From contig CP040678.1 in NCBI GenBank assembly GCA_005954745.1, forward strand, positions 2,542,001-2,606,000: a stretch of DNA of 64,000 bases. Reading direction: 5' to 3'. Made by a program: the position numbers and the translations under genes. This document shows positions 1-64,000 of the stretch, in pieces. Origin of the DNA: Halostella pelagica. Its GTDB lineage: Archaea; Halobacteriota; Halobacteria; Halobacteriales; Natronoarchaeaceae. Within the stretch, counting starts at the first letter, position 1; the number at the start of each line of letters is the position of its first letter. Below the pieces are notes generated by a model that made no database searches, was not told where the DNA came from, and saw only the letters and a list, made by a program, of their open reading frames with translations.

Positions 1-749
1 AACTGCGAGAGGCCGCCCTCGTTCGGCGCGGTGACGTCCGACTCCTGGATGGCCTGCATCGCCTGCTTGTGGCCCTCCATGAACGTCTCCTTGTCTTTCG
101 GTTTCGGCATGTCCGTACCCGATTTGACGACGACCGCCTTGAGGTTCTTCGACCCCATCACACAGCCCGTGCCGCCGCGGCCCGACGCGCGGTCGTCCTC
201 GTTGACGATGCAGGCGTAGCGGACCTCGTTTTCGCCGCCCTGGCCGATAGCCATGGCCGAGAGGTTCTTTCCGTACGCGCCCTCGACCTCGTCTTCGAGG
301 GCCTCTATCGTATCGTGGACGCCCTGTCCCCACAGGTTCGACGCGTCGCGGAGTTCCACGTTTCCGTCCTCGACGTACGCGTACACGGGGTCATCTGCTT
401 CGCCTTCGAACAGCAACCCGTCGAAGCCGGCCCACTTCAGACGCGCGCCGGACCAGCCGCCGTGGTGCGAGTCCGTCACGGTTCCCGTCAGCGGCGATTT
501 CGTACAGATCGCGATTCGGCCGCTCATCGTCGTCTGGGTCCCCGTGAGCGGGCCGTTCGTGAACGCTAGCAGGTTCTCCGGACCAGTAGGGTCGACATCC
601 GGGCCTTGCTCGAAGACGTATTTTACCCCCAAGCCTCGCGCGCCGATGTACTTCTCGGCGTCCTCTCCGTCGATACCCTCGTACCGTACGTCGCCCTCGG
701 ACAGGTCGACCCTGGCGACTCTGTCCTGAAATCCTCCGATATCAGTCAT
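1..749 (-). CDS. aor: Aldehyde ferredoxin oxidoreductase, N-terminal part (runs off the left edge)
   Basis: This is the N-terminal ~249 residues of a tungsten/molybdopterin-dependent aldehyde:ferredoxin oxidoreductase, a family that oxidises aldehydes to acids with ferredoxin as acceptor in the cytoplasm. The reading frame starts MTDIGGFQDRVARVDLSEG and carries family landmarks: YIGARGLGVKYVFE near residue 37, NLLAFTNGPLTGT near 65, SGRIAICTKSPLTGTVTDSH near 80-100, and SGRGGTGCVMGSKNLKAVVVK near 195. These belong to the N-terminal domain that holds the bis-pterin cofactor. Members usually have about 600-650 residues, so more than half lies outside the window, including the [4Fe-4S] cysteines. 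The ATG at 747-749 directly follows a palindrome and a TATA-like box. The domain call is secure; the substrate cannot be told. Confidence 0.9.
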   Translation of the reverse strand, partial: MTDIGGFQDRVARVDLSEGDVRYEGIDGEDAEKYIGARGLGVKYVFEQGPDVDPTGPENLLAFTNGPLTGTQTTMSGRIAICTKSPLTGTVTDSHHGGWSGARLKWAGFDGLLFEGEADDPVYAYVEDGNVELRDASNLWGQGVHDTIEALEDEVEGAYGKNLSAMAIGQGGENEVRYACIVNEDDRASGRGGTGCVMGSKNLKAVVVKSGTDMPKPKDKETFMEGHKQAMQAIQESDVTAPNEGGLSQ

Positions 750-781
750 TGTAATTCACGTTCATTACATATGGACTATAA
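750..781 (-). promoter_or_regulatory. Promoter with palindromic operator of the AOR gene
   Basis: Read on the minus strand, a TATA-like TTATAG (776-781) lies about 27-32 nt before the ATG (749), as expected for a leaderless haloarchaeal transcript. Between the two is an inverted repeat TGTAAT-N8-ATTACA (750-769) that touches the start codon. A site between TATA box and start suits a repressor. The half-sites share the ATTACA core with the palindrome at 61191-61206. Regulator unknown. Confidence 0.5.
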
Positions 782-913
782 CGTGTTAGACGTTCCCATA
801 CTAACGTAACCGAAACCAGTTACTCCGACGCCACCAGGCGGTCAGTTGCCATCGGAGACAGCGGAAGTCAAATCGACACGGCATCAGTCGCCTTTTGCCG
901 ACGGACGCCCCGA

Positions 914-1276
914 GTGGAGGGTGTGTCCCGACGCTGGTATCCGGCGGTCGCCGTCGCGGTCGCGCTGTTCGTCGCCTCGGTCGTACCGGTCGACGCCGGC
1001 GGCGGTAGCGGCCCCGTCGGCGCGGATAAAATCGCCCACGTGGTCGGCTACGCCGTCCTAACCGGCGCGCTCGTCGTTGCCTTCCAGGTCCGACACCGAA
1101 CGGAGGAGAGCGCCGCCGCCAGCGCCGCCGTGGGAGCGGTCGCTTACGGTATCGGCATCGAACTAGTGCAGGCCGGGATCACGTACAGGGCGTTCTCGGT
1201 CGCGGACATCGCGGCGAACGGGGCGGGAGCGATCGCCGCAGGGATCGCGTGGGTCGCAGCGCGTCGGTTCGGATAA
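914..1276 (+). CDS. VanZ-like membrane protein
   Basis: The 120-residue protein has three or four hydrophobic segments (about residues 9-26, 40-58, 70-85 and 97-115) and the VanZ-family signatures: an aspartate-lysine pair before HVVGYAVLTGAL (about 39-52), then ELVQAGITYRAFSVADIAANGAGAIAAG near the C-terminus. VanZ domains were first seen in a teicoplanin-resistance protein, but in archaea their role is unknown, so only membrane location is supported. The start is a GTG at 914; GTG at 923 is an alternative that leaves MSRRWYP and a cleaner first helix. It converges on the DUF5305 gene with 3 bp between the two stops. An upstream in-frame ATG at 846 would add residues without hydrophobic or family character. 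Confidence 0.75.
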   Translation: MEGVSRRWYPAVAVAVALFVASVVPVDAGGGSGPVGADKIAHVVGYAVLTGALVVAFQVRHRTEESAAASAAVGAVAYGIGIELVQAGITYRAFSVADIAANGAGAIAAGIAWVAARRFG

Positions 1277-1279
1277 CCG

Positions 1280-2578
1280 TCACACCTCGTTTCTCTCGTC
1301 GGCGTTCGGGTCCGACCATTCGAACTCGTCCGATTCGCCCTGCCACTCGAACTCCTCCGCCAGGTCGCCGTTCGACCCGGTCCCGTCCGATGCCTCGTCG
1401 CGTTCCGGCGTCGAACCATCGTCGTCGGACGGAGCGCTCGACGGTGTCGCGTGGCCGACCCTCGTGCCGTCGAGCGCGTCGTGGCTCGTCGCACGTTCCG
1501 AGTGATACACGTACACCACGCCGTCGTCGACGACGTAGAACGCCCCGGTTCGTTCGTCCTCGATCACTCGCCTGTCGCTGTCGATTCCAACGTCGACGAG
1601 CCCCGAGAGCGACGAGACGGTCACCGTCGGCCCGGTCCGGTGTTCGGCCGGAACTCGACCGGTCGTGATCCACTCGTCGAGGGCGTCGCGCTCGCGGGCC
1701 GTCGTAACGGCGCGGTGAACGCTCTGCGGCGGGCGAAGCGAGTCCGTCGCAGTCAGACCGACGACGAGAGCGAGCGAACCGAGGGCACCGGCGAAAAGCA
1801 GTACGCTGCCGTACGACGCGAGGGGGCCGTACTCCCGCGAAACGCGACCGGTTTCGGTGACTCGATCCGACGCTGATCTGCCCGCGCCCTCTACGGTGTA
1901 CGTCGACCCGGTCGGGACGATCGAAAGGACGTGCGTCTCGGTAGTGGTGACGCGCTCGCCCTCGACGGTCGCGGTGACGCTCGTCTCCGCGACGACCGCG
2001 ATCTCCGGGTCCCCCGGTGAGCCGCCGAGTTCGTTGTCCGTCCGGGCGATGGTCCACGCCGCCTCGCTGACGTTCACTTCGAACGGCACGGCGACCGTAC
2101 CGCTGTCCCCGGTGTCCACGCGGGGGTCGGTCAGTGGTTCGGTAGTGCTCCAGTACTCCCCGCCGTCGTCGGCGGAGCGGAGGCGGAGGCGGAGCGTCGT
2201 CTCGGCTTCGATGTCCTCGCCCGTGGCCGCGTACTCGTGGGTGAACGTCCCGTTGAGAACCGGGGCGACGGAGCGGAAATACCGATGCCGGTCGGTGAGT
2301 ACGCTCCCGTCGGGGTAGACGGGGTTCTCCGAACGAACCACGGCACCGTGCTCGTACGAGCCCTCGGTCTCGACGCTTCCGACCGTCTGCTCGGTCGGTT
2401 GCATCGGCGGGTTCACGTGCGCGCCGTATGCAACCCACCCGCCGATGGCACTCAGGAGAACGAGAGCAACGACGACGAGCCCCAGGTTGTCGGCGACGCG
2501 CGAGCGAACGGCGGCCGCTGTCCCCGGCCCTGCGTCGCGTCCCTCGTCGACGTCCTCGGGTCGGTCGGTGTGAGTCAT
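1280..2578 (-). CDS. DUF5305 family membrane protein
   Basis: This 432-residue protein begins MTHTDRPEDVDEGRD. It has one hydrophobic segment at about residues 30-50 (GLVVVALVLLSAIGGWVAYG), a long extracytoplasmic beta-rich region with paired charged and Thr/Val strands, a second hydrophobic segment near 245-270, and an acidic disordered cytoplasmic tail rich in Ser, Asp and Glu. The layout and sequence (PMQPTEQTVGSVETEGSYEHGAVV, later FTHEYAATGEDI) match what I know of DUF5305, a haloarchaeal family found beside signal peptidases and small secreted proteins. Its ATG overlaps the stop of the upstream 169-residue secreted protein by 4 nt, so the two are probably co-translated. I infer an assembly, anchoring or chaperone role; no activity is visible. 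Confidence 0.7.
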   Translation of the reverse strand: MTHTDRPEDVDEGRDAGPGTAAAVRSRVADNLGLVVVALVLLSAIGGWVAYGAHVNPPMQPTEQTVGSVETEGSYEHGAVVRSENPVYPDGSVLTDRHRYFRSVAPVLNGTFTHEYAATGEDIEAETTLRLRLRSADDGGEYWSTTEPLTDPRVDTGDSGTVAVPFEVNVSEAAWTIARTDNELGGSPGDPEIAVVAETSVTATVEGERVTTTETHVLSIVPTGSTYTVEGAGRSASDRVTETGRVSREYGPLASYGSVLLFAGALGSLALVVGLTATDSLRPPQSVHRAVTTARERDALDEWITTGRVPAEHRTGPTVTVSSLSGLVDVGIDSDRRVIEDERTGAFYVVDDGVVYVYHSERATSHDALDGTRVGHATPSSAPSDDDGSTPERDEASDGTGSNGDLAEEFEWQGESDEFEWSDPNADERNEV

Positions 2579-3084
2579 GTGCAGTCGATAGATAGCTTCT
2601 GGTTGGTCGTCCGTTGCAGGTCGACGGTTTCGTCGCCGGTCGCAGTCACGGAGACGGTGACGTATCCCGTCCCCTGGTCCGTCGCCCCGTCTTTGCACTC
2701 TAACTGGAGCACGTAGTCGTGCGAAGTCGTCAGCCCGACTGCGTCCGTATCTCGAACGGTCGCGTACACGCCGGGATCGGTGTCGGTCGTCCCGTCGTCG
2801 TAATCGATCCGGTCGACCGCGGTATCGAACGCCGAAGCGCCCCCAAATGCGGCGGCGTTGTCGTCGAGGAAGTAGGCGTTCCCCGTGTCGTTCCCGCCGC
2901 TGATGCTCGCCGCGGAGTCAGCCGAATTGTCGGTCACACCCAGATACGCGTCCGGATCGTTTGCGACCGTTATATTGCCCGGTCGGTCGGCCATCACGTC
3001 GGCGAAACCGACGGAACCAGTAACGAGTAGCGCCGCGCCGCAGAGCAGCAACACCGCGCCCAGGCGCTGCCGCCGGTCAACCAC
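2575..3084 (-). CDS. Secreted TasA/camelysin-like protein, copy 1
   Basis: The 169-residue protein begins with a basic N-terminus (MVDRRQRLG) and a hydrophobic stretch LGAVLLLCGAALLVTGSVGF that looks like a signal peptide or anchor. The mature part opens with DVMADRPGNITVANDPDAYLGVTDN. The product at 3418 has the same pattern (LIEADRTADITLASDSAALLELTDN), so the two are paralogs. This arrangement, together with a SipW-type signal peptidase, is typical of TasA/camelysin/DUF1102-like beta-sandwich surface proteins. Two cysteines (LQLECKD and the C-terminal SIDCT) could form a disulfide. The gene overlaps the downstream DUF5305 gene by 4 nt. Fibre formation is an inference; family membership is from pattern, not a search. 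Confidence 0.65.
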   Translation of the reverse strand: MVDRRQRLGAVLLLCGAALLVTGSVGFADVMADRPGNITVANDPDAYLGVTDNSADSAASISGGNDTGNAYFLDDNAAAFGGASAFDTAVDRIDYDDGTTDTDPGVYATVRDTDAVGLTTSHDYVLQLECKDGATDQGTGYVTVSVTATGDETVDLQRTTNQKLSIDCT

Positions 3085-3219
3085 GGTCGACGACTCCCGC
3101 GCGTCGCTCGTTCCGGTCTCGCGCGCGCCGACCGACTCGCGGTCCGATACCCTCGGTTCCCGTCACTACCGAAGGGGTACGAATCCACGCCCCTTTAACG
3201 ACTCGGCCAAACATCATGT

Positions 3220-3248
3220 TGGATTTTTAATAACCCAAACTATATAGG
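3220..3248. promoter_or_regulatory. AT-rich divergent promoter region of the surface-protein locus
   Basis: The 333 bp between the two divergent secreted-protein genes (3085-3417) hold no gene. Their only AT-rich stretch is here: on the minus strand TTATTAAAAATCC, on the plus strand CTATATAGG. It could drive both directions, with leaders of about 135-170 nt, unusually long for a haloarchaeon. Placement is by eye. Confidence 0.35.
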
Positions 3249-3360
3249 CCCGTCCCCGACCTCCACCCTTCTCAGTTGGGCATCACCCTATTACCGGGAG
3301 ACTGTCAATCCAGGTATGTGACATCGGACGGAAAACAATTGCGCGACGTCGAACCTCGAA

Positions 3361-3377
3361 CGGAACGGCGCGTTCCG
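3361..3377 (+). promoter_or_regulatory. Perfect hairpin in the leader of the TasA-like gene
   Basis: CGGAACG-GCG-CGTTCCG forms a perfect 7-bp stem with a 3-nt loop, centred about 50 nt before the ATG at 3418. It could be an operator on DNA or a structured mRNA leader. No homologous hairpin is seen before the divergent gene. Confidence 0.35.
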
Positions 3378-3417
3378 ACGAGGAGGACTGTATCCGTCCG
3401 GTCGAGCGGAAAACACA

Positions 3418-3984
3418 ATGAATCGTAGAACATTCGTCATCAGCGTGGGTAGCATCGCAGCGACGGGCGGCGCGGCACTCGGATCGGGCGCGTTCGACCT
3501 GATCGAGGCCGACCGTACCGCCGATATCACACTCGCAAGCGACTCTGCGGCCTTGCTCGAACTCACGGACAACGGTACCAGTCAGTTCGTTGACCCAACC
3601 GGCGGTACGGACGGCGACCTGTTACAGCTCAAGTACACGGGCTCCGGCAACGCGTCCGGTGCCAACAAGAGCGCCGTTACGACCATCGAAGCCGGGTTCA
3701 AGATCGGAAACAACGCCTCCCAGGGCGTCGGCGTGAAGATAGCACACGACGCAGCGGACCCCGCCGCGGTCAACTTCTACGGCGATACCGGGAAAACGAC
3801 AGCGGTCGAGTCGTTACCCACTGCGAACGGCGATCCGCACAACCTGGACGCGTACGATACCGCGAACAGCACCCAGGATAGTTTCGACGTGACAATAGAA
3901 CTCGACACGACCGTCACGGATCTCAGTGGCCTGACGACGATCACTGTCACCGCGGATCCGTCCGCCTACACCTCCTCCGCCTAA
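3418..3984 (+). CDS. Secreted TasA/camelysin-like protein, copy 2
   Basis: The 188-residue protein starts MNRRTFVISVGSIAATGGAALGSGAF, a twin-arginine-like or camelysin-type signal, then LIEADRTADITLASDSAALLELTDN, a block shared with the product at 2575-3084. The rest is rich in Thr, Ser, Asn and Gly with alternating hydrophobic residues, typical of an exported beta-sandwich, and ends in ITVTADPSAYTSSA. It contains no cysteine. The signal peptidase gene follows 99 bp downstream on the same strand and is the likely processing enzyme. By analogy with TasA of Bacillus and AbpA bundling pili of Pyrobaculum, both of which work with SipW-type peptidases, I infer a surface fibre or matrix subunit. 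Biological role not shown by sequence alone. Confidence 0.68.
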   Translation: MNRRTFVISVGSIAATGGAALGSGAFDLIEADRTADITLASDSAALLELTDNGTSQFVDPTGGTDGDLLQLKYTGSGNASGANKSAVTTIEAGFKIGNNASQGVGVKIAHDAADPAAVNFYGDTGKTTAVESLPTANGDPHNLDAYDTANSTQDSFDVTIELDTTVTDLSGLTTITVTADPSAYTSSA

Positions 3985-4083
3985 CGTGACCGCATGCGTC
4001 CCGCGACGGCCCACACGCGGTGTGTGGGAGCACTGGGGTACGAGGGTCGGGCCGTCGGGGACGGTATCGGTAGCACACGCGAC

Positions 4084-5229
4084 ATGAAGGACAGACTCGA
4101 AACCGCACTACAGTTGGCGCTCGTTTTGCTCGTCGTCGCTCTCATCGCGGGGCAGGCGATCGGACAGCCAGTTCTCCTGAGTTACGTCGAAACCGGGAGC
4201 ATGGAGCCGACGATAGAGGCCGGAGACGGCTTTCTCGTGGTCCCGGCGGTACTCGCCGGGTCGGTCGAAACGGGCGACGTGGTCGTCTTTCAGGCTAAAA
4301 CGCTCGACGGAGGGTCGGTGACGACTCACCGCGTGGTCGGAGAGACAAGAAACGGATACGTTACGCAAGGGGATGCGAACACCTTCCCGGACCAGGAGGG
4401 AGACGAACCGCCGGTGAGCGAGGACCGGATCCTCGGAAAAGCGGTCACTGTCAACGGCGACGTGGTCGTGGTTCCAGGGATCGGTCGGGTCATCCAGAGC
4501 AGCGAAGAGGCGGTGGCAAGCGCCGTTCCGTCTGGCTCCGGCCTGCCGGGCGACGCCGGCGGAACCGCTATCGCGTTCCTGGGAGTCGGACTCTGTCTCG
4601 TCGGCGGCGGCCTGTTGCTGGGGTACGGCGGTTCGAAGAAACGGGAGGCAAACAGGCCAAGCCGCCGCGCCGAGAGTTACGAGGGGAGGCGAGTCGTTCT
4701 CGTCGTAACCGTCGCTATCGTTCTCGCGGCGACGGCCGGAATGATGTTTGCCTCGGGCGGCGTCCAGTACACTCTCGTCGCGGCGGACGACCCGGCCGAC
4801 GACCCGTTCGTTCTCGAACGGGGAACGACGGGGACGGTCACGCACGACGTGAAAAACGGGGCGTTCGCGCCGGTCGTCGTCGTGCGCGAGGCGACGAGCG
4901 AAGACGTTCGTGTAACGCGGCGATCCACGGTTATCGGGCCGCGGTCCGCAGGCGAGACGACGCTCCGAGTCGACGCGCCTGACGGCCAGCAGCAGTTCGA
5001 TCGGACGGTCTCCGAGCGGCGGTACGTGGCGGTCCTACCGCCGTCGCTGCTGGTCGCGCTTCACTCGATCCACCCCTGGCTCGCTATCGTCGCAGTCGAC
5101 ACTGTGATCGCTGTCTGTGTCTTACTCGCGGGGGCATTCCTGTTTCCGGGCCGATACATTCGGGTTCGGACCGACGCCGGCCGGTCGCCGTGGCGGCGGA
5201 TCGAACGGCTCTGGGAGCGACAAGGTTGA
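4084..5229 (+). CDS. Archaeal/ER-type signal peptidase I with C-terminal membrane extension
   Basis: The 381-residue protein cleaves signal peptides at the outer face of the membrane. A first membrane helix (about 8-30) precedes the catalytic Ser39 in ETGSMEPTIEAGD, a GDVVVFQ strand (64-70), His82 in TTHRVVGE, and GDANTFPDQE (96-105). His in place of the bacterial Lys marks the SipW/Sec11 type. After the ~150-residue catalytic domain come three more hydrophobic segments (about 170-195, 215-235, 340-360) and an extracytoplasmic domain, roughly twice the minimal family length. I chose ATG 4084, just before the amphipathic start MKDRLETALQLALVL; the ATG at 3994 adds a non-conserved leader. It lies between the TasA-like gene and the sensor-regulator, suggesting a dedicated peptidase. 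Confidence 0.88.
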   Translation: MKDRLETALQLALVLLVVALIAGQAIGQPVLLSYVETGSMEPTIEAGDGFLVVPAVLAGSVETGDVVVFQAKTLDGGSVTTHRVVGETRNGYVTQGDANTFPDQEGDEPPVSEDRILGKAVTVNGDVVVVPGIGRVIQSSEEAVASAVPSGSGLPGDAGGTAIAFLGVGLCLVGGGLLLGYGGSKKREANRPSRRAESYEGRRVVLVVTVAIVLAATAGMMFASGGVQYTLVAADDPADDPFVLERGTTGTVTHDVKNGAFAPVVVVREATSEDVRVTRRSTVIGPRSAGETTLRVDAPDGQQQFDRTVSERRYVAVLPPSLLVALHSIHPWLAIVAVDTVIAVCVLLAGAFLFPGRYIRVRTDAGRSPWRRIERLWERQG

Positions 5230-5252
5230 AAAGGTCGCCGCTCAGAGAGGTA

Positions 5253-7676
5253 ATGAGAATGGGACATCCGATCCGCGTCCTCTGTGTCGACGACGATCCG
5301 TCCCTCGCGGAACTCGTCGCGACGTACTTACAGGAGGATTACGACGACATCACCGCGGTTCCGGAGACGGACCCGCACGTCGCACTCGATCGGGTCCGCT
5401 CGGAGACGTTCGACTGTATCGTCAGCGACTACCAGATGCCGGGGATGAACGGCCTCGAACTCCTCGACCAGGCCCGGGATCTCCGTCCCGAGATCCCGTT
5501 TATCCTCTTTACCGGGCAGGGGAGCGAAACCGTCGCGAGCGACGCCGTTTCCGCAGGCGTGACGGACTACATTCGGAAAGCGACGGGCACCGAACAGTAC
5601 GACCTGCTGGTCAACCGCGTCAGAAACGCCGTCGACAGACACCGTGCCGAACTCGATTATCAGACTATCTTCGACGGCGTCACTGACGCGATACTCGTCG
5701 TCGACCCGTCGACCGGTTCGGTCATCGACGTCAACCGAGCGTTCTGTGAACTCTGGGGGTACGACGAGACGAACGCTCGCTCGCTCTCACCCGCGGACCT
5801 GACAGTGGAAGACGCCGGCGCGGAGCGGTTGTGTGACCCGTCGAACGAGAAGCGGGATATCGAATGCGTCACCGCCGAAGGCGAACGGTTCTGGGCCTCG
5901 GTGAGCGTCAAACGGGCCGACATACGCGGCACGGAGCGGATACTGGCGATCGTCCGGGATGTGACCGAGCGCCACGAACGCGAGGAGGCGCTCTCAGCGC
6001 TGGTCGGAGCCGAACAGACGCTGTTGAAGGCCGAAACGTCCGCTGCCGTCTGCGAGCGAGCGACCGAACTCGCCACGGATGCTCTCGGGTTCGATGCTGT
6101 GCAGTTGTTGCTCCGCGACGAGACCGGGACGTTACGAACGGCGGCGTCCGTCGGACCGGTCCCGGTCGACGACGAGGTGTTTGCCGCCGCGCGTCGTCAG
6201 ATAGCGGCCGACGTGCTCGGAACCGCCGAACTTCAGACCCGGCGCGACATCAGCGCCGTCGGACGGTATCCGAACGACTTCCCGATGCGCTCGGAGCTCC
6301 GCGTCCCGATCGGAGACCACGGCGTTCTGGTCGGCAATACGAGCGACGAACGGGCGTTCGGCCCGTACGAGCACGACCTGGCGCGGGTGCTTTCGACCAA
6401 CGTCACCGCCGCACTCGAACGGACGGACAGAGAGGAACTACTCCGGGAGCGGGAGTCGGAACTCGAACGCCAGCGCGACGAACTCACGTCGCTGAATCAC
6501 ACCAACAGGGTGATCCGGAAGATAAACCAGACGCTCGTCGAAGTGTCGAGTCGGGACGAGATCGAACGGGTCGTCTGCGAGCAACTCGCTGCCGCCGACC
6601 AGTATCGGATGGCGTGGATCGGGGAGTACGACCTCGTTACCCGCGAGCTAGATCCGAAAGTCTGGGCCGGGATCGAGGACGGCTACCTCCGCGGACGAAC
6701 CGTCTCGGTCGACGAGTACGAGTCCAACCCGTACCGGACCGCGGTCGACCAGCGGTCTATCGCCGTCCAGCCGCTAACGCCGGACACAGTGCCCCAGGCG
6801 AAGTACGAGAGAGCGACCGAACGGGGCTACCGCGCGGTCGCGGTGATACCGCTCGTCCATCAGGGGACGCTGTACGACGTTCTCGGCGTATACGCCGGCC
6901 AGAGCGACGCGTTCGGGGAGACGGAACGGGCCGTCCTCTCGGAACTCGGAGAGACCATCGGCTACGCGATGCACGCCGTCGAACAGCGGCGGACTATTCT
7001 CACAGACAACGTCACCGAACTGGAGATCGAACTTCGGAGCGAGGAGTCGCTACTCGTCCAGTTAGCGGCCGCGACGGGGTGTCGCGTGGAACTCGACGGA
7101 CTGATCGTCCAGTCCGACGGGTCCTTGAAGCTGTTCGTAACTGTCGAAGGCAACCCGTCGGCCGACGCCGTAACGGCGGCGGAAGACGTTGACGCGGAGT
7201 GGACCGCGATCACGGAGACCGAAACTTCTTCGCTGTACGAACTCACTCTTAGTCGAGCGCCGATCATCGATTTCCTCGCCGAAAACGGCGCGACCCTCAG
7301 AACGGCCAGCGCGGAGGGCACCACGGGCCGCCTGGTAATTCAACTCCCCTCACAGACGGACAGCAGGGAGCTACTGGACCTACTCGCGGACGTGTACGGT
7401 GATGTAAACCTTCTTACACAGCGCGAGCGCAGCCGAAAGCCACAGACGACGACGGAGTTCAAATCGTCTCTCCAGGCCGACCTCACCGACCGCCAGCACG
7501 AGGTCCTCCGGACGGCACATCACGCCGGCTTTTTCGAGTGGCCGCGCGTTACGTCCGGCGAGGAACTCGCGTCGTCGCTCGGCATCTCGCAGTCGACGTT
7601 CCACGAACACCTCCGAGCGGGCGAGCGAAAACTCGTCGGAACGTTCTTCGACGGAGACGAGAGCGACTACACCTGA
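5253..7676 (+). CDS. Sensor-regulator: REC-PAS-GAF-GAF-Bat-type HTH
   Basis: This 807-residue protein combines sensing and DNA binding. The receiver domain (about 5-125) has the acidic pair in CVDDDP and the phospho-acceptor Asp59 in CIVSDYQMPG. A PAS domain follows (about 140-255, ending in the PAC-like RDVTERHERE), then a GAF-like region (265-395), a coiled-coil linker (ERESELERQRDEL) and a second GAF (about 430-585). The C-terminus holds a bacterio-opsin-activator HTH_10 (LTDRQHEVLRTAHHAGFFEWPR...SLGISQSTFHEHLRAGERKL, about 750-800). There is no kinase domain, so it is an output regulator phosphorylated by another kinase. The ATG at 5253 follows an AGAGAGGT ribosome-binding site and lies 23 nt after the signal-peptidase stop, so it may be co-transcribed with the surface locus. 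ATG 5259 is possible. Confidence 0.85.
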   Translation: MRMGHPIRVLCVDDDPSLAELVATYLQEDYDDITAVPETDPHVALDRVRSETFDCIVSDYQMPGMNGLELLDQARDLRPEIPFILFTGQGSETVASDAVSAGVTDYIRKATGTEQYDLLVNRVRNAVDRHRAELDYQTIFDGVTDAILVVDPSTGSVIDVNRAFCELWGYDETNARSLSPADLTVEDAGAERLCDPSNEKRDIECVTAEGERFWASVSVKRADIRGTERILAIVRDVTERHEREEALSALVGAEQTLLKAETSAAVCERATELATDALGFDAVQLLLRDETGTLRTAASVGPVPVDDEVFAAARRQIAADVLGTAELQTRRDISAVGRYPNDFPMRSELRVPIGDHGVLVGNTSDERAFGPYEHDLARVLSTNVTAALERTDREELLRERESELERQRDELTSLNHTNRVIRKINQTLVEVSSRDEIERVVCEQLAAADQYRMAWIGEYDLVTRELDPKVWAGIEDGYLRGRTVSVDEYESNPYRTAVDQRSIAVQPLTPDTVPQAKYERATERGYRAVAVIPLVHQGTLYDVLGVYAGQSDAFGETERAVLSELGETIGYAMHAVEQRRTILTDNVTELEIELRSEESLLVQLAAATGCRVELDGLIVQSDGSLKLFVTVEGNPSADAVTAAEDVDAEWTAITETETSSLYELTLSRAPIIDFLAENGATLRTASAEGTTGRLVIQLPSQTDSRELLDLLADVYGDVNLLTQRERSRKPQTTTEFKSSLQADLTDRQHEVLRTAHHAGFFEWPRVTSGEELASSLGISQSTFHEHLRAGERKLVGTFFDGDESDYT

Positions 7677-7715
7677 ACGAAGCGGATTTACGCCCCCGAC
7701 GACTACGGACCGCCA

Positions 7716-8786
7716 ATGAGCAAGCCGAGCCCCGACGTGTACGAGCAGGGCAAGGGGATGGACGCCCACAACAAGGTAATGCGAGGTATCCGTGCCGAGA
7801 AGGAGGCGTCCTACGACCCCCACGAGCCCACGCGGGTGTGGATCGACGAGGACAACACGCCCGACGGAGTCTACCAGAGCCTCACGATCATCCTGAACAC
7901 CGGCGGGTGTCGCTGGGCGCGGGCCGGCGGCTGCACGATGTGTGGCTACGTCGCCGAATCCGTCGAAGGCGGGAGCGTCGCCCACGACGCGCTGATGGAC
8001 CAGATCGACGCCTGTCTGGAACACGAAGCGGAGAACGCGGAGGAGCAGTCCGGTCTCATCAAGATCTACACGAGCGGCTCCTTCCTCGACGAGCGAGAGG
8101 TCGCAGCCGAATCGCGCCAGGCCATCGCCGAGGCGTTCGCCGACCGCGAGCGGATCGTCGTCGAGAGCCTGCCCGACTTCGTCGACCGCGAGAAACTGGC
8201 CGACTTCACGGACGTGGGCCTCGAAACCGACGTGGCGGTCGGCCTCGAAACCGGCACCGACCGCGTGCGCAACGACTGCGTGAACAAGTACTTCGACTTC
8301 GAGGCGTTCGTCGAGGCCAGCGAAGAAGCCGACGCGGCCGGGGCCGGCATCAAGGCGTACCTGCTGATGAAGCCGCCGTTTCTCAGCGAACCAGAGGCCG
8401 TCGAGGACATGAAGCGGTCGGTCCGCAAGTGTGCGGAGTATGCCCACACCGTCTCGATGAACCCCTGTAACGTCCAGCGGTACACGATGGTCGACGAACT
8501 CTACTTCCGGGACGGCTACCGGCCGCCGTGGCTCTGGAGCGTCGCCGAGGTACTCGAAGACACCGCTGACGCCGACGCCATCGTCGTCTCCGACCCCGTC
8601 GGCCACGGCAGCGACCGCGGCCCGCACAACTGCGGCGAGTGTGACGACCGCGTCCAGAAAGCCATCAAGGATTTCGACCTTCGGCAGGACCCGACCGTCT
8701 TCGAGCAGGTGTCCTGCGAGTGCGAACGGACCTGGGACGCCGTGATGGCTCGCGAGAAGAGTTACAGCCAGCCGCTGACGCGATAG
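7716..8786 (+). CDS. raSEA: Archaeosine biosynthesis radical SAM protein RaSEA
   Basis: The 356-residue protein is the radical-SAM partner of ArcS in archaeosine synthesis: after ArcS attaches lysine to preQ0 at tRNA position 15, RaSEA releases the formamidine base. The iron-sulfur motif is atypical, C65-x7-C73-x2-C76 in GGCRWARAGGCTMCGY, the Elp3/COG1244-like spacing of this family. IYTSGSFLDEREV (about 110-122), VGLETGTDRVRNDCVNKYF and KAYLLMKPPFLSE follow, as expected for a SAM TIM-barrel. Additional cysteines near the C-terminus (NCGECDDR, SCECERTW) may bind zinc or a second cluster. Length is normal. It stands alone downstream of the sensor-regulator (39 nt) and converges on the sensor kinase, with a palindromic repeat between them. 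Confidence 0.9.
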   Translation: MSKPSPDVYEQGKGMDAHNKVMRGIRAEKEASYDPHEPTRVWIDEDNTPDGVYQSLTIILNTGGCRWARAGGCTMCGYVAESVEGGSVAHDALMDQIDACLEHEAENAEEQSGLIKIYTSGSFLDEREVAAESRQAIAEAFADRERIVVESLPDFVDREKLADFTDVGLETDVAVGLETGTDRVRNDCVNKYFDFEAFVEASEEADAAGAGIKAYLLMKPPFLSEPEAVEDMKRSVRKCAEYAHTVSMNPCNVQRYTMVDELYFRDGYRPPWLWSVAEVLEDTADADAIVVSDPVGHGSDRGPHNCGECDDRVQKAIKDFDLRQDPTVFEQVSCECERTWDAVMAREKSYSQPLTR

Positions 8787-8799
8787 GCGTCGGTTTCTC

Positions 8800-8879
8800 A
8801 TACTGTCGGCTGTACCTTCGGAACGATACTCGGACTTCCGGGGAGCCGATATTCTGCAAGGGAGTACAGCCGACAGTAT
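8800..8879. repeat. 80-bp element with perfect 16-nt terminal inverted repeats
   Basis: ATACTGTCGGCTGTAC (8800-8815) is repeated as its exact reverse complement at 8864-8879, with 48 nt between. It fills nearly all the space between the convergent RaSEA and kinase genes, and its last base is the first base of the kinase stop codon on the plus strand. A MITE-like element or a bidirectional terminator would both fit. No second copy of this sequence is in the window. Confidence 0.7.
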
Positions 8880-11176
8880 CAGGCGTCGGACTCCTCCGAA
8901 CTCGTTTCGGCGGCATTCACGTCCAGTTTCGCCCGCGGGACCCGCAGTGTCACGACGCTGCCCCGCGGATCGTTGTCGTCGAACGAGAGCGTTCCGCCGG
9001 ACTGCTGGATGACCCAGTTGACCAGCCAGAGACCAAGGCCGCCGGCGTGTCGTAACTGCGTTATCTCGCGGTTCTCGACGAGCAACTCCCGTTCCGTCCG
9101 CGGGAGTCCCGGGCCGTCGTCGCGGACTTCGACCGCAACCGAATCGTCCTCGCGACGAACCGTCACGTCGACCTGCGGCGCGTCAGAGTCGTTGTGGATG
9201 ACGGCGTTCTGGACGACGTGGTAGACGGCGGTCTGGAGGAGCGTGTCGGCGTTCGCGGACGCGCTATCCGGATGCGAGTACTGGACGGTCGACTCGGGGA
9301 ACTCGTCTTGCACTCTCTCGACGACGGCCGTGACTGCCTCGATGACGTCGACGGGACTGCCCGTCCGGTTCTCGTTTCCGAGCGTCTGTTCGACCAGCCG
9401 CGTTTTCTCCGCCAGTTCGATCAGGTCCGTGGCTCGCTCTTCAATGGCATCGACCGGCGTAGAGAGCGTCTCCCGAACTTCCCCGCGGAGCATCTCGGCG
9501 TTTCCCCTGACGATGTTCATCCCGTTCCGGAGGTCGTGGCGGAGGACCCGATTCAACACTTCGACCCGCTTTCTGCGCTGCTTACGCTCCGTGATGTCGG
9601 TGAACACCGCGTACCGCTCGGTGTTGTTCGCGCCGACGTCGACTGGAAAGACGGTCAACAGGAACTCCCGCAGTCCGTCGGCAGTCCTGCGCGTGACCTC
9701 CCGCTCGACCGTCTCACCGGCGATCGACTGCTGGTTTATCTCCCGGTGGGTTTCTACCCTATCCGGCGGAACGAGGTGCTCCTCGACCGGACAGCCGCGT
9801 ATCTCGTCGGCGGTGTAACCGAAGACGCGCTCGAAGGCTTCGTTTATGTCGGCGATCACTGCCTGACAGTTCTCCGTACGGACGTTCGCAACCGGGTCGG
9901 GGACGTTCTCGAACAGCGCCGCGAACCGGTCCCGTTCCTCCCGGAGTTCGCTCTCGAACTGGACGCGGTCGAGAGCGTTTTCCACGTGAGAGACCATCAG
10001 TTCCGCCAGTTCCTCGTCGCTTTCGTCGAACGCTCCGGTCGAGGTCGAGATGGCCTGAAACACGCCCATATCGCCTATCGGGACGCTCAGGGCGGAGCGG
10101 TACTCGTCCGAGATGGGAGTTGCGACGGCGTCCTCTCTGACATCGTCGACGCGATAGGTTTCTCCGGTTCGGTGGGTCAGCGCCGTGAGATCGTTGCCGA
10201 GTTCCCGGCGTCGCTCCTCCCCGGCCGGCAGCGACTCCGACGAGAAGGACTCTATTACGACTTCGTCGCCGTCTATCCGCTGCGTCGCACAGAGATCGAA
10301 GTTGAGTACCTGCTGTGCGGCCCTGACGGTGTACTCGTAGATCGCAGAGGGCGTCGCGCAGGTGTCTAACTGTGACGCGACCTCGTGGAGGTGGCGCACC
10401 TTCCGCTTTTGCCGCCGCAAGGCCTCCTCGACGGTCTTGCGGTCGCTGATATCTCGAACCGTTCCGACGGTACCGACGAATTCGTCGTCTGCCGGTAGTA
10501 GCGACAGGTTTACCTCGCACGGTATCCGTTCGCCGTCTTTCGATCGTATCGCTAACTCGTACGTGACGACGGACCGGTCTTCGGAATCGCGCAACTCGGA
10601 GATGAGACGGCGACCGCGTTCGACGTCATCCGGGTCCATCAGAACGGAGACGTGTTCGCCGAGCAGTTCGTCGCGAGTGTAACCGGTGTACGACAGCAGA
10701 CTATCGTTGACCGCGGTGTATCGCCCGTCGGCGTCCAGAGCGTACACGCCGTCGCCGACCGCCTCGACGACAGATTCCATCTGACGGAGTTCCGGTCGCC
10801 ATTCCGACCGGCCTTCCGCCGTCTCGCCGTCGAAGAGAGCCTCGACCCGGTCGAGGAGGGTCTCGACGCCGTCGCACTTCGGAACGTATCCGTCGGCACC
10901 GCTCTCGATAGCCCGCCCAGCGGCCGATTCATCGCCGGAGTCGGTGTAGAAGACGAACGGTAGATCCACGGCGTCCAGCAGGTCGAAACCGGTCCCGTCC
11001 GGCAGTTCGGTTTCGCTGACGATGCAGTCCACCCCGTCGCTTTCGAGTACGTCGAGCGCCGTCTCGGAGTCCGTGACGGCTTTCAGCGACGCTGCTACCG
11101 ATTCGAACGCCGCCGCGACGGACTCCCGGTCAGCGGCGGACGGGTCGACGTGGAGCACCGTTATTTCCTCGGACAT
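8879..11176 (-). CDS. Sensor histidine kinase: degenerate REC-PAS-GAF-PAS-HATPase
   Basis: The 765-residue soluble kinase starts with a receiver-like domain (about 1-120) in which the phospho-acceptor position is Glu55 (DCIVSETELPDG) instead of Asp, so it probably cannot be phosphorylated in the usual way. PAS (about 131-245, ending VRDISDRKTVEEA), GAF (about 265-400) and a second PAS (about 415-535) follow. The kinase core has the H-box RVLRHDLRNGMNIVRGNAEML, the N-box HVVQNAVIHND and the G-box VRDDGPGLP, and ends with a truncated-looking but usual haloarchaeal ATPase tail. No membrane helices are present, so the signal is cytoplasmic. The gene is monocistronic, converging with RaSEA and upstream of purQ on the same strand (81 nt). 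The partner regulator is unknown. Confidence 0.85.
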   Translation of the reverse strand: MSEEITVLHVDPSAADRESVAAAFESVAASLKAVTDSETALDVLESDGVDCIVSETELPDGTGFDLLDAVDLPFVFYTDSGDESAAGRAIESGADGYVPKCDGVETLLDRVEALFDGETAEGRSEWRPELRQMESVVEAVGDGVYALDADGRYTAVNDSLLSYTGYTRDELLGEHVSVLMDPDDVERGRRLISELRDSEDRSVVTYELAIRSKDGERIPCEVNLSLLPADDEFVGTVGTVRDISDRKTVEEALRRQKRKVRHLHEVASQLDTCATPSAIYEYTVRAAQQVLNFDLCATQRIDGDEVVIESFSSESLPAGEERRRELGNDLTALTHRTGETYRVDDVREDAVATPISDEYRSALSVPIGDMGVFQAISTSTGAFDESDEELAELMVSHVENALDRVQFESELREERDRFAALFENVPDPVANVRTENCQAVIADINEAFERVFGYTADEIRGCPVEEHLVPPDRVETHREINQQSIAGETVEREVTRRTADGLREFLLTVFPVDVGANNTERYAVFTDITERKQRRKRVEVLNRVLRHDLRNGMNIVRGNAEMLRGEVRETLSTPVDAIEERATDLIELAEKTRLVEQTLGNENRTGSPVDVIEAVTAVVERVQDEFPESTVQYSHPDSASANADTLLQTAVYHVVQNAVIHNDSDAPQVDVTVRREDDSVAVEVRDDGPGLPRTERELLVENREITQLRHAGGLGLWLVNWVIQQSGGTLSFDDNDPRGSVVTLRVPRAKLDVNAAETSSEESDA

Positions 11177-11257
11177 CGGTCTATCGTTCGAAAACGGCCT
11201 ATCCGAGAGACGAAGCCCTGGTTCTTTAATCTTCCACCAAAAAGTTTAAACTGATTG

Positions 11258-11944
11258 TTACTCTGCGGCGCGTTCGAATCCGCGGAGGATCCCCGCTCCA
11301 TCAGTCCCGCCGATGTCGGGGAGAGTCGCACGTTCGGGGTGCGGCATCAGGACTGCGACCGTGTCGTCCGCGCCGAGGACTCCCGCGACGCTGTGTTTCG
11401 AACCGTTGGGGTTCGCGTCCTCGGTGAGTTCGCCGTCGGCGTCGCAGTACCGAAAGAGGACGCGCCCGTCCGCCTCCAGTTCCGTCAACCGCTCGTCGGT
11501 CACCTCGTAGCGCCCCTCGCCGTGGGCGATAGGCACTTCGATCACGTCGCCCTCCTCGTACGCGGCCGTCCACGGCGTGTCGGCGTTCTCGACACGGAGG
11601 TGGACGCGTTCGCACTGGAACCGCGCGCTCCGGTTCGTGGTGAACGCGCCCTCGGTCAGCCCGGACTCGCATCCGATCTGGGCACCGTTACAGACGCCGA
11701 GGACGGGAACGCCGTCGGCGGCGGCCGCGCGGACCTCCTCCAGTATCGGCGACTGTGCGGCCATCGCTCCGGCCCGCAGGTAGTCGCCGTACGAGAACCC
11801 GCCGGGGAGTACCACGCCGGTCGTCTCCGCGGGGAGACCGTCCTCGTGCCAGACGATCTCCGCGTCGATGTCGAGGTGGTCAAGCGCACGAGCGGCGTCG
11901 CGGTCGCAGTTCGACCCGCCGAATCTGATGATGGCGACCGTCAT
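11258..11944 (-). CDS. purQ: Phosphoribosylformylglycinamidine synthase subunit PurQ
   Basis: The 228-residue protein is the glutaminase subunit that supplies ammonia to PurL for FGAR to FGAM conversion in purine synthesis. It is a class-I glutamine amidotransferase: IIRFGGSNCDRD at the N-terminus, VVLPGGFSYGDYLRAGA (44-60), the nucleophile Cys85 in VLGVCNGAQIGCE, and the C-terminal MPHPERAT with the catalytic His-Glu pair. Length is standard for the stand-alone PurQ used with PurS and small PurL. Its ATG overlaps the purS stop by 4 nt (ATGA), so the two are translationally coupled. purL is not in the window. Confidence 0.96.
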   Translation of the reverse strand: MTVAIIRFGGSNCDRDAARALDHLDIDAEIVWHEDGLPAETTGVVLPGGFSYGDYLRAGAMAAQSPILEEVRAAAADGVPVLGVCNGAQIGCESGLTEGAFTTNRSARFQCERVHLRVENADTPWTAAYEEGDVIEVPIAHGEGRYEVTDERLTELEADGRVLFRYCDADGELTEDANPNGSKHSVAGVLGADDTVAVLMPHPERATLPDIGGTDGAGILRGFERAAE

Positions 11945-12192
11945 CGCTCGTCGACGGTGATATCGTAGTCGTGGATGGTCGGATTCGCCAGCAGTCGCTC
12001 CGCCATCTCGTCGACGCGGTCGGTCGCGTCCTCGGCCGATTCCGCATCGACATCGATCTCGAACCGGTCTGCCGAGCGGAGGTCTTCGAGTTCGAAGCCG
12101 AGTCGTTCCAGCGAACGCTGGGTCGTCTCGGCCTCGGGGTCAAGCACGCCGCGTTTCAGTCGCACCGTCACCGTGGCGGTGTAAGCGGTCAT
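11941..12192 (-). CDS. purS: Phosphoribosylformylglycinamidine synthase subunit PurS
   Basis: The 83-residue protein is the small bridging subunit that couples PurQ and PurL and channels ammonia. The sequence MTAYTATVTVRLKRGVLDPEAETTQRSLERLGF and the FEIDVDAES strand match the PurS ferredoxin-like fold. The ATG at 12192 is chosen because it leaves exactly the family length; longer in-frame starts upstream add a non-conserved peptide. It is the first gene of a purS-purQ pair and is divergent from the formyl-THF deformylase gene with a 159-bp spacer. Confidence 0.95.
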   Translation of the reverse strand: MTAYTATVTVRLKRGVLDPEAETTQRSLERLGFELEDLRSADRFEIDVDAESAEDATDRVDEMAERLLANPTIHDYDITVDER

Positions 12193-12351
12193 TATCTGAA
12201 CTCCCGTATTCGTGTTCAAAAACTCTTGTGACTCGGCGTCGGTGTCCACGTTCGTGGATAGGCAGTAGCTACACGGAAACGAAGGCTTTTGCCCTCGGAT
12301 GGCGGAGAACTCCCCGATGACGCCGCTCGACACCGACAGGAGGGAGTTACG

Positions 12352-13326
12352 ATGACGACCGATCTGACCGAGATCACGGTTATCGGAGACGACGACACCG
12401 GACTCATCGCGCGAGTGACGACGCTTCTGTTCGAGCGGGGAGCAAACATCGAGGACCTGGACCAGGCCGTTCGCGACGGCCTGTTCCGCATGACGATGTC
12501 CGTCGACACGACGGGGATGGTGTGTACCGACGCGACACTCAGGTCGGACCTACACGACCTCGGCGACGAACTCGGCGTCGACGTACAGGTCCGGTTCCCG
12601 ACCGACCGCGAGACACAGCAGATAGCCGTCCTCGTCACCAAGGAGTCGCACTGCCTCGAAGCGCTGTTCGAGGCCTGGGCCAACGGCGACCTCGGCGCGG
12701 ACATCGGCGTCGTCATCGGCAACCACGACGACCTACAACCGCTCGCCGAGCAGTACGGCGTCCCGTTCCACGACATCGGCGACGGGAAGGGCCAACCGGA
12801 CGAGGGCGAACTGTTGGACGTGCTGGCGGAGTACGACACAGACCTCATCGTGCTGGCGCGGTACATGCGGATCCTCAGCCCGAACGTAGTGTTCCGATAC
12901 GAGGACCGGATCATCAACATTCACCCGAGCCTGCTACCGGCCTTCCCCGGCGCGAAGGCCTACCGACAGGCGAAAGAGGAGGGCGTCCGCATCGCGGGCG
13001 TCACCGCCCACTACGTGACGACGGACCTGGACCAGGGGCCGATCATCACTCAGCGCGCCTTCGACGTTCCCGACGACGCCATCGTCGATGACCTCAAACG
13101 TCGCGGCCAGCCGCTGGAAGCCGACGCGCTGCTGGAGGCGGTCAAACTCCACCTCGAAGACAGCGTGAGCGTCCACCGCGGCCGCACCAGCCTCCGGGAC
13201 GAGGCCGAGGGCTATCAGCTCGGCCTCACCGACGCCGCGTCCGAGGCCAACCCGGACCGACCGCTCGACGGCATCGGCGAGGCCGTGGCGGAGAACGGGT
13301 CTGTGGAGGAATCCGCCGACGATTGA
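12352..13326 (+). CDS. purU: Formyltetrahydrofolate deformylase (PurU-like)
   Basis: The 324-residue protein is predicted to hydrolyse 10-formyl-THF to THF and formate, linking one-carbon supply to purine synthesis. An ACT domain (about 1-85: ITVIGDDDTGLIARVTTLLFERGANIEDLDQAV) precedes a formyltransferase-like domain with IGNHDDL, the DLIVLARYMRILS strand and INIHPSLLPAFPGAKAYRQA, plus HYVTTDLDQGPIITQ. The Asn-His-Asp catalytic triad residues of the family are present. The last ~45 residues are an acidic extension beyond bacterial PurU (about 280). ATG 12352 follows a strong AGGAGGGAG ribosome-binding site and fits the ACT start. It may supply formate for an ATP-dependent PurT/PurP route, which I infer only from family knowledge and the purine neighbours. 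Confidence 0.9.
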   Translation: MTTDLTEITVIGDDDTGLIARVTTLLFERGANIEDLDQAVRDGLFRMTMSVDTTGMVCTDATLRSDLHDLGDELGVDVQVRFPTDRETQQIAVLVTKESHCLEALFEAWANGDLGADIGVVIGNHDDLQPLAEQYGVPFHDIGDGKGQPDEGELLDVLAEYDTDLIVLARYMRILSPNVVFRYEDRIINIHPSLLPAFPGAKAYRQAKEEGVRIAGVTAHYVTTDLDQGPIITQRAFDVPDDAIVDDLKRRGQPLEADALLEAVKLHLEDSVSVHRGRTSLRDEAEGYQLGLTDAASEANPDRPLDGIGEAVAENGSVEESADD

Positions 13327-13414
13327 TCGGCGGCGAGTGTCTCTCGTCGCTGCGATCGCGGCGGATACGAGCCGACGATTGATCGGCAGCGAGTGTCTCC
13401 CGTCGCTGCGGTCG
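13315..13414. repeat. Imperfect tandem duplication of the purU 3' end
   Basis: A 44-nt unit at 13315-13358, containing the last codons and stop of purU, recurs at 13371-13414 with three mismatches (period 56 nt). The second copy is non-coding and is followed by the convergent zinc-finger gene. This looks like a recent local slippage or duplication event. Confidence 0.7.
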
Positions 13415-13439
13415 TCGCCGATGAACGTCGAACGAGTGC

Positions 13440-13625
13440 TCACTCGCCCCGCCACTCGTCCAGACAGGCCTCGCTACAGAACTGCCGACGGTCGACGGCA
13501 CCGTCGATTATCGTCGTGTGAACGCGGCGGTCCGCCGCCGGGACTGTCGACTCGCCGCAGTTCGCACAGTTCGGCGCGTCGTCCGCGCTGACCGCTTCGC
13601 CGAGATCCGACGTTGGGTCGACCAT
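13440..13625 (-). CDS. Small zinc-finger protein
   Basis: A 61-residue acidic protein with four paired cysteines, CANC near residue 20 and C-x3-C (FCSEACLDEW) near the C-terminus, giving one probable zinc site of the treble-clef or rubredoxin-knuckle type. Such haloarchaeal mini zinc-finger proteins are common, and their function is unknown. ATG 13625 gives MVDPTSDLGEAV; GTG 13631 would add two residues. It lies 77 nt downstream of purC on the same strand and may be read through from it. Confidence 0.7.
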   Translation of the reverse strand: MVDPTSDLGEAVSADDAPNCANCGESTVPAADRRVHTTIIDGAVDRRQFCSEACLDEWRGE

Positions 13626-13702
13626 AGGCACGAACGGTAGCGAGGGTCACACTTCAAACGTCGTGTTGGTGCAGATGACGACGGGACTCGTCGAACCGGC
13701 CG

Positions 13703-14728
13703 TTACAGCCGCCAGACCTCGCCGACGGCCGAATCGAGCTGGGGCGCGTCGAACAGTTCCCGGCCGACGTACGCGTTCGCGCCGGCGGCGTACAGGTCGC
13801 GAGCGATCTGGATCACGTCGTCGTCGAGCGGTTCGGGCGCGGACTCGCACAGCGATTTCCAGTCGGCGATGTCCCGGCGCTTCGCTTTTGCCTTCGCGTC
13901 CTGGACGGCTTCGACCCACTCCGGTTGGGTTCGCTTGTGGTACTGGCGGATAACTTCCTTCGAGATCTGCGTGCCCTCGTAGCTGAAGCGGTTCTCGTCG
14001 AACGTGCCGACGACGTCCGCGACGCGGATCTCTCCCCGGTAGTAGAGACACTCGATCTTCCCGTCCTCGTGGGTCAGACCGGCGTCCTCGGCGCGGTCGG
14101 TGACGGTCCGGTTGACCGCGAGCGCGGTCGCTTCGAGGTCGTCGATCGACGCCGTGCCGGCTATCGCGTCGGCCTCCTCGCGGGAAAGGTAGCGGTCGCT
14201 CTCCTCGTATTTCGTCGAGAACTCGACGATGGGGTCGTCAAGGTCGACCCCGTCGTCGGGCCACGTTTCCATGTCGAGACCGTGGTCCGCGGGGTCGGTC
14301 CTGCGGCGCAGACTGGATCCGACGGGGACGCGATTGCGGAAGACGATTTCGAGCGGGACGAGGTAGTTCTCGCCCGCCGCCTCGTGGTACGCGTCGTAGT
14401 CGTACTCCCGGCCTTCGTGCGAGAGCTCCGGTACCTGCGTCAGATCGATGGCCATCTCGCGCGGCGGCTCGTCGACGTCGGCGAGCGGAACCGGGTCGTC
14501 CGAACCGGCGGGGATCACTCCCCGGTAATGGGTCGGAATACCCTCATCTTCCAGCAGTTCGAAGTTGTACGCGCCCATCGAGCAGAGGCTAGCGCCCTTC
14601 TCCGGGATGGTGTCGGGCATCTTCCCCCAGTCGAACACGGAGTAGTCGTCCGTGAACACGAACGACCCCGCGCCGAGTTCGTCGTCGCTCGCCGGTTCCT
14701 CGATACGGAACTCCTTGACGCTTGTCAC
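13703..14728 (-). CDS. purC: Phosphoribosylaminoimidazole-succinocarboxamide synthase
   Basis: The 341-residue protein joins aspartate to CAIR using ATP, the eighth step of IMP synthesis. It has the SAICAR synthetase core: [36 protein letters not shown] near the N-terminus, [16 protein letters not shown] (about 125-140), and [32 protein letters not shown], the metal/ATP site. The N-terminal start and the Phe-Asp-Trp-Gly-Lys block are those of the longer haloarchaeal form (~340 residues versus ~240 in bacteria). It is divergent from cofH across 190 bp. With purS, purQ and the deformylase it forms a loose purine cluster rather than one operon. Confidence 0.95.
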
Positions 14729-14918
14729 GCGTCGACCACCACGGTCATAGTTCCATTGCCGGGGGCGCGGATTATGAAGGTTTCAATCGGCGCGCCCGCG
14801 GAGCGGTCGTCGGATCGGGAATGACCGGCGTCGACGCCGGCTTCGTCCGTCTCGTGTGGTTCCAGCACGAAGTGCCGGACCCGCTACCCTTTTGCACTAC
14901 GGGAGTAGAGAGACGACA

Positions 14919-16295
14919 ATGACCGACGGATCCGCGACTGGACCGGGCGGCCGCGAGACGATCCGGTTCGAACACCGCCCGGAGACGGACCAGTCGTTCG
15001 AGAACGCGTTGCGAAAAGCCCGCGACGGCGAACGGCTCACAGTCGCCGACGGCGTCGAACTCATGACCACGGGCACCGACACCGACGGGATCGACCGAGA
15101 GCGCAGAGAGCGCGTGCTGGCGGCCGCGGACCGCCGCCGTGCCGAAGAGGTCGGCGAGGAGGTGACGTTCGTCGCGAACGTCAACAATAACGTCACGACT
15201 GCCTGCAACACCGGATGCCTGTTCTGTAACTTCAAAAACACCGCGGAGAACTTCGAGGAAGGGAGCGAAGGGGAGCACGCAGGGTTTACCAAGCGCCCCG
15301 CCGAGTCTCGCGAGATAGTCCGCGACGCCGTCGAGATGGGCGTCTACGAGGTCACTTCCGTCTCCGGCCTTCACCCGGGGTTCGCGCTGGACGAGGAACA
15401 TCTGGAGATACTGGAGACGAGCGACCGCGGCGACCTCAACTACAAGTCTCCGAGCAGATACGAGACCGACCCCGGCACGTACTGCGAACAGATCCGGGCG
15501 ATGAACGTCGACGGCGTCCACGTCCACTCCATGACGCCGGAGGAAGCGTACCACGGCCGCCGCGGCACGGACTGGTCGTACGAGGAGGTGTACGGTCGCC
15601 TCGCGGACGCCGGTCTCGACAGCGTCCCCGGCACCGCCGCCGAGATCCTCGTCGACGAGGTCCGCGACGTGATCTGTCCCGGCAAGATCGGCACCGACGA
15701 GTGGATAGAGGCGATCGAAGCCGCCGCGACCGTCGGCCTCGACACCACAGCGACGATCATGTACGGCCACGTCGAAAACGAGATGCACCGCGTCATGCAT
15801 CTAAAGCGGATACGCGACCTGCAGGACCGCACCGACAACATCACCGAGTTCGTCCCCCTCTCGTTCATCCACGAGAACACGCCGCTGTACGAGTACGACA
15901 TGGTGGAAGGCGGCGCGAGCGACGCCGAGGACGAACTGATGATCGCCGTCTCGCGGCTCTTCCTCGACAACGTCGACCACATTCAGGCGTCGTGGGTGAA
16001 ATCCGGCGACGCGAAAGGGCTGAAACTGCTCAACTGCGGAGCCGACGACTTCATGGGCACCATCCTCTCCGAGGAGATAACGAAACGCGCCGGCGGCGAG
16101 TACGGCGAGTACCGCTCGTTCGACGAGTACGTCGACATGATCACCGCCATCGGGCGCACGCCGGTCGAGCGCTCGACGGACTACCGGCAGCGCCGCGTCA
16201 TCGACCCCGACGACCGACCGCACGGGCCGAAGCTAGGGCCGAAAGCTGACGGAACGCCGATGCTAAGCGGCGAAGCGCGGGCGGCGGACGACTGA
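14919..16295 (+). CDS. cofH: F420 synthase subunit CofH (FO synthase, radical SAM)
   Basis: The 458-residue protein is 5-amino-6-(D-ribitylamino)uracil-L-tyrosine 4-hydroxyphenyl transferase, the first half of FO (deazaflavin) synthesis. It uses SAM and a [4Fe-4S] cluster bound by C96-x3-C100-x2-C103 in TTACNTGCLFCNFKN. The downstream VTSVSGLHPGF, NVDGVHVHSMTPEEAYHGRRG, PGTAAEILVDEVRDVICPGKI, TTATIMYGHVEN and EFVPLSFIHENTPL blocks match the CofH/MqnC-like TIM barrel. The first ~35 residues are a haloarchaeal N-terminal extension. ATG 14919 follows GAGTAGAGAGACGACA. cofG and cofC lie 6-8 kb away on the other strand, so the pathway is dispersed. Confidence 0.95.
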   Translation: MTDGSATGPGGRETIRFEHRPETDQSFENALRKARDGERLTVADGVELMTTGTDTDGIDRERRERVLAAADRRRAEEVGEEVTFVANVNNNVTTACNTGCLFCNFKNTAENFEEGSEGEHAGFTKRPAESREIVRDAVEMGVYEVTSVSGLHPGFALDEEHLEILETSDRGDLNYKSPSRYETDPGTYCEQIRAMNVDGVHVHSMTPEEAYHGRRGTDWSYEEVYGRLADAGLDSVPGTAAEILVDEVRDVICPGKIGTDEWIEAIEAAATVGLDTTATIMYGHVENEMHRVMHLKRIRDLQDRTDNITEFVPLSFIHENTPLYEYDMVEGGASDAEDELMIAVSRLFLDNVDHIQASWVKSGDAKGLKLLNCGADDFMGTILSEEITKRAGGEYGEYRSFDEYVDMITAIGRTPVERSTDYRQRRVIDPDDRPHGPKLGPKADGTPMLSGEARAADD

Positions 16296-16392
16296 AAAAG
16301 GGAGTCGCGTTCCCTGTAGAGGAAACCGGCGACCGCACACGTGGGGGTCACCTGGTCCGAGCGAGCGGCCGTGGGTGTACCGCGGCGAGATG

Positions 16393-16896
16393 TCAGGAGG
16401 TATGTCGCTCCTCGGAAGAGCCGGGCATCCGGGAGAGGAGGAGCGGGTAGCCGCCCCCGAGTACGGTCCCAAAGACGACGTGGCCGGCGAAGAAGGCCAG
16501 ATCGAAGTTCGGTATCGGTGGAGAGCGCGACGTCACCGCGCTGATCCAGGTCGGCATGAGAACCGATGCCGCGACCAGCCAGACGACGACGCTGAACGCG
16601 ATCCCGACGGCAACTCCGGGCCCCACCCGGGTAGCGTACCCGTGCAGTGGCTCGTAACTGACCACTCGCGCGTAGACGATTCCGAAGACGATACTGTGGT
16701 TGAGATGTAGGAACAGACCGATTCTCGGACTCCCTGCCAGCCCGTACAGTAGTCCGACCTTCTGTAGCTGCTCGGGCGTGGTCCTCGCGGTCAGCACGGC
16801 GAAGGCGATTCCCCCGATCAAGCCTGCGACCCCTGCACTGATGAGGTCGTCCGGCCCCATTCGGGACGACCATTCGCGCCGGGAGTTGCTGGCCAT
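16393..16896 (-). CDS. Four-helix membrane protein, function unknown
   Basis: The 167-residue protein has four hydrophobic segments: about 17-35 (ISAGVAGLIGGIAFAVLT), 50-70 (LFLHLNHSIVFGIVYARVV), 84-105 (GPGVAVGIAFSVVVWLVAASVL) and 130-152. Short charged loops and a conserved-looking His-Leu-Asn-His motif (LFLHLNHSIVFG) in helix 2, plus FFAGHVVFG in helix 4, could bind a metal or haem. It resembles uncharacterised haloarchaeal membrane families (DUF6789-like), which I cannot confirm. ATG 16896 is preferred; ATG 16860 (MGPDDLIS) is an alternative. The upstream reading frame to 17037 is not protein-like. Confidence 0.6.
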   Translation of the reverse strand: MASNSRREWSSRMGPDDLISAGVAGLIGGIAFAVLTARTTPEQLQKVGLLYGLAGSPRIGLFLHLNHSIVFGIVYARVVSYEPLHGYATRVGPGVAVGIAFSVVVWLVAASVLMPTWISAVTSRSPPIPNFDLAFFAGHVVFGTVLGGGYPLLLSRMPGSSEERHTS

Positions 16897-17156
16897 GCTG
16901 TACGGAGGTCGTTCATACGTATACGAAGATCCCAACCTGTCCCTGAGACAGCATCCCAGTCGCGCGTCGCGTCGCCGACTGTAGGTCTCTACTGAACCGA
17001 AATCGGACGATCTGTCGGAGTTCGGCCGCCGGTGCAAACTGACACCCGATCACCGCGTTCGCCAGCAACCGGATCCACGAACCCCGGTCTCCGGAGTCGT
17101 CCGTCAGAACTCCGCCCCACGCGAAGGGTTTAGTCGACGCTGGTAGTATAAGACGC

Positions 17157-17444
17157 ATGAACAAACTCGCTCCTGCGGGCGAAAACGCGTGGGAACTCCC
17201 GCGACACGCCCGCATCGTCGCGTACGACGAGCGAGAGCGCGGATTACTCACTATTTACGACTGCGCGGCGGCGCAGAAACCGCCGACTGCGCAACTGCTA
17301 GGCCGCCTTAACCGGGTAAGCGCCGATTGCGAGCGCGAGGCGACGCCGACGGGCGAACGCGTCACCCTGCGCGAACCGGCCGTGCTGGAGAGAACGGGCG
17401 AGGACTGCTGGAACGTCGAGCGCGGGAGCGGTGCGAACGGCTGA
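17157..17444 (+). CDS. Hypothetical protein, 95 residues
   Basis: I do not recognise this protein. It begins MNKLAPAGENAWELPRHARIVAYDERERGLLTIYDC and has GC-rich third positions, charged and soluble composition, three cysteines (C36, C56 and one near the C-terminus) and no membrane segment. A TATA-like GGTTTAGTC lies about 28-32 nt before the ATG, which suits leaderless transcription. It stands alone, 225 bp before the channel gene. Coding is supported by codon bias and promoter position only. Confidence 0.5.
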   Translation: MNKLAPAGENAWELPRHARIVAYDERERGLLTIYDCAAAQKPPTAQLLGRLNRVSADCEREATPTGERVTLREPAVLERTGEDCWNVERGSGANG

Positions 17445-17669
17445 GCCGATCCTGTCGACGGCAGCGACTCGTCAGCGGGACTGGCTGCCCGCACTTGTCA
17501 GTGTTGCCGCCGATGGCGTGCGGTGACGTGGTGCGAAGGCACCTCCGGCCGTAGACGAGGCCGTCCGGACTTTCGAGAGTTCCTCTACAGCATCGGACTG
17601 GCGAAATATAGGCGCGAGAAACGCTATAGGCACCCCCGACGGTTTGAGGTTGGCGAGTGTCGAGAAGGT

Positions 17670-18722
17670 ATGGCGGACGAACACGCCACTCGATGTGAAT
17701 ACCAACTCGAGATCGGACTGATCGACGACGATTTCTCCAGCGAACCTTGCGACCGCCCCACTTGGGAAGACCACGATTACTGCGTCTGGCACGCCAAGGT
17801 CGACGGGAAAACCAAGGAGACGATCGAGGAGGCCCAAGAGGAATCATCGGTGGACGTCGACGGGGCGTATCTCCAGGGAGCGGAACTCGCCGGCGTGGAC
17901 TGGTTCGCCGAGTCGTCGATCGTCGGCGCCGACCTGACCGGCGCCGACCTGCGCGGGGCCGACTTCTCCGAGGCGGACATGATGCTCACGACCCTGACGA
18001 ACGTGAGCGCGATAAATACGGACTTCTCGGAGGCGAATCTCGAAGGGGCCATCTTCACCAACGCCGACCTCCGTCGGGCGACGCTCCAGAACGCGCTCCT
18101 CAACGACGCAGTTCTCACCGACGTCCACATCGGGGGGTCGACGGACCTGGGGGACGTATCTGCCTACGAGCACGATTCCGTCGAGCCGAAACTGAGCAAC
18201 GTCCATCGGTTAGAGGCCGCCGCCTGGGCCTATCGCCAACTCGAACAGCTGTATCAAGACAACGCGCTCCCGAGGTTGGCCCAGCGGAGCTACAACCAGG
18301 AGAAAGACGCCCGCCGTAGGCTCGCGTGGCAGGAGGGCGACTACGGGGAGGTGATCAAGTGGTCGGCCTCCAAGTGGGTGATGAAGTACGGGAGCAGCCC
18401 GTATCGGATCCTGCTGGTGTCGCTCATCGTGATCACCGCGTCCGCGCTGCTGTACCCCCTCACCGGCGGCATACGGGAGGTCGGGGATGGGTCATCGATA
18501 ACGTACTCGATCGATAATCCGCAGGAGGCGCCCACCTGGTGGATCGCCAGGGTCATGTTCAAGAGCTTCTACTTCAGCGTGGTGACGTTCGCCACGCTCG
18601 GCTACGGCGACATACAGCCTATCGGCATACTGGCGCGCTTGCTGGCCGGCGTCGAGACTATCCTCGGGACGCTCTTGGCTGCGCTTCTGGTGTTCGTGCT
18701 CGCCCGGATCGTGACGTGGTGA
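17670..18722 (+). CDS. Pentapeptide-repeat potassium channel
   Basis: The 350-residue protein fuses a cytoplasmic N-terminal domain to a two-helix ion channel. Residues 1-50 hold CEYQ...DYCVWHAK, a small cysteine/histidine motif. Residues about 65-165 are pentapeptide repeats of the A(D/N)LxX type (GADLTGADLRGADFSEADM, EANLEGAIFTNADLRRATLQNALLNDAVL) that form a right-handed beta-helix. A linker helix leads to two membrane segments flanking the pore loop TFATLGYGDIQP, whose GYGD is the K+ selectivity filter. The protein thus probably forms a tetrameric K+ channel with a beta-helix sensor. ATG 17670 gives MADEHATRCEYQ and follows GAGAAGGT; the upstream ORF start at 17523 is not protein-like. 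Confidence 0.85.
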   Translation: MADEHATRCEYQLEIGLIDDDFSSEPCDRPTWEDHDYCVWHAKVDGKTKETIEEAQEESSVDVDGAYLQGAELAGVDWFAESSIVGADLTGADLRGADFSEADMMLTTLTNVSAINTDFSEANLEGAIFTNADLRRATLQNALLNDAVLTDVHIGGSTDLGDVSAYEHDSVEPKLSNVHRLEAAAWAYRQLEQLYQDNALPRLAQRSYNQEKDARRRLAWQEGDYGEVIKWSASKWVMKYGSSPYRILLVSLIVITASALLYPLTGGIREVGDGSSITYSIDNPQEAPTWWIARVMFKSFYFSVVTFATLGYGDIQPIGILARLLAGVETILGTLLAALLVFVLARIVTW

Positions 18723-18753
18723 ACGGACCGCGTCAGGTGGGTCGGCCGACGAC

Positions 18754-20127
18754 CTATCGCTTGCGGACGGTCATCTCGGCATCGCCCTTTGGCTGGAGCG
18801 TCACGGCGGCCGACAGGTCGAGGTCGTCGTACTCGCGTTCGAATTCGAACGCGGAACAAAGCGTCGTAAGCACCAGTTGCGCCTCAGTCATCGCGAACTG
18901 CTGGCCGATACACCGGCGCTTCCCGCCCCCGAACGGGAAGTACGCGAAGTCCGGGCGGTCGTCGCCGTCGAGCCATCGCTCGGGGCGGAACGCCTCGGGG
19001 TCGTCCCAGTAGCGGTCGTCGCGATGGAGCACCCACGTCGGCAGGACGAGCAGCGCGCCTTCGGGGACGCGGTACTCGCCGAACGTCACGTCCCGAACGG
19101 GTTCCCTGCGGATCTCGTGGGCCGGCGGATAGAGCCGCATCGACTCTCTGACCGCCGCGTTCGTGAATTCGAGCGCGTGGAGGTCCGTCATCTCGGGGCG
19201 GCCGTCGACCGCGGCGTCTATCTCGGAGCGTACGCGGTCGGCCGCTTCCGGATTGCGCGTCAGCAGGTCGAGGGTGAAGGTGAGTGTCAGGGCGGTGGTC
19301 TCGTGGCCGGCAAACAGAAAGGTGAGCATCTCGTCGCGGATCTGCTCGTCGTCCATCGCCGCGTCGGCCGAGAGCAGCATCGACAGGAGGTCGTCGCGGT
19401 CCTCATCGGTCGCTCGGCGCGTATCGACGATGTCGTATATCTCGTTTTCGAGGTGTTCGAGCGCGCGGTGCCCCCGACGGATCATCGGGATCGGGGCCCA
19501 GTCGGGTGCGAGGAACGTGATCGGCTGGTTCTGCGGCTGCATCGGTTCGCGAAGGGTCTCGGCGGCGTCGAAGATCCCCCGGTCATCGAGGTCGATGTCG
19601 GACCCGAACATCGCCGCGGTGAGTATCTCCATCGTCAGACGCATCATCTCGGGTTTCATCGCGCGGGTCTCTCCGTCGGCCCAGTTAGCCGTGCGCGCCG
19701 CCGTCCGGTCGACCATGATGTCGGCGTACCGCTTGATGTGGTCCATGTAGAACGCCGGCTGGATGGCCTCGCGCTGGCGCTCCCACAGGTCGCCCTCGCT
19801 GGTGATGAGCCCGTTGCCAACTATATCGCGCAACTGGTCGGAGCTGCCCTGGTGCTTGCGAAACTGGTCGTCCTCGTTCAGTAGCACGCGTTCGATGTCG
19901 TCCGGGTCCGTCAGCATGTACGCGTCCATCCCGATTATCTCGTAGTTGACGACGCGGCCATACCGATCCGCGCAGCGCTCCTTGAACGCGCAGGGACCGC
20001 GAACCCACTGGTGGGTGTTTCCCACGAGCGGCAGTCCCCGCGGTCCGGGTGGGTCCCGCACGGGCGGTCCCTCGGGGTCGGTAGCGTCGCGTGGCGCACC
20101 CTCGGACGACAGCCTCGTTTCGGGCAT
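18754..20127 (-). CDS. Cytochrome P450
   Basis: The 457-residue soluble P450 has every family landmark: the proline-rich start DPPGPRGLPLVGNTHQW, the I-helix oxygen-activation motif AGHETT (about 274-279), the ExxR pair E328-R331 (RESMRLYPP), PERW near 383, and the haem ligand Cys406 in FGGGKRRCIGQQFA. No membrane anchor is present. Spacing resembles haloarchaeal P450s of the CYP174 type, close to bacterial fatty-acid or terpenoid hydroxylases; the substrate is unknown. The redox partner is not adjacent, although a ferredoxin gene lies at 40037. It is divergent from a Bat-type regulator (127-bp spacer), an arrangement typical of specific control. Confidence 0.93.
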   Translation of the reverse strand: MPETRLSSEGAPRDATDPEGPPVRDPPGPRGLPLVGNTHQWVRGPCAFKERCADRYGRVVNYEIIGMDAYMLTDPDDIERVLLNEDDQFRKHQGSSDQLRDIVGNGLITSEGDLWERQREAIQPAFYMDHIKRYADIMVDRTAARTANWADGETRAMKPEMMRLTMEILTAAMFGSDIDLDDRGIFDAAETLREPMQPQNQPITFLAPDWAPIPMIRRGHRALEHLENEIYDIVDTRRATDEDRDDLLSMLLSADAAMDDEQIRDEMLTFLFAGHETTALTLTFTLDLLTRNPEAADRVRSEIDAAVDGRPEMTDLHALEFTNAAVRESMRLYPPAHEIRREPVRDVTFGEYRVPEGALLVLPTWVLHRDDRYWDDPEAFRPERWLDGDDRPDFAYFPFGGGKRRCIGQQFAMTEAQLVLTTLCSAFEFEREYDDLDLSAAVTLQPKGDAEMTVRKR

Positions 20128-20254
20128 ACGGTGATACCTACGCGCCGAACGCGGGTAAGGAGACTGCGCGGCATTCGGGGCCGGTTTAAGTTCGGCACCG
20201 AGGACCGACCGCAGACCACGTAGATATTTGACACCGAACGAGGAACTGCCGAGT

Positions 20255-20947
20255 ATGCGTTACGTCACGGTCAGGATCACGCCGAAGGAGGGGACGGCGT
20301 TCCATCCGCTCGGACAGGCGTTATCTGACGAAGCATCGGTGACGCGGGAGGCGGTCCACCGAAACGAACTGCTGGACGACGGTACGTGTGCCATGCTCGC
20401 GGAGGCGCGCGGCGACCGCAACCGGTACGAGGAGATCTTGGAGGAGTCGCTTCACGTCCTCGACTACGCGGTCACCGGGACGGACTGCTGGTGGTACTCC
20501 TACACACACTACGAGCCGACGGACCTCACCCGCAGGATGCTAGAGCAGCGGGGCGAATCTGAGGTGATGATGGAGATGCCGTACGACGTCGCCGAGGACG
20601 GGTCGATGGAGATCACGTTCGTCGGGGACGAGCAGACGTTCGCCGGCGCGATGCCGATGGGCGGTGACGCGTTCACCATCGAAGTGTTAGAGACCGGCGA
20701 CCACCACCCCGAGGTCGACGACCTGTTTGGAACCCTCACCGCCCGGCAACAGGAGATACTCGACACCGCCGTCCGTCTCGGCTACTATCAGAACCCTCGC
20801 AAAGCGACTCACGAGGAGATCGCCGACCAGGTCGACGCCTCGCCGAGCACCGTGGGCGAACACCTCCGAAAGATCGAATCCCACGTGTTCTCCGAGTTCG
20901 TACAGACCGGTGCTGCGGGCGACACGCGACGACGGCCTAAATCATAA
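20255..20947 (+). CDS. Bat-type HTH transcriptional regulator
   Basis: The 230-residue protein has an N-terminal sensing region without a recognised name (MRYVTVRITPKEGTAFHPLGQAL..., about 1-150) and a C-terminal bacterio-opsin-activator HTH_10 domain: LTARQQEILDTAVRLGYYQNPRKATHEEIADQVDASPSTVGEHLRKIESHVFSEF. The N-terminal part contains Cys, Trp and His residues (TDCWWYSYTHYEPTD) that could bind a ligand. It is divergent from the P450 gene and is its likely regulator. Its 3' end overlaps the convergent nuoH stop by 11 nt. ATG 20255 is preferred over the ORF start at 20228 because the family N-terminus begins MRYVTV. Confidence 0.82.
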   Translation: MRYVTVRITPKEGTAFHPLGQALSDEASVTREAVHRNELLDDGTCAMLAEARGDRNRYEEILEESLHVLDYAVTGTDCWWYSYTHYEPTDLTRRMLEQRGESEVMMEMPYDVAEDGSMEITFVGDEQTFAGAMPMGGDAFTIEVLETGDHHPEVDDLFGTLTARQQEILDTAVRLGYYQNPRKATHEEIADQVDASPSTVGEHLRKIESHVFSEFVQTGAAGDTRRRPKS

Positions 20948-21992
20948 CCGCCATCAGCAGGGCCGTCAGCACCAGGTTGGCGAACGAGAGCACCAGCATC
21001 CCCTTCCACCCGACGCCGATCAGTTGGTCGATCCGCATGCGCGGCATCGCCGACCGGGCCCACTGCGTGAACAGGAACACGGCCCACAGTTTGATCAGGA
21101 ACCAGACGATCCCCGGGAGGACGGGGCCGGCGGGACCGCCGAGAAACAGCGTGATGATGAGGCCGGCCCCGAGAAAGATGTGCAGGAACTCGCCGAGGTA
21201 CAGGAGGACGAAATACACCGACGAGTACTCGGTCTGAAACCCGGCGATGATCTCCGTCGGCGCTTCCGGCGTGTCGAAGGGGTTGCGACCGACCTCCGCG
21301 AGGTTTGCGACGAGGAAGAGGACGAACGCGAACGGGTTGACAAAGGCGTACCACGCCGGGATCGAGAGACCGGCGACGGAGACGAGCGTCCCCTGTTGCG
21401 CGGCGACTATCTCGCTCGTTTGCATCGTCCCCGCGAGCAACACGATCGAGGCGGCGGTGACGACCAGCGGGATCTCGTACGCGATGTTCTGTGCGACGGC
21501 GCGTAAACTGCCGAGCAGAGAGAACTTGTTGTTCGAGGCGTACCCCGCCATCGTCATTCCCAGCGTCGCCAGCGAAGCGACTGCGAAAGCGAAGACGATC
21601 CCGGTGGCCGGGTCGGCCACCTGGATCCCGCTTCCCATCGGTATCACGGCGAAGCCGAACAGCGCCGAGAACGTGACGAGCAACGGCGCAACGTCGTACG
21701 CCGGACGGTCGGCGCGCTCCGGTACGATCAGTTCCTTCGAGATGAGACGGACCACGTCGGCGACGATGATCAGGAGCCCCAGCGGCCCCATCCTGTTCGG
21801 CCCTTTCTTCCCCCAGATGGTCGCCAGTACTCGGCGCTTGGCCCACGGTCCGGCGACCGCGGCGTTCGTCAGAAGGATGACGGCGACTGTGGCGGCGGCG
21901 AGCAGTCCGCCCACGGCAGTCCCGGCGGGGCCCGGGTCCGCGCCGAATCCGAGGTCGCGTGCGAGCCTCTCGGTAAGCGTCAGTATCGACAT
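20937..21992 (-). CDS. nuoH: NADH-quinone oxidoreductase subunit H paralog, isolated
   Basis: The 351-residue, eight-helix protein is the membrane subunit that forms much of the quinone cavity of complex I. Family motifs are intact: AKRRVLATIWGKKGPNRMGPLGLLIIVADVVRLISKE (about 50-88), RAVAQNIAYEIPLV, and AEVGRNPFDTPEAPTEIIAGFQTEYSS with its acidic residues on the quinone-side loop. No other nuo/fpo gene is within the window. Haloarchaea normally encode nuoH inside a nuoA-N operon, so this is either a duplicate or a subunit of another membrane oxidoreductase such as a hydrogenase-like or Mrp-like complex. It follows cofG by 94 nt on the same strand. Family call secure; complex unknown. Confidence 0.85.
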   Translation of the reverse strand: MSILTLTERLARDLGFGADPGPAGTAVGGLLAAATVAVILLTNAAVAGPWAKRRVLATIWGKKGPNRMGPLGLLIIVADVVRLISKELIVPERADRPAYDVAPLLVTFSALFGFAVIPMGSGIQVADPATGIVFAFAVASLATLGMTMAGYASNNKFSLLGSLRAVAQNIAYEIPLVVTAASIVLLAGTMQTSEIVAAQQGTLVSVAGLSIPAWYAFVNPFAFVLFLVANLAEVGRNPFDTPEAPTEIIAGFQTEYSSVYFVLLYLGEFLHIFLGAGLIITLFLGGPAGPVLPGIVWFLIKLWAVFLFTQWARSAMPRMRIDQLIGVGWKGMLVLSFANLVLTALLMAVMI

Positions 21993-22086
21993 TGTCCGAG
22001 AGTTCGCAGGCCAGGTGCGTAATCCCGGTGCAGGGGATACGCGGCGGATTTAAGTCGGCCGTGTCGTCGACCCGCCTCGGCGGGAC

Positions 22087-23232
22087 TCAGTCCGCCGCCA
22101 GCGAGGTGCCGCCGACGACCGCACGGTAGCGTTCGCCCGCGGCGTCGTCCGCGTTCAACGCTTGCCGGATCGGGTCGGGGAGCCAGTCGTCGCCCGGCGC
22201 GGGGTCGCCGTCGAACCCGGGCGACCGGAGATCCTCCGGGAGATATCGCTCGTACACCGGTAGCCGTTCGTGGAGCGGCACGTCCGCGTCCGCGGCGATG
22301 TCTTTCAGTTCGCGCAGCGCGGGCCACTCGTAGTCCGGGTTGATATGGTCGTCGGTGATCGGCGAGACACCGCCGAGGTCGTCAATGCCGCAGTCGACCA
22401 CGTCCCGTGCCGGCGCGAGGTTCGGCGGGACCTGGACGGATATCTCCTCGGGGAGACAGTGCCGGGCCATCGCCACCGTGCGCCGGAGCGTCTCGACGTC
22501 CGGCGACCCGCCGTGCCAGCGCTCGTTTTCCACCACCGGCTGGACGATCAGTTCCTGTATGTGGCCGTACCGCTCGTGCATCTCCCGGATGGCGAGCAGG
22601 CTCTCCGCACGGTCGCGCCAGTCCTCGCCGACGCCAACGAGGATCCCGGTCGTGAACGCAACGTCGAGTTCGCCCGCGTTTCGGATCGTGTTCAGGCGCT
22701 GACCGGGGGTTTTCGTCCGGGGACCGCCGTGGGCTCCCACGTCGGCCGTCGTCTCCAGCATCACGCCCATGCTGGCGTTTACCTCTGCGACCGTCGCCAT
22801 CTGTTCGTACGTCTGGTCGCCGGGATTGGCATGAGGGAGCAGGCCCTCCTCCAGCGCTATTTCGCAGACTTCGCGGAGATACTCGTGGATGGAGTCGTGG
22901 CCCCACTCGTCCAGTTGCCCGTGGATCGCTTCGTAGCGGTCGTCCGGGTCGTCGCCGAAGGTGAACAGCGCCTCGGTACAGCCGGCGTCAGCGCCCGTTC
23001 GAAGCGTCTCGCGGACCGCCTCCGTGCTCATCAGCGTCGCTTCGCCCGGCGGGTCGAAGTAGGTGCAGTAGGTGCAGGTGTACCGGCAGGCAGTCGTCAG
23101 CGGAACGAACACGTTCCGACAGAAGGATAGTTCGTCCGCCGGAGAAACGTCGTCCGGGGAGACCCCGAGTAGTTCTTCGACTGCAGCGTCCGCTATCGCG
23201 AGGTCGATATCGTACTCGTCGATCCCCGGTAT
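22087..23232 (-). CDS. cofG: FO synthase subunit CofG (radical SAM)
   Basis: The 381-residue protein is 7,8-didemethyl-8-hydroxy-5-deazariboflavin synthase, which finishes the FO ring begun by CofH. The cluster motif is C50-x3-C54-x2-C57 in LTTACRYTCTYCTYF. TFGDDPDDRYEAIHGQL, LPHANPGDQTYEQMATV, MGVMLETTADV, AFTTGILVGVGEDWRDR and the NLAPARDVVDCGIDDLGGVSPITDDHINPDYEWP segment fit the barrel and F420-precursor site. ATG 23232 (MIPGIDEYDIDL) is chosen; the longer start at 23268 adds a non-conserved peptide. Coding continues towards nuoH on the same strand. cofC is 0.7 kb upstream, separated by an unrelated membrane gene on the other strand. Confidence 0.95.
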   Translation of the reverse strand: MPGIDEYDIDLAIADAAVEELLGVSPDDVSPADELSFCRNVFVPLTTACRYTCTYCTYFDPPGEATLMSTEAVRETLRTGADAGCTEALFTFGDDPDDRYEAIHGQLDEWGHDSIHEYLREVCEIALEEGLLPHANPGDQTYEQMATVAEVNASMGVMLETTADVGAHGGPRTKTPGQRLNTIRNAGELDVAFTTGILVGVGEDWRDRAESLLAIREMHERYGHIQELIVQPVVENERWHGGSPDVETLRRTVAMARHCLPEEISVQVPPNLAPARDVVDCGIDDLGGVSPITDDHINPDYEWPALRELKDIAADADVPLHERLPVYERYLPEDLRSPGFDGDPAPGDDWLPDPIRQALNADDAAGERYRAVVGGTSLAAD

Positions 23233-23337
23233 CATAGCCACCGGTTGCACGCGTGACGATAAAAACATGTTACTCTCAACTTGTGTATTCTCTCTAATTT
23301 CGGTAATATTAAGTCCAGGCCTCGTATTCCGAACTGT

Positions 23338-23913
23338 ATGTCAGAAGGAAATAAGGTCACGGAGCAGCGAGCGGCCGACACCGCGGGGGAGCGCCGCCGT
23401 CAACCAACGACAGACCAGGGATTCTTCTCGAAATCGGTGGTTCGCCGCACGCTCGTCACCCACGTCGCGGCGTACCTGCTCGTCGTGGTCGGCATCCTGT
23501 TGCTCACTCGGTTCATCCCCGACCTCGCTGTGTTACTCGGCGTGGAAGGTGAACTGGCGTCGGTCAGCGACCGCGTTCCCGCCGTGGCGAACGCCGTCGG
23601 CGGCCCAGCCATGATCGTCCTCGGTCTGTTCGCGTTTTTGCTGTCGGTGTTTGCGGGTCCGATCGTCGCCGGCATCGTCGGAGTCGCAGTCGGACTGAAA
23701 GAACGCGCCGAGTGGAAGACGCTGACGCTCGCGTCCGGTCTGGGCGGGTTCGTCGGCTACCTGCTCCCGATCGTCACGCTGTTTCTGCTCGTGGATTCGC
23801 AAGTTCCGACGGCGAGTATCGGCTTCGGTGACGCCCTCACCAACGGCATCGCGATGAGTCTCCCAAGCGCGCTCGTCGCCGCCGGAATGACGTATCTCAC
23901 CACCTGGAACTAG
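23338..23913 (+). CDS. Membrane protein of unknown function
   Basis: A 191-residue protein with a basic hydrophilic N-terminus (MSEGNKVTEQRAADTAGERRR) and four or five hydrophobic segments: about 43-60, 85-110 (AMIVLGLFAFLLSVFAGPIVAGIVGVAVG), 125-150 and 160-190. Gly/Ala-rich helices with few charges suggest a small transporter or channel, but I see no family motif. Its TAG stop and the convergent cofC stop share the sequence CTAG, so the genes overlap by 4 nt. It is divergent from cofG; the 105-bp spacer contains TCTCTCTAATTTCGG and a TATA-like TAATATTAAG near 23304-23313, about 25-35 nt before the ATG. Confidence 0.65.
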   Translation: MSEGNKVTEQRAADTAGERRRQPTTDQGFFSKSVVRRTLVTHVAAYLLVVVGILLLTRFIPDLAVLLGVEGELASVSDRVPAVANAVGGPAMIVLGLFAFLLSVFAGPIVAGIVGVAVGLKERAEWKTLTLASGLGGFVGYLLPIVTLFLLVDSQVPTASIGFGDALTNGIAMSLPSALVAAGMTYLTTWN

Positions 23914-24518
23914 CGGGTGACGGTCACGCGACCGTCCGTCGCGACGAGTTCGAACCCGGCGTCGCGTAGCCACGCTGATGCGTCGCCCTCGCCGTGAAGC
24001 AGGAGTTCCGCAAGGTCGGCACGCTCGTCGATGTCCGTCGCGAGGCGATGCGAGTCGACCACGGAAAACGCAGCGCCGAGGTCGCGGGCGCACCGTCGGT
24101 GGTCGCGGAATGAAACGCCGTGATAGTCGACGCGGAACTCGGGGTGGCGCACGACGAGCGCGTTCGTCCCACCGCCGCGACCCGGCGCGGCGACGACATC
24201 GCCGCCTGTCGCGTAGAGGCGTTCCAGCGCCGCCGGCGAGGCGAGGCCGAGGTCCGCCATGACGACGGCGACCGGGCCGTCGGCCTCGCCCAGAACGGCG
24301 TTGACCGCGGTCGAGAGCGACCGGTCGTCGACGGTGACTGGCGCGTCCGCGTCGACGGGGGCGGTCGACAGTATCGTCGGGTCGCCGCCGGCGGCCCGGA
24401 CGCTCCCTAGCACATCCGAGAGCATCGTCCGGGCGAACGCCGACCGCTCAGCGGACGAGAGGACATCGGCGAGACGGGTCTTCGGGTCGCCGGCGGCGAA
24501 CGGAACCACGGTACGCAT
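23910..24518 (-). CDS. cofC: 2-phospho-L-lactate guanylyltransferase CofC
   Basis: The 202-residue protein activates 2-phospho-L-lactate (or phosphoenolpyruvate) with GTP to form the side chain precursor that CofD joins to FO. It is a compact nucleotidyltransferase: MRTVVPFAAGDPKTRLADVLSSAERSAFARTML with the PxxxxKTRL nucleotide loop at the N-terminus, VAVVMADLGLAS (about 92-103) with the metal-binding Asp, and APGRGGGTNALVVRHPEFRVDYHGVSF, a CofC hallmark. Length is standard for archaea. Together with cofH and cofG in this window, three of the F420 genes are accounted for; cofD and cofE are not here. Confidence 0.92.
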   Translation of the reverse strand: MRTVVPFAAGDPKTRLADVLSSAERSAFARTMLSDVLGSVRAAGGDPTILSTAPVDADAPVTVDDRSLSTAVNAVLGEADGPVAVVMADLGLASPAALERLYATGGDVVAAPGRGGGTNALVVRHPEFRVDYHGVSFRDHRRCARDLGAAFSVVDSHRLATDIDERADLAELLLHGEGDASAWLRDAGFELVATDGRVTVTR

Positions 24519-24573
24519 GGCTCGGCGTTACGTGTGCAGAGAGAAAAGTCGGGCGTTCGCCGACGGATCGTCG

Positions 24574-25377
24574 TCAGCCCAGTTTGTCGTAGTCGTCCTG
24601 CTGTCGCTGGTAGAGAACGTACCCGCCGCCGGCGAGTACTATCAGAGCGACTAGTCCGACGACGCCGTACAGGAGCATGCTACGGGTTTCGGCGCTCGAT
24701 TCCGACTGTTCGGCCGCGTCCTGTGCGGAGTTCGCGTTCTCTATCGCCTTGTCGAACTCCCCCGCCTCGTAGAACCCGATGGCGTTGTCGAGGTCCGACT
24801 TCGCGTCGGATACGTCCGCACCGTTGCTCTCGGCGTCGTCGATGGTGGTCGCCGCCTCGTCGATGGCCGTTCGCGCATCGGCGCTTTCCTCCGTGTAGTG
24901 GTGGGTGTCCCAGCTATCGATGGTGGACGTCCCGCCACCGTCGCGGACTTCGGTGAACTCGGTCAGGAGGAAGGTTTCCGCGGGGTCGTAGCTGAAGTTC
25001 TGGACCTCGGGAACGGTCCCGGAGACAGTCACTTCTACCTCCGCGACGTCGTCGTCAGCGCTGACCTGTTGCTCGAACGTGTCCCCGCCGTAACTCTCGG
25101 TCTCGCCAACCTGGTCGCCGGCGTTGTCGTACATCGTTATCGACCAGGACGCGTTCGTCAGGTTCGTTTCGCCCTGCAGTGTCCACTGCCGGGGGGTATC
25201 GCCCTCGTAGAGGTCCGAGAACGTGTACGTAACGGAGACGTCTTCACCGACCTGTGCCTCTTCGGGAGCGTCGTCGGCCTGAACGGTCGCGAGTGCTGCA
25301 GCGGGGGCAACCGCAGCGAGCAAGACGGCCAGAGCGACGAGCAGCGTCGTTAGTTTAGAAGAGCGGCTCAAGTTCAT
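24574..25377 (-). CDS. Secreted, membrane-anchored surface protein
   Basis: A 267-residue protein with a Sec signal (MNLSRSSKLTTLLVALAVLLAAVAPAAALATVQADD), an acidic beta-rich extracellular domain (about 35-140), an all-helical region rich in Asp/Ala/Glu (about 150-225: SADARTAIDEAATTIDDAESNGADVSDAKSDLDNAIGFYEAGEFDKAIENANSAQ), then a single transmembrane helix (LLYGVVGLVALIVLAGGGYVLY) and a short charged cytoplasmic tail. NLTNASW and NFSYDP are N-glycosylation sequons. I do not recognise the family. The start overlaps the end of cetZ by 23 nt (or 32 nt if the upstream ATG 25386 is used), so the two may be coupled. Confidence 0.72.
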   Translation of the reverse strand: MNLSRSSKLTTLLVALAVLLAAVAPAAALATVQADDAPEEAQVGEDVSVTYTFSDLYEGDTPRQWTLQGETNLTNASWSITMYDNAGDQVGETESYGGDTFEQQVSADDDVAEVEVTVSGTVPEVQNFSYDPAETFLLTEFTEVRDGGGTSTIDSWDTHHYTEESADARTAIDEAATTIDDAESNGADVSDAKSDLDNAIGFYEAGEFDKAIENANSAQDAAEQSESSAETRSMLLYGVVGLVALIVLAGGGYVLYQRQQDDYDKLG

Positions 25378-26533
25378 CATCGTCATCTTCGACTAGGCTC
25401 TCTAAGTTATCTTCGCTTTCCTCCCGGATCTCCTCGATGTTGTCCTGCGCTTCGATGGCGACCTGCTGGAGTTCCTTGATGCGCGGAACGTCGTTGACGC
25501 CCGACAGCAGGATCACGCTCGCCACGAAGTTCGAGGACGGGACCGGGTAGTCGCCGCCGCGGACTTCCATCGATCCGGTCTGCTCTTCGAGCCACTTGCG
25601 TCCGCGCTCTATCCCTTTCCGGTTGAGATGCTGGGGTGGACCGCTCATGACGAGGAGGGCACGCTCGGTCCCCTCGATCTCGCACGGGAGAGTCAGACGG
25701 CCGAGCGCGGCCTTCCGGACGAGACTCGTGATCCGGTTAGTGGTGTGTGCGGTGTCGATCCCGTCGTCCTCGTCGCCGGTGAAACGCGAGAGGAGTCCGC
25801 CGCTGTCGCTCTCGTTTTCGACCTCTTCGCGGGCGTATCCGACCGTGGAGACGCCGCCGCCGGAGAGCGTGTTGATTATCTCGCTGGAGTCGACGACGCT
25901 CTCGGCGACTTCGTCACCCTGGCCGACCTCGCCCGCACCGAACAGGATGCCGAAGCGCCTGACTATCTCGTCGTTTATCTCCTCGTAGCCGCCCTCGACC
26001 GATTCCCCAGCCTTGCGCCACGAATCGTTGTCGAAGACGAGGAGGTTGTCTACCTCGCGCACGAACGTCTGGAACGAGCGCGCGGCGTTTAACGTGTATA
26101 TTCCCCCTTCGTCGCTGCCCGGGAGGACGCCGAGTCCGTAGACCGGTTCAGTGTAGATGCGCTTGAGGTGTTTCGCGAGGACGGGAGCGCCGCCGCTGCC
26201 GGTCCCGCCGCCCATCCCGGCGATAATGAGGAATGCGTCGACCTCGTGAACCGGAATGTTGTCTATCGCGCCCTGTACTTCGTCGATATCCTCTTCAGCC
26301 ACTTCCGCGCCGAGTTCGTTGTCGGCACCGACGCCGTGGCCTTTCACCCGCGACTGTCCGATGAGTACGCGGTTGTCCTGAGGGATCCGCTCCAATCCCA
26401 TCAGGTCCGCTTTCGCCGTGTTTACCGCTACGGCCGACCGGACGATGCCGCTGCCCGATCGCTCGTCGTATTCGAGGAATTTATCGACGATTTTCCCGCC
26501 AGCCTGTCCAAAACCGATCATCGCCAGTTTCAT
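25355..26533 (-). CDS. cetZ1: CetZ tubulin-like cytoskeletal protein, CetZ1 type
   Basis: The 392-residue protein belongs to the archaeal tubulin/FtsZ superfamily. CetZ proteins control cell shape and motility in haloarchaea. The glycine-rich tubulin signature GGGTGSG lies at 108-114 (LIIAGMGGGTGSGGAP). The start MKLAMIGFGQAGGKIVDKFLEYD and NTAKADLMGLERIPQDNRVLIGQSRVKGHGVGADNELGAE are characteristic of CetZ1; the C-terminus ends in the acidic VEDDDDELEPLF. ATG 26533 follows the TATA-like box at 26578-26586. Neighbours (secreted protein downstream) give no shape-specific context. Two promoter-like sequences lie upstream. Confidence 0.93.
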   Translation of the reverse strand: MKLAMIGFGQAGGKIVDKFLEYDERSGSGIVRSAVAVNTAKADLMGLERIPQDNRVLIGQSRVKGHGVGADNELGAEVAEEDIDEVQGAIDNIPVHEVDAFLIIAGMGGGTGSGGAPVLAKHLKRIYTEPVYGLGVLPGSDEGGIYTLNAARSFQTFVREVDNLLVFDNDSWRKAGESVEGGYEEINDEIVRRFGILFGAGEVGQGDEVAESVVDSSEIINTLSGGGVSTVGYAREEVENESDSGGLLSRFTGDEDDGIDTAHTTNRITSLVRKAALGRLTLPCEIEGTERALLVMSGPPQHLNRKGIERGRKWLEEQTGSMEVRGGDYPVPSSNFVASVILLSGVNDVPRIKELQQVAIEAQDNIEEIREESEDNLESLVEDDDDELEPLF

Positions 26534-26577
26534 GCTTAGTATCCGGGGCCCCGTTGCACAGAAACGAGTGCGATGAT

Positions 26578-26586
26578 GAATATAAG
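26578..26586 (-). promoter_or_regulatory. TATA-like box of cetZ1
   Basis: On the minus strand AACTTATATTCATC places a strong TATA-like element 45-53 nt before the cetZ ATG. A second one, GGCTTATACAAC, is at about 26652-26663. The 195-bp spacer to the next gene (26534-26728) contains nothing else I can support. A short 5' leader of about 20 nt is implied for the nearer promoter. Confidence 0.45.
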
Positions 26587-26728
26587 TTTTGTGATGGTGC
26601 AAACCGCTGTCGCAGGACTAGTCACGGACTAAATCCGGGCACGGAAGCGTTGTATAAGCCTTCATTAACACTCCCGCTGATAATTTCACCACGCAAAGTT
26701 AGTCCATTTTAAGTTTCGTACGATCTGC

Positions 26729-27616
26729 TTACTCGGTCAATCCGAGATACGACGACAGCGTAGTGAGCGACGCCTCGTCTCGCCCGAAGGCGTCAACGTC
26801 GTTATCGTTCGTCGTGTTGTCGAACTTGAGCGACCGGTACTGGTCCGCGCCCATCGGGAAGCCGGGGATCGCCCCGGCAACCGTCAGTCCGACACCGGCA
26901 AGCGCCATCGGAACCGGAACGACGGTGACGCTCTGGCCCGCGGCGCGGCGGGCCCGCTTGGCGACATCTGCGAGCGTTAGCACTTCTGGCCCGCCGATTT
27001 CGTACGTCTCGCTGACGTGAGACTCGTCTTCGACCGCGTCCGCGAGTATCGGAACCATGTCGCCGACCCATATCGGCTGGAACCTGCTTTTGCCGCCGCC
27101 GGGAAGCGGCGCGAGATACGGCGGCGTGAGCTTTTTCGTGAACGAAACGAACTCGCCGCCCTCGCCGAAGACGACGGACGGCCGGATGATCGTCCAATCG
27201 AGGTCGGAGTCCTTGACGACCGTCTCGGCCTTGCCTTTCGCGCGGATGTAGGCGGTCGGACCGTCCGGGTCCGCGCCAAGTGCGCTCATCTGAACGAGAC
27301 GGCCGACGCCGTGATCTTCGGCCGCTCGGACGACGTTTTCCGTTCCGCCGAGGTGGACGCTCTCGTGGGTCGCACCGCCCTTGGGCTTGAAAAGCGGTGA
27401 CAGCGCGACGAGGTTCACGACTGCGTCCTGGTCCGTAAACGCCCCTTCTATCGAGTCGTACGCGGTTACGTCACCCATCGCCAGTTCGACTGTCTCCGGG
27501 AGATCCGCCTCGTCGGGACTGCGTGCGAGGGCAGTCACGTCGTGGCCGCGGTCGTCGAGTTCACGGCACAGTTTCTCGCCGATGAATCCCGTACCGCCCG
27601 TGACCAGAATCTTCAT
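26729..27616 (-). CDS. NAD(P)-binding protein, complex I NDUFA9-like
   Basis: The 295-residue extended short-chain dehydrogenase has the nucleotide site GGTGFIG (7-13) and acidic-rich body typical of the NDUFA9 / atypical SDR family: VNLVALSPLFKPKGGATHESVHLGGTENVVRAAEDHGVGRLVQMSALGADPDGPTAYIRAKGKAETVVKDSDLDWTIIRPSVVFGEGGEFVSF. Its Tyr-x3-Lys (YIRAKGK) is kept. Members bind NADP(H) and stabilise oxidoreductase assemblies or reduce nucleotide-linked or quinone-like substrates; the substrate is unknown. It lies alone between cetZ and tmk, divergent from tmk. Confidence 0.85.
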   Translation of the reverse strand: MKILVTGGTGFIGEKLCRELDDRGHDVTALARSPDEADLPETVELAMGDVTAYDSIEGAFTDQDAVVNLVALSPLFKPKGGATHESVHLGGTENVVRAAEDHGVGRLVQMSALGADPDGPTAYIRAKGKAETVVKDSDLDWTIIRPSVVFGEGGEFVSFTKKLTPPYLAPLPGGGKSRFQPIWVGDMVPILADAVEDESHVSETYEIGGPEVLTLADVAKRARRAAGQSVTVVPVPMALAGVGLTVAGAIPGFPMGADQYRSLKFDNTTNDNDVDAFGRDEASLTTLSSYLGLTE

Positions 27617-27738
27617 GTATCGAAGTAGCCGCGGAATCGTCCTAAAGGTACCGGGGGAAACATGTGTGAATCTATGGGTCAGAGGCCCGCGCGCCCCAAG
27701 CCGGACGACTGATATGCCAGCGCCCGGAACTCCCGCGC

Positions 27739-28326
27739 ATGCTCGTGACGCTGGAGGGGTTAGACGGGAGCGGCAAGACCACTGTATGGGAAGCCCTCCA
27801 CGACGCGTATCCGGACGCGACGTTTACCCGCGAACCGACCGAAAGCTGGTACGGCGAGGCCGTCGAACGGTCGATAGCCGACGACGACGCGGACCCGCTC
27901 GCCGAACTGTTCCTGTACACGGCCGACCACGCGGACCACCTCGCAAACACCGTTCGGCCGGCGCTCGCCGACGGCGGACTGGTCGTCTCGGACCGCTACT
28001 CCGACTCGCGCTACGCCTACCAGGGTGCGACGCTCGAGGGTGAGATCAAACGACCGATGGAGTACATCCGCGGCGTCCATCAGCCGTTTACCGTCGAACC
28101 GGACCTGACGATCTATCTGGACGTAGACCCCGGGACGGCGGCGGAGCGAAGCGGCGGCACGAACAAGTTCGAACGGACGGAGTATCTCTCTCGGGTACGG
28201 GAGAACTACGAGACCCTTATCGAGAACGACCCTCAACGGTTCGTTCGGATCGATGCCACTCGCTCGCCCGAACACGTCGTCGACGCGGCCGAGGACGCCG
28301 TCCGGACGATAGTCGACGCGCGGTAG
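27739..28326 (+). CDS. tmk: Thymidylate kinase
   Basis: The 195-residue protein phosphorylates dTMP to dTDP. The P-loop GLDGSGKTT (7-15), the DR(Y/H) motif [14 protein letters not shown] (about 87-100) and the lid-like [13 protein letters not shown] segment are present, with the Arg-rich [18 protein letters not shown] nucleotide region. Length matches archaeal Tmk. It is monocistronic, divergent from the NDUFA9-like gene, with a 122-bp spacer. Confidence 0.93.
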
Positions 28327-28478
28327 CAGTCGATAGCGGCCCAGCTTTGTGCAGAACTCTCTGAGAAACTCGCGGTCAGTACAGGGGCCCCTATTCAAGC
28401 GGATCCAATGTCTGTGCGAATATATCTCAAACAGGGAGAATCTTCATACTGATCGGCTTGATTGTACGAATCCGTGAG

Positions 28479-28814
28479 ATGATAACCGTTCATTCGAGTA
28501 TCCCGATCGACCCGGACCACTTTGACGAGGCGAAAGAGTTGATCGCTACTCTCACAGAGCGGTCACGAGCGGAGGACGGAACGGTCCGGTACCGGGCAAT
28601 GATCGACATCGAGGACTCCACCACCGTCCGGTTCTTTGAACAGTACGAGGACAAAGCAGCGTGGAAAGCACACACCGAGTCCAAGCATTACGAGGAGTTC
28701 ACGAGTAAACTTCCGGATCTGGTCGACGGCCGGATGGAAACGATCAACGTTGTGGACGGAGAAACCCACGTTCACCGCTTTACTGTGGAGGACCTCGACG
28801 AAAATTCGTCCTGA
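28479..28814 (+). CDS. Antibiotic biosynthesis monooxygenase-fold protein
   Basis: The 111-residue protein has the dimeric alpha-beta ABM fold: MITVHSSIPIDPDHFDEAKELIATLTERSRAEDGTVRYRAMIDIEDSTTVRFFEQYEDKAAWKAHTESKHYEEFTSKLPDLVDG. The Glu/Tyr pattern (FFEQYEDKAAWKAHTES-H) is typical. Such proteins act as monooxygenases on small aromatic or quinone compounds or as haem-degrading enzymes; neither can be chosen here. I use ATG 28479; an upstream non-ATG start at 28458 is less likely. It lies after tmk by 152 bp. A strong hairpin follows the stop. Confidence 0.78.
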   Translation: MITVHSSIPIDPDHFDEAKELIATLTERSRAEDGTVRYRAMIDIEDSTTVRFFEQYEDKAAWKAHTESKHYEEFTSKLPDLVDGRMETINVVDGETHVHRFTVEDLDENSS

Positions 28815-28832
28815 CGTGCAGTTGCGATCCCC

Positions 28833-28853
28833 AGCGAACGGCTGCCGTTCGCT
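28833..28853 (+). terminator. Hairpin after the ABM gene
   Basis: AGCGAACGG-CTG-CCGTTCGCT is a perfect 9-bp stem with a 3-nt loop, beginning 18 nt after the ABM stop codon. It is followed by ATTTCGG, not a real T-tract, so intrinsic termination is uncertain; it could also stabilise the mRNA end. The rest of the 145-bp spacer is featureless. Confidence 0.4.
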
Positions 28854-28959
28854 ATTTCGGCGTTCACAACACTAGTTGGAAATCGACGGACGAACACGAA
28901 AACCGCAGTACCGCCGTCCGATATCGAGTCTCTCCTGCCTGAACTCGCCCTCTAACCCG

Positions 28960-29289
28960 TTACCGCCGATCGCGCGTGGTGTCCGGAAGATCGATCTCCT
29001 CCGGCGACGGCAGCCAGAACACGTCGATCGAGTACCCGAGCGCGAGCGGCAGCAAGACGACGACGAACAGCGCGGTGTTGCGGTCGCCCAGGTTCCCGCC
29101 GAGACCGAGCATCCCGGACAGAAACAGCGTTGAGACGACGAGGACGAGTGGAGTGAGTAGGAGAGCGAAGATAGCCGATCCCCACTGGGTTTTCATCCGA
29201 ACGCGGAAGAATCGCGTTGCGACCGTCGCGATGAGGGTGTGGAGGCCGGCGATGACGAGGAAGCCGACGAGTGAGGCGACCGAAACCAT
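28960..29289 (-). CDS. Three- or four-helix small membrane protein
   Basis: The 109-residue protein (MVSVASLVGFLVIAGLHTLIATVATRFFRVRMKTQWGSAIFALLLTPLVLVVSTLFLSGML...) has hydrophobic segments at about 3-24, 38-60 and 74-92, a basic loop RFFRVRMKTQWG between the first two, and an acidic C-terminal tail. I recognise it only as one of the haloarchaeal DUF-type membrane proteins. It is divergent from the E1-alpha gene. Confidence 0.68.
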   Translation of the reverse strand: MVSVASLVGFLVIAGLHTLIATVATRFFRVRMKTQWGSAIFALLLTPLVLVVSTLFLSGMLGLGGNLGDRNTALFVVVLLPLALGYSIDVFWLPSPEEIDLPDTTRDRR

Positions 29290-29360
29290 ACCGGGCGTTC
29301 GGACCGGACGGCCTTTGGCGTATCGGAACGGCTTTCAGGAGTGCGGTCGAGTCGGCGTCC

Positions 29361-30389
29361 ATGCACCGAGTTATCGGCGAGCGAGACCTGTCGTCGACCT
29401 CGTTCGACCCCGAGACGGCACGGACGATGTACCGCGATATGGTGCGCGCACGGCGGTTCGACGAACGGGCAATAGCGCTCCAGCGACGGGGATGGATGAG
29501 CGGCTACCCGCCCTTCGAAGGTCAGGAGGCGTCGCAGATCGGCGCGGCCCACGCCCTGGAAGAAGACGACTGGCTCTTCCCGACCTACCGCTCGAACGCC
29601 ATGCAGATCGCTCGCGACGTACCGATGAGCGACATCCTTCTCTTTCGCCGCGGGCGGGCGGAGTATCACTCCGACCACGACATGCCGGTGTTTCCGCAGG
29701 CGGTCCCGATCGCCACCCAGATCCCCCACGCCGTGGGGGCGGGGATGGCGGCGAACTACCGCGGGGCCGACCATGGAGTCCTCTGTTACTTCGGCGACGG
29801 AGCGACGAGCGAGGGTGATTTCCACGAGGGACTGAACTTCGCCGGCGTGTTCGAAACCCCGACGGTGTTTTTCTGCGAGAACAACAACTGGGCGATCAGC
29901 CTCCCGCGACAGCAACAGACCGCCAGCGACACCATCGCGGAGAAAGCCAAGGCGTACGGGTTCGGCGGCGTTCAGGTCGACGGGATGGACCCGCTCGCGG
30001 TCCACGAAGCGGTCGAACAGGGGCTGGAACGCGCCCGTGACGGCGATCCTGTCCTGATCGAGAGCCTCACCTATCGGGTCGGCGCGCACACGACGAGCGA
30101 CGACCCGAGTCGATACCGGGAAGACGAAGAGGACCTACCGGAGTGGCGGACCCGCGACCCCATCGAACGATTCGAGGAGTACCTCCGCGAACAGGGCGTC
30201 GTCGACGACGCCTTCGTCGAAACCGCCCGCGAAGAGGCCAACGCGGAGTTAGACGAGGCCGTCGAGACGGCCGAAGCCGTCGCTGATGCAAACCCCGACG
30301 ACGTGTTCGACTACGTGTACGCGGATATTCCGGCCGAACTCGAAGCGCAGAAGCAAGCGGTTCGCTCGCACGCCGAGCGGAGCGAATGA
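29361..30389 (+). CDS. 2-oxo acid dehydrogenase E1 alpha subunit, orphan
   Basis: The 342-residue protein is the thiamine-diphosphate alpha subunit of a pyruvate or branched-chain 2-oxoacid dehydrogenase-type complex. The TPP/Mg motif is G145DG...N174NN (YFGDGATSEGDFHEGLNFAGVFETPTVFFCENNNW). The pyruvate-site region YPPFEGQEASQIGAAHAL and the serine-rich loop YRVGAHTTSDDPSRYRE are present. Haloarchaeal E1 genes normally sit next to beta, E2 and E3; here none is adjacent (downstream is a small Lrp-like gene on the other strand). It is therefore an orphan paralog. ATG 29361 (MHRVIGERDLS) is preferred over 29271, since the earlier residues look unstructured. Confidence 0.88.
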   Translation: MHRVIGERDLSSTSFDPETARTMYRDMVRARRFDERAIALQRRGWMSGYPPFEGQEASQIGAAHALEEDDWLFPTYRSNAMQIARDVPMSDILLFRRGRAEYHSDHDMPVFPQAVPIATQIPHAVGAGMAANYRGADHGVLCYFGDGATSEGDFHEGLNFAGVFETPTVFFCENNNWAISLPRQQQTASDTIAEKAKAYGFGGVQVDGMDPLAVHEAVEQGLERARDGDPVLIESLTYRVGAHTTSDDPSRYREDEEDLPEWRTRDPIERFEEYLREQGVVDDAFVETAREEANAELDEAVETAEAVADANPDDVFDYVYADIPAELEAQKQAVRSHAERSE

Positions 30390-30414
30390 GAGACGCGAAG
30401 GTCGTGGCCGTGGG

Positions 30415-30645
30415 TCACCCCATCGAGATGTAGGTTTTGGTGTCTGCGACCCCGTCTAGCCCCCGGATACCGGCCGAGGTCGTATGCAGGACGTCGTACA
30501 CCTCGTCGACGTCCACCTCCGAGATGATATCGTAATCGCCCGCGACGATGTGGGCCTCCACGACCTGCTCTAGACCGCGGATCGAACTGAGTAGATCTTC
30601 CGACTTCCCGGCCGCCGTCTTGACCATGATGAACGCGTGGACCAT
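30415..30645 (-). CDS. Stand-alone Lrp/AsnC ligand-binding (RAM) domain, copy 1
   Basis: The 76-residue protein (MVHAFIMVKTAAGKSEDLLSSIRGLEQVVEAHIVAGDYDIISEVDVDEV...TKTYISMG) is the C-terminal regulatory domain of Lrp/AsnC regulators without the HTH. Such domains bind amino acids and assemble as dimers or octamers. It is a paralog of the product at 31605 (FIMVK/YIMVK, AHIVAGDYDII/AYIVAGDVDII), and both flank trkA. It converges with the E1-alpha gene. The 275 bp between it and trkA hold no gene. Confidence 0.85.
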   Translation of the reverse strand: MVHAFIMVKTAAGKSEDLLSSIRGLEQVVEAHIVAGDYDIISEVDVDEVYDVLHTTSAGIRGLDGVADTKTYISMG

Positions 30646-30888
30646 GCCGTAGTGTGGTACTCTTTAGCACGACAAAAACCTTTGGACGGCGATAACGGTT
30701 GGATTACTCTCCGGTTGTGCCGGAGCGTGATTGAGTCGTTTTCCGAGACAGGGCCGGAAACTGAACTAAAACCGTGGCAGACGACCACGTGACCGGCGAT
30801 GTGTCTCTCTTGTAACCCGCATACGTGGTGGACATTTTCTCCAGCAGAGACGGCCGTCTCAACTGAACACCGTCGGAGGACAGGGTAA

Positions 30889-30897
30889 ACTTATTGA
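30889..30897 (+). promoter_or_regulatory. TATA-like box of trkA
   Basis: AACTTATTG lies about 24-32 nt before the trkA ATG at 30921, the right distance for a leaderless haloarchaeal transcript. It is preceded by purine-rich GGAGGACAGGG. Judgement by eye. Confidence 0.4.
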
Positions 30898-30920
30898 AGG
30901 GGCCTCGCGTATTCTCTCTC

Positions 30921-31604
30921 ATGCGGTTCGTTATCATTGGAACGGGACGGGTAGGTTTGCGGACCGGCCGCGTGTTGCGCGAGGAAGGCCACGAGGTGAC
31001 GCTCATCGAGCGGGACGCGAAGAAGGCAAAGCGCGCCCGCGATCAGGGGTACGAAGTCATCGAGGGCGACGGCTCCCGCGAGGATATCCTCGAACAGGCT
31101 GACCTCCAATCTGCCGACGCGATCGGGGCGCTCACGGGCGACCTCAACGTCAACTTCGCGGCCTGCATGATCGGCAAGCACTACGGCTGTCGAACGGTAC
31201 TTCGCATCGACGAGGACTACCGCGAGGAGATATACCGAAAGTACGCCGAGGAAGTCGACGAGATCATCTACCCCGAGCGCCTGGGTGCGATAGGCGCGAA
31301 GAACGCACTGCTCGGCGGTGACATTCGGGCTATCGCCGACATCGCCCAGAACCTCCAGGTCGTCGAGCTAACCGTCACGAACAACGCGCCGACCCGCGGA
31401 TACACGATCAGCGAACTGCAGTTACCGGCGAACGCACGGGTGCTCGCGTTCGGGAAAGCCGACGAAGCGCTGTCGATCCCCAGCCCGGACGAATCGCTCG
31501 AAACCGGCGACCGGGTCGTCGTCCTGGCGGACTTCGACGTGCTCGGCGACGTGAGACAGATCCTCGTCGGCGAATCTGGCCGCGCAGCGGCCGGGGGTGT
31601 GTGA
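30921..31604 (+). CDS. trkA: TrkA-type potassium uptake regulatory protein
   Basis: The 227-residue protein has an RCK/TrkA N-terminal NAD(H)-binding domain (MRFVIIGTGRVGLRTGRVL, GxGxxG at 7-12, with the acidic strand end E30 in LIERD) and a TrkA-C domain (about 140-220: VVELTVTNNAPTRGYTISELQLPANARVLAF...SLETGDRVVVLADFDVLGDVRQI). Such subunits gate TrkH/KtrB K+ channels in response to nucleotide state. No channel gene is next to it. The downstream Lrp-type domain gene begins one base after the stop, so they are coupled. ATG 30921 is chosen from the Rossmann start. Confidence 0.92.
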   Translation: MRFVIIGTGRVGLRTGRVLREEGHEVTLIERDAKKAKRARDQGYEVIEGDGSREDILEQADLQSADAIGALTGDLNVNFAACMIGKHYGCRTVLRIDEDYREEIYRKYAEEVDEIIYPERLGAIGAKNALLGGDIRAIADIAQNLQVVELTVTNNAPTRGYTISELQLPANARVLAFGKADEALSIPSPDESLETGDRVVVLADFDVLGDVRQILVGESGRAAAGGV

Positions 31605-31835
31605 ATGGTTACTGCGTACATCATGGTGAAAGCGAACACGGGCGAAGCTGACCGGTTGCGAGACGACATCAAAGCTATCGACGGCGTCGAATCCGCCTAC
31701 ATCGTCGCCGGCGACGTCGACATCATCACGAAAGTGGTCGTCGACTCGCCGGCCGAGGTCAAGGGGATCGCCGCGACGGAGATCCAATCGACGAACGGCG
31801 TCGAGGACACGCAGACGTACATCGCGATGGAATAA
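31605..31835 (+). CDS. Stand-alone Lrp/AsnC ligand-binding (RAM) domain, copy 2
   Basis: The 76-residue protein (MVTAYIMVKANTGEADRLRDDIKAIDGVESAYIVAGDVDIITKVVVDSPAEVKGIAATEIQSTNGVEDTQTYIAME) lacks the HTH and starts directly after the trkA stop, so it is probably co-translated with it. RAM and ACT-like domains sense small ligands, so I infer a ligand input to K+ transport control. A five-T run (31848-31852) follows the stop and may end transcription. The product at 30415 is a paralog. Confidence 0.85.
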   Translation: MVTAYIMVKANTGEADRLRDDIKAIDGVESAYIVAGDVDIITKVVVDSPAEVKGIAATEIQSTNGVEDTQTYIAME

Positions 31836-31847
31836 GACGCGTCCCTC

Positions 31848-31852
31848 TTTTT
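31848..31852 (+). terminator. T-tract after the trkA operon
   Basis: CCTCTTTTTCG occurs about 13 nt after the stop of the Lrp-like gene. Archaeal intrinsic termination works on oligo-T runs without a required hairpin. This is a weak but plausible candidate; DUF5813 ends on the opposite strand immediately beyond. Confidence 0.3.
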
Positions 31853-31869
31853 CGCCGGGGTGGCATCGG

Positions 31870-32409
31870 TCAGAGCGGCGTTCCGCCGCGTTCGCTGCCG
31901 TCGTCGCCCTCGGTCGCCTGGTCACCGCGTCGGCGGGCCGCCGAGAGGAGTTGAGCGACGGGGTCGCCGTAGTCGTAACCGGGAACGATCCCCTGGAGAT
32001 AGGTACCCTCGACGAACTCGATCAGCGCCTTGGCGTCGTCGACTCCCTGTCCCGCGTTCGCGGCGGTGAATTCGAGTTCGACCCGCACAGTACCGTTCTC
32101 TCGCTCGACAGTCACGTGTTCGTTCGACGACGCTTGCGCCACGTCGAAGGTGTCATCGAGACGGAGAGAGAGCGTGTCGTACCAGCCGTCTTCGACCGCA
32201 TCGGCCACTTGCTCGCCGTCGACAGCGGCGTCGAGCGTCGGTAGCTTAACAGTTACCTCGAAGACGCCGGCGCGCTGTCCGTCGGCCGGGCGGGACCCGA
32301 CGGTCGCGTCGAACGGCGTGGTGGTGCAGGCGAAGACGCCGTCGCGTTTCTCGAACGCTCCGTGAGACGAGAGCGCAGTACGGATCGCAGAGATGTCCTC
32401 GTCGCTCAT
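31870..32409 (-). CDS. DUF5813 family protein
   Basis: The 179-residue acidic soluble protein (MSDEDISAIRTALSSHGAFEKRDGVFACTTTPFDATV...) alternates beta strands and helices: FEVTVKLPTLDAAV, DVAQASSNEHVTVERENGTVRVELEFTA, ALIEFVEGTYLQGIVPGYDYGDPVAQLLSAARRRG. It matches the haloarchaeal DUF5813 pattern as I remember it; no activity is known. It converges with the trkA operon, 34 bp between stops. Confidence 0.75.
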   Translation of the reverse strand: MSDEDISAIRTALSSHGAFEKRDGVFACTTTPFDATVGSRPADGQRAGVFEVTVKLPTLDAAVDGEQVADAVEDGWYDTLSLRLDDTFDVAQASSNEHVTVERENGTVRVELEFTAANAGQGVDDAKALIEFVEGTYLQGIVPGYDYGDPVAQLLSAARRRGDQATEGDDGSERGGTPL

Positions 32410-32762
32410 GAACTGTCGCTACGCGCTCGCGTGGGAAGGCCTTACCGTTTCGTAAACCCCGTACGCGACGTTCGACTGCGTTTCGCTGTCGTTTCCGGAG
32501 TCTCCACCGAACCCAACTGTGGCGTTCGAGCGCAAGGTAGTACCAGTGCAGGTACTGTCGCACCACCAATGACGGAAAAGGTCTCGTGTCGACTGCAGTG
32601 TACGAAAGGGAAGGCCGAGATTACCGTATTGCAGGTTTGTATTACCCAGGCCGTTGAAGCAATGAAGCGGTGTCGAGTCCGGATAAGCGGATCACTATCT
32701 GGCAACAAGAAAACGGTGTCCCGTGATCGCTGAGATGAAACCCGCCTCAATGAACTAACGGC
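32410..32762. other. Gene-free stretch before the palindromic repeat
   Basis: These 353 bp have lower codon-like G+C bias than the neighbours, and contain no gene I can support. One small ATG frame (32569-32733) is basic and unlike haloarchaeal proteins. The sequence probably holds only the divergent upstream region of DUF5813. Confidence 0.5.
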
Positions 32763-32850
32763 GGTATTAGTAGTCAGGAAACGGTTTACACGCTGATCGA
32801 ATCGCTGTCAAGCGATCCGGTGCACATTGAGTTTCAGTGACTACTATACC
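32763..32850. repeat. Palindromic repeat element, copy A
   Basis: An ~88-bp element with imperfect 20-nt terminal inverted repeats, left arm 32763-32782 and right arm 32831-32850 (outer core GGTAT...ATACC, inner ...GTTTCAGTGACTAC). An inner stem ATCGCT/AGCGAT (32801-32806 and 32811-32816) can form. By hand alignment it matches the element at 55981-56062 with about 12 differences in 75 nt. It stands free between DUF5813 and tRNA-Leu. It resembles a MITE or structured RNA repeat. Confidence 0.7.
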
Positions 32851-32986
32851 ACCGGTCGATGGGATAAGTGGACGGACCACTCCCGGGTCACGTCCGCCGG
32901 TTTCGCGATCCGGTCGAACGGGACCCTAACCTATCTGTCGTCGGTGTTTTTCCGCCGAGAATCCCGGCCGAGTGTGCCAGAGAGAG

Positions 32987-33071
32987 TGCGAGGGATGCGA
33001 TTCGAACGCATGAACCCCTACGGGAGCGGGTCTTAAGCCCGCCGCCTTTGGCCTAGCTCAGCCACCCTCGC
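32987..33071 (-). tRNA. tRNA-Leu (anticodon UAA)
   Basis: Minus-strand gene of 85 nt. The acceptor stem GCGAGGG/CCCTCGC (33065-33071 and 32988-32994), D-arm GGCTGAGC...GCC, anticodon arm GCGGG-CTTAAGA-CCCGC with anticodon UAA, long class-II variable arm around TCCCGTAGGGG and T-arm TGCG-TTCGAAT-CGCA are all readable. The long variable arm is diagnostic of leucine or serine; UAA gives leucine. CCA is not encoded, as is usual in archaea. No intron is seen. It follows the palindromic repeat and precedes the ABC transporter operon. Confidence 0.96.
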
Positions 33072-33149
33072 GCACCTGTATCTTCCCGTCTGCAGTGAAG
33101 TTGTTTACGGTCCGTCAGTCCGACACGGTCGACCGGCCGGCGAAAATCC

Positions 33150-33245
33150 AATGAGAAATATTATATTATAAGCGGATGCAAAACAATATCGTGGAATAAT
33201 CTCTCCATAATATAATTAATCGTTTTGTATAGTCGGTGGTTTTTT
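33150..33245 (+). promoter_or_regulatory. AT-rich upstream region of the ABC transporter operon
   Basis: The 219-bp spacer between tRNA-Leu and the binding-protein gene contains an unusually AT-rich block, with ATATTATATTATAAG (33158-33172) and CATAATATAATTAATC (33206-33221), and a six-T run at 33240-33245. The first could be a TATA-like promoter; the ATG of the binding protein is about 120 nt downstream. The second may be a second promoter or an operator. No NikR-type half sites are obvious. Confidence 0.4.
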
Positions 33246-33290
33246 GGACGCGTGTGTAATATTGAGATCAACCCTGGGTGGGGTTCACTA

Positions 33291-34877
33291 ATGACAGAAC
33301 GTACGCTTTCGGGCCTGAGCCGACGACGGTTTCTTGAGAGCATCGGTGCGGTAGGTGCGCTCGGTCTGGCCGGCTGTTCCGGTCTGGGTGGTGGGCCGGG
33401 CGGAAACGGGGGCGACGGGAATCGCCTGACGATGGCGCAGGTGAAATCGCCGATCGAGTTCGACCCGATCGTCCTCAACGACGTCCCATCCGATCAGATA
33501 ACGAGTCAGGTAGTCGAGGGGCTGTACACCTACAACCAGGAGGGGACCGACATCGTTCCCGAACTCGCAGCAGGCGATCCCGAGCAAAACGACGACGGAA
33601 CGCAGTGGACGGTCGAGCTAGACGAGAACGCGACGTTCCAGAACGGCGACCCGGTCACGGCGGAAGACGTGAAGTACTCCTTCGAAGCGCCGGTCAAAGA
33701 GGAGACGGAAAACGCCGCGGAACTGAACATGATAGACAACGTCGAGGTCGTCGACGAGCGGACGGCCAGGTTCAACCTCTCCTTTCCCTTCGCGCCGTTC
33801 AAACAAGTGCTGACCTGGTACGTCATCCCGAAGGCGGTACGGGAGGACGATCCGGACGAATTCAACCAGAACCCGGTCGGCTCCGGGCCGTTTGAGTTCG
33901 ACGATTGGCAGGAGGGTGATTTCGCGCGGATCACGAGATGGGACGACTACTGGGGCGACCCGCAACCGAACCTCGAACAGGTGGAGTTCGTCCCGGTCGA
34001 GGAACCGACGACGCGGGTGACGAGCATCACGACCGGCGAGAACGACGTAATAGAGGAGATCCCGCCGAAGCTCTGGGACCAGGTCGAAGGCGAGGACAAC
34101 ATCTCTATCGAGGAAGTCAACGCGATGGGGTACTTCTATCTCGCGTTCAACTGTAACGAAGGGCCGACCACGGACCGGGAGGTCCGCGAGGCGATAGATT
34201 ACACCTTCTCGATGGATCAGGCGGTCGAGAACTTCGTCGAGCCGACCGGCGTGCGCCAGTACAGTCCGCTCCCGGACACCGTCGCCGAGGACTGGGACAT
34301 GCCGATAGAGGAGTGGCAGGGCATTCCGCACGACAAGGACATCGACCAGGCGAAAGACCTCCTCGACGGCAACGACAACGTGCCCGACGACTGGACCGCC
34401 AGAATCATCGTCCCGCCGGACGACAAGCGCGAACAGCTCGGGATCACGGTCGCAAACGGTATCGAGGAAGCCGGATACAGCGCCAACGTCCAGCGCCTCG
34501 ACTGGGGCGCGTTCCTCGACCAGTACATCAGCGGGGACCCCAGCGACTACAACATGTACACACTCGGGTGGTCGGCGGCTATCGACCCCGACGACTACCT
34601 CTACTACTTCTTCGCCGAGGAGTCCCACGGCGTCACGGACGGGACGTTCTACAACGAGATCAGCGACCAGGTGATCGAAGCCCGCCGGACGCCGGACCGG
34701 GACGAGCGCAAGCAGATGTACGAGGAGGCGATAACGACGATGTTGGAGGACAGGCCGCACCTGCCGTCGTACAACCTGAAAAACAGCTTCGGCGTCAGGG
34801 ACTACGTCAGCGATTTCGCGGCGCATCCGATCAACAGCTTCAGTCTGGTGAGTGACTGGAACAACGTCTCGCTGTAG
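33291..34877 (+). CDS. Peptide/nickel-type ABC transporter substrate-binding lipoprotein
   Basis: The 528-residue protein begins with a Tat signal, SRRRFLES (10-17), and a lipobox LAGC with Cys29, so it is an anchored lipoprotein. The mature part is family-5 solute-binding protein: QITSQVVEGLYTYNQEGTDIVPELAAGDP, WTVELDENATFQNGDPVTAEDVKYSFE, PVGSGPFEFDDWQEGDFARITRWDDYWGD, YFYLAFNCNEGPTTDREVREAIDYTFS. The family transports peptides, nickel chelates, haem or sugars, so the ligand is open; the nikR gene 7 kb downstream makes nickel or an amino-acid chelate worth testing. ATG 33291 is chosen from the Tat motif. It heads an operon of five. Confidence 0.93.
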   Translation: MTERTLSGLSRRRFLESIGAVGALGLAGCSGLGGGPGGNGGDGNRLTMAQVKSPIEFDPIVLNDVPSDQITSQVVEGLYTYNQEGTDIVPELAAGDPEQNDDGTQWTVELDENATFQNGDPVTAEDVKYSFEAPVKEETENAAELNMIDNVEVVDERTARFNLSFPFAPFKQVLTWYVIPKAVREDDPDEFNQNPVGSGPFEFDDWQEGDFARITRWDDYWGDPQPNLEQVEFVPVEEPTTRVTSITTGENDVIEEIPPKLWDQVEGEDNISIEEVNAMGYFYLAFNCNEGPTTDREVREAIDYTFSMDQAVENFVEPTGVRQYSPLPDTVAEDWDMPIEEWQGIPHDKDIDQAKDLLDGNDNVPDDWTARIIVPPDDKREQLGITVANGIEEAGYSANVQRLDWGAFLDQYISGDPSDYNMYTLGWSAAIDPDDYLYYFFAEESHGVTDGTFYNEISDQVIEARRTPDRDERKQMYEEAITTMLEDRPHLPSYNLKNSFGVRDYVSDFAAHPINSFSLVSDWNNVSL

Positions 34878-34977
34878 CAGTGACGCTCACCAGCTTTCGT
34901 ATCGGGTTCGATCGGTGGGAACCAGTCGTCCGTCACGCGCGACGCGGACGCCGTAGAGCGAGGTGATCCCCGTGGGA

Positions 34978-35970
34978 ATGCTCCGGTACACGGTCCGACG
35001 ACTACTGCAGGCGATCCCGGTACTGCTCGGCATCGTCACTATCACGTTCCTGCTAACTGACGCCATCCCGGGCGACCCGGTGAGCATCATGCTCGGGCCG
35101 TCACCCAACGCCGAGCAGGCGGCCGCGATCCGGGCGAAGTACGGCCTCGACCGGCCGCTGTACGTGCGATATCTCAACTACGTCGCCGACGTCGTTCAGG
35201 GCGACCTGGGTCACAGCCTCTACTACGGGGTGCCGGTCACCCAGAAGATAGCGGAACGGATGCCGGTGACGCTACTGCTTCTCGTATCGAGTTTCACGTT
35301 CGCTATCCTGACGGCGGTCCCGCTGGGTGTCATCTCCGCGAAGCGACGGAACCAGCCGACCGACCACGTCTCGCGGGTCGTCGCTCTGATCGGCGTGAGC
35401 ACGCCGTCGTTCTGGATCGGCCTGTTGCTCATCATCGTCTTCTCGTTTCACCTGAACCTGCTTCCGGCGACGAACCTGATCATGCCGTGGGCGGACCCGG
35501 TGAACGTCGACGGGGCCGGTTCGCGCCTCGACGTACTCGTGATGGCGGGAGAACACCTGCTCATGCCGACGATAACGCTCGGAACGCTCCAGATGGCGGC
35601 GATCACCCGCATCGAACGCTCCGCCATGCTGGAAGTGCTGTCCGAGGAGTACGTCAAACTCGCCCGCGCCTACGGCGTTCCCGAAGGAACGATCCTCCGG
35701 AAGCACGCGTTCCGAAACGCGCAGCTACCGGTTATCACTGTCGTCGGCCTCCAGTTGACGGCCGCACTCGGTGGCGCGGTGCTGACGGAGACGGTGTTCA
35801 GCATCAACGGGATGGGCCGGTTGATCATTACGGCGATCAACAACCAGGATTACGAGCTCGTGATGGGGACGACCCTGTTTTTCGGGCTCACGTTCGTCAT
35901 CGGCGTGATACTGACCGACCTCTCGTACGCGTACATCGACCCGCGAGTGACCTACGGAGAACGAGAATGA
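34978..35970 (+). CDS. ABC transporter permease (DppB/OppB type)
   Basis: The 330-residue permease has six predicted membrane helices. It begins MLRYTVRRLLQAIPVLLGIVTITFLLTDAIPGDPV (typical DppB N-terminus). ARAYGVPEGTILRKHAFRNA (about 225-244) is the EAA loop that contacts the ATPase, and ALGGAVLTETVFSINGMGRLI follows. Alternative GTG starts at 34963 or 34972 add a few residues. It follows the binding protein by 100 nt and its stop overlaps a 17-codon mini-ORF. Confidence 0.92.
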   Translation: MLRYTVRRLLQAIPVLLGIVTITFLLTDAIPGDPVSIMLGPSPNAEQAAAIRAKYGLDRPLYVRYLNYVADVVQGDLGHSLYYGVPVTQKIAERMPVTLLLLVSSFTFAILTAVPLGVISAKRRNQPTDHVSRVVALIGVSTPSFWIGLLLIIVFSFHLNLLPATNLIMPWADPVNVDGAGSRLDVLVMAGEHLLMPTITLGTLQMAAITRIERSAMLEVLSEEYVKLARAYGVPEGTILRKHAFRNAQLPVITVVGLQLTAALGGAVLTETVFSINGMGRLIITAINNQDYELVMGTTLFFGLTFVIGVILTDLSYAYIDPRVTYGERE

Positions 35971-36020
35971 TGGCGAGACAACCACGACCGATACGACCGA
36001 GACGCGGGGGAGACGACTAA
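35967..36020 (+). CDS. 17-codon coupling mini-ORF between the two permease genes
   Basis: An ATG at 35967 overlaps the permease-B stop (ATGA), and the frame ends in TAA whose last A (36020) is the first base of the permease-C ATG (TAATG). The peptide would be MMARQPRPIRPRRGGDD, very basic. Because it overlaps both neighbours at start and stop, it may let ribosomes re-initiate from gene to gene. No homologue is claimed; the encoded peptide may be irrelevant. Confidence 0.35.
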   Translation: MMARQPRPIRPRRGGDD

Positions 36021-37057
36021 TGGCAACGACGAGCGACACGCAATCAGACGAGATGCTCTCGTCGGGGCGCGAAGAGGGCGGCGTCGAGGAAGAGGAGATC
36101 GAATCGCGAGTCGGCATCAGCTACACGCTGTGGCAGATCCGGCGCGACCCGACGGCGCTTGCCGGACTGGCGATCATCTCCGTGATGACGGCTATCGCGG
36201 TGTTCGCCTACATCGACGCAGTCATTTTCGACCGCCTCTCGGACTACGCTTTCTTTGCCAACATGGGCGTCGAACAGTACTGGTTCGCGAACAACTACTG
36301 GGTAAACCCCGAACACGACCCGGCGAGCGTCCGGAGTCTCCTCCCGCCGGCGTGGATGGAGAACACGTTCGGCCAGGGGACCTGGGACCACCCGCTCGGC
36401 ACCGACCACCGCGGCCGCGACATCCTCGTCCGCCTGTTCTACGGCACCCGGATCGCCATCCAGGTCGGGTTCATCTCGACTGCGATCGGGATGGTCGGCG
36501 GGACGCTGGTCGGAGCCGTTTCCGGCTACTACGGCGGGTGGATCGACGACGCGCTGATGCGGGCCGTCGAGACGCTGTACGCCATCCCGTTTCTGGTGCT
36601 CGTCATCGCGTTCATGACCGCGTTCGGCCGCGACCTGACCTACGCGATGATCGGCGTCGGGATCACGACGATCCCGGTGTTCGCCCGACTCATCCGCTCG
36701 CGAGTCGTCAGCGTCCGCGAGGAGGATTACGTCGAGGCTGCCCGCGCGGCCGGCGTCCGCGACCGGAACATCATCCTCAGACACGTCATCCCGAACAGCT
36801 TCGCGCCCGTTCTCGTTCAGGCGACCCTGCAGATCGGCGTGAGCATCCTCATCGTCGCCGGTCTCTCCTTTCTCGGGTTCGGCGTCCAGCCGCCGAAACC
36901 GTCGTGGGGGCAGATGCTCTCGCAGTCACGCGGGTACATGTTGCCGAACCCCTGGTTCAGCGTCTGGCCGGGAGTGGCGATACTGATCACCGTCGTCGGC
37001 TTCAACCTGCTCGGCGACGGCCTCCGAGACGCGCTCGACCCGAGGGTGAACAACTGA
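36020..37057 (+). CDS. ABC transporter permease (DppC/OppC type)
   Basis: The 345-residue second permease has an acidic cytoplasmic N-terminus, TM1 at about 45-68, an extended extracytoplasmic stretch (about 70-120) with aromatic and proline residues, then HPLGTDHRGRDILVRLFYGTRIAI (a DppC signature) and five further helices. The EAA loop is VEAARAAGVRDRNIILRHVIPNS. The large loop between TM1 and TM2 is longer than in typical bacterial DppC. Its ATG is coupled to the mini-ORF and its TGA stop overlaps the ATPase start (TGATG). Confidence 0.93.
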   Translation: MATTSDTQSDEMLSSGREEGGVEEEEIESRVGISYTLWQIRRDPTALAGLAIISVMTAIAVFAYIDAVIFDRLSDYAFFANMGVEQYWFANNYWVNPEHDPASVRSLLPPAWMENTFGQGTWDHPLGTDHRGRDILVRLFYGTRIAIQVGFISTAIGMVGGTLVGAVSGYYGGWIDDALMRAVETLYAIPFLVLVIAFMTAFGRDLTYAMIGVGITTIPVFARLIRSRVVSVREEDYVEAARAAGVRDRNIILRHVIPNSFAPVLVQATLQIGVSILIVAGLSFLGFGVQPPKPSWGQMLSQSRGYMLPNPWFSVWPGVAILITVVGFNLLGDGLRDALDPRVNN

Positions 37058-38187
37058 TGAACGGAACCGACCCGCTGCTCGAAGTCCGCGATCTGAAGAC
37101 GCAGTTTTTCACGGCGGAGGGGACCGTCAGAGCGGTCGACGGCATCTCCTTCACCGTCGAGGAGGGTGAGATAGTCGGCATCGTCGGCGAGTCCGGAGCC
37201 GGGAAAAGCGTCGCGGCAAGTTCGATACTGCGACTCATCGAAAACCCCGGAGAGATAGTCGGCGGCGAAGTCCGGTACAGAGGCGAGACCCTCGTCGGGT
37301 TCGAGCAACGCGACGGCGAACTCCGTGAGCGCGACGACATGCTCTCGAACGAGGCGGTCCGAAAGCGGATCCGAGGACGGGAGATAGCGATCATCTTCCA
37401 GGACCCGATGGAGAGCCTGAACCCGGTGTTTACCGTCGGCGGACAGCTTCGGGAGTTCATCGAGATCAACCGCGACCTCCCCGAATCCGAGGCGCGCGAG
37501 GAGGCCGTCGACATGCTCCGCGAGGTCGGCATCCCGGAACCGGTGAAACGGTTCGACGACTACCCGCACCAGTTCTCCGGCGGGATGCGCCAGCGCGTCC
37601 TCATCGCCATGGCGCTCGCGTGCGAACCGAGTCTGATCATCGCGGACGAGCCGACAACGGCGCTCGACGTGACGGTCGAGGGCCAGATCTTGGACCTCGT
37701 CGAGGACTTACAGCAGAAGTACGGGACGAGTTTCATCTGGGTCACACACGACATGGGCGTCGTCGCGGAGATCTGCGACCGCGTCAACGTGATGTACCTC
37801 GGCGAGATAGTCGAACAGGCGTCCGTCGACGACCTCTTTCACGAGACGAAACACCCCTACACCGCGGCGTTGCTCGACTCGATGCCCCGCCCGGACGAAA
37901 CCGTCGAGGAACTGAATCCGATAGAAGGCGTGATGCCCGAGGCGATCAACCCGCCGAGCGGGTGCCGGTTCCATCCGCGCTGTCCCGACGCCCGGGAGGT
38001 GTGTGTCAACGTCCACCCGGAGAACCGCGCCGTCGCGGAGGGTGAGATCCACCCGCACCGGGCGGCCTGTCTGCAACACGAGGAGGTGTTCAGGGCCGGC
38101 TACTGGGGGAGCCAACCGCTCGACGACGCGGAACGGGCACAGAGACACCGGGAACTGACCGCCGACGGAGGTGGCGCGGATGAGTGA
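37057..38187 (+). CDS. ABC transporter ATPase (DppD/OppD type)
   Basis: The 376-residue ATPase has Walker A GESGAGKS (44-51), the Q-loop [12 protein letters not shown], signature FSGGMRQRV, Walker [13 protein letters not shown] and H-switch WVTHDMGV. The C-terminal oligopeptide extension has [14 protein letters not shown] and a later Cys, a motif which in related DppD proteins binds an iron-sulfur cluster. The start ATG 37057 overlaps the stop of permease C; its own stop overlaps the next start. Confidence 0.93.
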
Positions 38188-39484
38188 CGCGGACGACGTG
38201 GCGTTCGGTGACACGCTGCTGTCGGTCGACGGCCTCACGAAGCATTTCACCGACGACGGCGGATTTCTCGGAGGGCTGACGATCGACATGGACGACGGGT
38301 TCTCGGTCGCGTACGACCGCGATTCCGTGCGGGCCGTCGAGGAGGTGAGTTTCGATATCCGGAAAGGCGAGACGCTCGGGCTCGTCGGGGAGTCCGGCTG
38401 CGGCAAATCGACGCTTGCCCGGACCATCCTCCGTCTCCTCGAACCGACCGACGGAAACGTCTACTTCAAGGGGCGAAACCTCGCGGAGATCGGCGGCGAG
38501 GAGCTGCGCAGCCAGCGAAAGGACATGCAGATGATCTTCCAGGACCCGCAGTCGTCGCTGGATCCGCGCATGAAGGTGGGGCGCATCGTCGAGGAGCCCA
38601 TGAAGGCCCACGGGCTGTACGGCGACGCCGAAGGCCGCGAAGAGCGGGCAAAGGAACTGCTTGAGAAGGTAGGACTCGACCCGCAACACTACAACCGCTA
38701 TCCGCACGCGTTCTCCGGCGGTCAGCGTCAGCGTGTCAACCTGGCCCGGGCGCTGTCTGTCAACCCCGACTTCATCGTCTGTGACGAACCCGTCTCGGCG
38801 CTCGACGTCTCCATCCAGGCGCAGGTGCTCAATACGATGAACGAACTGCAAGCGGAGTTCGGTCTGACCTACCTCTTCATCGCTCACGACCTCTCGGTCA
38901 TCCGCCACATCAGCGACCGCGTCGCGGTGATGTATCTCGGCCAACTCGTCGAACTGGCCGACAAGGAGGAACTGTTCGAGAACCCGCAACATCCCTACAC
39001 CCGCGCCCTGCTGTCGTCGATACCGGTTCCGGACCCGCGGGCGAAGGGGACGCGGGGCGTCCTCGAAGGTGACGTTCCGAGCCCCATCGACCCGCCCAGC
39101 GGCTGTCGGTTCCGGACGCGATGCCCGGAACTCATCGCGCCGCCGGAGTACGACCTCACGCCCGCCGAGTGGGAGAATATTCGGACGTTCACCCGCGCCG
39201 TCGACCGGCGGGCGTTCGAGGCGGCGAGCGTCGACGCCGTGCGCGAGCGGTTTTTCGACGACGCCGTCCCGTACGGCGAGGCGGGGACCGTCGTCGACGA
39301 AGCTATCGGTCTGGTCTGTACCGACGACTGGGAGTCGGCGGCGACGCTCCTTCGGGAACGGTTCGCCGAACAGAGCATCTGCGCCCGGGAGGAACCCGCC
39401 TACGAAGTGCCGACGGAACACGGCGACAGTCGGCATTTCGCGGCCTGTCACCTCCACAAGACGGACCTCGACGAGGTTCACTGA
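38180..39484 (+). CDS. ABC transporter ATPase (DppF/OppF type) with long C-terminus
   Basis: The 434-residue ATPase has Walker A GESGCGKS (70-77), FSGGQRQRV signature, [12 protein letters not shown] Walker B and FIAHDLSV H-switch. It exceeds the usual ~330 residues because an insert of about 85 residues splits the oligopeptide cysteine motif: CRFRTRC at the start and C-A-REEP...FAACHLH at the end. Residues 20-55 before the P-loop also contain an insertion ([20 protein letters not shown]). Both appear in other haloarchaeal members as I recall. Its ATG overlaps the previous stop by 8 nt. It ends the operon. Confidence 0.92.
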
Positions 39485-39557
39485 TCCGCGTCATCAAGCG
39501 AACCGTCGCGGACAGCGGACACTTCGTGCATCACGCACCCACGCGAACGCCGCGCTC

Positions 39558-40034
39558 CTACTCGATTCGGACGGTCGTGGAGTCGGCCGGGCGGTCGCCG
39601 TCGATAGCGAGGAACGCACCTATCTCGTACTCTCCGGGGTCCGCGGGAACCCATCGGGTCCGGTCGTCGACTCGCTTGAAGCGACCGTCCCACGTCCGGG
39701 TTATCTCCTTTCGCTCCCGGGGGGAAAACGCGAGGCTCCCCCCGTCGGAACTGCTCCGCCGGGGTTCGTCGCTGGCTTCGAGTTCGCCGTCGACGGTCCA
39801 CCCCCAGAGGCGCTTTCCCGGCGTCCGGACCGTGAGGGGGACGGGGAGACGGTTCCGAAACTCGACCGTGATCGGGATCCGGTCACCGACGGTGTACCGG
39901 TCTGCATCGGTGGTCACGCTGACGGCGACAGCGCGGCGCGCGACCGGTTGTGGGACGAACGACCCGAAAAGTCGACGCAGGTGGTCCCGGGTGTCGTCGA
40001 GGCCGTGTCTGTGCTCGCGTTCGTCCCGCGGCAT
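39558..40034 (-). CDS. BsuPI-like beta-sandwich protein
   Basis: The 158-residue protein begins MPRDEREHRHGLDDTRDHLRRLFGSFV and continues with an Ig-like sandwich: VAVSVTTDADRYTVGDRIPITVEFRNRLPVPLTVRTPGKRLWGWTVDGELEAS...SLAFSPRERKEITRTWDGRF...WVPADPGEYEIGAFLAIDGDRPADSTTVRIE. The strand pattern and the WDG and PGxY motifs match the BsuPI intracellular proteinase-inhibitor fold, which in archaea mostly acts as a binding module. No signal peptide, so it is cytoplasmic. Its ATG starts 2 nt after the ferredoxin stop, so it is co-transcribed. Confidence 0.75.
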   Translation of the reverse strand: MPRDEREHRHGLDDTRDHLRRLFGSFVPQPVARRAVAVSVTTDADRYTVGDRIPITVEFRNRLPVPLTVRTPGKRLWGWTVDGELEASDEPRRSSSDGGSLAFSPRERKEITRTWDGRFKRVDDRTRWVPADPGEYEIGAFLAIDGDRPADSTTVRIE

Positions 40035-40036
40035 CG

Positions 40037-40378
40037 TCACCAGTCGACAGAGAGCGTCCCGTCGTCCTGCGGGTCCGGCGCGATCTCCTCGTCCGTGCGC
40101 CGGTCCACGACGTGGATACAGCCGTCCCCCTTCTTCGCCGGGCACACCTCCGCAGCCCGGACGTTCTCGTCGACCTCGTCCTCGTCTAAGAAGTACGACC
40201 GCGGTTTCGCCATCCCGCTTTTCAGATCCATCTCCCAGTTGGTCGCCACCTCGGCGCACTTGCCCGCGCCGAAGCACTTGTTCGCCTCGAAGATGATCTT
40301 GTACGGTTTCTCTGCCACCGGTGGGGCGTCGCTCTCGCCGACGTCGCTCGCCGCGAGGACCTCGTCCGAATCGCTCAT
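40037..40378 (-). CDS. Ferredoxin-like iron-sulfur protein
   Basis: The 113-residue acidic protein carries KIIFEANKCFGAGKCAEVATNWEMD, then AAEVCPAKKGDGCIHVVDR. The cysteines C-x5-C...C-P...C fit a single-cluster [3Fe-4S] or [4Fe-4S] ferredoxin; the usual central CxxCxxC is shortened, so three or four ligands are available. The ~20-residue acidic N-terminal extension is typical of haloarchaea. Such ferredoxins can feed P450s or oxidoreductases; a P450 gene is at 18754, though unlinked. It is co-transcribed with the BsuPI-like gene. It is divergent from nikR. Confidence 0.85.
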   Translation of the reverse strand: MSDSDEVLAASDVGESDAPPVAEKPYKIIFEANKCFGAGKCAEVATNWEMDLKSGMAKPRSYFLDEDEVDENVRAAEVCPAKKGDGCIHVVDRRTDEEIAPDPQDDGTLSVDW

Positions 40379-40516
40379 TACCTGAACTCTCGGTACGGAC
40401 GGACTTTCGGCTTACGGTTCCCGGCACCGATGTTTCACCTGACGGCCCGTTATCCGCGACGGTTCTCGGGATCGGAATAGCAACTCCCGCCGCCACAGAG
40501 CGCTTGAATAATAACT

Positions 40517-40546
40517 CTTAATACGAAACTCCCCGCCGGTTAATAC
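40517..40546 (+). promoter_or_regulatory. nikR promoter with direct repeat
   Basis: TTAATAC occurs at 40517-40523 and again at 40540-40546, abutting the nikR ATG. The first copy is about 24-30 nt before the ATG, so it may be the TATA box of a leaderless mRNA. The spacing of the two copies (23 nt) could also be a NikR autoregulation site, though it is direct and not inverted, unlike the classic NikR operator. Confidence 0.4.
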
Positions 40547-40975
40547 ATGACAGTCGTCAGCGTTTCGATGCCCGAAGCCCTGCTCGAACGAATAGACAGG
40601 TTCTCCGAGGAACACGGCTACACCGGACGAAGCGAAGTCATCCGCGAGGCCAGCAGGAACCTGCTCGGCGAGTTCGAGGACAAGCGTCTGGAGGACCGCG
40701 AACTGATGGGCGTCGTCACCGTGCTGTTCGACTTCGAGACGACGAGCGTCGAGGAGAAGATGATGCACCTTCGGCACGAACACGAAGACGTCGTCGCGTC
40801 GAACTTCCACAGTCACGTCGGCGGCCGCCACTGCATGGAGCTGTTCGTCCTGGAGGGCACCCTCGAAGAGATATCCGCGTTCGTCGGCCAGATCCGCGCG
40901 ACGAAGGACACGCTGAACATCGATTACTCGGTCATTCCTGTCGACGACTTCACCGCGCTCGCCGACACGGAGTGA
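40547..40975 (+). CDS. nikR: Nickel-responsive regulator NikR
   Basis: The 142-residue protein has an N-terminal ribbon-helix-helix ([40 protein letters not shown]) and a C-terminal ACT-like domain. Four nickel-ligand residues fall in the same spacing as E. coli NikR: His77, His88, His90, Cys96 (RHEHED...[15 protein letters not shown]). It therefore binds Ni(II) and represses nickel uptake genes. A peptide/nickel ABC operon lies 1.1-7.3 kb upstream, so that operon is a candidate target. It is divergent from the ferredoxin gene. Confidence 0.94.
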
Positions 40976-41108
40976 CGGCTGGGTTCGGTCGAGTACCGGA
41001 CGTCTGGATCCCGGAACTCGGGACCGATCTTTACCTCAGATCTGCCGCCTAAGTCGTGTGAGGACGCTTATGAGCGTGCTTTTCACCGCTCCCGTTGACG
41101 CTCGACAC

Positions 41109-41897
41109 ATGGGTGCAGCTCCGTCCCCGTCCGAGATCTTCGACCGCGCGGCAGCGGAGGGACAACGACGACTCGACCAGTCGACGCTTGAACTCGCCTC
41201 GACCAGTGTCATCGCCGGGTTCACGATCGTGTTCGGCCACATCGCTCTCGGGATCGTGGAGGGACTCGTGGAACCGGAGTTCGGCGAGGTCGGCAAAATT
41301 GCGGGCGCACTGGCGTTCGGGTTCGGGCTGGTGTTTCTGGTCGTCGGCCGGGCGGAACTGTTCAACGAGAACTTCTTCGACCCGGTCGCGGCGGCGGTCG
41401 AACAGTCGGGGTCGTGGCTGATCTCACCGATCCTCCGTCTCTGGGCCGTGACGTTCGCCTTGAACCTGGTCGGGGGCCTCCCCTTCGTGCTTCTCCTGTC
41501 GGTCGAGGGCGCGCTACCGCCGAGCGCGGCGACGGTGTTAAGCGAGACGGCCGTGGAACTCGTCCACCGGACGGCTGTCGGCGAGTTCGCGAAAGCGTTC
41601 ACGGGCGGCGCGCTCGTCGCCCTCTTGTCGTATCTCCTGCAGGGCGTCGACAGCGTCGGAAGCCGGATCGTCCTCGCCTACATCGTCGGCGTGCTGTTGG
41701 CGCTCGGGCCGTTCGACCACGTCATCGTCACCGTGTTGCACGTCGTGTTCGGCCTCTTCCTCGGGGCGGAGGTCGGCCTCGCGGCGTTAGCCGAGACGAC
41801 GGCCGTGACTACGGCCGGTAACCTCGTCGGCGGACTCGGTCTGGTCACGCTCACCCACGTCGCGCAGTGGAAAGGAGCGAGTGAGACGAACGGGTAA
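41109..41897 (+). CDS. Formate/nitrite-transporter family channel
   Basis: The 262-residue protein has six hydrophobic segments: about 32-50, 58-80, 100-122, 155-175, 185-210 and 225-250. It follows the FNT pattern MGAAPSPSEIFDRAAAEGQRRLDQSTLELASTSVIAGFTIVFGHIALG, then FGFGLVFLVVGRAELFNENFFDPV and ALGPFDHVIVTVLHVVFGLFLGAEV (the pore histidine). FNT channels move formate, nitrite, hydrosulfide or lactate. Which anion cannot be told. ATG 41109 is preferred; ATG 41070 and GTG 41058 give an N-terminal stub without family character. Confidence 0.85.
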   Translation: MGAAPSPSEIFDRAAAEGQRRLDQSTLELASTSVIAGFTIVFGHIALGIVEGLVEPEFGEVGKIAGALAFGFGLVFLVVGRAELFNENFFDPVAAAVEQSGSWLISPILRLWAVTFALNLVGGLPFVLLLSVEGALPPSAATVLSETAVELVHRTAVGEFAKAFTGGALVALLSYLLQGVDSVGSRIVLAYIVGVLLALGPFDHVIVTVLHVVFGLFLGAEVGLAALAETTAVTTAGNLVGGLGLVTLTHVAQWKGASETNG

Positions 41898-41977
41898 CCG
41901 CCACGAACTCGGTAGTTCGTGGCCGTTGCGACGGCGAGGCTCACCGCCTCGTTTGCGGCGAGAGGACGCTCACCGCC

Positions 41978-42526
41978 TCAGTCGCGGTGGACGGTCACCG
42001 ACTCCAGTACGACCTCTTCTTTCGGCTGGTCGTTCGGACCGGTTTCGACGGAGCCGATCTCCTCGACCACGTCCATTCCTTCGGTCACCTTCCCGAAGAC
42101 GGCGTGGCGGTCGTCGAGGTGGGGCTGAGCGTCCAGCGTGATGAAGAACTGCGAACCGTTCGTGTCGGGGCCGGAGTTGGCCATCGAGAGGATGCCGGCG
42201 TCGTCGTGGCGGAGTTCGTCGTGGAATTCGTCCTCGAACTCGTAGCCGGGACCGCCCCGTCCCGACTCCGTCGGGTCGCCGCCCTGGATCATGAAGTCCT
42301 CGATGACGCGGTGGAACGCGACGTCGTCGTACAGCGCGTCGCCGCGCGTTTCGCCGCTCTCGGGGTCCGACCAGGTGACGGTGTCGGGCGCGGGGTCGGC
42401 GTCCGCGGCGGGGTCGTGTTCGGCCAGGTTGACGAAGTTCTCGACCGTTCGGGGGGCGCGGTCGTCGAACAGTTCTACGTCGATATCGCCTTCGCTCGTG
42501 TGCAGCGTCGCAGTCAGATTACTCAT
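41978..42526 (-). CDS. Peptidyl-prolyl cis-trans isomerase, cyclophilin type
   Basis: The 182-residue cytoplasmic cyclophilin catalyses proline isomerisation. ATLHTSEGDIDVELFDDRAPRTVENFVNL, YDDVAFHRVIEDFMIQGGDPTESGRGGPGYEFEDEF (active-site Phe-His-Arg), and MANSGPDTNGSQFFITLDAQPHLDDRHAVFGKV match. An acidic loop (about 38-60, AADADPAPDTVTWSDPESGE) is a haloarchaeal insertion. ATG 42526 is the start for this family length. Divergent from the AstE-like gene (147 bp). Confidence 0.93.
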   Translation of the reverse strand: MSNLTATLHTSEGDIDVELFDDRAPRTVENFVNLAEHDPAADADPAPDTVTWSDPESGETRGDALYDDVAFHRVIEDFMIQGGDPTESGRGGPGYEFEDEFHDELRHDDAGILSMANSGPDTNGSQFFITLDAQPHLDDRHAVFGKVTEGMDVVEEIGSVETGPNDQPKEEVVLESVTVHRD

Positions 42527-42673
42527 ACGCCTACTGGGAGCGCCCGGGTGAAAACCCTGCTGACATTCCTCGGGTCGGAAAGAGGTGTCCGCCGACGAAC
42601 GACCCCGACACCGAACGGACACGAGACCGTACACACCGCACGTACAAGGGACCGCGCACCCACCACTGAGTAT

Positions 42674-43633
42674 ATGCACACTGCCGAGCGCGTCACGCTC
42701 GCTCGTCTCCCGTCCGGCGTCGCGGTGACGACGACGGTACACACCTACGAGGGATCGGCGGACGGTCCGACGGTCTACCTGCAGGCGGCACAGCACGGCC
42801 GCGAGGTAAACGGGACGGAGGTACTCCGCCGCGTTCACGACACGCTCGCCGACGCCGACCTCGCCGGCCGCGTCATCGCCGTCCCGGTTGCGAACCCGCT
42901 CACGTTCGACCGCGTCTCCTACACCACGCCGGAGCAACTCGACAGCGTCCACTCGAACATGAACCGCGTGTGGCCGGGCAACCCGACGGGCACGCTTCAC
43001 GAACGGTTAGCGGCCGGGCTGTGGGAGTTCGCGAGCGACGCCGACGCCGTCGTCGACCTGCACACGGGGAGCCCCGACATGCACACACACGTCGTTTTCA
43101 AAGACGGGGACGAGCAGTGCCGCGAACTGGCGGCGGCGTTCGGAACCGATCTGCTGCTGGCGGAGCCCGCAGGCGACGACGCGAGCGAGGAGTGGAAACG
43201 GCGGAACTTCTCCGGGAAGTTCCGCGTCGCCGCCGCCGAAGAGGGCATCCCGTCGATCACGCCGGAACTCGCCCACAGCAAGCAGATAGTCGAGGAAGCG
43301 GTCGAGACCGGCGTTTCGGGCGTGCTGAACGTCCTCCGGTATCTCGGCGCACTGGCCGGGACGCCGGACCGCGACGGCGAACCGACGGTGGCCCAGAACC
43401 ACCTCGGCCGGGTCAACGCGGCGGAATCCGGCCTCTTCAGGCCGAACCCGGACCGTGCCCTCGGGGAGCGGGTCGCGGCGGGGACCCCCCTCGGAACGGT
43501 GTACGACCCGACGACGTACGAAGTCCTGCAGGAACCGACCGTCGACCGGATCGGGATCCTCTATTCGCTCACCCGCGAAGCGACTGTCGTCGGCGGGGAC
43601 AAACTGGCGAACGTGGCTATCCCGCGGGACTGA
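42674..43633 (+). CDS. Succinylglutamate desuccinylase/aspartoacylase family protein
   Basis: The 319-residue zinc-dependent carboxypeptidase-like amidase has zinc ligands H41 and E44 (AAQHGREVNGTEV) and H130 (VVDLHTGSP), and the substrate-binding NMNRVWPG segment (about 96-102). The SITPELAHS segment likely holds the catalytic Glu. The family includes AstE, aspartoacylase and many deacylases of unknown substrate. The C-terminal beta-barrel (GRVNAAESGLFRPNPDRALGERVAAGTPLGTVYDP) is intact. ATG 42674 gives MHTAERVTLARLPSG; the ORF continues upstream without family character. Confidence 0.88.
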   Translation: MHTAERVTLARLPSGVAVTTTVHTYEGSADGPTVYLQAAQHGREVNGTEVLRRVHDTLADADLAGRVIAVPVANPLTFDRVSYTTPEQLDSVHSNMNRVWPGNPTGTLHERLAAGLWEFASDADAVVDLHTGSPDMHTHVVFKDGDEQCRELAAAFGTDLLLAEPAGDDASEEWKRRNFSGKFRVAAAEEGIPSITPELAHSKQIVEEAVETGVSGVLNVLRYLGALAGTPDRDGEPTVAQNHLGRVNAAESGLFRPNPDRALGERVAAGTPLGTVYDPTTYEVLQEPTVDRIGILYSLTREATVVGGDKLANVAIPRD

Positions 43634-43714
43634 GACGGGCGTCGGTATCGAACCGCTCTCGCAACGACCAGAACTGGCCGAACGTATCATAAACCTGAAT
43701 CGCTAATACGGTGT

Positions 43715-44833
43715 ATGAACCGATCCGTCTCGCTCGAAGGAGCCGCCCTCGGCGCTTTCCCCTCTCAGGTAGCGATCCTGGACGCGGACGGCACCATCGT
43801 CTACACGAATCAGGCCTGGGAGGAGTTCGGTGCGGAGAACGGTATGCAGACGGATTCCATCGGGATGAACTACCTGAACGTCTGCGACAGTGACGAGGAG
43901 ATCCGCGAAGCAGGCGACGGGATACGGGCCGTTATCTCGGGCGAGCGCGAGTCGTTCGAACACGAGTACCCCTGTCACTCTCCGAACGAGCGCCGCTGGT
44001 TCATGATGCGTGCGGTCCCGTTCGACCGCGGTGACACCGCATATGTTCTCGTGATGCATATGAACATCACCGAGAGGAAATTGGCCGAAGAAGCCGTTGC
44101 CGACCGCAACGAGCGCCTGAAGACGGTTGCCAGCGTCCTCTCGCACGACATCAGAAACCCGCTAACCGTGGCGATGGGAGAGTTGGACCTGCTGGCGACG
44201 GAGAACGACTCCACTCACGTGTCGTCTCTCCGACACGCCCTCGATCGGATCGGATCCATCGTCGAGGACTCGCTCGTGTTCCTCCGCCGCAACGAGATCG
44301 ACCTGGGACCGGTCGACCTGGGTGCGGCGGTACGAACAGCGTGGGCCGCCGTCGACACCGAGGATGCGACCCTCGCCATCGACGACGCGCCGACCGTTCG
44401 GGCGGACTCCGCAGTGGTTTCTCATCTACTGGAAAACCTCATCAGCAACGCGGTCCAACACGGCGGCGACGACGTCACTGTTCGCGTCGGACGGATAGAC
44501 GAAGCCGACGGGACGAACGGGTTCTTCGTTGCCGACGACGGCCCCGGGATCCCCGAGAGCGAGCGAGACAAGGTGTTCGACTACGGCTACACCACCGCCG
44601 GCTCGGGTCTCGGTCTCGCTATCGTCGACCGGACGGCCAAGATGCACGACTGGTCGGTCAGCGTGACGGAGAGCGAAAGCGACGGCAACTCGGCGGTAGA
44701 GGAGAGAGCCGGTGACTCAGCGAAGGGTAGGAATGACGGCGAGACGGGGGAGAGCGGAGGGTCCGAGTCTCGCCGGGACGACAGGTCCGGCGGCGCGCGG
44801 TTCGAGGTGACGGACGTAGAGATGATCGAATGA
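43715..44833 (+). CDS. PAS-domain sensor histidine kinase
   Basis: The 372-residue soluble kinase has one PAS domain (about 13-125: FPSQVAILDADGTIVYTNQAWEEFG...HMNITERKLAEEA), an H-box with His144 (VLSHDIRNPLTVAMGELDLL), N-box LENLISNAVQHGG, G1-box VADDGPGIPESERDKVFDYGYTTAGSGLGLAIV. The C-terminal ~40 residues after the ATPase are a low-complexity, charged tail rich in Ser, Gly, Asp and Arg. No membrane helix; the signal is cytoplasmic. No response regulator gene is adjacent; the Bat-type regulators elsewhere in the window are candidates only. Confidence 0.9.
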   Translation: MNRSVSLEGAALGAFPSQVAILDADGTIVYTNQAWEEFGAENGMQTDSIGMNYLNVCDSDEEIREAGDGIRAVISGERESFEHEYPCHSPNERRWFMMRAVPFDRGDTAYVLVMHMNITERKLAEEAVADRNERLKTVASVLSHDIRNPLTVAMGELDLLATENDSTHVSSLRHALDRIGSIVEDSLVFLRRNEIDLGPVDLGAAVRTAWAAVDTEDATLAIDDAPTVRADSAVVSHLLENLISNAVQHGGDDVTVRVGRIDEADGTNGFFVADDGPGIPESERDKVFDYGYTTAGSGLGLAIVDRTAKMHDWSVSVTESESDGNSAVEERAGDSAKGRNDGETGESGGSESRRDDRSGGARFEVTDVEMIE

Positions 44834-44863
44834 GCCGGAATCCGGTGGGACCGTTCGACAGTG

Positions 44864-45928
44864 TCAGAACGCGCGGAGGTCGTCGAGGACCGCCGCGGCG
44901 CTCCCGTCGTCGATGGCCTCGCGAGCCAGGTCGAGACCGTCCTCCAGCGTCTCCGCGTCGCCGCGGGCGTAGATCCGGAATGCGGCGTTGACGGCGATGG
45001 CGTCGGCGAAGTGGTCCTCACGGTCGCCGGCGACGACCGCCTCGGTGATGCGTGCGGAGTCGGCAGGCACGTCGTCGACTTCGAGGTCCTCCTCCTCGAA
45101 CTCCATGCCGTACTCGGGAGTCTCTATCTCGTAGTCTTCGAAGTCGCCGTCGCGCCATTCGGCAACTTTCGTGTACCCCGGCCGGATGTCGTCGTACCCT
45201 TCCATCCCCTGGAACATGATGACGCGGTCGGGGCTCTCCGTCTCCATCTCGGCGAACGTGTCAGTCACCTTCTTGGCGAACGCGAGGTGGTAGAAACTGC
45301 CGAGGTGGACGTTCGCGTTCGCCGGGTTCGCAAGCGTCTCGACGGTGTTGACGAACGTGCGTACGCCCATCTGGTCGCGGCGCTCGTACAGGTCCTGAAT
45401 GCCGGCGTTGAACTCGGGCTGGTAGTAGAACCCGAACCCGGTCGCGTCGACCATGTCCGCGCTCTCGGCGCGGTCGAGTTCCGTTCGGACGCCGAGTTCG
45501 TCGAGGACGTGCTTGTACGCGCAGGCCTTGTGCGTCGGCACTCGGTCGCCGCTGTGGGCGACAACGGGGGTTCCCGCGCCGGCGGCGACGACGCCGGCGG
45601 CGACGCCGAGTAGCGCGCTGTCGTTTTTCCCGTCGTAGTTCGCGCCGCAGTCGACGGGGTCGGCGTCGGGTTCGGCCCGCTCGACGGACTCCTCGACCAT
45701 CACGTCGGTGTAGGCCGCCAGTTCCTCGGGATTGTTCCGCTTCCAGCGGTTCGCCAGCCAGAACGCCCCGAGCGTTGTCGGGTCTGGTTCGTCACCCAGG
45801 ATCCGCTGGAACGCCTCGCGGGCCTGGTCGCGAGACATGTCCGCAGCGGATTTCGGCCCGGAGCCGACGACCTCAGTCATCAGACGCTTCAGGGGCCACT
45901 CGCCGTACGTCTCGGTTGCCTCGGCCAT
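44864..45928 (-). CDS. Anthranilate phosphoribosyltransferase-like protein
   Basis: The 354-residue protein has the glycosyltransferase family 3 fold of TrpD: an N-terminal helical bundle (MAEATETYGEWPLKRLMTEVVGSGPKSAADMSRDQAREAFQRIL) and then VDCGANYDGKNDSALLGVAAGVVAAGAGTPVVAHSGDRVPTHKACAYKHVLDELGVRTEL. The canonical GTGGDG and HGNRA/SSKSGSAD motifs are altered to GANYDGKN and HSGDRVPTHKACAY, so it is not a straightforward TrpD. It may use a different base or phosphoribosyl acceptor. No other trp genes are near. ATG 45928 is preferred over GTG/ATG 45955. Confidence 0.75.
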   Translation of the reverse strand: MAEATETYGEWPLKRLMTEVVGSGPKSAADMSRDQAREAFQRILGDEPDPTTLGAFWLANRWKRNNPEELAAYTDVMVEESVERAEPDADPVDCGANYDGKNDSALLGVAAGVVAAGAGTPVVAHSGDRVPTHKACAYKHVLDELGVRTELDRAESADMVDATGFGFYYQPEFNAGIQDLYERRDQMGVRTFVNTVETLANPANANVHLGSFYHLAFAKKVTDTFAEMETESPDRVIMFQGMEGYDDIRPGYTKVAEWRDGDFEDYEIETPEYGMEFEEEDLEVDDVPADSARITEAVVAGDREDHFADAIAVNAAFRIYARGDAETLEDGLDLAREAIDDGSAAAVLDDLRAF

Positions 45929-46171
45929 ACGCCCGGGTTGGGTCGCGCCCCGCAAAAGCGTCCCGTTTCTCGGAACCGTTCAGAGGCTGTTGTGATTTGT
46001 GTCGGTGTTTCGCCGACGTGGGATGGCCGAACACCGGCACACAGTGCCACCAGTCTGGCTCTGTTGAAACCCCCGACAGTTCATCGGACGTAGTGTGATA
46101 GGTAGGGCTGCGAACTTGGCAGATGGAGCGAAGACGATACGTTAAGTTCTCCCGTGACGATCTGACCTCGT

Positions 46172-46930
46172 ATGGACGACACCGGTTCGTTCTTCGACAC
46201 CTTTGCGGCGGTGCAGGACGCCAGGTTTGATCAGCAAACCGGGAATTCTCCACCGGAAGACGTCGGCTTCTATCGAGACCTCGCAACCGAGGCCGACGGT
46301 CCCGCACTCGGAGTTGGCGTGGGAACAGGTCGTGTATACCTCGAGTTGCTTGACGCTGGCCTCGATGTGGATGGGTTTGACCTCTCGGAAGGGAGTTTGA
46401 ACCGTCTCCGGTCGAAAGCTACCGACCGCGGTCTCTCACCGACTGTATGGGTCGACGACGCAACCGACTTCGATGTCGACCGTGAGTACGGGTTCATCTA
46501 TGCGCCGGCCCGAGCATTCAATTTCACACAAACGCTTGAGAAGCAAAAACAGGCACTACGAAGCATCCGAGATGCGCTCGCCCCCGAGGGCCGCTTTGCG
46601 TTAAACACGTTTGTCCCTCGGTTCGACGCCGTCGAGGAGTACGGTGAGCCTCAAACCGACGAGGTAACCATCGACGGCGAGCAGTATCGGGTCGTCCAGA
46701 CTACGTACTTGGACGACGAAGTGGAACAGGTAACCAGATATCAGCGAGAGCTATACCACGATGGAGAACTCGTAGCGAAGCGGGAGACGCCATTCGCGTT
46801 GATTCCGAAGCGGCAATTCGAACTCTTGTTCGAAGTCACTGGTTACAGTGACTGGACAGTCAAAGGAGATTTCGAGGGAGCCCCGCTCGACTCTGCAGAG
46901 CAGGAGATGGTATGGATTGTCGACGCATAG
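46172..46930 (+). CDS. SAM-dependent methyltransferase, lower G+C than its neighbours
   Basis: The 252-residue class-I methyltransferase has ALGVGVGTGRVYLELLDAGLDVDGFDLSEGSLNRL (motif I and acidic ribose contact), then WVDDATDFD, FIYAPARAFNFTQTLEKQKQALRSIRDALAPEGRFALNTFVP. The substrate is unknown. G+C in 46501-46560 is 31 of 60 bases (52%), compared with 44 of 60 (73%) in a matched sample of the siroheme gene (48181-48240). Codons such as CTT, GAT, CAA and GGA are more common than in neighbours, which suggests recent transfer. The spacer before it (45929-46171) contains a sequence like an IS6-family end. Confidence 0.82.
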   Translation: MDDTGSFFDTFAAVQDARFDQQTGNSPPEDVGFYRDLATEADGPALGVGVGTGRVYLELLDAGLDVDGFDLSEGSLNRLRSKATDRGLSPTVWVDDATDFDVDREYGFIYAPARAFNFTQTLEKQKQALRSIRDALAPEGRFALNTFVPRFDAVEEYGEPQTDEVTIDGEQYRVVQTTYLDDEVEQVTRYQRELYHDGELVAKRETPFALIPKRQFELLFEVTGYSDWTVKGDFEGAPLDSAEQEMVWIVDA

Positions 46931-47062
46931 GGTCGAGAATGGAGTTGGTACCGGACTACGAGCCCTACTCTCCGAACGTACCGGTTCGTTTTCCCACTGC
47001 ATTGAACACAGCCCGTTCGAACCTACCGTCTCTAAGGATCTCGACGAGGCCAACGATCCGCC

Positions 47063-47950
47063 TCAGACCTTGCGTTGCACCGTCGGCCACGCCGGGTCGA
47101 CGCCGACCAGTTCAGCGCTCCGGTCCCACAGCGCCCGACGGAGGTCAGCGTCCTCCGCGGCGGGTGCCGGGTCGGCGGGGTCGGTGCCGTCGAAGTAGTG
47201 TCCGGGTGCGTTCGCGACCTCGTCGGAACAGGCGACGTGAGCGAGCGCCAGACCGCCGTCTTCGACGCTTTGCCCGATCGGGAGGATAGAGAGAAAGCGC
47301 ATGACTGCACGGATCCACACCGAACTGTCGCGGTAGAGACCGCTCGACGGGATGAACCCGGGATGGACCGCAGCGGCGGTGATATCTGTCCCGCGTAGGC
47401 GGTCAGCGAGTTCGTAGACGAACAGCACGTTCATCAGTTTCGTCCGGGCGTAGGCGTCGAACCCCTCGTACGGTCCCGTGAGGTCGAGGTCTGTCCTGTC
47501 GAGAGAGGCCCCTTCGTGGACGCCGGACGCGGTGACGACGACTCGGGAGGGCGCGCTGTCGGCGAGCAGCGGCATCAGTTCGTGAGTCAATAGGTACGGC
47601 GCGAGGTGGTTGACGGCGACCGTCGTGGGGACGTTCTCCTCCGTCCTGCTCCTGTTCCCCCGCGCTAACCCCGCATTGTTCACCAGCGCGTCGAGGCGGT
47701 CGACACGGTCGCGAACGTCGGCCGCAAGGTCCCGAACCGCCGACTGGGTCGCCAGGTCGTACCTGAGAAACACAGCGTCGGCACCCGCCCGCCGCATCCG
47801 CTCGACCGTCGCCTCGCCGCGTTCAGCGTTCCGGCCGACCAGCAGCAGCGTCGCCCCGGCCGCACAGAGTTTCCGCGCCGCGAAGCGCCCGATGCCGCGA
47901 GTCCCGCCGGTCAAAAGCACCGTTCGTTCGGAGCAATCGGGGATGTCCAT
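47063..47950 (-). CDS. Short-chain dehydrogenase/reductase
   Basis: The 295-residue enzyme has TGGTRGIG (14-21), NNAG (91-94), the active-site Ser142 (VVTASGVH) and Tyr167-x3-Lys171 (DAYARTKLM). It is similar in form to retinol dehydrogenase-like and WW-domain oxidoreductase SDRs with an Arg-rich Rossmann tail that prefers NADP(H) (GRNAERGEA). AAAVHPGFIPSSGL is also typical of that group. The substrate is unknown. It is divergent from the siroheme decarboxylase gene. Confidence 0.88.
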   Translation of the reverse strand: MDIPDCSERTVLLTGGTRGIGRFAARKLCAAGATLLLVGRNAERGEATVERMRRAGADAVFLRYDLATQSAVRDLAADVRDRVDRLDALVNNAGLARGNRSRTEENVPTTVAVNHLAPYLLTHELMPLLADSAPSRVVVTASGVHEGASLDRTDLDLTGPYEGFDAYARTKLMNVLFVYELADRLRGTDITAAAVHPGFIPSSGLYRDSSVWIRAVMRFLSILPIGQSVEDGGLALAHVACSDEVANAPGHYFDGTDPADPAPAAEDADLRRALWDRSAELVGVDPAWPTVQRKV

Positions 47951-48050
47951 GTCCGATCCACGGGCTCACGAAACAAAGAAATCGGGGCGTGAACGGAGAG
48001 GACCGGAGCGACCCGAAAAAGGTACGTTCGCCCAACCCTCATATCGATCA

Positions 48051-49133
48051 ATGAGCCTCCAGTCGGGCGACTGGCGCGAGCGTATCGACGACTGCGACGC
48101 CAAACTCGTCGACGGATTCCAGAGCGAGTTCCCCGTCGAACGGCGACCGTTCAGGGCCGTCGGCGACGCTATCGGTACGGACGAGACGGACGCGCTGGCC
48201 CGCGTCGAACGCCTCGCGGAGGAGGGCATCTTCCGGCGGTTCGGCCCCGTCCTGAACCCGCCGGTGATCGGCAGTTCCACGCTCGCGGCCGTCCAGGCCC
48301 CCGAGGACCGCTTCGACGAGGTGGCCGAGACGATAAACGGGTATTCGCAGGTGAACCACAACTATCGGCGCGACCACGAGTGGAACGTGTGGTTCGTCGT
48401 CACGGCCGCTTCGCTGGATCGGCGAGACGAGATCCTCGACGAGATAGCGGAGCGGACCGGCTGTGAGGTGTTGAACCTCCCGATGTTGACGGACTACTAC
48501 ATCGACCTGGAGTTTCCCGTGATGAACCGCGACCGGTTCGCCAGAGAGAGCGGCGAGGAGCCGCGCTCCGCGGGATCCGCGAGCGGAGAGACTCCGCAAG
48601 CGCTCCGGGGGACATCGGTCGACGCAACCCGGATCAGCGAGAGCGCTGCCGGCGACCTGAGCGAATTCGAGGGGAACCTCCTCCTCGAAATACAGGACGG
48701 CTTCCCGCTAACTGCGACGCCGTACGAGGACGTCGCGGACGCGCTGGACGCCGGCGTCGACGACGTTCTCGCGGCCATCGAACGCCTGCGCGATGACGGC
48801 TGTATCAAGCGGATCGGCTGCGTCGTCAACCACGTCGTCACCGGGTTCGACAGCAACTGTATGGTCGTCTGGGACGTGCCCGACGAGGACCTTGACGACC
48901 GCGGTACCGCCGTCGGCAGCCTCCCCTACGTGACGCTGTGTTATCACCGACCGCGCCGCGAGGAACAGGGGTGGCCCTACAGCGTGTTCACGATGATACA
49001 CGGCCGCGACCCCGACGCCGTCGACGAGAAGATAGACGAACTCGCGGCCGAACACCTCCCCTACGACCACGAGCGCCTCTACTCGACGGAGACGCTGAAA
49101 CAGACCGGGGCGCGCTACGAGGACATCGTTTAA
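48051..49133 (+). CDS. Fused siroheme decarboxylase (AhbA-AhbB)
   Basis: The 360-residue protein consists of two Lrp/AsnC-like domains in tandem, each with HTH-like and RAM-like halves: residues about 1-165 and 205-360. The first has GYSQVNHNYRRDHEWNVWFVV and the second LPYVTLCYHRPRREEQGWPYSVFTMIHG, the two active-site motifs that define AhbA and AhbB. These enzymes decarboxylate siroheme to 12,18-didecarboxysiroheme in the alternative haem pathway. In many organisms they are separate heterodimer subunits; here one polypeptide contains both, joined by a Gly/Ser/Ala linker. The two stops of this gene and the convergent thiolase gene overlap by four bases. Not a transcription regulator, despite its Lrp resemblance. 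Confidence 0.9.
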   Translation: MSLQSGDWRERIDDCDAKLVDGFQSEFPVERRPFRAVGDAIGTDETDALARVERLAEEGIFRRFGPVLNPPVIGSSTLAAVQAPEDRFDEVAETINGYSQVNHNYRRDHEWNVWFVVTAASLDRRDEILDEIAERTGCEVLNLPMLTDYYIDLEFPVMNRDRFARESGEEPRSAGSASGETPQALRGTSVDATRISESAAGDLSEFEGNLLLEIQDGFPLTATPYEDVADALDAGVDDVLAAIERLRDDGCIKRIGCVVNHVVTGFDSNCMVVWDVPDEDLDDRGTAVGSLPYVTLCYHRPRREEQGWPYSVFTMIHGRDPDAVDEKIDELAAEHLPYDHERLYSTETLKQTGARYEDIV

Positions 49134-50269
49134 CGCTGGAACTCGATAGCAGCGCCCTGGCCGAACCCGACACAGAGCGTCGCGAGGCCGCGGTCGCCGT
49201 CGCGCCTGATGAGTTCGTGGATCAGCGTTACCGGGAGGCGCGCGCCGCTGGTCCCCAGCGGGTGACCGATGGCGATGGCACCGCCGTTGACGTTGAACTT
49301 GTCGTCCGGGACGCCGAGTTGGCGCTGGCTGTACACCGTCTGGCTGGCGAACGCCTCGTTCAGTTCGACGAGGTCGTAATCGTCGATGTCGCGGCCGGTC
49401 CGCTCCAGCAACCCTTCAGTGGCCGGAACGGGACCGACGCCCATGATCCGGGGGTCGACGCCGACGACGTTGTTCGCGCCCACTTCGGCCATGATGTCGA
49501 GGCCGTGGTCCTCTGCGAACGCCTTGCTCGTCACGAGCGTCGCCGCCGCCCCGTCGCTGATCTGGGATGCGTTGCCCGGCGTGACGGTCCCCTCGCTCTT
49601 GAACACGGTCGGGAGTTCGGCGAGTTTTTCCTTCGTCGTGCCGGGCCGCAGGCCCTCGTCCTCCTCGACCAGGCCGTCCTCGGTCTCGATGGGGATTATC
49701 TGGTCGTCGAAGCGGCCCTCCTCGGTCGCCGCGCAGGCGCGCTGCTGGCTCCGAGCGGCGTACTCGTCTTGCTCCTCGCGGGAAACGTCGAACCGCTCGG
49801 CGACTTCCTCCGCGGTCATCCCCATCTGGAGTTCGCCGACGTTGTACTCCTCGGCCATCCGGGGGTGGATGTAACCGTGGCTCGCGCCCATCTCGACGCG
49901 GGACATCGACTCGACGCCGCCGGCGATGATGGCGTCGCGCTGGCCCGCGCGGATGGCGTCGGACGCGGAGATGATAGTCTGCATCGACGACGCGCACCAG
50001 CGGTTGATCGTGGTACCGGGAACGTCCTCGCCGAGGTCCGAGAGCAACGCGATCACCCGTGCGAGGTTGTTGTCCTGTTCCTCGCGCTGCTGGGCACAGC
50101 CCCACATCAGGTCGTCTATCTCCTCCCCGGAGAGCCCGGTGTCGGCGAGTATCTCGTTGATCAGCGGGATCGACAGGTCCTCGCTCCGCACGTCGGCGAA
50201 GACGCCGTCCTCCTTGCCCTGCGGCGTTCGGTACGCCCGCACGATGACGGGCGTCGTGTCGCTTGCCAT
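49130..50269 (-). CDS. Acetyl-CoA C-acyltransferase (thiolase)
   Basis: The 379-residue thiolase has active-site Cys92 in INRWCASSMQT, His in GGAIAIGHPLGTSGARL and the second Cys in LATLCVGFGQG. Degradative (beta-oxidation-like) and biosynthetic thiolases share these, but the RWCASSMQT variant is like the degradative type. The adjacent short membrane ORF (50341-50499) may be in the same transcript. ATG 50269 is chosen from the family start (MASDTTPVIVRAYRTP); the ORF upstream has unrelated sequence. Converges with the siroheme decarboxylase gene. Confidence 0.93.
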   Translation of the reverse strand: MASDTTPVIVRAYRTPQGKEDGVFADVRSEDLSIPLINEILADTGLSGEEIDDLMWGCAQQREEQDNNLARVIALLSDLGEDVPGTTINRWCASSMQTIISASDAIRAGQRDAIIAGGVESMSRVEMGASHGYIHPRMAEEYNVGELQMGMTAEEVAERFDVSREEQDEYAARSQQRACAATEEGRFDDQIIPIETEDGLVEEDEGLRPGTTKEKLAELPTVFKSEGTVTPGNASQISDGAAATLVTSKAFAEDHGLDIMAEVGANNVVGVDPRIMGVGPVPATEGLLERTGRDIDDYDLVELNEAFASQTVYSQRQLGVPDDKFNVNGGAIAIGHPLGTSGARLPVTLIHELIRRDGDRGLATLCVGFGQGAAIEFQR

Positions 50270-50701
50270 GCGCGAATCGACGTTCTTCACGAACTTAAAT
50301 GGGCATAAAACCAGCAGGGTTGCGAAAGGAGTTTGACCGCCTACGGACTGTTTCGGGGCCCACCCCCGTATCTCGTCTGAGCTATCACCCTCCCCACGAA
50401 GAGCAGCGTCATCACGATCCCCCACAACAGGTCGTGGTTCCCGGAGAGAAGTATCGCAGTCGCCCACAGGGCCGACTCGAGGTCGTGAAACGTTCCCAAT
50501 GACCGGAAATAGAGACGACGAAGAACGTCAGGACAGCCACCCTAGAACAGACTCGGTAGATGGGTGGATTCGATCACGTACGGATCGCTTGGTGCGCGTT
50601 TTATCCAGTCCGGAAGAGCTTTTATTTTCCTTTTTCGGTGGTTCGCCGAGAGCGCATCACAACACACAAACCATTTATCCGCTACTGATCTCGGCACGAT
50701 C
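50270..50701. other. Spacer between thiolase and Agl23-like gene
   Basis: This 432-bp stretch contains a possible minus-strand short membrane gene (50341-50499). The rest has no open frame I would call coding. TTTATCCGC (50672-50680), about 22-30 nt before the ATG at 50702, could be the TATA region of the Agl23-like gene. Confidence 0.5.
50341..50499 (-). CDS. Possible small membrane protein, 52 residues
   Basis: On the minus strand a TTG-started frame encodes a 52-residue peptide with two hydrophobic segments (ALWATAILLSG about 10-20 and LLWGIVMTLLFVGRVIA about 24-40) and a polar C-terminus. About 79% of third codon positions are G or C by direct count (41 of 52), similar to real genes here. 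It lies 71 nt upstream of the thiolase ATG on the same strand. There is no ATG, and no Shine-Dalgarno before TTG, so it could instead be a chance frame or fragment. Confidence 0.35.
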   Translation of the reverse strand: MGTFHDLESALWATAILLSGNHDLLWGIVMTLLFVGRVIAQTRYGGGPRNSP

Positions 50702-52537
50702 ATGACCGACCGGTTCTCGCTGCCGGACGCCCTCTCGGGTCGCCGCGGGACGGCGGTTGCCCTCCTCGCCGTGACGCTCGGCGGACTCGTCGTCCGCCTC
50801 TACGACCTCGGCGCGCGGGTCGCTCATCAGGACGAGGCCCGCGTCGCCTACTGGACGGTCCGGTACGCCGTGACTGGGGTTCACGAGTACCGCCCCATCG
50901 TCCACGGGCCGTTTCTGCCGCTGGTCAACAGCAAGGTGTTCGCCGCGCTGGGGGCCAACGACTTCACGATGCGGCTCTCGACCGCGCTGATCGGGGCCTG
51001 CCTGCCGCTGTCCGCGTGGCTGTTTCGCGACCGCCTGCGCGACAGCGAAGTGGTCGCGCTGGCCGTCGTACTGGCGTTCAACCCGATCCTCCTCTACTAC
51101 TCGCGGTTCATGCGGAGCGACGTTCCGCTCGCCGCGTTCACGTTCATCGCGCTGGGGCTGTTCGTCCGGTGGTACGACACGCGCAAGCACCGCTACCTGT
51201 TCGCGGCGACGGCGTCGTACGCGCTGTCGTACACCACCAAGGAGAACGCGCTGGTGTACGCGCTCTGTCTCCTCGGCGCTGCGGTCCTGCTGCTCGACCA
51301 CAGACTGTTTCTCGCCCGCGTTCGCGACCGGAACCCGTACGGCGAGTTGCGACGGTACGCCGCGGCGGCCCTGACGTTCGACCCCGTCAGCGCTCGCCGT
51401 CGTGACGACCGCGGGCGGCTACTCGCCGGACTCCCCGACGCCGTTCGCGCCCGGAAGACGAAACTCCTCCTGAGTCTCGCCGTCGTCGCCGAGTTCTTCG
51501 CGGTCGTCGTGTTCTTCTACGCGCCGCGGAAGGGGAGCTACCCGGACTATCCGACCCACATAGCGGAGGGCACCGAGGGGATAGGCTTGTACTGGTCGCT
51601 GGAGGAACTCGCCGCCGGCCGACCGGGCATGTTCGTCGCCGTCGTCGAGGACGCGCTACTCGTCAGTTGGCGGAAGTTCCAGCATCAGTGGGGGACCAGC
51701 GAGGACCACGAGTTCCTCTACTACTGGAACGACTACGTCAGCACGATGGAGGACGGCGCTGTTGTCCTCCTCGCGCTCGCAGTCGTCGGGTTCGTCGCGG
51801 ACCGGTACTCGTCGCGGGGACCACGCGACGTGGTCGCCCTGGGCGGCTACATCGGCGCGGTGAGCGTCTTCGGCTACCCGATCATCACCGACATTCCCGC
51901 GCCGTGGGCGACCATCCACGCCCTCGTCCCGCTCGCTCTGCCCGCCGCGGTCGGGCTGGCACTGATCGGGCGCTGGGGCGTCGACGCGTACGCTGACGGC
52001 GACGGGGTGGGCGTCTCCGCGGCGGTCATCCTCCTGTTGCTCCTGACGGCGCAGGTCGGCGGGGCGGTGATGGAGACGAACTACCGGAACCCGACCGACC
52101 CCGACAACGAACTCGTCCAGTACGCCCAGTCGTCCTCGGACCTGAAGCCCACGCTGAACACCGTCTACGAGATAAGCCGGGAGAACGAGGGCGTCGACGT
52201 GATGTGGTACGGGTCCGAGTTCAACGCGCGGAACGAGTCCATCAACGACCAGCCCCCGGCTCGTCCGAGCGGCTGGTTCGACAGGCTGCCTGTCGCGTGG
52301 TATCTCGAGGCCGAGCAGTACAACCGGGACGGGACCGACGCCGAACTCGTCGTCGAAAGCACGACGAACGCGAGCCAGTTCGACGAGGACCCGCCGCCGG
52401 TTATCATCTCGTTACGGAACGACGCCGGAGCCTACGAGCGGAAGCTAGACGGCTACCGAGCCCACCAGTTCCAGCGCTACTTACACGGTAGCCCGTTCGT
52501 GATCTTCATCGACGAGGCGTATCTCGACGAGGAGTAA
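50702..52537 (+). CDS. Agl23-like flippase-associated membrane protein (TIGR03663 family)
   Basis: The 611-residue multi-spanning protein starts with a GT39/PMT-like region: VVRLYDLGARVAHQDEARVAYWTVRYAVTG...YRPIVHGPFLPLVNSKVFAALGANDFTMRLSTALIG, with an acidic pair (DE) in the first extracytoplasmic loop as in dolichyl-phosphate-sugar transferases. About ten further helices follow; the C-terminal ~160 residues form a soluble extracytoplasmic domain. NCBI names this family Agl23 flippase-associated. I infer a role in S-layer/archaellin N-glycosylation, not proven. The ATG at 50702 follows a TATA-like TTTATC. Confidence 0.82.
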   Translation: MTDRFSLPDALSGRRGTAVALLAVTLGGLVVRLYDLGARVAHQDEARVAYWTVRYAVTGVHEYRPIVHGPFLPLVNSKVFAALGANDFTMRLSTALIGACLPLSAWLFRDRLRDSEVVALAVVLAFNPILLYYSRFMRSDVPLAAFTFIALGLFVRWYDTRKHRYLFAATASYALSYTTKENALVYALCLLGAAVLLLDHRLFLARVRDRNPYGELRRYAAAALTFDPVSARRRDDRGRLLAGLPDAVRARKTKLLLSLAVVAEFFAVVVFFYAPRKGSYPDYPTHIAEGTEGIGLYWSLEELAAGRPGMFVAVVEDALLVSWRKFQHQWGTSEDHEFLYYWNDYVSTMEDGAVVLLALAVVGFVADRYSSRGPRDVVALGGYIGAVSVFGYPIITDIPAPWATIHALVPLALPAAVGLALIGRWGVDAYADGDGVGVSAAVILLLLLTAQVGGAVMETNYRNPTDPDNELVQYAQSSSDLKPTLNTVYEISRENEGVDVMWYGSEFNARNESINDQPPARPSGWFDRLPVAWYLEAEQYNRDGTDAELVVESTTNASQFDEDPPPVIISLRNDAGAYERKLDGYRAHQFQRYLHGSPFVIFIDEAYLDEE

Positions 52538-52562
52538 AGCGGTATCGAGTACGAGAGAGCAG

Positions 52563-52628
52563 CGGACGACCGCGAGAGGGGAGAGTTTCTACCGGACGAC
52601 CGCACGGAGAGAGCCGACGGACGACCGC
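52563..52628. repeat. Three copies of an 11-nt direct repeat
   Basis: CGGACGACCGC occurs at 52563-52573, 52593-52603 and 52618-52628, within the 200-bp spacer between the Agl23-like and AAA genes. Units are separated by purine-rich GAGAG sequence. It may be simple slippage or a regulatory array. Confidence 0.45.
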
Positions 52629-52737
52629 GACGCAGGACGGGCCGACTGCTGGCGCGAACAGCCTGACGCTGTCCGGCGGTTCAGTGGCTTGCGCGCTTCG
52701 ACGGCCTTAAGATTCCCCCGTCCCAACCCTTCGGGGA

Positions 52738-54108
52738 ATGAAGGACGGGGCGCTTGACGTCGTCGAGTTCCTGTTGACGACCCGGGAGTACGACGACGAA
52801 CGAAGCTTAGACGAGAACGACCTGCCGCCGCGATACCGCAAGGTGTTCTGGACCGGCGGCGACGATGAGGACGAACCGGGCGGCATCGAACGGCCGCTGT
52901 CCGTGACCAACAATACCGCGCGGTCGGCGACCGGCATCGAACGACCGTGGGACGCCGTCTCCGACCTCATGTTTACGGAACGTGACGAGTTCACCGGCTC
53001 TATCTCGCTCAGCGAGTCGGAGATGGCCGAGGAGTGGTTTCTCGACCGGGCAGACGACGCCCGGATCCGGAGCAATCCGACGCTCGCGTACTACTTCGAG
53101 GGATCCGACGGCGTCGATGTCGAGTACGAAAGCGCGCGGGAGGCCAACCGACCGATCCAGGCCGACCGCGTGTGGATAGATAGCCTGCTGGAGGAGTACT
53201 TCGACGACGAGGAAGAGGAGGAGATGTTAGACCTCGTCGACATCCGCGCGCCGGAGGAGATAGAGATGACGCTCGACGACCTGGTGCTGACGGAGGACCA
53301 GGAGGCGGAGATCAACAAGATCGTCAAAGCCATCGAACACCGCGAGTACCTCGCGAAGATCGGCCTCCGCGAGATAGGGAAACTGCTGTTCGTCGGCCCG
53401 CCGGGGACGGGGAAGACGTCGTCCGCCCGGGCGCTGGCGCACAACCTCGACCTGCCGTTCGTCGAGGTGAAACTGTCGATGATCACAAGCCAGTATCTCG
53501 GCGAGACGGCCAAGAACGTCGAGAAGGTGTTCGAGGTAGCGAAGCGGCTCTCGCCCTGTATCCTCTTCATGGACGAGTTCGACTTCGTCGCCAAAACCCG
53601 CTCGTCCGACGAACACGCCGCTATCAAGCGGGCCGTCAACACCCTGCTCAAGAGCATCGACGACATCAGTCTCATCCAGGACGACGTCTTGCTCATCGGC
53701 GCGACGAACCACCCCGACCAGTTAGACGCCGCGGCATGGCGGCGGTTCGACGAGATCGTCAACTTCCCCAAACCGGACCTCGGGATGCGGGCGGACATCC
53801 TCAGAGTGATCACCCGGGCGATGGACATCGACGAGTTCGACCCCGAGGGGATCGCCGACCTGACGGAGGGACTGACCGGCAGCGACCTCCGGATGGTGCT
53901 CCGCGAGGCGGTACTCGACGCGCTGACCGAAGAGCGGACGACGCTCACCCAGCAGGACCTCGAAGACGCCGTCGCCGACTTCGAGGAGCGCGACACGCTG
54001 AAAAACATGGACATGATTGAGGGCGACCACGACGCGCTGGTCGCCGGCGGCGACATCGGCGGGTCGAGTGATGGAGGCAGCGGACACGACCACTCTCACG
54101 ACCACTGA
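52738..54108 (+). CDS. AAA+ ATPase
   Basis: The 456-residue protein has an acidic N-terminal region (1-185) and one AAA module: Walker A GPPGTGKT (220-227), Walker B CILFMDEFDF, sensor-1 LIGATNHPDQLD, Arg finger AAWRRFDEIVNFPKPD, and a C-terminal AAA lid. The last residues are glycine- and histidine-rich (GSGHDHSHDH), suggesting metal binding. It resembles the PAN/FtsH-like AAA clade but lacks a protease domain. Its client is unknown. The TGA stop overlaps the MBL gene start (TGATG), so these two and the small membrane protein at 54929 form an operon. Confidence 0.87.
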   Translation: MKDGALDVVEFLLTTREYDDERSLDENDLPPRYRKVFWTGGDDEDEPGGIERPLSVTNNTARSATGIERPWDAVSDLMFTERDEFTGSISLSESEMAEEWFLDRADDARIRSNPTLAYYFEGSDGVDVEYESAREANRPIQADRVWIDSLLEEYFDDEEEEEMLDLVDIRAPEEIEMTLDDLVLTEDQEAEINKIVKAIEHREYLAKIGLREIGKLLFVGPPGTGKTSSARALAHNLDLPFVEVKLSMITSQYLGETAKNVEKVFEVAKRLSPCILFMDEFDFVAKTRSSDEHAAIKRAVNTLLKSIDDISLIQDDVLLIGATNHPDQLDAAAWRRFDEIVNFPKPDLGMRADILRVITRAMDIDEFDPEGIADLTEGLTGSDLRMVLREAVLDALTEERTTLTQQDLEDAVADFEERDTLKNMDMIEGDHDALVAGGDIGGSSDGGSGHDHSHDH

Positions 54109-54932
54109 TGCGAGTCACCCTGCTCGGCACCGGCGACACGACGGGGACGCCGACCCCCGGGTGCGACTGCGAAACGTGCGAGCAGGCCTCGGAGATGGGA
54201 GTCGAACGAACCCGGTTCTCTGTCCACGTCCGCAACGACCGAACGGGCGAGTCGCTGCTGGTCGACGCCAGTCCGGACTTTCGGCACCAGTTTCTCACAC
54301 AGGACGTCGACCTGCCCGACGGTATCCTCGTTTCACACGTCCATTTCGACCACCTCGACGGACTCGGCAACGCATACCGCCTGCTCGACGACGTACCGGT
54401 GTATGCCGCCGACGAGACGGACCCGGAAACCGGCGAGAGCGTTGCGGAGACGGTCGAACGGAAGTACGACTATCTCGACGCCGTGACAGTCGAACCGCGG
54501 TCGCCGCTGTCGACGTTTCGGGCCTGCGGCTTCGACGTGACGCTGGTTCCCGTCGACCACCCGCCGCTGGTCTGTTACGGCGTCGTCGTCGAGGACCCCG
54601 AAACGGGCGCGAAGCTATCGCTCTCGGGCGATACGAACTACGCTATCCCGGACGAGTCCCGGGAGCGACTCGCGGACCCCGACCTCCTGCTCGCGGACGC
54701 TATCGTTCCCGCCAGTCTCTGCGAGCATCACCCGCTCGGCGGCCGTCACGAGGGGGCGGACGGCGTCCCGCGGACGTTCGGCACGAAACACATGACTCGC
54801 GAGGGGGCGCTGACGCTCGCCGACGACCTGGACGCCGCCCGGACCCGACTGGTCCACCTTGCACACTTCTATCCGGCCGCGGAGGCGTTCGAGGAACCGC
54901 TCGCGGTCGACGGAGAGGTGTACGAACTGTGA
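54108..54932 (+). CDS. MBL-fold metallo-hydrolase, PhnP-like
   Basis: The 274-residue protein has the dizinc motif H77-x-H79-x-D81-H82 (SHVHFDHLDGL), DASPDFRHQF and a structural zinc motif C19-x-C21-x2-C24 (GCDCETCEQ) like PhnP phosphodiesterase. Other metal ligands are HPPL and GDTNYAIPD; the C-terminal LVHLAHFYP gives the last His. PhnP cleaves cyclic ribosyl phosphodiesters; the substrate here is not known. Start ATG 54108 overlaps the AAA stop; its stop overlaps the next GTG start. Confidence 0.87.
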   Translation: MRVTLLGTGDTTGTPTPGCDCETCEQASEMGVERTRFSVHVRNDRTGESLLVDASPDFRHQFLTQDVDLPDGILVSHVHFDHLDGLGNAYRLLDDVPVYAADETDPETGESVAETVERKYDYLDAVTVEPRSPLSTFRACGFDVTLVPVDHPPLVCYGVVVEDPETGAKLSLSGDTNYAIPDESRERLADPDLLLADAIVPASLCEHHPLGGRHEGADGVPRTFGTKHMTREGALTLADDLDAARTRLVHLAHFYPAAEAFEEPLAVDGEVYEL

Positions 54933-55120
54933 GCGGCCTTCGGGAGGGATCGCGGCTGGTCGGCCTCGTCGCTGTAGTCGCCGCCGGCTACGTCCTCGGG
55001 TCGCTGTTGTCGGGCGGCGGCGTCGACTGGTTCGGCCTCGGCGTCGTCGTCACCGGTGCGGCGATGGTCCTCGCTCTGCTGTGGTACGTCAGCGAAGAGT
55101 TCGCGGCCGAAGAGACCTGA
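54929..55120 (+). CDS. Small two-helix membrane protein
   Basis: The 63-residue protein (GTG start, MSGLREGSRLVGLVAVVAAGYVLGSLLSGGGVDWFGLGVVVTGAAMVLALLWYVSEEFAAEET) has two hydrophobic helices and an acidic tail. Its GTG overlaps the MBL-hydrolase stop (GTGA), so it is translated with that operon. No function is recognised. Confidence 0.7.
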   Translation: MSGLREGSRLVGLVAVVAAGYVLGSLLSGGGVDWFGLGVVVTGAAMVLALLWYVSEEFAAEET

Positions 55121-55217
55121 ATCGTGCCGTCTTTCCCGCCGATCTGGGGCCGAATTCGTTCCGTCCGTCCGGAGAAAAAACCGACAGTATAAACCCGGAC
55201 GAAATGCCAATCAGATT

Positions 55218-55994
55218 ATGAAACGCTCGAAAACACAGTCCGTTCGACGAATCCTCGCGACGCTTTTCGTCACCATGATCGTCCTCACGGCCGGTTGTTC
55301 CGGCGTGACGGGTATCTTCGGGAACGACGACGGGGATAGCGGGGTCGAACCGTACACCGAATCCGGCGATGAACTCACCGGCGAAATGCTGAACGAGAGC
55401 CACCGCGACACGCTCCGTTCGGCCGGATCGTACACAGCCGAGGTCAACATTTCGCTGACGAGCGACGAGTCCTCGATCACGCAGGACACCCGGGGGAAGG
55501 TCGACCTGGAAAACGACCGTCAGTACGTCGTCCAGTCCGCTAGCCTGTTCGGCAACCGGACTACCTACCGGTACATGGCCGATAATGTCACCTACGAGAA
55601 GGTGGTCCCCGAGGGCGGCGAAACACGGTACGAGACGACTCAGAACGCGGAGACCGCGTCTGCGTCCGTCAACACGGACAACATCGACGCCTTCGAGTGG
55701 GAACAGCGCGGCACCGAAACCCACGAGGGCGTCGGTGTCACCCGGTACGAGGCGACCGGCGTCGCCAACTACAGCGCACTGCCGACCGACGCCAGCGAGG
55801 ACAACATCAGTGACCTCTCCGCGACGCTGCTCGTGACCGAAGACGGCGTGATGTACGAGTACACCGTCGATTACACCCGGGAGTCCGACTCGACCCAGGA
55901 ACTCTCACTCCGTTACGCGACGCGAGACATCGGGTCGACGACGGTCGAAGAGCCGGACTGGCTCGACGAGGCACAGAGCAATAGTAGTCACTGA
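55218..55994 (+). CDS. Secreted lipoprotein (DUF7537-like) ending in the repeat
   Basis: The 258-residue protein has a Sec/Tat-like start (MKRSKTQSVRRILATLFVTMIVLTAGC) with lipobox Cys27. The mature region has Thr/Ser/Glu-rich beta strands (SYTAEVNISLTSDESSITQDTRGKVDLENDRQYVVQSASLFGNRTTYRYMADNVTYEKV) and N-x-S/T glycosylation sites (NRT, NVT, NYS). I recall similar haloarchaeal lipoproteins as DUF7537. The stop codon lies within the palindromic repeat at 55981, so the C-terminal codons (NSSH) are partly repeat-encoded. Confidence 0.82.
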   Translation: MKRSKTQSVRRILATLFVTMIVLTAGCSGVTGIFGNDDGDSGVEPYTESGDELTGEMLNESHRDTLRSAGSYTAEVNISLTSDESSITQDTRGKVDLENDRQYVVQSASLFGNRTTYRYMADNVTYEKVVPEGGETRYETTQNAETASASVNTDNIDAFEWEQRGTETHEGVGVTRYEATGVANYSALPTDASEDNISDLSATLLVTEDGVMYEYTVDYTRESDSTQELSLRYATRDIGSTTVEEPDWLDEAQSNSSH

Positions 55995-56062
55995 AACGAT
56001 TTACACGCTGATCGCATTGCTTTCGTGCGATCAGGTGTGTATTGATTTTCAGTGACCACTAT
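55981..56062. repeat. Palindromic repeat element, copy B, containing two stop codons
   Basis: An 82-bp element with terminal inverted repeats ATAGTAGTCACTGAAA (55981-55996) and the complement of ATAGTGGTCACTGAAA (56047-56062), one mismatch in 16. The inner stem CTGATCGCA/TGCGATCAG (56008-56016 and 56026-56034) has a 9-nt loop. It sits between two convergent genes: the lipoprotein ends in Ser-His-TGA from the left arm and DUF5787 ends in Gly-His-TGA from the right arm. It is a homologue of 32763-32850 (about 84% by hand alignment). An RNA hairpin could terminate both transcripts. Confidence 0.78.
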
Positions 56063-57014
56063 AAGAGAACCAGTCGAGACCCGCCTGTCGCCGCGCGACG
56101 CCGTCGGGGTCGTCGACCCACGGTGACCGGTCCGCGCGTTCGGCGGCGGCGTCGACAGTGGGGCCGTCGTCGGGTGCGTACTCCGGACAGTCCGGTCCGC
56201 ATTCGTTTCCCGGGTCGACGACGCGGCCGTGCCAGTCACAGCGCGGAACGCCGCCGCGATCGACCGTGGCCCGCCGGCAGGCCGGAAACTCGTCGGGTCG
56301 CCACCCCTTGCCGTAGGCGCGTTCTGCCAGGCGGCGACGGTACTGAGCTTTCTCTGCGGCGGTGACTGGCCGTATCTCGGCGCGACCTGGGTGTTCTTCG
56401 ACGAGTTCGATACCGCCCGCATCGACGGGGAGCGGCGTCGGCGGTTGAACCACCTCGACGCCGTCGGGGGGGTCGAACCGCCAGACGCCGACCTCGTCGG
56501 GGATGCGGTTCAGATGCGCACGGGTGACGTGGCTCTCGGTCGCGAGGACGACTTCGTCCGCGAGAGCAAGGCTGACATCCGTCCGTAACTGGCGACGGAG
56601 CGCGCCCGGCGAGCCGAGATCGGGTTTGTTTTCGATGGCCCGGATCCGGCCGAACCAGTCCGGATACCGGGCGACCTGTCGGACGTAGTCGCGGTTGCCC
56701 CGTCGCTCTCGCTCGAAAAAGCCGACATCGACGGCGCGGTCGACCACGTCGCGGGCGCGGTCCGGGTGGCAGTCGAACGCGTCCTTCCAGTACCGGAAGC
56801 GGCCGGGCCCCACGTCGCTCTCGACGGCGAGGGCGGGGATCCGTGCCGGCGTTATCTCCGTTCGGGCGTCGAACTCCGGACCAGGGGTCACGGCAACGAC
56901 ATCGAGGATACGGTTTCCGGGAGCGGCGACACCGCCGCCTAGCTGTCGGGCGACGAGCGTCTCTGGGTCCTCCAAGTGGGCACACAGCGCCAGTTCGAAC
57001 CCGAACTCTCGCAC
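56049..57014 (-). CDS. DUF5787 family protein
   Basis: The 321-residue acidic protein matches the haloarchaeal DUF5787 pattern, as I recall: MREFGFELALCAHLEDPETLVARQLGGGVAAPGNRILDVVAVTPGPEFDARTEITPARIPALAVESDVGPGRFRYWKDAF. A C-terminal C-x13-C-x2-H-x10-C-x3-C region (PACRRATVDRGGVPRCDWHGRVVDPGNECGPDCPEY) is a probable zinc site. The acidic Glu/Asp positions near RFRYWKDAF and EVVLATESHVTRAHL are similar to restriction-like nucleases, but I see no certain PD-ExK motif. The last five codons (SYSGH) and stop come from the palindromic repeat. Confidence 0.72.
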   Translation of the reverse strand: MREFGFELALCAHLEDPETLVARQLGGGVAAPGNRILDVVAVTPGPEFDARTEITPARIPALAVESDVGPGRFRYWKDAFDCHPDRARDVVDRAVDVGFFERERRGNRDYVRQVARYPDWFGRIRAIENKPDLGSPGALRRQLRTDVSLALADEVVLATESHVTRAHLNRIPDEVGVWRFDPPDGVEVVQPPTPLPVDAGGIELVEEHPGRAEIRPVTAAEKAQYRRRLAERAYGKGWRPDEFPACRRATVDRGGVPRCDWHGRVVDPGNECGPDCPEYAPDDGPTVDAAAERADRSPWVDDPDGVARRQAGLDWFSYSGH

Positions 57015-57084
57015 GACTGGAGAGAGGGGCGCGGACGAAAAAAGGGTCGCGGTCAGTCAGCGTCGGCCTGCCGTCGAACGGCCG

Positions 57085-58308
57085 TCAGATCATCACTAAC
57101 AGGTCAGTTGCGTACATCACGACGAGGCCGCCGAGGAACGCGAGGGCGTTCGTCGCGCTACCGAGGCGACCACCTCGGTCGCGGACCATGTCGGCTATCT
57201 CCCAGACGACCTGCGCGATAGCTCCGACGCCGAGTGCGAGGAAGAACGCACCCAGGGTCGGCGAAAAGGCGAATCCGCCGATCCAGCCGCCGAGGATGAC
57301 CGGCGCACCGGCGATCGCGCCGATGGCGACGAAGTGCCCGAGTGCGGGGCGCTCGCCGCGGGCCACCGGTGCGACCACGGCCGGTCCCTCCGTGACGTTG
57401 TGGATCATGAACCCCACGACGAGGAACGCGCCGAGGGACATCCGACCGAGCGCGAACGCGCTACCGATCGCGAGTCCCTCTGCGAGGTTGTGGAGGCCGA
57501 TACCGACGGCGACCATGTACGCAAGAGCGAGGCCGCTCCCTCGGTCGTCGGCGCTCCAGGCAGTGACGGATTGGACGACGAGCATCGCTCCGAGGACACC
57601 GAGGACGACCAGCAGGTGGCCCTCGTAAGCGCCGGGGATATCCTGCGCCACCTCGAACGCCTCGAAGCCGCCGTCGAAGCCGAGGAAGGCGAGGACACCC
57701 GCGGAGAAGGCGAGCACGGCGTGGAGCCAGCGGTCGCGCATACCCTGCATGAACGGAAACCAGAGCATGCCGAGCGCAACAGGGATCACGCCGACGAACA
57801 GTCCCACCAGCGCGAGCGTCCCGAGCGTTCCCGCCGTCATTCCGGGCGTCGGTTGCGGTGCCTCGATGTCGTGATGGACCGTCGTTCCGTCGGAGAGGAC
57901 GAGGGCGACGTCGAGATCCCATCCCGGTTGCCAGTGGTAGGGGACCCGAACGGTCGCGCCCTGTCCGGGTGCGAGCGTTCGCGTCTCTTCGCCGCCGCTC
58001 GTCACCGTGTGTTGCCAGTACGCCTCGTCGACAAGCACCTGCGAGACCGTCACCGGTTCGGGACCGTTGTTCACGACGTGTAATACGACGGTGCCGTCGT
58101 CCGGTAGCGTCGCGTGGCTCACTGTCACGTCCGGCAGCGGTTCGCCGGACTGGACGCCGCCTAACGGCGGTGCGACCAGAAACCATCCCACGATGAGCGC
58201 CAGTAGCAGCAACGGCACCGCTGCAGCCACCCATCGGGGCAGACCGAAAGGCACGTTCACGCGGTCCGTCGCGGTGCCGCCGTCCGTGGAAGCATCTGCG
58301 TCCGTCAT
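57085..58308 (-). CDS. ZIP-family metal transporter with N-terminal sandwich domain
   Basis: The 407-residue protein combines one N-terminal helix (about 25-48), an extracytoplasmic beta-sandwich (about 55-150, PLPDVTVSHATLPDDGTVVLHVVNNGPEPVTV), and an eight-helix ZIP core. Metal-binding residues are in HNLAEGLAIGSAFALG and HNVTEGPAVVAPVARGE. Zinc, iron or manganese import (or efflux) is possible. It starts two bases after the multicopper oxidase stop, so the two are one transcript. The sandwich domain could accept metal from, or dock to, the oxidase outside the cell. Confidence 0.88.
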   Translation of the reverse strand: MTDADASTDGGTATDRVNVPFGLPRWVAAAVPLLLLALIVGWFLVAPPLGGVQSGEPLPDVTVSHATLPDDGTVVLHVVNNGPEPVTVSQVLVDEAYWQHTVTSGGEETRTLAPGQGATVRVPYHWQPGWDLDVALVLSDGTTVHHDIEAPQPTPGMTAGTLGTLALVGLFVGVIPVALGMLWFPFMQGMRDRWLHAVLAFSAGVLAFLGFDGGFEAFEVAQDIPGAYEGHLLVVLGVLGAMLVVQSVTAWSADDRGSGLALAYMVAVGIGLHNLAEGLAIGSAFALGRMSLGAFLVVGFMIHNVTEGPAVVAPVARGERPALGHFVAIGAIAGAPVILGGWIGGFAFSPTLGAFFLALGVGAIAQVVWEIADMVRDRGGRLGSATNALAFLGGLVVMYATDLLVMI

Positions 58309-59574
58309 TCAGACCACCTCGAAGAAGCTCATCCAACCGAGTTCGGCGAACTCCGACTGGTGGGCGTGAAACATGTACAGACCCTGCTCGTGGTCGGAGT
58401 AGTCGAGTTCGAGTATTCCCCGCTGAGCCTGACACTGCATGACGGTGTCGACGGTGCTGTGAGTGGGTTCTAGCGTCGTCCCGTGGTCGTAGTAATCGTA
58501 GAACTGCGAGTGCGTGTGAAAGGAGTTGATCGGGTCGAACTCCGTCGCGTTGAGCAAGTACACGCGCTGGCGCTGGTTCTTGTCGATCTGGATGGGACGG
58601 ATCGTTTCGCCGGCTTCCCACTCACCGTTGGCGTCGGTCGACCCGACGCCGTAGGCGAATGCGCGCGTGTTGGCGGCGTACACCTCGTTCTCGCCGTCGA
58701 AGTTGGTGTCGAACCCGTTCATCACCATCACCATCTCGTCGTAGCGGGCGTTCTCGGAGTACTCGTGGTTGCGCGTTTTGGCCGTCTCGACGAGTTCCGC
58801 GGCGTATTCGTCGGAGACGGGACGGTTTCCGGAGACGTACTCGCGTGGATTTTCGCGGACCCGATCGGGGTCCGGGTCGACGACGATAACCCCGTACAGG
58901 CCTCGGTGGAAGTGTTCTTTCAGGGGGAGCGAGTGACAGTGATAGAAGTGCAGGCCTGCGGGTTGAGCCTCCCATTCGTAGGTGAATTCCTCGCCTGTTT
59001 CGAGGACGCCGGGGCCGTTTTGCGGGGTACCGTCCATCCGCGGATCGACGTTTTTCACGTGCGGATGGATGGTGTGAGCGTGTGAGCTCCCGTTGACGAA
59101 CGTCACCCGGATGGTGTCGCCCTCCACGACGCGGAGCGTCGGACCGGGGACCTGCCCGTTGAACGTCCATGCGTCGAACTCGACGCCCGGCGCGATGGTG
59201 ATCGTCGTGTCCACGGCGGTGAGCGTGAAGTGTCGCACCGTTTGCCCGTCCTCCTCGTAGACGCTCTCGTTCACGTTGTCCTGGCCCTCGCCGCCCGTGT
59301 TGAACGTCCGTAAGAAGTCGTGCGGGTCGAAATTCTCGTCCCCATACTCGCCGTTCGGGCCGAAGTTTCCGTGTTCATCGTCGTCGTGGTCGTCGTCCGC
59401 CGCGCCCGTTCCGGAGAGGCCGAGGGCGGCACTTCCGGCGACGCCGATACCGCCGAGAACCGACCGGCGACTGACGGTATCCGGAGCGAGCGTCGCTGTC
59501 AGGCGGTCTTCCAGCGCCGCCGTAAGCGTCTCGGCGTCGTCGTAATCGATGCCTGTCATGATCTCTTTCCACAT
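58309..59574 (-). CDS. Two-domain multicopper oxidase, Tat-exported
   Basis: The 421-residue protein has a Tat signal (SRRSVLGGIG, 35-44) and an Asp/His-rich region (60-70). Domain 1 holds HAHTIHPH (165-172) and HFYHCHSLPLKEHFHRG (209-225), which provides the T1 copper Cys213 together with trinuclear ligands. Domain 2 has SFHTHSQFYDYY (351-362) and MFHAHQSEF (401-409), in which the Cys is replaced by Ala, so only domain 1 has a T1 site. This is the two-domain architecture between nitrite reductase and three-domain oxidases. Substrate may be Cu(I), Fe(II) or Mn(II). ATG 59559 (MTGIDYDD) is an alternative start. It is coupled to the ZIP gene. Confidence 0.92.
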   Translation of the reverse strand: MWKEIMTGIDYDDAETLTAALEDRLTATLAPDTVSRRSVLGGIGVAGSAALGLSGTGAADDDHDDDEHGNFGPNGEYGDENFDPHDFLRTFNTGGEGQDNVNESVYEEDGQTVRHFTLTAVDTTITIAPGVEFDAWTFNGQVPGPTLRVVEGDTIRVTFVNGSSHAHTIHPHVKNVDPRMDGTPQNGPGVLETGEEFTYEWEAQPAGLHFYHCHSLPLKEHFHRGLYGVIVVDPDPDRVRENPREYVSGNRPVSDEYAAELVETAKTRNHEYSENARYDEMVMVMNGFDTNFDGENEVYAANTRAFAYGVGSTDANGEWEAGETIRPIQIDKNQRQRVYLLNATEFDPINSFHTHSQFYDYYDHGTTLEPTHSTVDTVMQCQAQRGILELDYSDHEQGLYMFHAHQSEFAELGWMSFFEVV

Positions 59575-59597
59575 CGAGGATCCGTTCTCGAATCGAT

Positions 59598-59612
59598 ACT
59601 GTCGTCGACAGT
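59598..59612. promoter_or_regulatory. Palindrome in the multicopper-oxidase leader
   Basis: ACTGTCG-T-CGACAGT is a perfect palindrome with one central base, 24-38 nt before the oxidase ATG 59574. Together with the upstream TATA-proximal palindrome it may be a second operator or an RNA hairpin. Confidence 0.4.
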
Positions 59613-59637
59613 CCGTCGAGTCTGTGCCATATCGAAA

Positions 59638-59664
59638 TTAGACCAGTCTAAATATTATATTCAT
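59638..59664 (-). promoter_or_regulatory. Oxidase promoter with TTAGAC-N2-GTCTAA operator
   Basis: TTAGACCAGTCTAA (59638-59651) is a perfect inverted repeat directly beside the AT-rich ATATAATATTTAG (minus strand, about 59648-59662), the likely TATA box. The half-site resembles metal-dependent DtxR/SirR-type operators (TTAGGC-like), but I know of no proof. This fits a metal-regulated oxidase/transporter module. Confidence 0.5.
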
Positions 59665-59784
59665 GAGACCTAACTAGATGTTGCCGGTACTCAAAACTCC
59701 GGGCTGCGCTGTGATGTGAGCGAAAACCGCATCTACCGGAACGTTGGCGAGAAAGCGCGAAAACGGCCGATATCAAGCAGGGAG

Positions 59785-60084
59785 TTAGCTCTGCGAGCGA
59801 GACAGCGCGGCGACGACGGCACGGACAGCGACGAACGGGACGGCGGCGATGGCGACGAACAACACGGCCGTTCCGACGACCATGGCGAACGCGCCAGCGC
59901 CCTCGAACGAGGTGATGACCGCGACGCCGCCGGCGACGGTGAGCGTGGTGACGGCGGCCCAGAACAGGCCGACCAGCGCGCGGTTCACTCGGCGGACTAT
60001 TTCGCCGACGCTGCTTACTGGAACGCCGGTTCGGACGGCTCTCGAACTGTGGTCGCGTCGTACTGAAGTGTGTTTAGCAGGCAT
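59785..60084 (-). CDS. Small two-helix membrane protein in the metal module
   Basis: The 99-residue protein has a basic, hydrophilic N-terminus (MPAKHTSVRRDHSSRAVRTG) and two hydrophobic helices (about 36-57 and 64-90: ALVGLFWAAVTTLTVAGGVAVITS and GAFAMVVGTAVLFVAIAAVPFVAVRAVVAAL). It lies between the regulator and the oxidase on the same strand. No family is recognised. Confidence 0.62.
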   Translation of the reverse strand: MPAKHTSVRRDHSSRAVRTGVPVSSVGEIVRRVNRALVGLFWAAVTTLTVAGGVAVITSFEGAGAFAMVVGTAVLFVAIAAVPFVAVRAVVAALSRSQS

Positions 60085-60157
60085 CGGTCTTCACAGATGG
60101 ATAGAGAACCCCCAACAACTAAAGTATAATCTGAAGAACATTTCTGTAGCCCGGCTT

Positions 60158-60175
60158 ACTGAAAATCCTTTCAGT
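60158..60175 (-). terminator. Hairpin downstream of the zinc-ribbon regulator gene
   Basis: ACTGAAA-ATCC-TTTCAGT, a perfect 7-bp stem with a 4-nt loop, lies 3-21 nt after the regulator stop (60179-60181). Its arm ACTGAAA also occurs in the terminal repeats of the palindromic elements at 32763 and 55981. It may be a terminator or the collapsed remnant of such an element. Confidence 0.4.
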
Positions 60176-60178
60176 AGT

Positions 60179-61150
60179 TCAGGGCGTCGTCCGGACCTCG
60201 TCGCCGACCGGCGTTCGCTCGACTTCCGTGACGGTCAGGTCGTCGTCCACCGTGAGCGAGAGCGTCTCGCCGCTTCCCGAACTGGGCGCGTCACGGCTGC
60301 TGGCTGGGCCTTCTTCGTCGCATTTGACCGGGACGTCGAGTCGGATCCGCCAGGGGTCCTCGGAGATGACAGTCGTGTACTCGTCGTCTGTACACCACGC
60401 GAGCGTCCAGAACGGAACCTGATTCAGATCGATGCCGTGGTCACGGTAGAACGAGACTATCTCCGCGTGGTCGAGCAGTACCTGACCGATAGAGGTCGTC
60501 AGCTGATGTCGGCAGCGCTGGCACTCGTGGCGGACCGCCACGTCGAGTTCGAGGGTCGCGGGGTCGCGTTCGACGGTCGTCTCGACGGTGCCGCTGCACT
60601 CCGGGCAGACGCCGTCGGCCATCAGGCAGTGTAGGTGCCGGACGCGCTGGTTGAACGCGGCCATCACCTCGCCGGTCGTACGGTCGTCGAGACCGCCGGG
60701 CGGGAACGGGTAGTTGGCGTGAATTCGCCCGCACTCCTCGCAGTCGACTACGATCCGCTCGTCGTCGTAACTGGCCTGCAGTCCCGCGCCGCAGTCGACG
60801 CAGTCGCCCTCGACGCCGAACGGTTCGATGCGTGGATGCTCGTTTATCGATCCCGCCTGCACGGCGTGAATGACCGCCCAGCCGGCGTGTCGGAACCCGT
60901 AGCCGTCCTCGGTCTTTCGCACGAACTGGCCGCGGAGTTTGTCGAGGTGGTAGTTGAACTGCGCGCTGTCACGCATTCCGACGCGTTTCCGCAGGTCGGA
61001 AAACGACACCGGTCGCTCCTCGGCCGTCCAGAGGGCTTCGAGGATTTCCAGTCGCGTCTCGTTTCCGATGACGGAGAACGCCTCGGCTGGAGTCATGCAG
61101 TCGTCGCAGTCCTGCAGGACAGTTTCGCTCGCTTCGCTGGCCTCGCTCAT
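60179..61150 (-). CDS. ArsR-type HTH regulator with two zinc ribbons
   Basis: The 323-residue protein starts MSEASEASETVLQDCDDCMTPAEAFSVIGNETRLEILEAL, then SFSDLRKRVGMRDSAQFNYHLDKLRGQFVRKTEDGYGF, an ArsR winged helix. Then two zinc-ribbon-like pairs: CVDCG...DCEEC (about 117-145) and CPEC...CQRC (about 185-215). The rest is beta-rich (DUF7351-like) with no ligand motif that I recognise. The N-terminal CDDC could also hold a metal. The ATTACAT-N2-ATGTAAT palindrome 41-56 nt before the ATG suggests self-regulation. It is upstream of the membrane/oxidase/ZIP genes on the same strand. Confidence 0.8.
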   Translation of the reverse strand: MSEASEASETVLQDCDDCMTPAEAFSVIGNETRLEILEALWTAEERPVSFSDLRKRVGMRDSAQFNYHLDKLRGQFVRKTEDGYGFRHAGWAVIHAVQAGSINEHPRIEPFGVEGDCVDCGAGLQASYDDERIVVDCEECGRIHANYPFPPGGLDDRTTGEVMAAFNQRVRHLHCLMADGVCPECSGTVETTVERDPATLELDVAVRHECQRCRHQLTTSIGQVLLDHAEIVSFYRDHGIDLNQVPFWTLAWCTDDEYTTVISEDPWRIRLDVPVKCDEEGPASSRDAPSSGSGETLSLTVDDDLTVTEVERTPVGDEVRTTP

Positions 61151-61190
61151 ACGGGGGTTATCTACTGCCACCGCCTAAAACGTTCGCTAA

Positions 61191-61206
61191 ATTACATTCA
61201 TGTAAT
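61191..61206. promoter_or_regulatory. Palindrome upstream of the ArsR-type regulator
   Basis: ATTACAT-TC-ATGTAAT, a perfect palindrome with 2-nt centre, is 41-56 nt before the regulator ATG. A TATA-like TTTTAG (minus strand, about 61175-61180) is 25-30 nt before the ATG, so the palindrome lies just upstream of the TATA/BRE area, suitable for autoregulation. Confidence 0.5.
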
Positions 61207-61367
61207 GCTGGTTATTGTTTCTGCCGCGTTCGACGCTCCGGAAACAGAATTCGACCGGACGGGGCCAAGGCTGGATCGGCCCAGCCAGCACTGAATCGTA
61301 TACGGAGGCCCGGTCGGACGTAACGGGACGGACGAACGGCCCGCCGCGACCCGCACGAGAACAGTAG

Positions 61368-61419
61368 GTTTATCAGTCGTTCGGGGCGAAATCACTACAA
61401 GATTACTTCAGGAGGTCAC
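61368..61419 (+). promoter_or_regulatory. Promoter and strong ribosome-binding site of the aIF2-gamma operon
   Basis: GGTTTATCAG (about 61366-61375) is TATA-like, and AGGAGGTCAC (61410-61419) is a near-perfect Shine-Dalgarno, unusual here, placed 3-8 nt before ATG 61420. A leader of roughly 25 nt is implied. The presence of the SD points to a leadered mRNA for this highly expressed operon. Confidence 0.5.
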
Positions 61420-62658
61420 ATGCCAGGAACACACCAACAACCGGAGGTGAACATCGGACTCGTCGGCCACGTCGATCACGGTAAGACGACGCTAGTCCAG
61501 GCGTTGAGCGGAGAGTGGACGGACCAGCACAGCGAGGAGATGAAGCGGGGAATCTCTATCCGTCTCGGCTACGCGGACGCGACGTTCCGCCGCTGCCCGG
61601 AAGGCGATGAACCGGAAGCGTTCACCGTCGAGGAGACGTGTTCGGAGCACGACGTCGAGACGGACGTACTCCGTACCGTCTCGTTCGTCGACGCGCCGGG
61701 CCACGAGACGCTGATGGCGACGATGCTATCGGGTGCCGCGATCATGGACGGTGCGGTCCTCGTCGTGAGCGCGAGCGAACCCGTCCCCCAGCCCCAGACC
61801 GCGGAACACCTGAGCGCGCTGGACATCATCGGCATCGACAACATCGTCATCGCACAGAACAAGGTCGACCTGGTCGACGCGGACCGGGCACGCGAGAACT
61901 ATCAGGAGATACAGGACTTCGTCGAGGGCACCGTCGCGGAGGGCGCGCCCATCGTGCCGATCAGCGCCCAGCAGGAGGTCAACGTGGACCTCCTCATCGA
62001 CGCTATCGAAGAGGAGATCCCGACGCCCGAACGGGACCCCGACGTGGACGCGCAGATGCACGTCGCGCGGAGTTTCGACATCAACCGCCCGGGAACGACC
62101 TGGGAGAAACTGTCCGGCGGCGTACTCGGTGGAAGCCTCGTCAAGGGCGGTCTGGAGGAAGGCGACGAGATCGAGGTCCGCCCCGGGCGCGAGGTCGAAA
62201 CGGGCGGCCAGTCGGAGTACCAGCCGATCACGACGACCATCCGCTCGCTGCAGGCGGGCGGCGAGACGGTCGACAAGGTGACTCCCGGCGGACTGCTTGG
62301 CGTCGGTACCGGTCTCGACCCGAGTCTGACGAAAGGCGACGCGCTTGCCGGGCAACTCGCCGGGCCGCCGGGTTCGCTCCCGCCGACGTGGGACTCTTTC
62401 ACTATGGACGTCGACCTGCTCGACCGCATCGTCGGCGACATGGACGGCGGCGAAGTCGACGACATCAGCACCGGCGAACCGCTGATGATGACCATCGGGA
62501 CGGCGACCACTGTCGGGTCGGTGACGAGCGCCCGCGGCGACGAGGCCGAGGTGCAGTTGAAACGGCCCGTCTGCGCTCAAGAGGGCGCGAAGATAGCGAT
62601 CAATCGCCGTATCGGCGCGCGGTGGCGGCTGATCGGCATCGGGACGCTAACCGGGTAG
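61420..62658 (+). CDS. eif2g: Translation initiation factor aIF2 subunit gamma
   Basis: The 412-residue GTPase carries initiator Met-tRNA to the ribosome as part of aIF2. G1 GHVDHGKT (16-23), G3 DAPGH (91-95), G4 NKVD (147-150) and later SAQ are present. The switch-1 region is the archaeal [15 protein letters not shown]. Domains II and III ([47 protein letters not shown]) are intact. The zinc-knuckle region retains only two cysteines (C59, C74) of the usual four, with H77 nearby. First gene in the operon and followed directly by the PIN gene. Confidence 0.97.
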
Positions 62659-63042
62659 ATGACGACCGTCGCCCTCGATACGAACGCGCTCATGATGCCC
62701 GTCGAACTCGACGTGCGGCTGTTCGACGAACTCGATAGGCTCCTCGACAGCTACGACCCGGTTGCGCCACAAGCCGTCGCGGAGGAACTCCGGAAACTAT
62801 CGGAGACGGGCGGCGAGGAGGGCATCGCCGCGAGCGTCGGACACGACCTGGCGACGGACCGCTGTCTGCTCGTCGATACGGAAGAATCGTACGCCGACGA
62901 CGCCATCGTCGAACTCGCCCGAGAGGACACGACCGACTACGTCGTCACGAACGACCGGCCCCTGCGGGACCGCGTCCTCGACGCGGACGTGCCAGTAATT
63001 GGTTTAAGGGGCAAGAACAAACTTGCGATCACTCAACCATAA
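62659..63042 (+). CDS. PIN-domain ribonuclease-like protein (Fcf1/Utp24 type)
   Basis: The 127-residue protein has the acidic PIN active site D7 in VALDTNALMMPVE, then E (AVAEELRKL), DDAIVELAREDTTDYVVTNDRPLRDRVLDADVPVIGLR. Archaeal members in this conserved operon between aIF2-gamma and Rpo7 are Fcf1/Utp24-like proteins involved in rRNA processing. The ATG immediately follows the aIF2-gamma stop (TAG-ATG). Confidence 0.9.
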   Translation: MTTVALDTNALMMPVELDVRLFDELDRLLDSYDPVAPQAVAEELRKLSETGGEEGIAASVGHDLATDRCLLVDTEESYADDAIVELAREDTTDYVVTNDRPLRDRVLDADVPVIGLRGKNKLAITQP

Positions 63043-63045
63043 CAT

Positions 63046-63615
63046 ATGTACAAACGGGTCAGGCTCAAGGACACCGTCGAGGTACCACCGGAAGAACTCG
63101 CAGACGTCACGCCGCGTCTCGTCAAGCGTCTCCTCCAGGAGAAACTGGAGGGGCGCATGGACGAGGACGTGGGAAGCGTCGTCAGCGTCGTCAACGTCCA
63201 CGATATCGGCGAGGGGACCGTCCTCCCGAACCGTCCGGGCGTCTACTACGAGGCTGATTTCGACGCCGTCACGTACGACCCCCAGATGCAGGAGGTCGTC
63301 GACGGCAACGTCGTCGAAGTCGTCGAGTTCGGCGCGTTCGTCGGGATCGGTCCCGTCGACGGGCTGCTCCACGTCTCGCAGATCTCGGACGAGTATCTGG
63401 CGTTCGACGCCGAGAACCAGCAGCTCGCGTCGAACGAGTCGAACCGCACGCTCGGCGTCGACGACGCCGTCCGAGCGCGCATCGTCACGAAGAGCATCGA
63501 CGAACGCAACCCTCGGGACAGCAAGATCGGGCTGACAGCGAAGCAGGTCGGCCTCGGGAAGCACGGCTGGCTCGAAGAGGAGCGCCAGCGGCGACAGGCG
63601 ACCACGGGTGAGTAA
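63046..63615 (+). CDS. rpo7: DNA-directed RNA polymerase subunit Rpo7 (RpoE')
   Basis: The 189-residue subunit has the N-terminal RNP-like domain (MYKRVRLKDTVEVPPEELADVTPRLVKRLLQEKLEGRMDEDVGSVVSVV) and an S1 RNA-binding domain (about 80-165: DGNVVEVVEFGAFVGIGPVDGLLHVSQISDEYLAFD). With Rpo4 it forms the polymerase stalk. Length is standard. It starts 3 nt after the PIN stop and ends 2 nt before the spt4 start. Confidence 0.96.
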   Translation: MYKRVRLKDTVEVPPEELADVTPRLVKRLLQEKLEGRMDEDVGSVVSVVNVHDIGEGTVLPNRPGVYYEADFDAVTYDPQMQEVVDGNVVEVVEFGAFVGIGPVDGLLHVSQISDEYLAFDAENQQLASNESNRTLGVDDAVRARIVTKSIDERNPRDSKIGLTAKQVGLGKHGWLEEERQRRQATTGE

Positions 63616-63617
63616 CG

Positions 63618-63815
63618 ATGGCCGAGGACCGACTCGTCTGTCGCGAGTGTCACCGCGTCGTCGAACCGAACGTGGAGACCTGCCCCTCCTGCGGGTCGAG
63701 TAGTCTCACCGAAGACTGGGCGGGGTACGTGTACATCGCCCATCCCGAAGTGAGCCAGATCGCCGAGGAGATGGAGGTCGAGGAACCGGGAGCGTACGCG
63801 CTGAAGGTCCGATAG
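63618..63815 (+). CDS. spt4: Transcription elongation factor Spt4
   Basis: The 65-residue zinc protein has two CxxC pairs (CREC and CPSC) and IAHPEVSQIAEEMEVEEPGAYALKVR, the Spt4 beta-strand and C-terminal region. It binds Spt5 (NusG) and increases polymerase processivity. The context (rpo7 upstream) is the standard archaeal one. Confidence 0.95.
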   Translation: MAEDRLVCRECHRVVEPNVETCPSCGSSSLTEDWAGYVYIAHPEVSQIAEEMEVEEPGAYALKVR

Positions 63816-63816
63816 C

Positions 63817-64000
63817 GTGGTGCCAGAGGAGTCCGACCCGCTCTTGCGGCTGCCGGACGAACTCCGGAGTGCGTTCAAAGACCCGCTCGGCCCCGTCGAG
63901 ACAGACCCGGAGCGCATCCTCGCTGACGTGACCGGTCCGCTGGTCGCCGTCGGGGATATCGTTACCTACCACTTCGAGCGCGTCGGCCGCACGCCGGACG
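63817..64000 (+). CDS. GTP-dependent dephospho-CoA kinase (DUF359), N-terminal part
   Basis: Begins with GTG (63817) or GTG (63820) and reads VPEESDPLLRLPDELRSAFKDPLGPVETDPERILADVTGPLVAVGDIVTYHFERVGRTPD to the window end. This matches the DUF359 GTP-dependent dephospho-CoA kinase family, the last step of archaeal CoA synthesis, which is often in this operon. Only 61 residues are present, out of about 170-190. It follows spt4 with one base between. Confidence 0.88.
   Translation, partial: MVPEESDPLLRLPDELRSAFKDPLGPVETDPERILADVTGPLVAVGDIVTYHFERVGRTPD

Follow-up and report, generated by a model that had tools for sequence, protein, structure and literature searches.

A short mobile element of probable IS630 type at the shared stop codons of two convergent genes in Halostella pelagica

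A putative lipoprotein gene (Pfam DUF7537; 55218-55994, plus strand) and a DUF5787 gene (56049-57014, minus strand) converge in the window, the 64,000-nucleotide stretch of Halostella pelagica DNA analysed here. Between their converging ends lies a MITE block of 86 bp, counted with its TAs (55979-56064). Its 80-bp core (55982-56061, plus strand) is an imperfect palindrome with terminal inverted repeats TAGTAGTCACTGAAA and TTTTCAGTGACCACTA, and the hairpin of the locus is much stronger than those of shuffled sequences (z -6.7). The TA at 56062-56063 represents the right target duplication; the corresponding left position (55980-55981), assigned from empty sites, reads AA here and TA in most copies. 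Both genes terminate inside the element: the TGA of the lipoprotein gene (55992-55994, plus strand) falls within the left arm, and that of the DUF5787 gene (56049-56051, minus strand, read 56051-56049) within the right arm. The final codons AAT AGT AGT CAC and TGA of the former gene, and TAT AGT GGT CAC and TGA of the latter, are derived from the element together with its TA, and the encoded proteins end in ..DEAQS-NSSH and ..GLDWFS-YSGH. The initial annotation had placed a palindrome between the two genes and derived both stops from its arms; the palindrome is real at the positions given above, and both ..QSNSSH and ..WFSYSGH are followed by a TGA borne by an arm. Its description of stops supplied in one frame from both sides holds for the two sides but is too narrow as to the frame: each end of the element stops two of the three forward frames, one by a TAG (positions 4-6) and one by a TGA (positions 14-16), and the third frame is open through the element.

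The element belongs to a dispersed family, and the homologous copy suspected earlier near 32763-32850 is one of its members. This second copy (32765-32849, plus strand) is 83% identical to the element at 55982-56061 and more decayed, with a damaged left arm; it lies in a divergent intergenic region adjoining tRNA-Leu, away from gene ends, and supplies no stop. A genome-wide search of the kind proposed in the initial annotation finds about 35 dispersed copies across all four replicons of the window's genome (the chromosome and three plasmids), and 0, 0, 1 and 1 copies in four genomes of the same genus. The family is present in 113 of 392 haloarchaeal genomes sampled from the order, with first-look counts of up to 145 candidates per genome, and on 47 plasmids, all of them haloarchaeal and mainly from Natrinema, Haloarcula, Natronorubrum and Halomontanus. 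Searches for the MITE in phage records, of the window against Rfam, and of the genome contigs with a long exact pattern of the element gave no match. The family consensus is CTATAGTAGYCACTGAAACGATTTACACACTGATCGCA..TGCGATCAGGTGTGCAATGACTTTCAGTGRCTACTATAG, with true inverted repeats in its outer 17-18 bases and an imperfect, asymmetric palindrome between them. The arms of the inverted repeats change together between copies at positions 5, 10, 12 and 13, copies being compared irrespective of their relatedness. As in an IS630-type MITE, the element is too short to encode a transposase and occurs in many dispersed copies, some genomes holding far more of them than others.

Several copies depart from the usual structure. 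Four of them (L247, L248, L253 and L049) carry the same unusual change at both ends, e.g. TATCGTAGCC..GGCTACGATA, as if the arms had been corrected to match each other. Tandem copies, adjacent or overlapping, occur at G163:C28:204061-204236, G183:C4:183168-183333 and G183:C6:94602-94766. A lone right end at L223 796-818 (genome G183), with the left half absent nearby, might be a half-element or a deletion product.

Natural empty sites are found in relatives. Two genomes of the same genus, G003 and G004, contain the same lipoprotein and DUF5787 gene pair without the element, and the empty locus reads GAACTAGCC and GAACTAGTT, with one CTAG common to both stops. The element-free lipoprotein gene ends in ..GAGGCGCGGAACTAG (DEARN and stop) or an equivalent, and the DUF5787 gene in ..TTCGGCTAG (..GLDRFG and stop) or ..ACGAACTAG (..FTN and stop); ..GLDRFG or a similar sequence is the usual end among 76 DUF5787 orthologs from other haloarchaea. 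Element-free orthologs of the two genes, which the initial annotation had suggested comparing, end in other codons, at the shared CTAG, and both window proteins have about the same length as these relatives up to the old stop, followed by four residues. In G002 (L369) the element-free lipoprotein ortholog ends in DEARNSSGN, with a changed spacing of the gene pair; this end resembles the element tail without matching it.

The same relationship is observed at other loci. Copy C1:856136 of the window's genome occupies a position at which, in three relatives, convergent genes have GACTAGTA, or a close variant of it, in common. In the high-copy, Natrinema-type genome G251, an intergenic GGGGGCTAGTCG of five relatives and an intergenic TTGCTAGA of two relatives are filled exactly at the TA, and two other empty sites are ATAG and GTAG. 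At three of the nine tested sites the expected CTAG is missing from the relatives, which carry CCAG, CTGG or a similar sequence in its place; instability of CTAG is the probable reason. One G251 protein ends in ..DAIYSSR, where five relatives end in ..DA(I/V) (GATCTAG or near variants). At sites L034 and L035 the flanks are too diverged to read. TA stands at positions 2-3 in nearly all MITE ends of G251, and C precedes the TA in 73-88% of MITE ends. The pairs of empty and occupied sites show the pattern that characterizes IS630-type MITEs, insertion into a TA that then flanks the element on each side. Taken from these comparisons, the MITE appears to insert at TA, usually inside CTAG, with duplication of the TA, a duplicated TA and a TA native to the palindromic element looking alike in sequence alone. 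The preferred target is a rare tetranucleotide in both genomes: CTAG is depleted 7-fold in the window's genome (207 seen, 1,550 expected; stretches L333-L352 and the window) and 14-fold in G251 (91 seen, 1,244 expected; stretches L380-L399).

The product of insertion into CTAG would be C-TA-[TAGTAGYCACTGAAA..TTTCAGTGRCTACTA]-TA-G. With the TA duplicated, insertion at NNC-TAG forces the frame TAT-AGT-AGY-CAC-TGA, so that a stop at NNC-TAG is converted to NNC-TAT-AGT-AGY-CAC-TGA, the protein gaining about four residues and ending at the TGA of the element. Since the ends of the MITE are inverted repeats, the complementary strand undergoes the same exchange, and two convergent genes with stops overlapping in a single CTAG each retain a stop after the insertion. 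Read in the forced frame, 148 of 162 MITE ends give a four-residue tail and a stop, mostly YSSH, YSSR or YSNN. A gene entering the element with CTA in frame hits TAG at once, and only the third frame continues. The occupied and empty forms of the window locus indicate that the element landed on the stop common to the lipoprotein and DUF5787 genes, each of which gained its four-residue tail in this way. Short C-terminal tails of this kind are presumably harmless.

A candidate mobiliser is encoded in several genomes by PF13358 (DDE_3) insertion sequences that measure 1,059 bp including both TAs and have ends C-TATAGTARNCGTTAGAA, C flanking 83% of the ends. One of these elements is 86.7% identical to a copy annotated as ISNma7, IS630 family, in Natrialba magadii. 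The 1,059-bp insertion sequence encodes an HTH + DDE_3 transposase between TATAGTA ends and is a member of the ISNma7-like group; the membership applies to this partner and not to the window element, which encodes no protein. The terminal repeats of the MITE (TATAGTARYCACTGAAA) and of the insertion sequence (TATAGTARNCGTTAGAA) are compatible at about 13-15 of 17 positions, which gives the MITE IS630-like ends, and differ at about three fixed positions; an insertion sequence with exactly the 17-bp end of the MITE was not found. End positions 14-16 are occupied by TGA in 148 of 160 MITE ends and by TAG in 57 of 58 ends of the insertion sequence, which is also observed on gene stops, adding YSSR or YSNR and a stop. 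The two kinds of element co-occur in more genomes than expected if they were independent: ISNma7-like elements are present in 41 of the 113 MITE-bearing genomes versus 36 of the 279 others (p 5e-7, genomes being counted irrespective of kinship). PF13358 elements of the Haloarculaceae-type genome G171 were rejected as partners, their ends being unrelated.

The window's genome and G251 contain many MITE copies (92-99% identical in G251), and a search of both for an ISNma7-like transposase detected none; in G251, exact MITE ends spaced about 1 kb apart, as expected of an autonomous copy with perfect ends, were searched for and not found. Which transposase moved the copies of these two genomes is something we infer. 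In Haloquadratum, MITEs are reported to spread without a visible functional transposase (PMC3119063). MITE copies themselves hold ISNma7-like elements, at L214, L231 (G072) and L218 (G346) and probably at L289 (G305), in each case in one and the same CTAG of the MITE interior (GTGTGTAAC-TA-GTTGCAG). These cases span different genomic places and genera; the CTAG might be a landing site used repeatedly, or MITE and insert might move together as a composite.

We consider it highly probable (about 0.9) that the element is a MITE, that an ISNma7-like transposase (IS630/Tc1-mariner type) moves it in trans into TA, preferably within CTAG, and that insertions inside genes are lost; their removal by selection would leave copies between genes and on stop codons. 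A REP/BIME-like palindrome, spread through single-stranded DNA by an IS200/IS605-type Y1 (RAYT) transposase, would share with the element the GTAG/CTAC at the foot of an imperfect hairpin, the conserved asymmetric bulges and the many intergenic copies. Such spread is, however, not expected to produce the TA duplications seen here, and the precise insertion into CTAG with TA on both sides, the true terminal inverted repeats and the likeness of the MITE ends to those of a DDE-type IS630 element make this origin very improbable. The strong hairpin, its location between convergent genes at this locus and the covarying arms of the terminal repeats might also point to a domesticated regulatory element, either a bidirectional terminator or an RNA processing hairpin, retained by selection for that function where genes converge. 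We regard this role as slightly less credible still: the element has neither a T-run nor an Rfam match, many copies are located between divergent or tandem genes, relatives have the same gene pair without it, and the usage of sites tracks the available tolerated CTAGs.

Site statistics bear on a further explanation, in which the preference for CTAG is accompanied by an active search for stop codons or the 3' ends of genes. For the assignment of site classes each copy was excised in silico and one gene-calling method was used throughout, the gene context of the window's own genome coming from a codon-usage gene caller applied to genome stretches. Among 117 classified copies, 17 lie on stop codons, 14 inside genes and 86 in intergenic regions. 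The CTAGs available in the own genome number 143 in genes, 54 between genes and 10 at stops, and copies inside genes are depleted relative to the available CTAGs there (p 1e-10) as well as in G251 (p 0.009) and G183 (p 0.001). Stop-seeking would account for the presence of 6 of 32 own copies on stops versus 10 of 207 CTAG sites (p 0.011), but with intergenic CTAGs as the sole reference for stops no excess is left (p 0.56, 0.71 and 0.34 in the three genomes), and insertions into CTAGs inside genes are simply lost. It is about as improbable as the REP-like origin, and the placement at gene ends is explained by CTAG targeting and the disappearance of harmful insertions, without any aiming at genes. 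Some of the copies inside genes truncate C-termini, e.g. at sites L248 and L267. The enrichment check suggested in the initial annotation accordingly finds copies depleted inside genes and located between genes and at gene ends; stops supplied by the arms, which were to be weighed against chance, are present but no commoner than other tolerated CTAG sites. The underlying idea of insertion into 3' ends with little harm gains support, with the correction that the target is the TA in CTAG, some CTAGs being stops.

On both strands, the position of TAG in the insertion sequence is that of TGA in the MITE. This suggests that the ends of this group of transposons might have been selected for a stop in the frame imposed by CTAG, making stop codons safe landing sites. 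We offer this reading tentatively and consider it rather unlikely, as it draws on two related end types and the stops might be a by-product of the sequence bound by the transposase.

Mobilisation of the MITE in trans into CTAG provides an account of how a mobile element could enter the end of a gene, or of two genes together, with hardly any cost, and links the target motif of a transposon to stop codons as well as to the scarcity of CTAG. It would explain why YSSH, YSSR and YSNN tails recur on haloarchaeal proteins, a possible source of error in protein annotation and in the comparison of orthologs. The empty and occupied sites form a natural series for the fitness effects of short C-terminal tails.

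A search of the open literature, with ISfinder and subscription papers outside its scope, found no description of a haloarchaeal IS630 MITE or of a stop-for-stop exchange. The MITEs and short mobile repeats of Haloquadratum are likewise short, haloarchaeal and transposase-free, with inverted repeats, but the short mobile repeats have no target duplication and no known IS end, and mostly target PATEs or IS605 (PMC3119063); the TA duplication and IS630-like ends of the window MITE exclude it from this type. The RUP element of Streptococcus pneumoniae is an IS630-Spn1-dependent MITE with stops in all frames, and resembles the window MITE as an IS630-type element of about 100 bp with a TA target and ends similar to those of a resident IS630 element; it is, however, bacterial and unrelated in sequence, and the portion of the description cited here does not mention CTAG or an exchange of stop codons (PMC2229807). 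Pneumococcal BOX repeats provide 36 genes with the stop at their very 3' terminus and do not clearly truncate them, but represent a different repeat family, and a stop-for-stop target rule is absent from the cited portion of their description (PMC3049150). The IS630 of Shigella shares the preference for TA in CTAG (Tenzen and Ohtsubo 1991, cited in PMC2170065), but is a full bacterial insertion sequence. The haloarchaeal ISNma7-like IS630 elements share with the MITE the CTAG/TA target, ends starting with TATAGTARNC, a stop in the same frame (end positions 14-16) and occurrence on gene stops; they differ in their length of 1,059 bp, in encoding a transposase and in the end TTAGAA, as against CTGAAA in the MITE, and no shared interior was noticed. 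The components of the system each have precedents, in the CTAG preference of IS630, in IS630-dependent MITEs and in repeats that supply stop codons.
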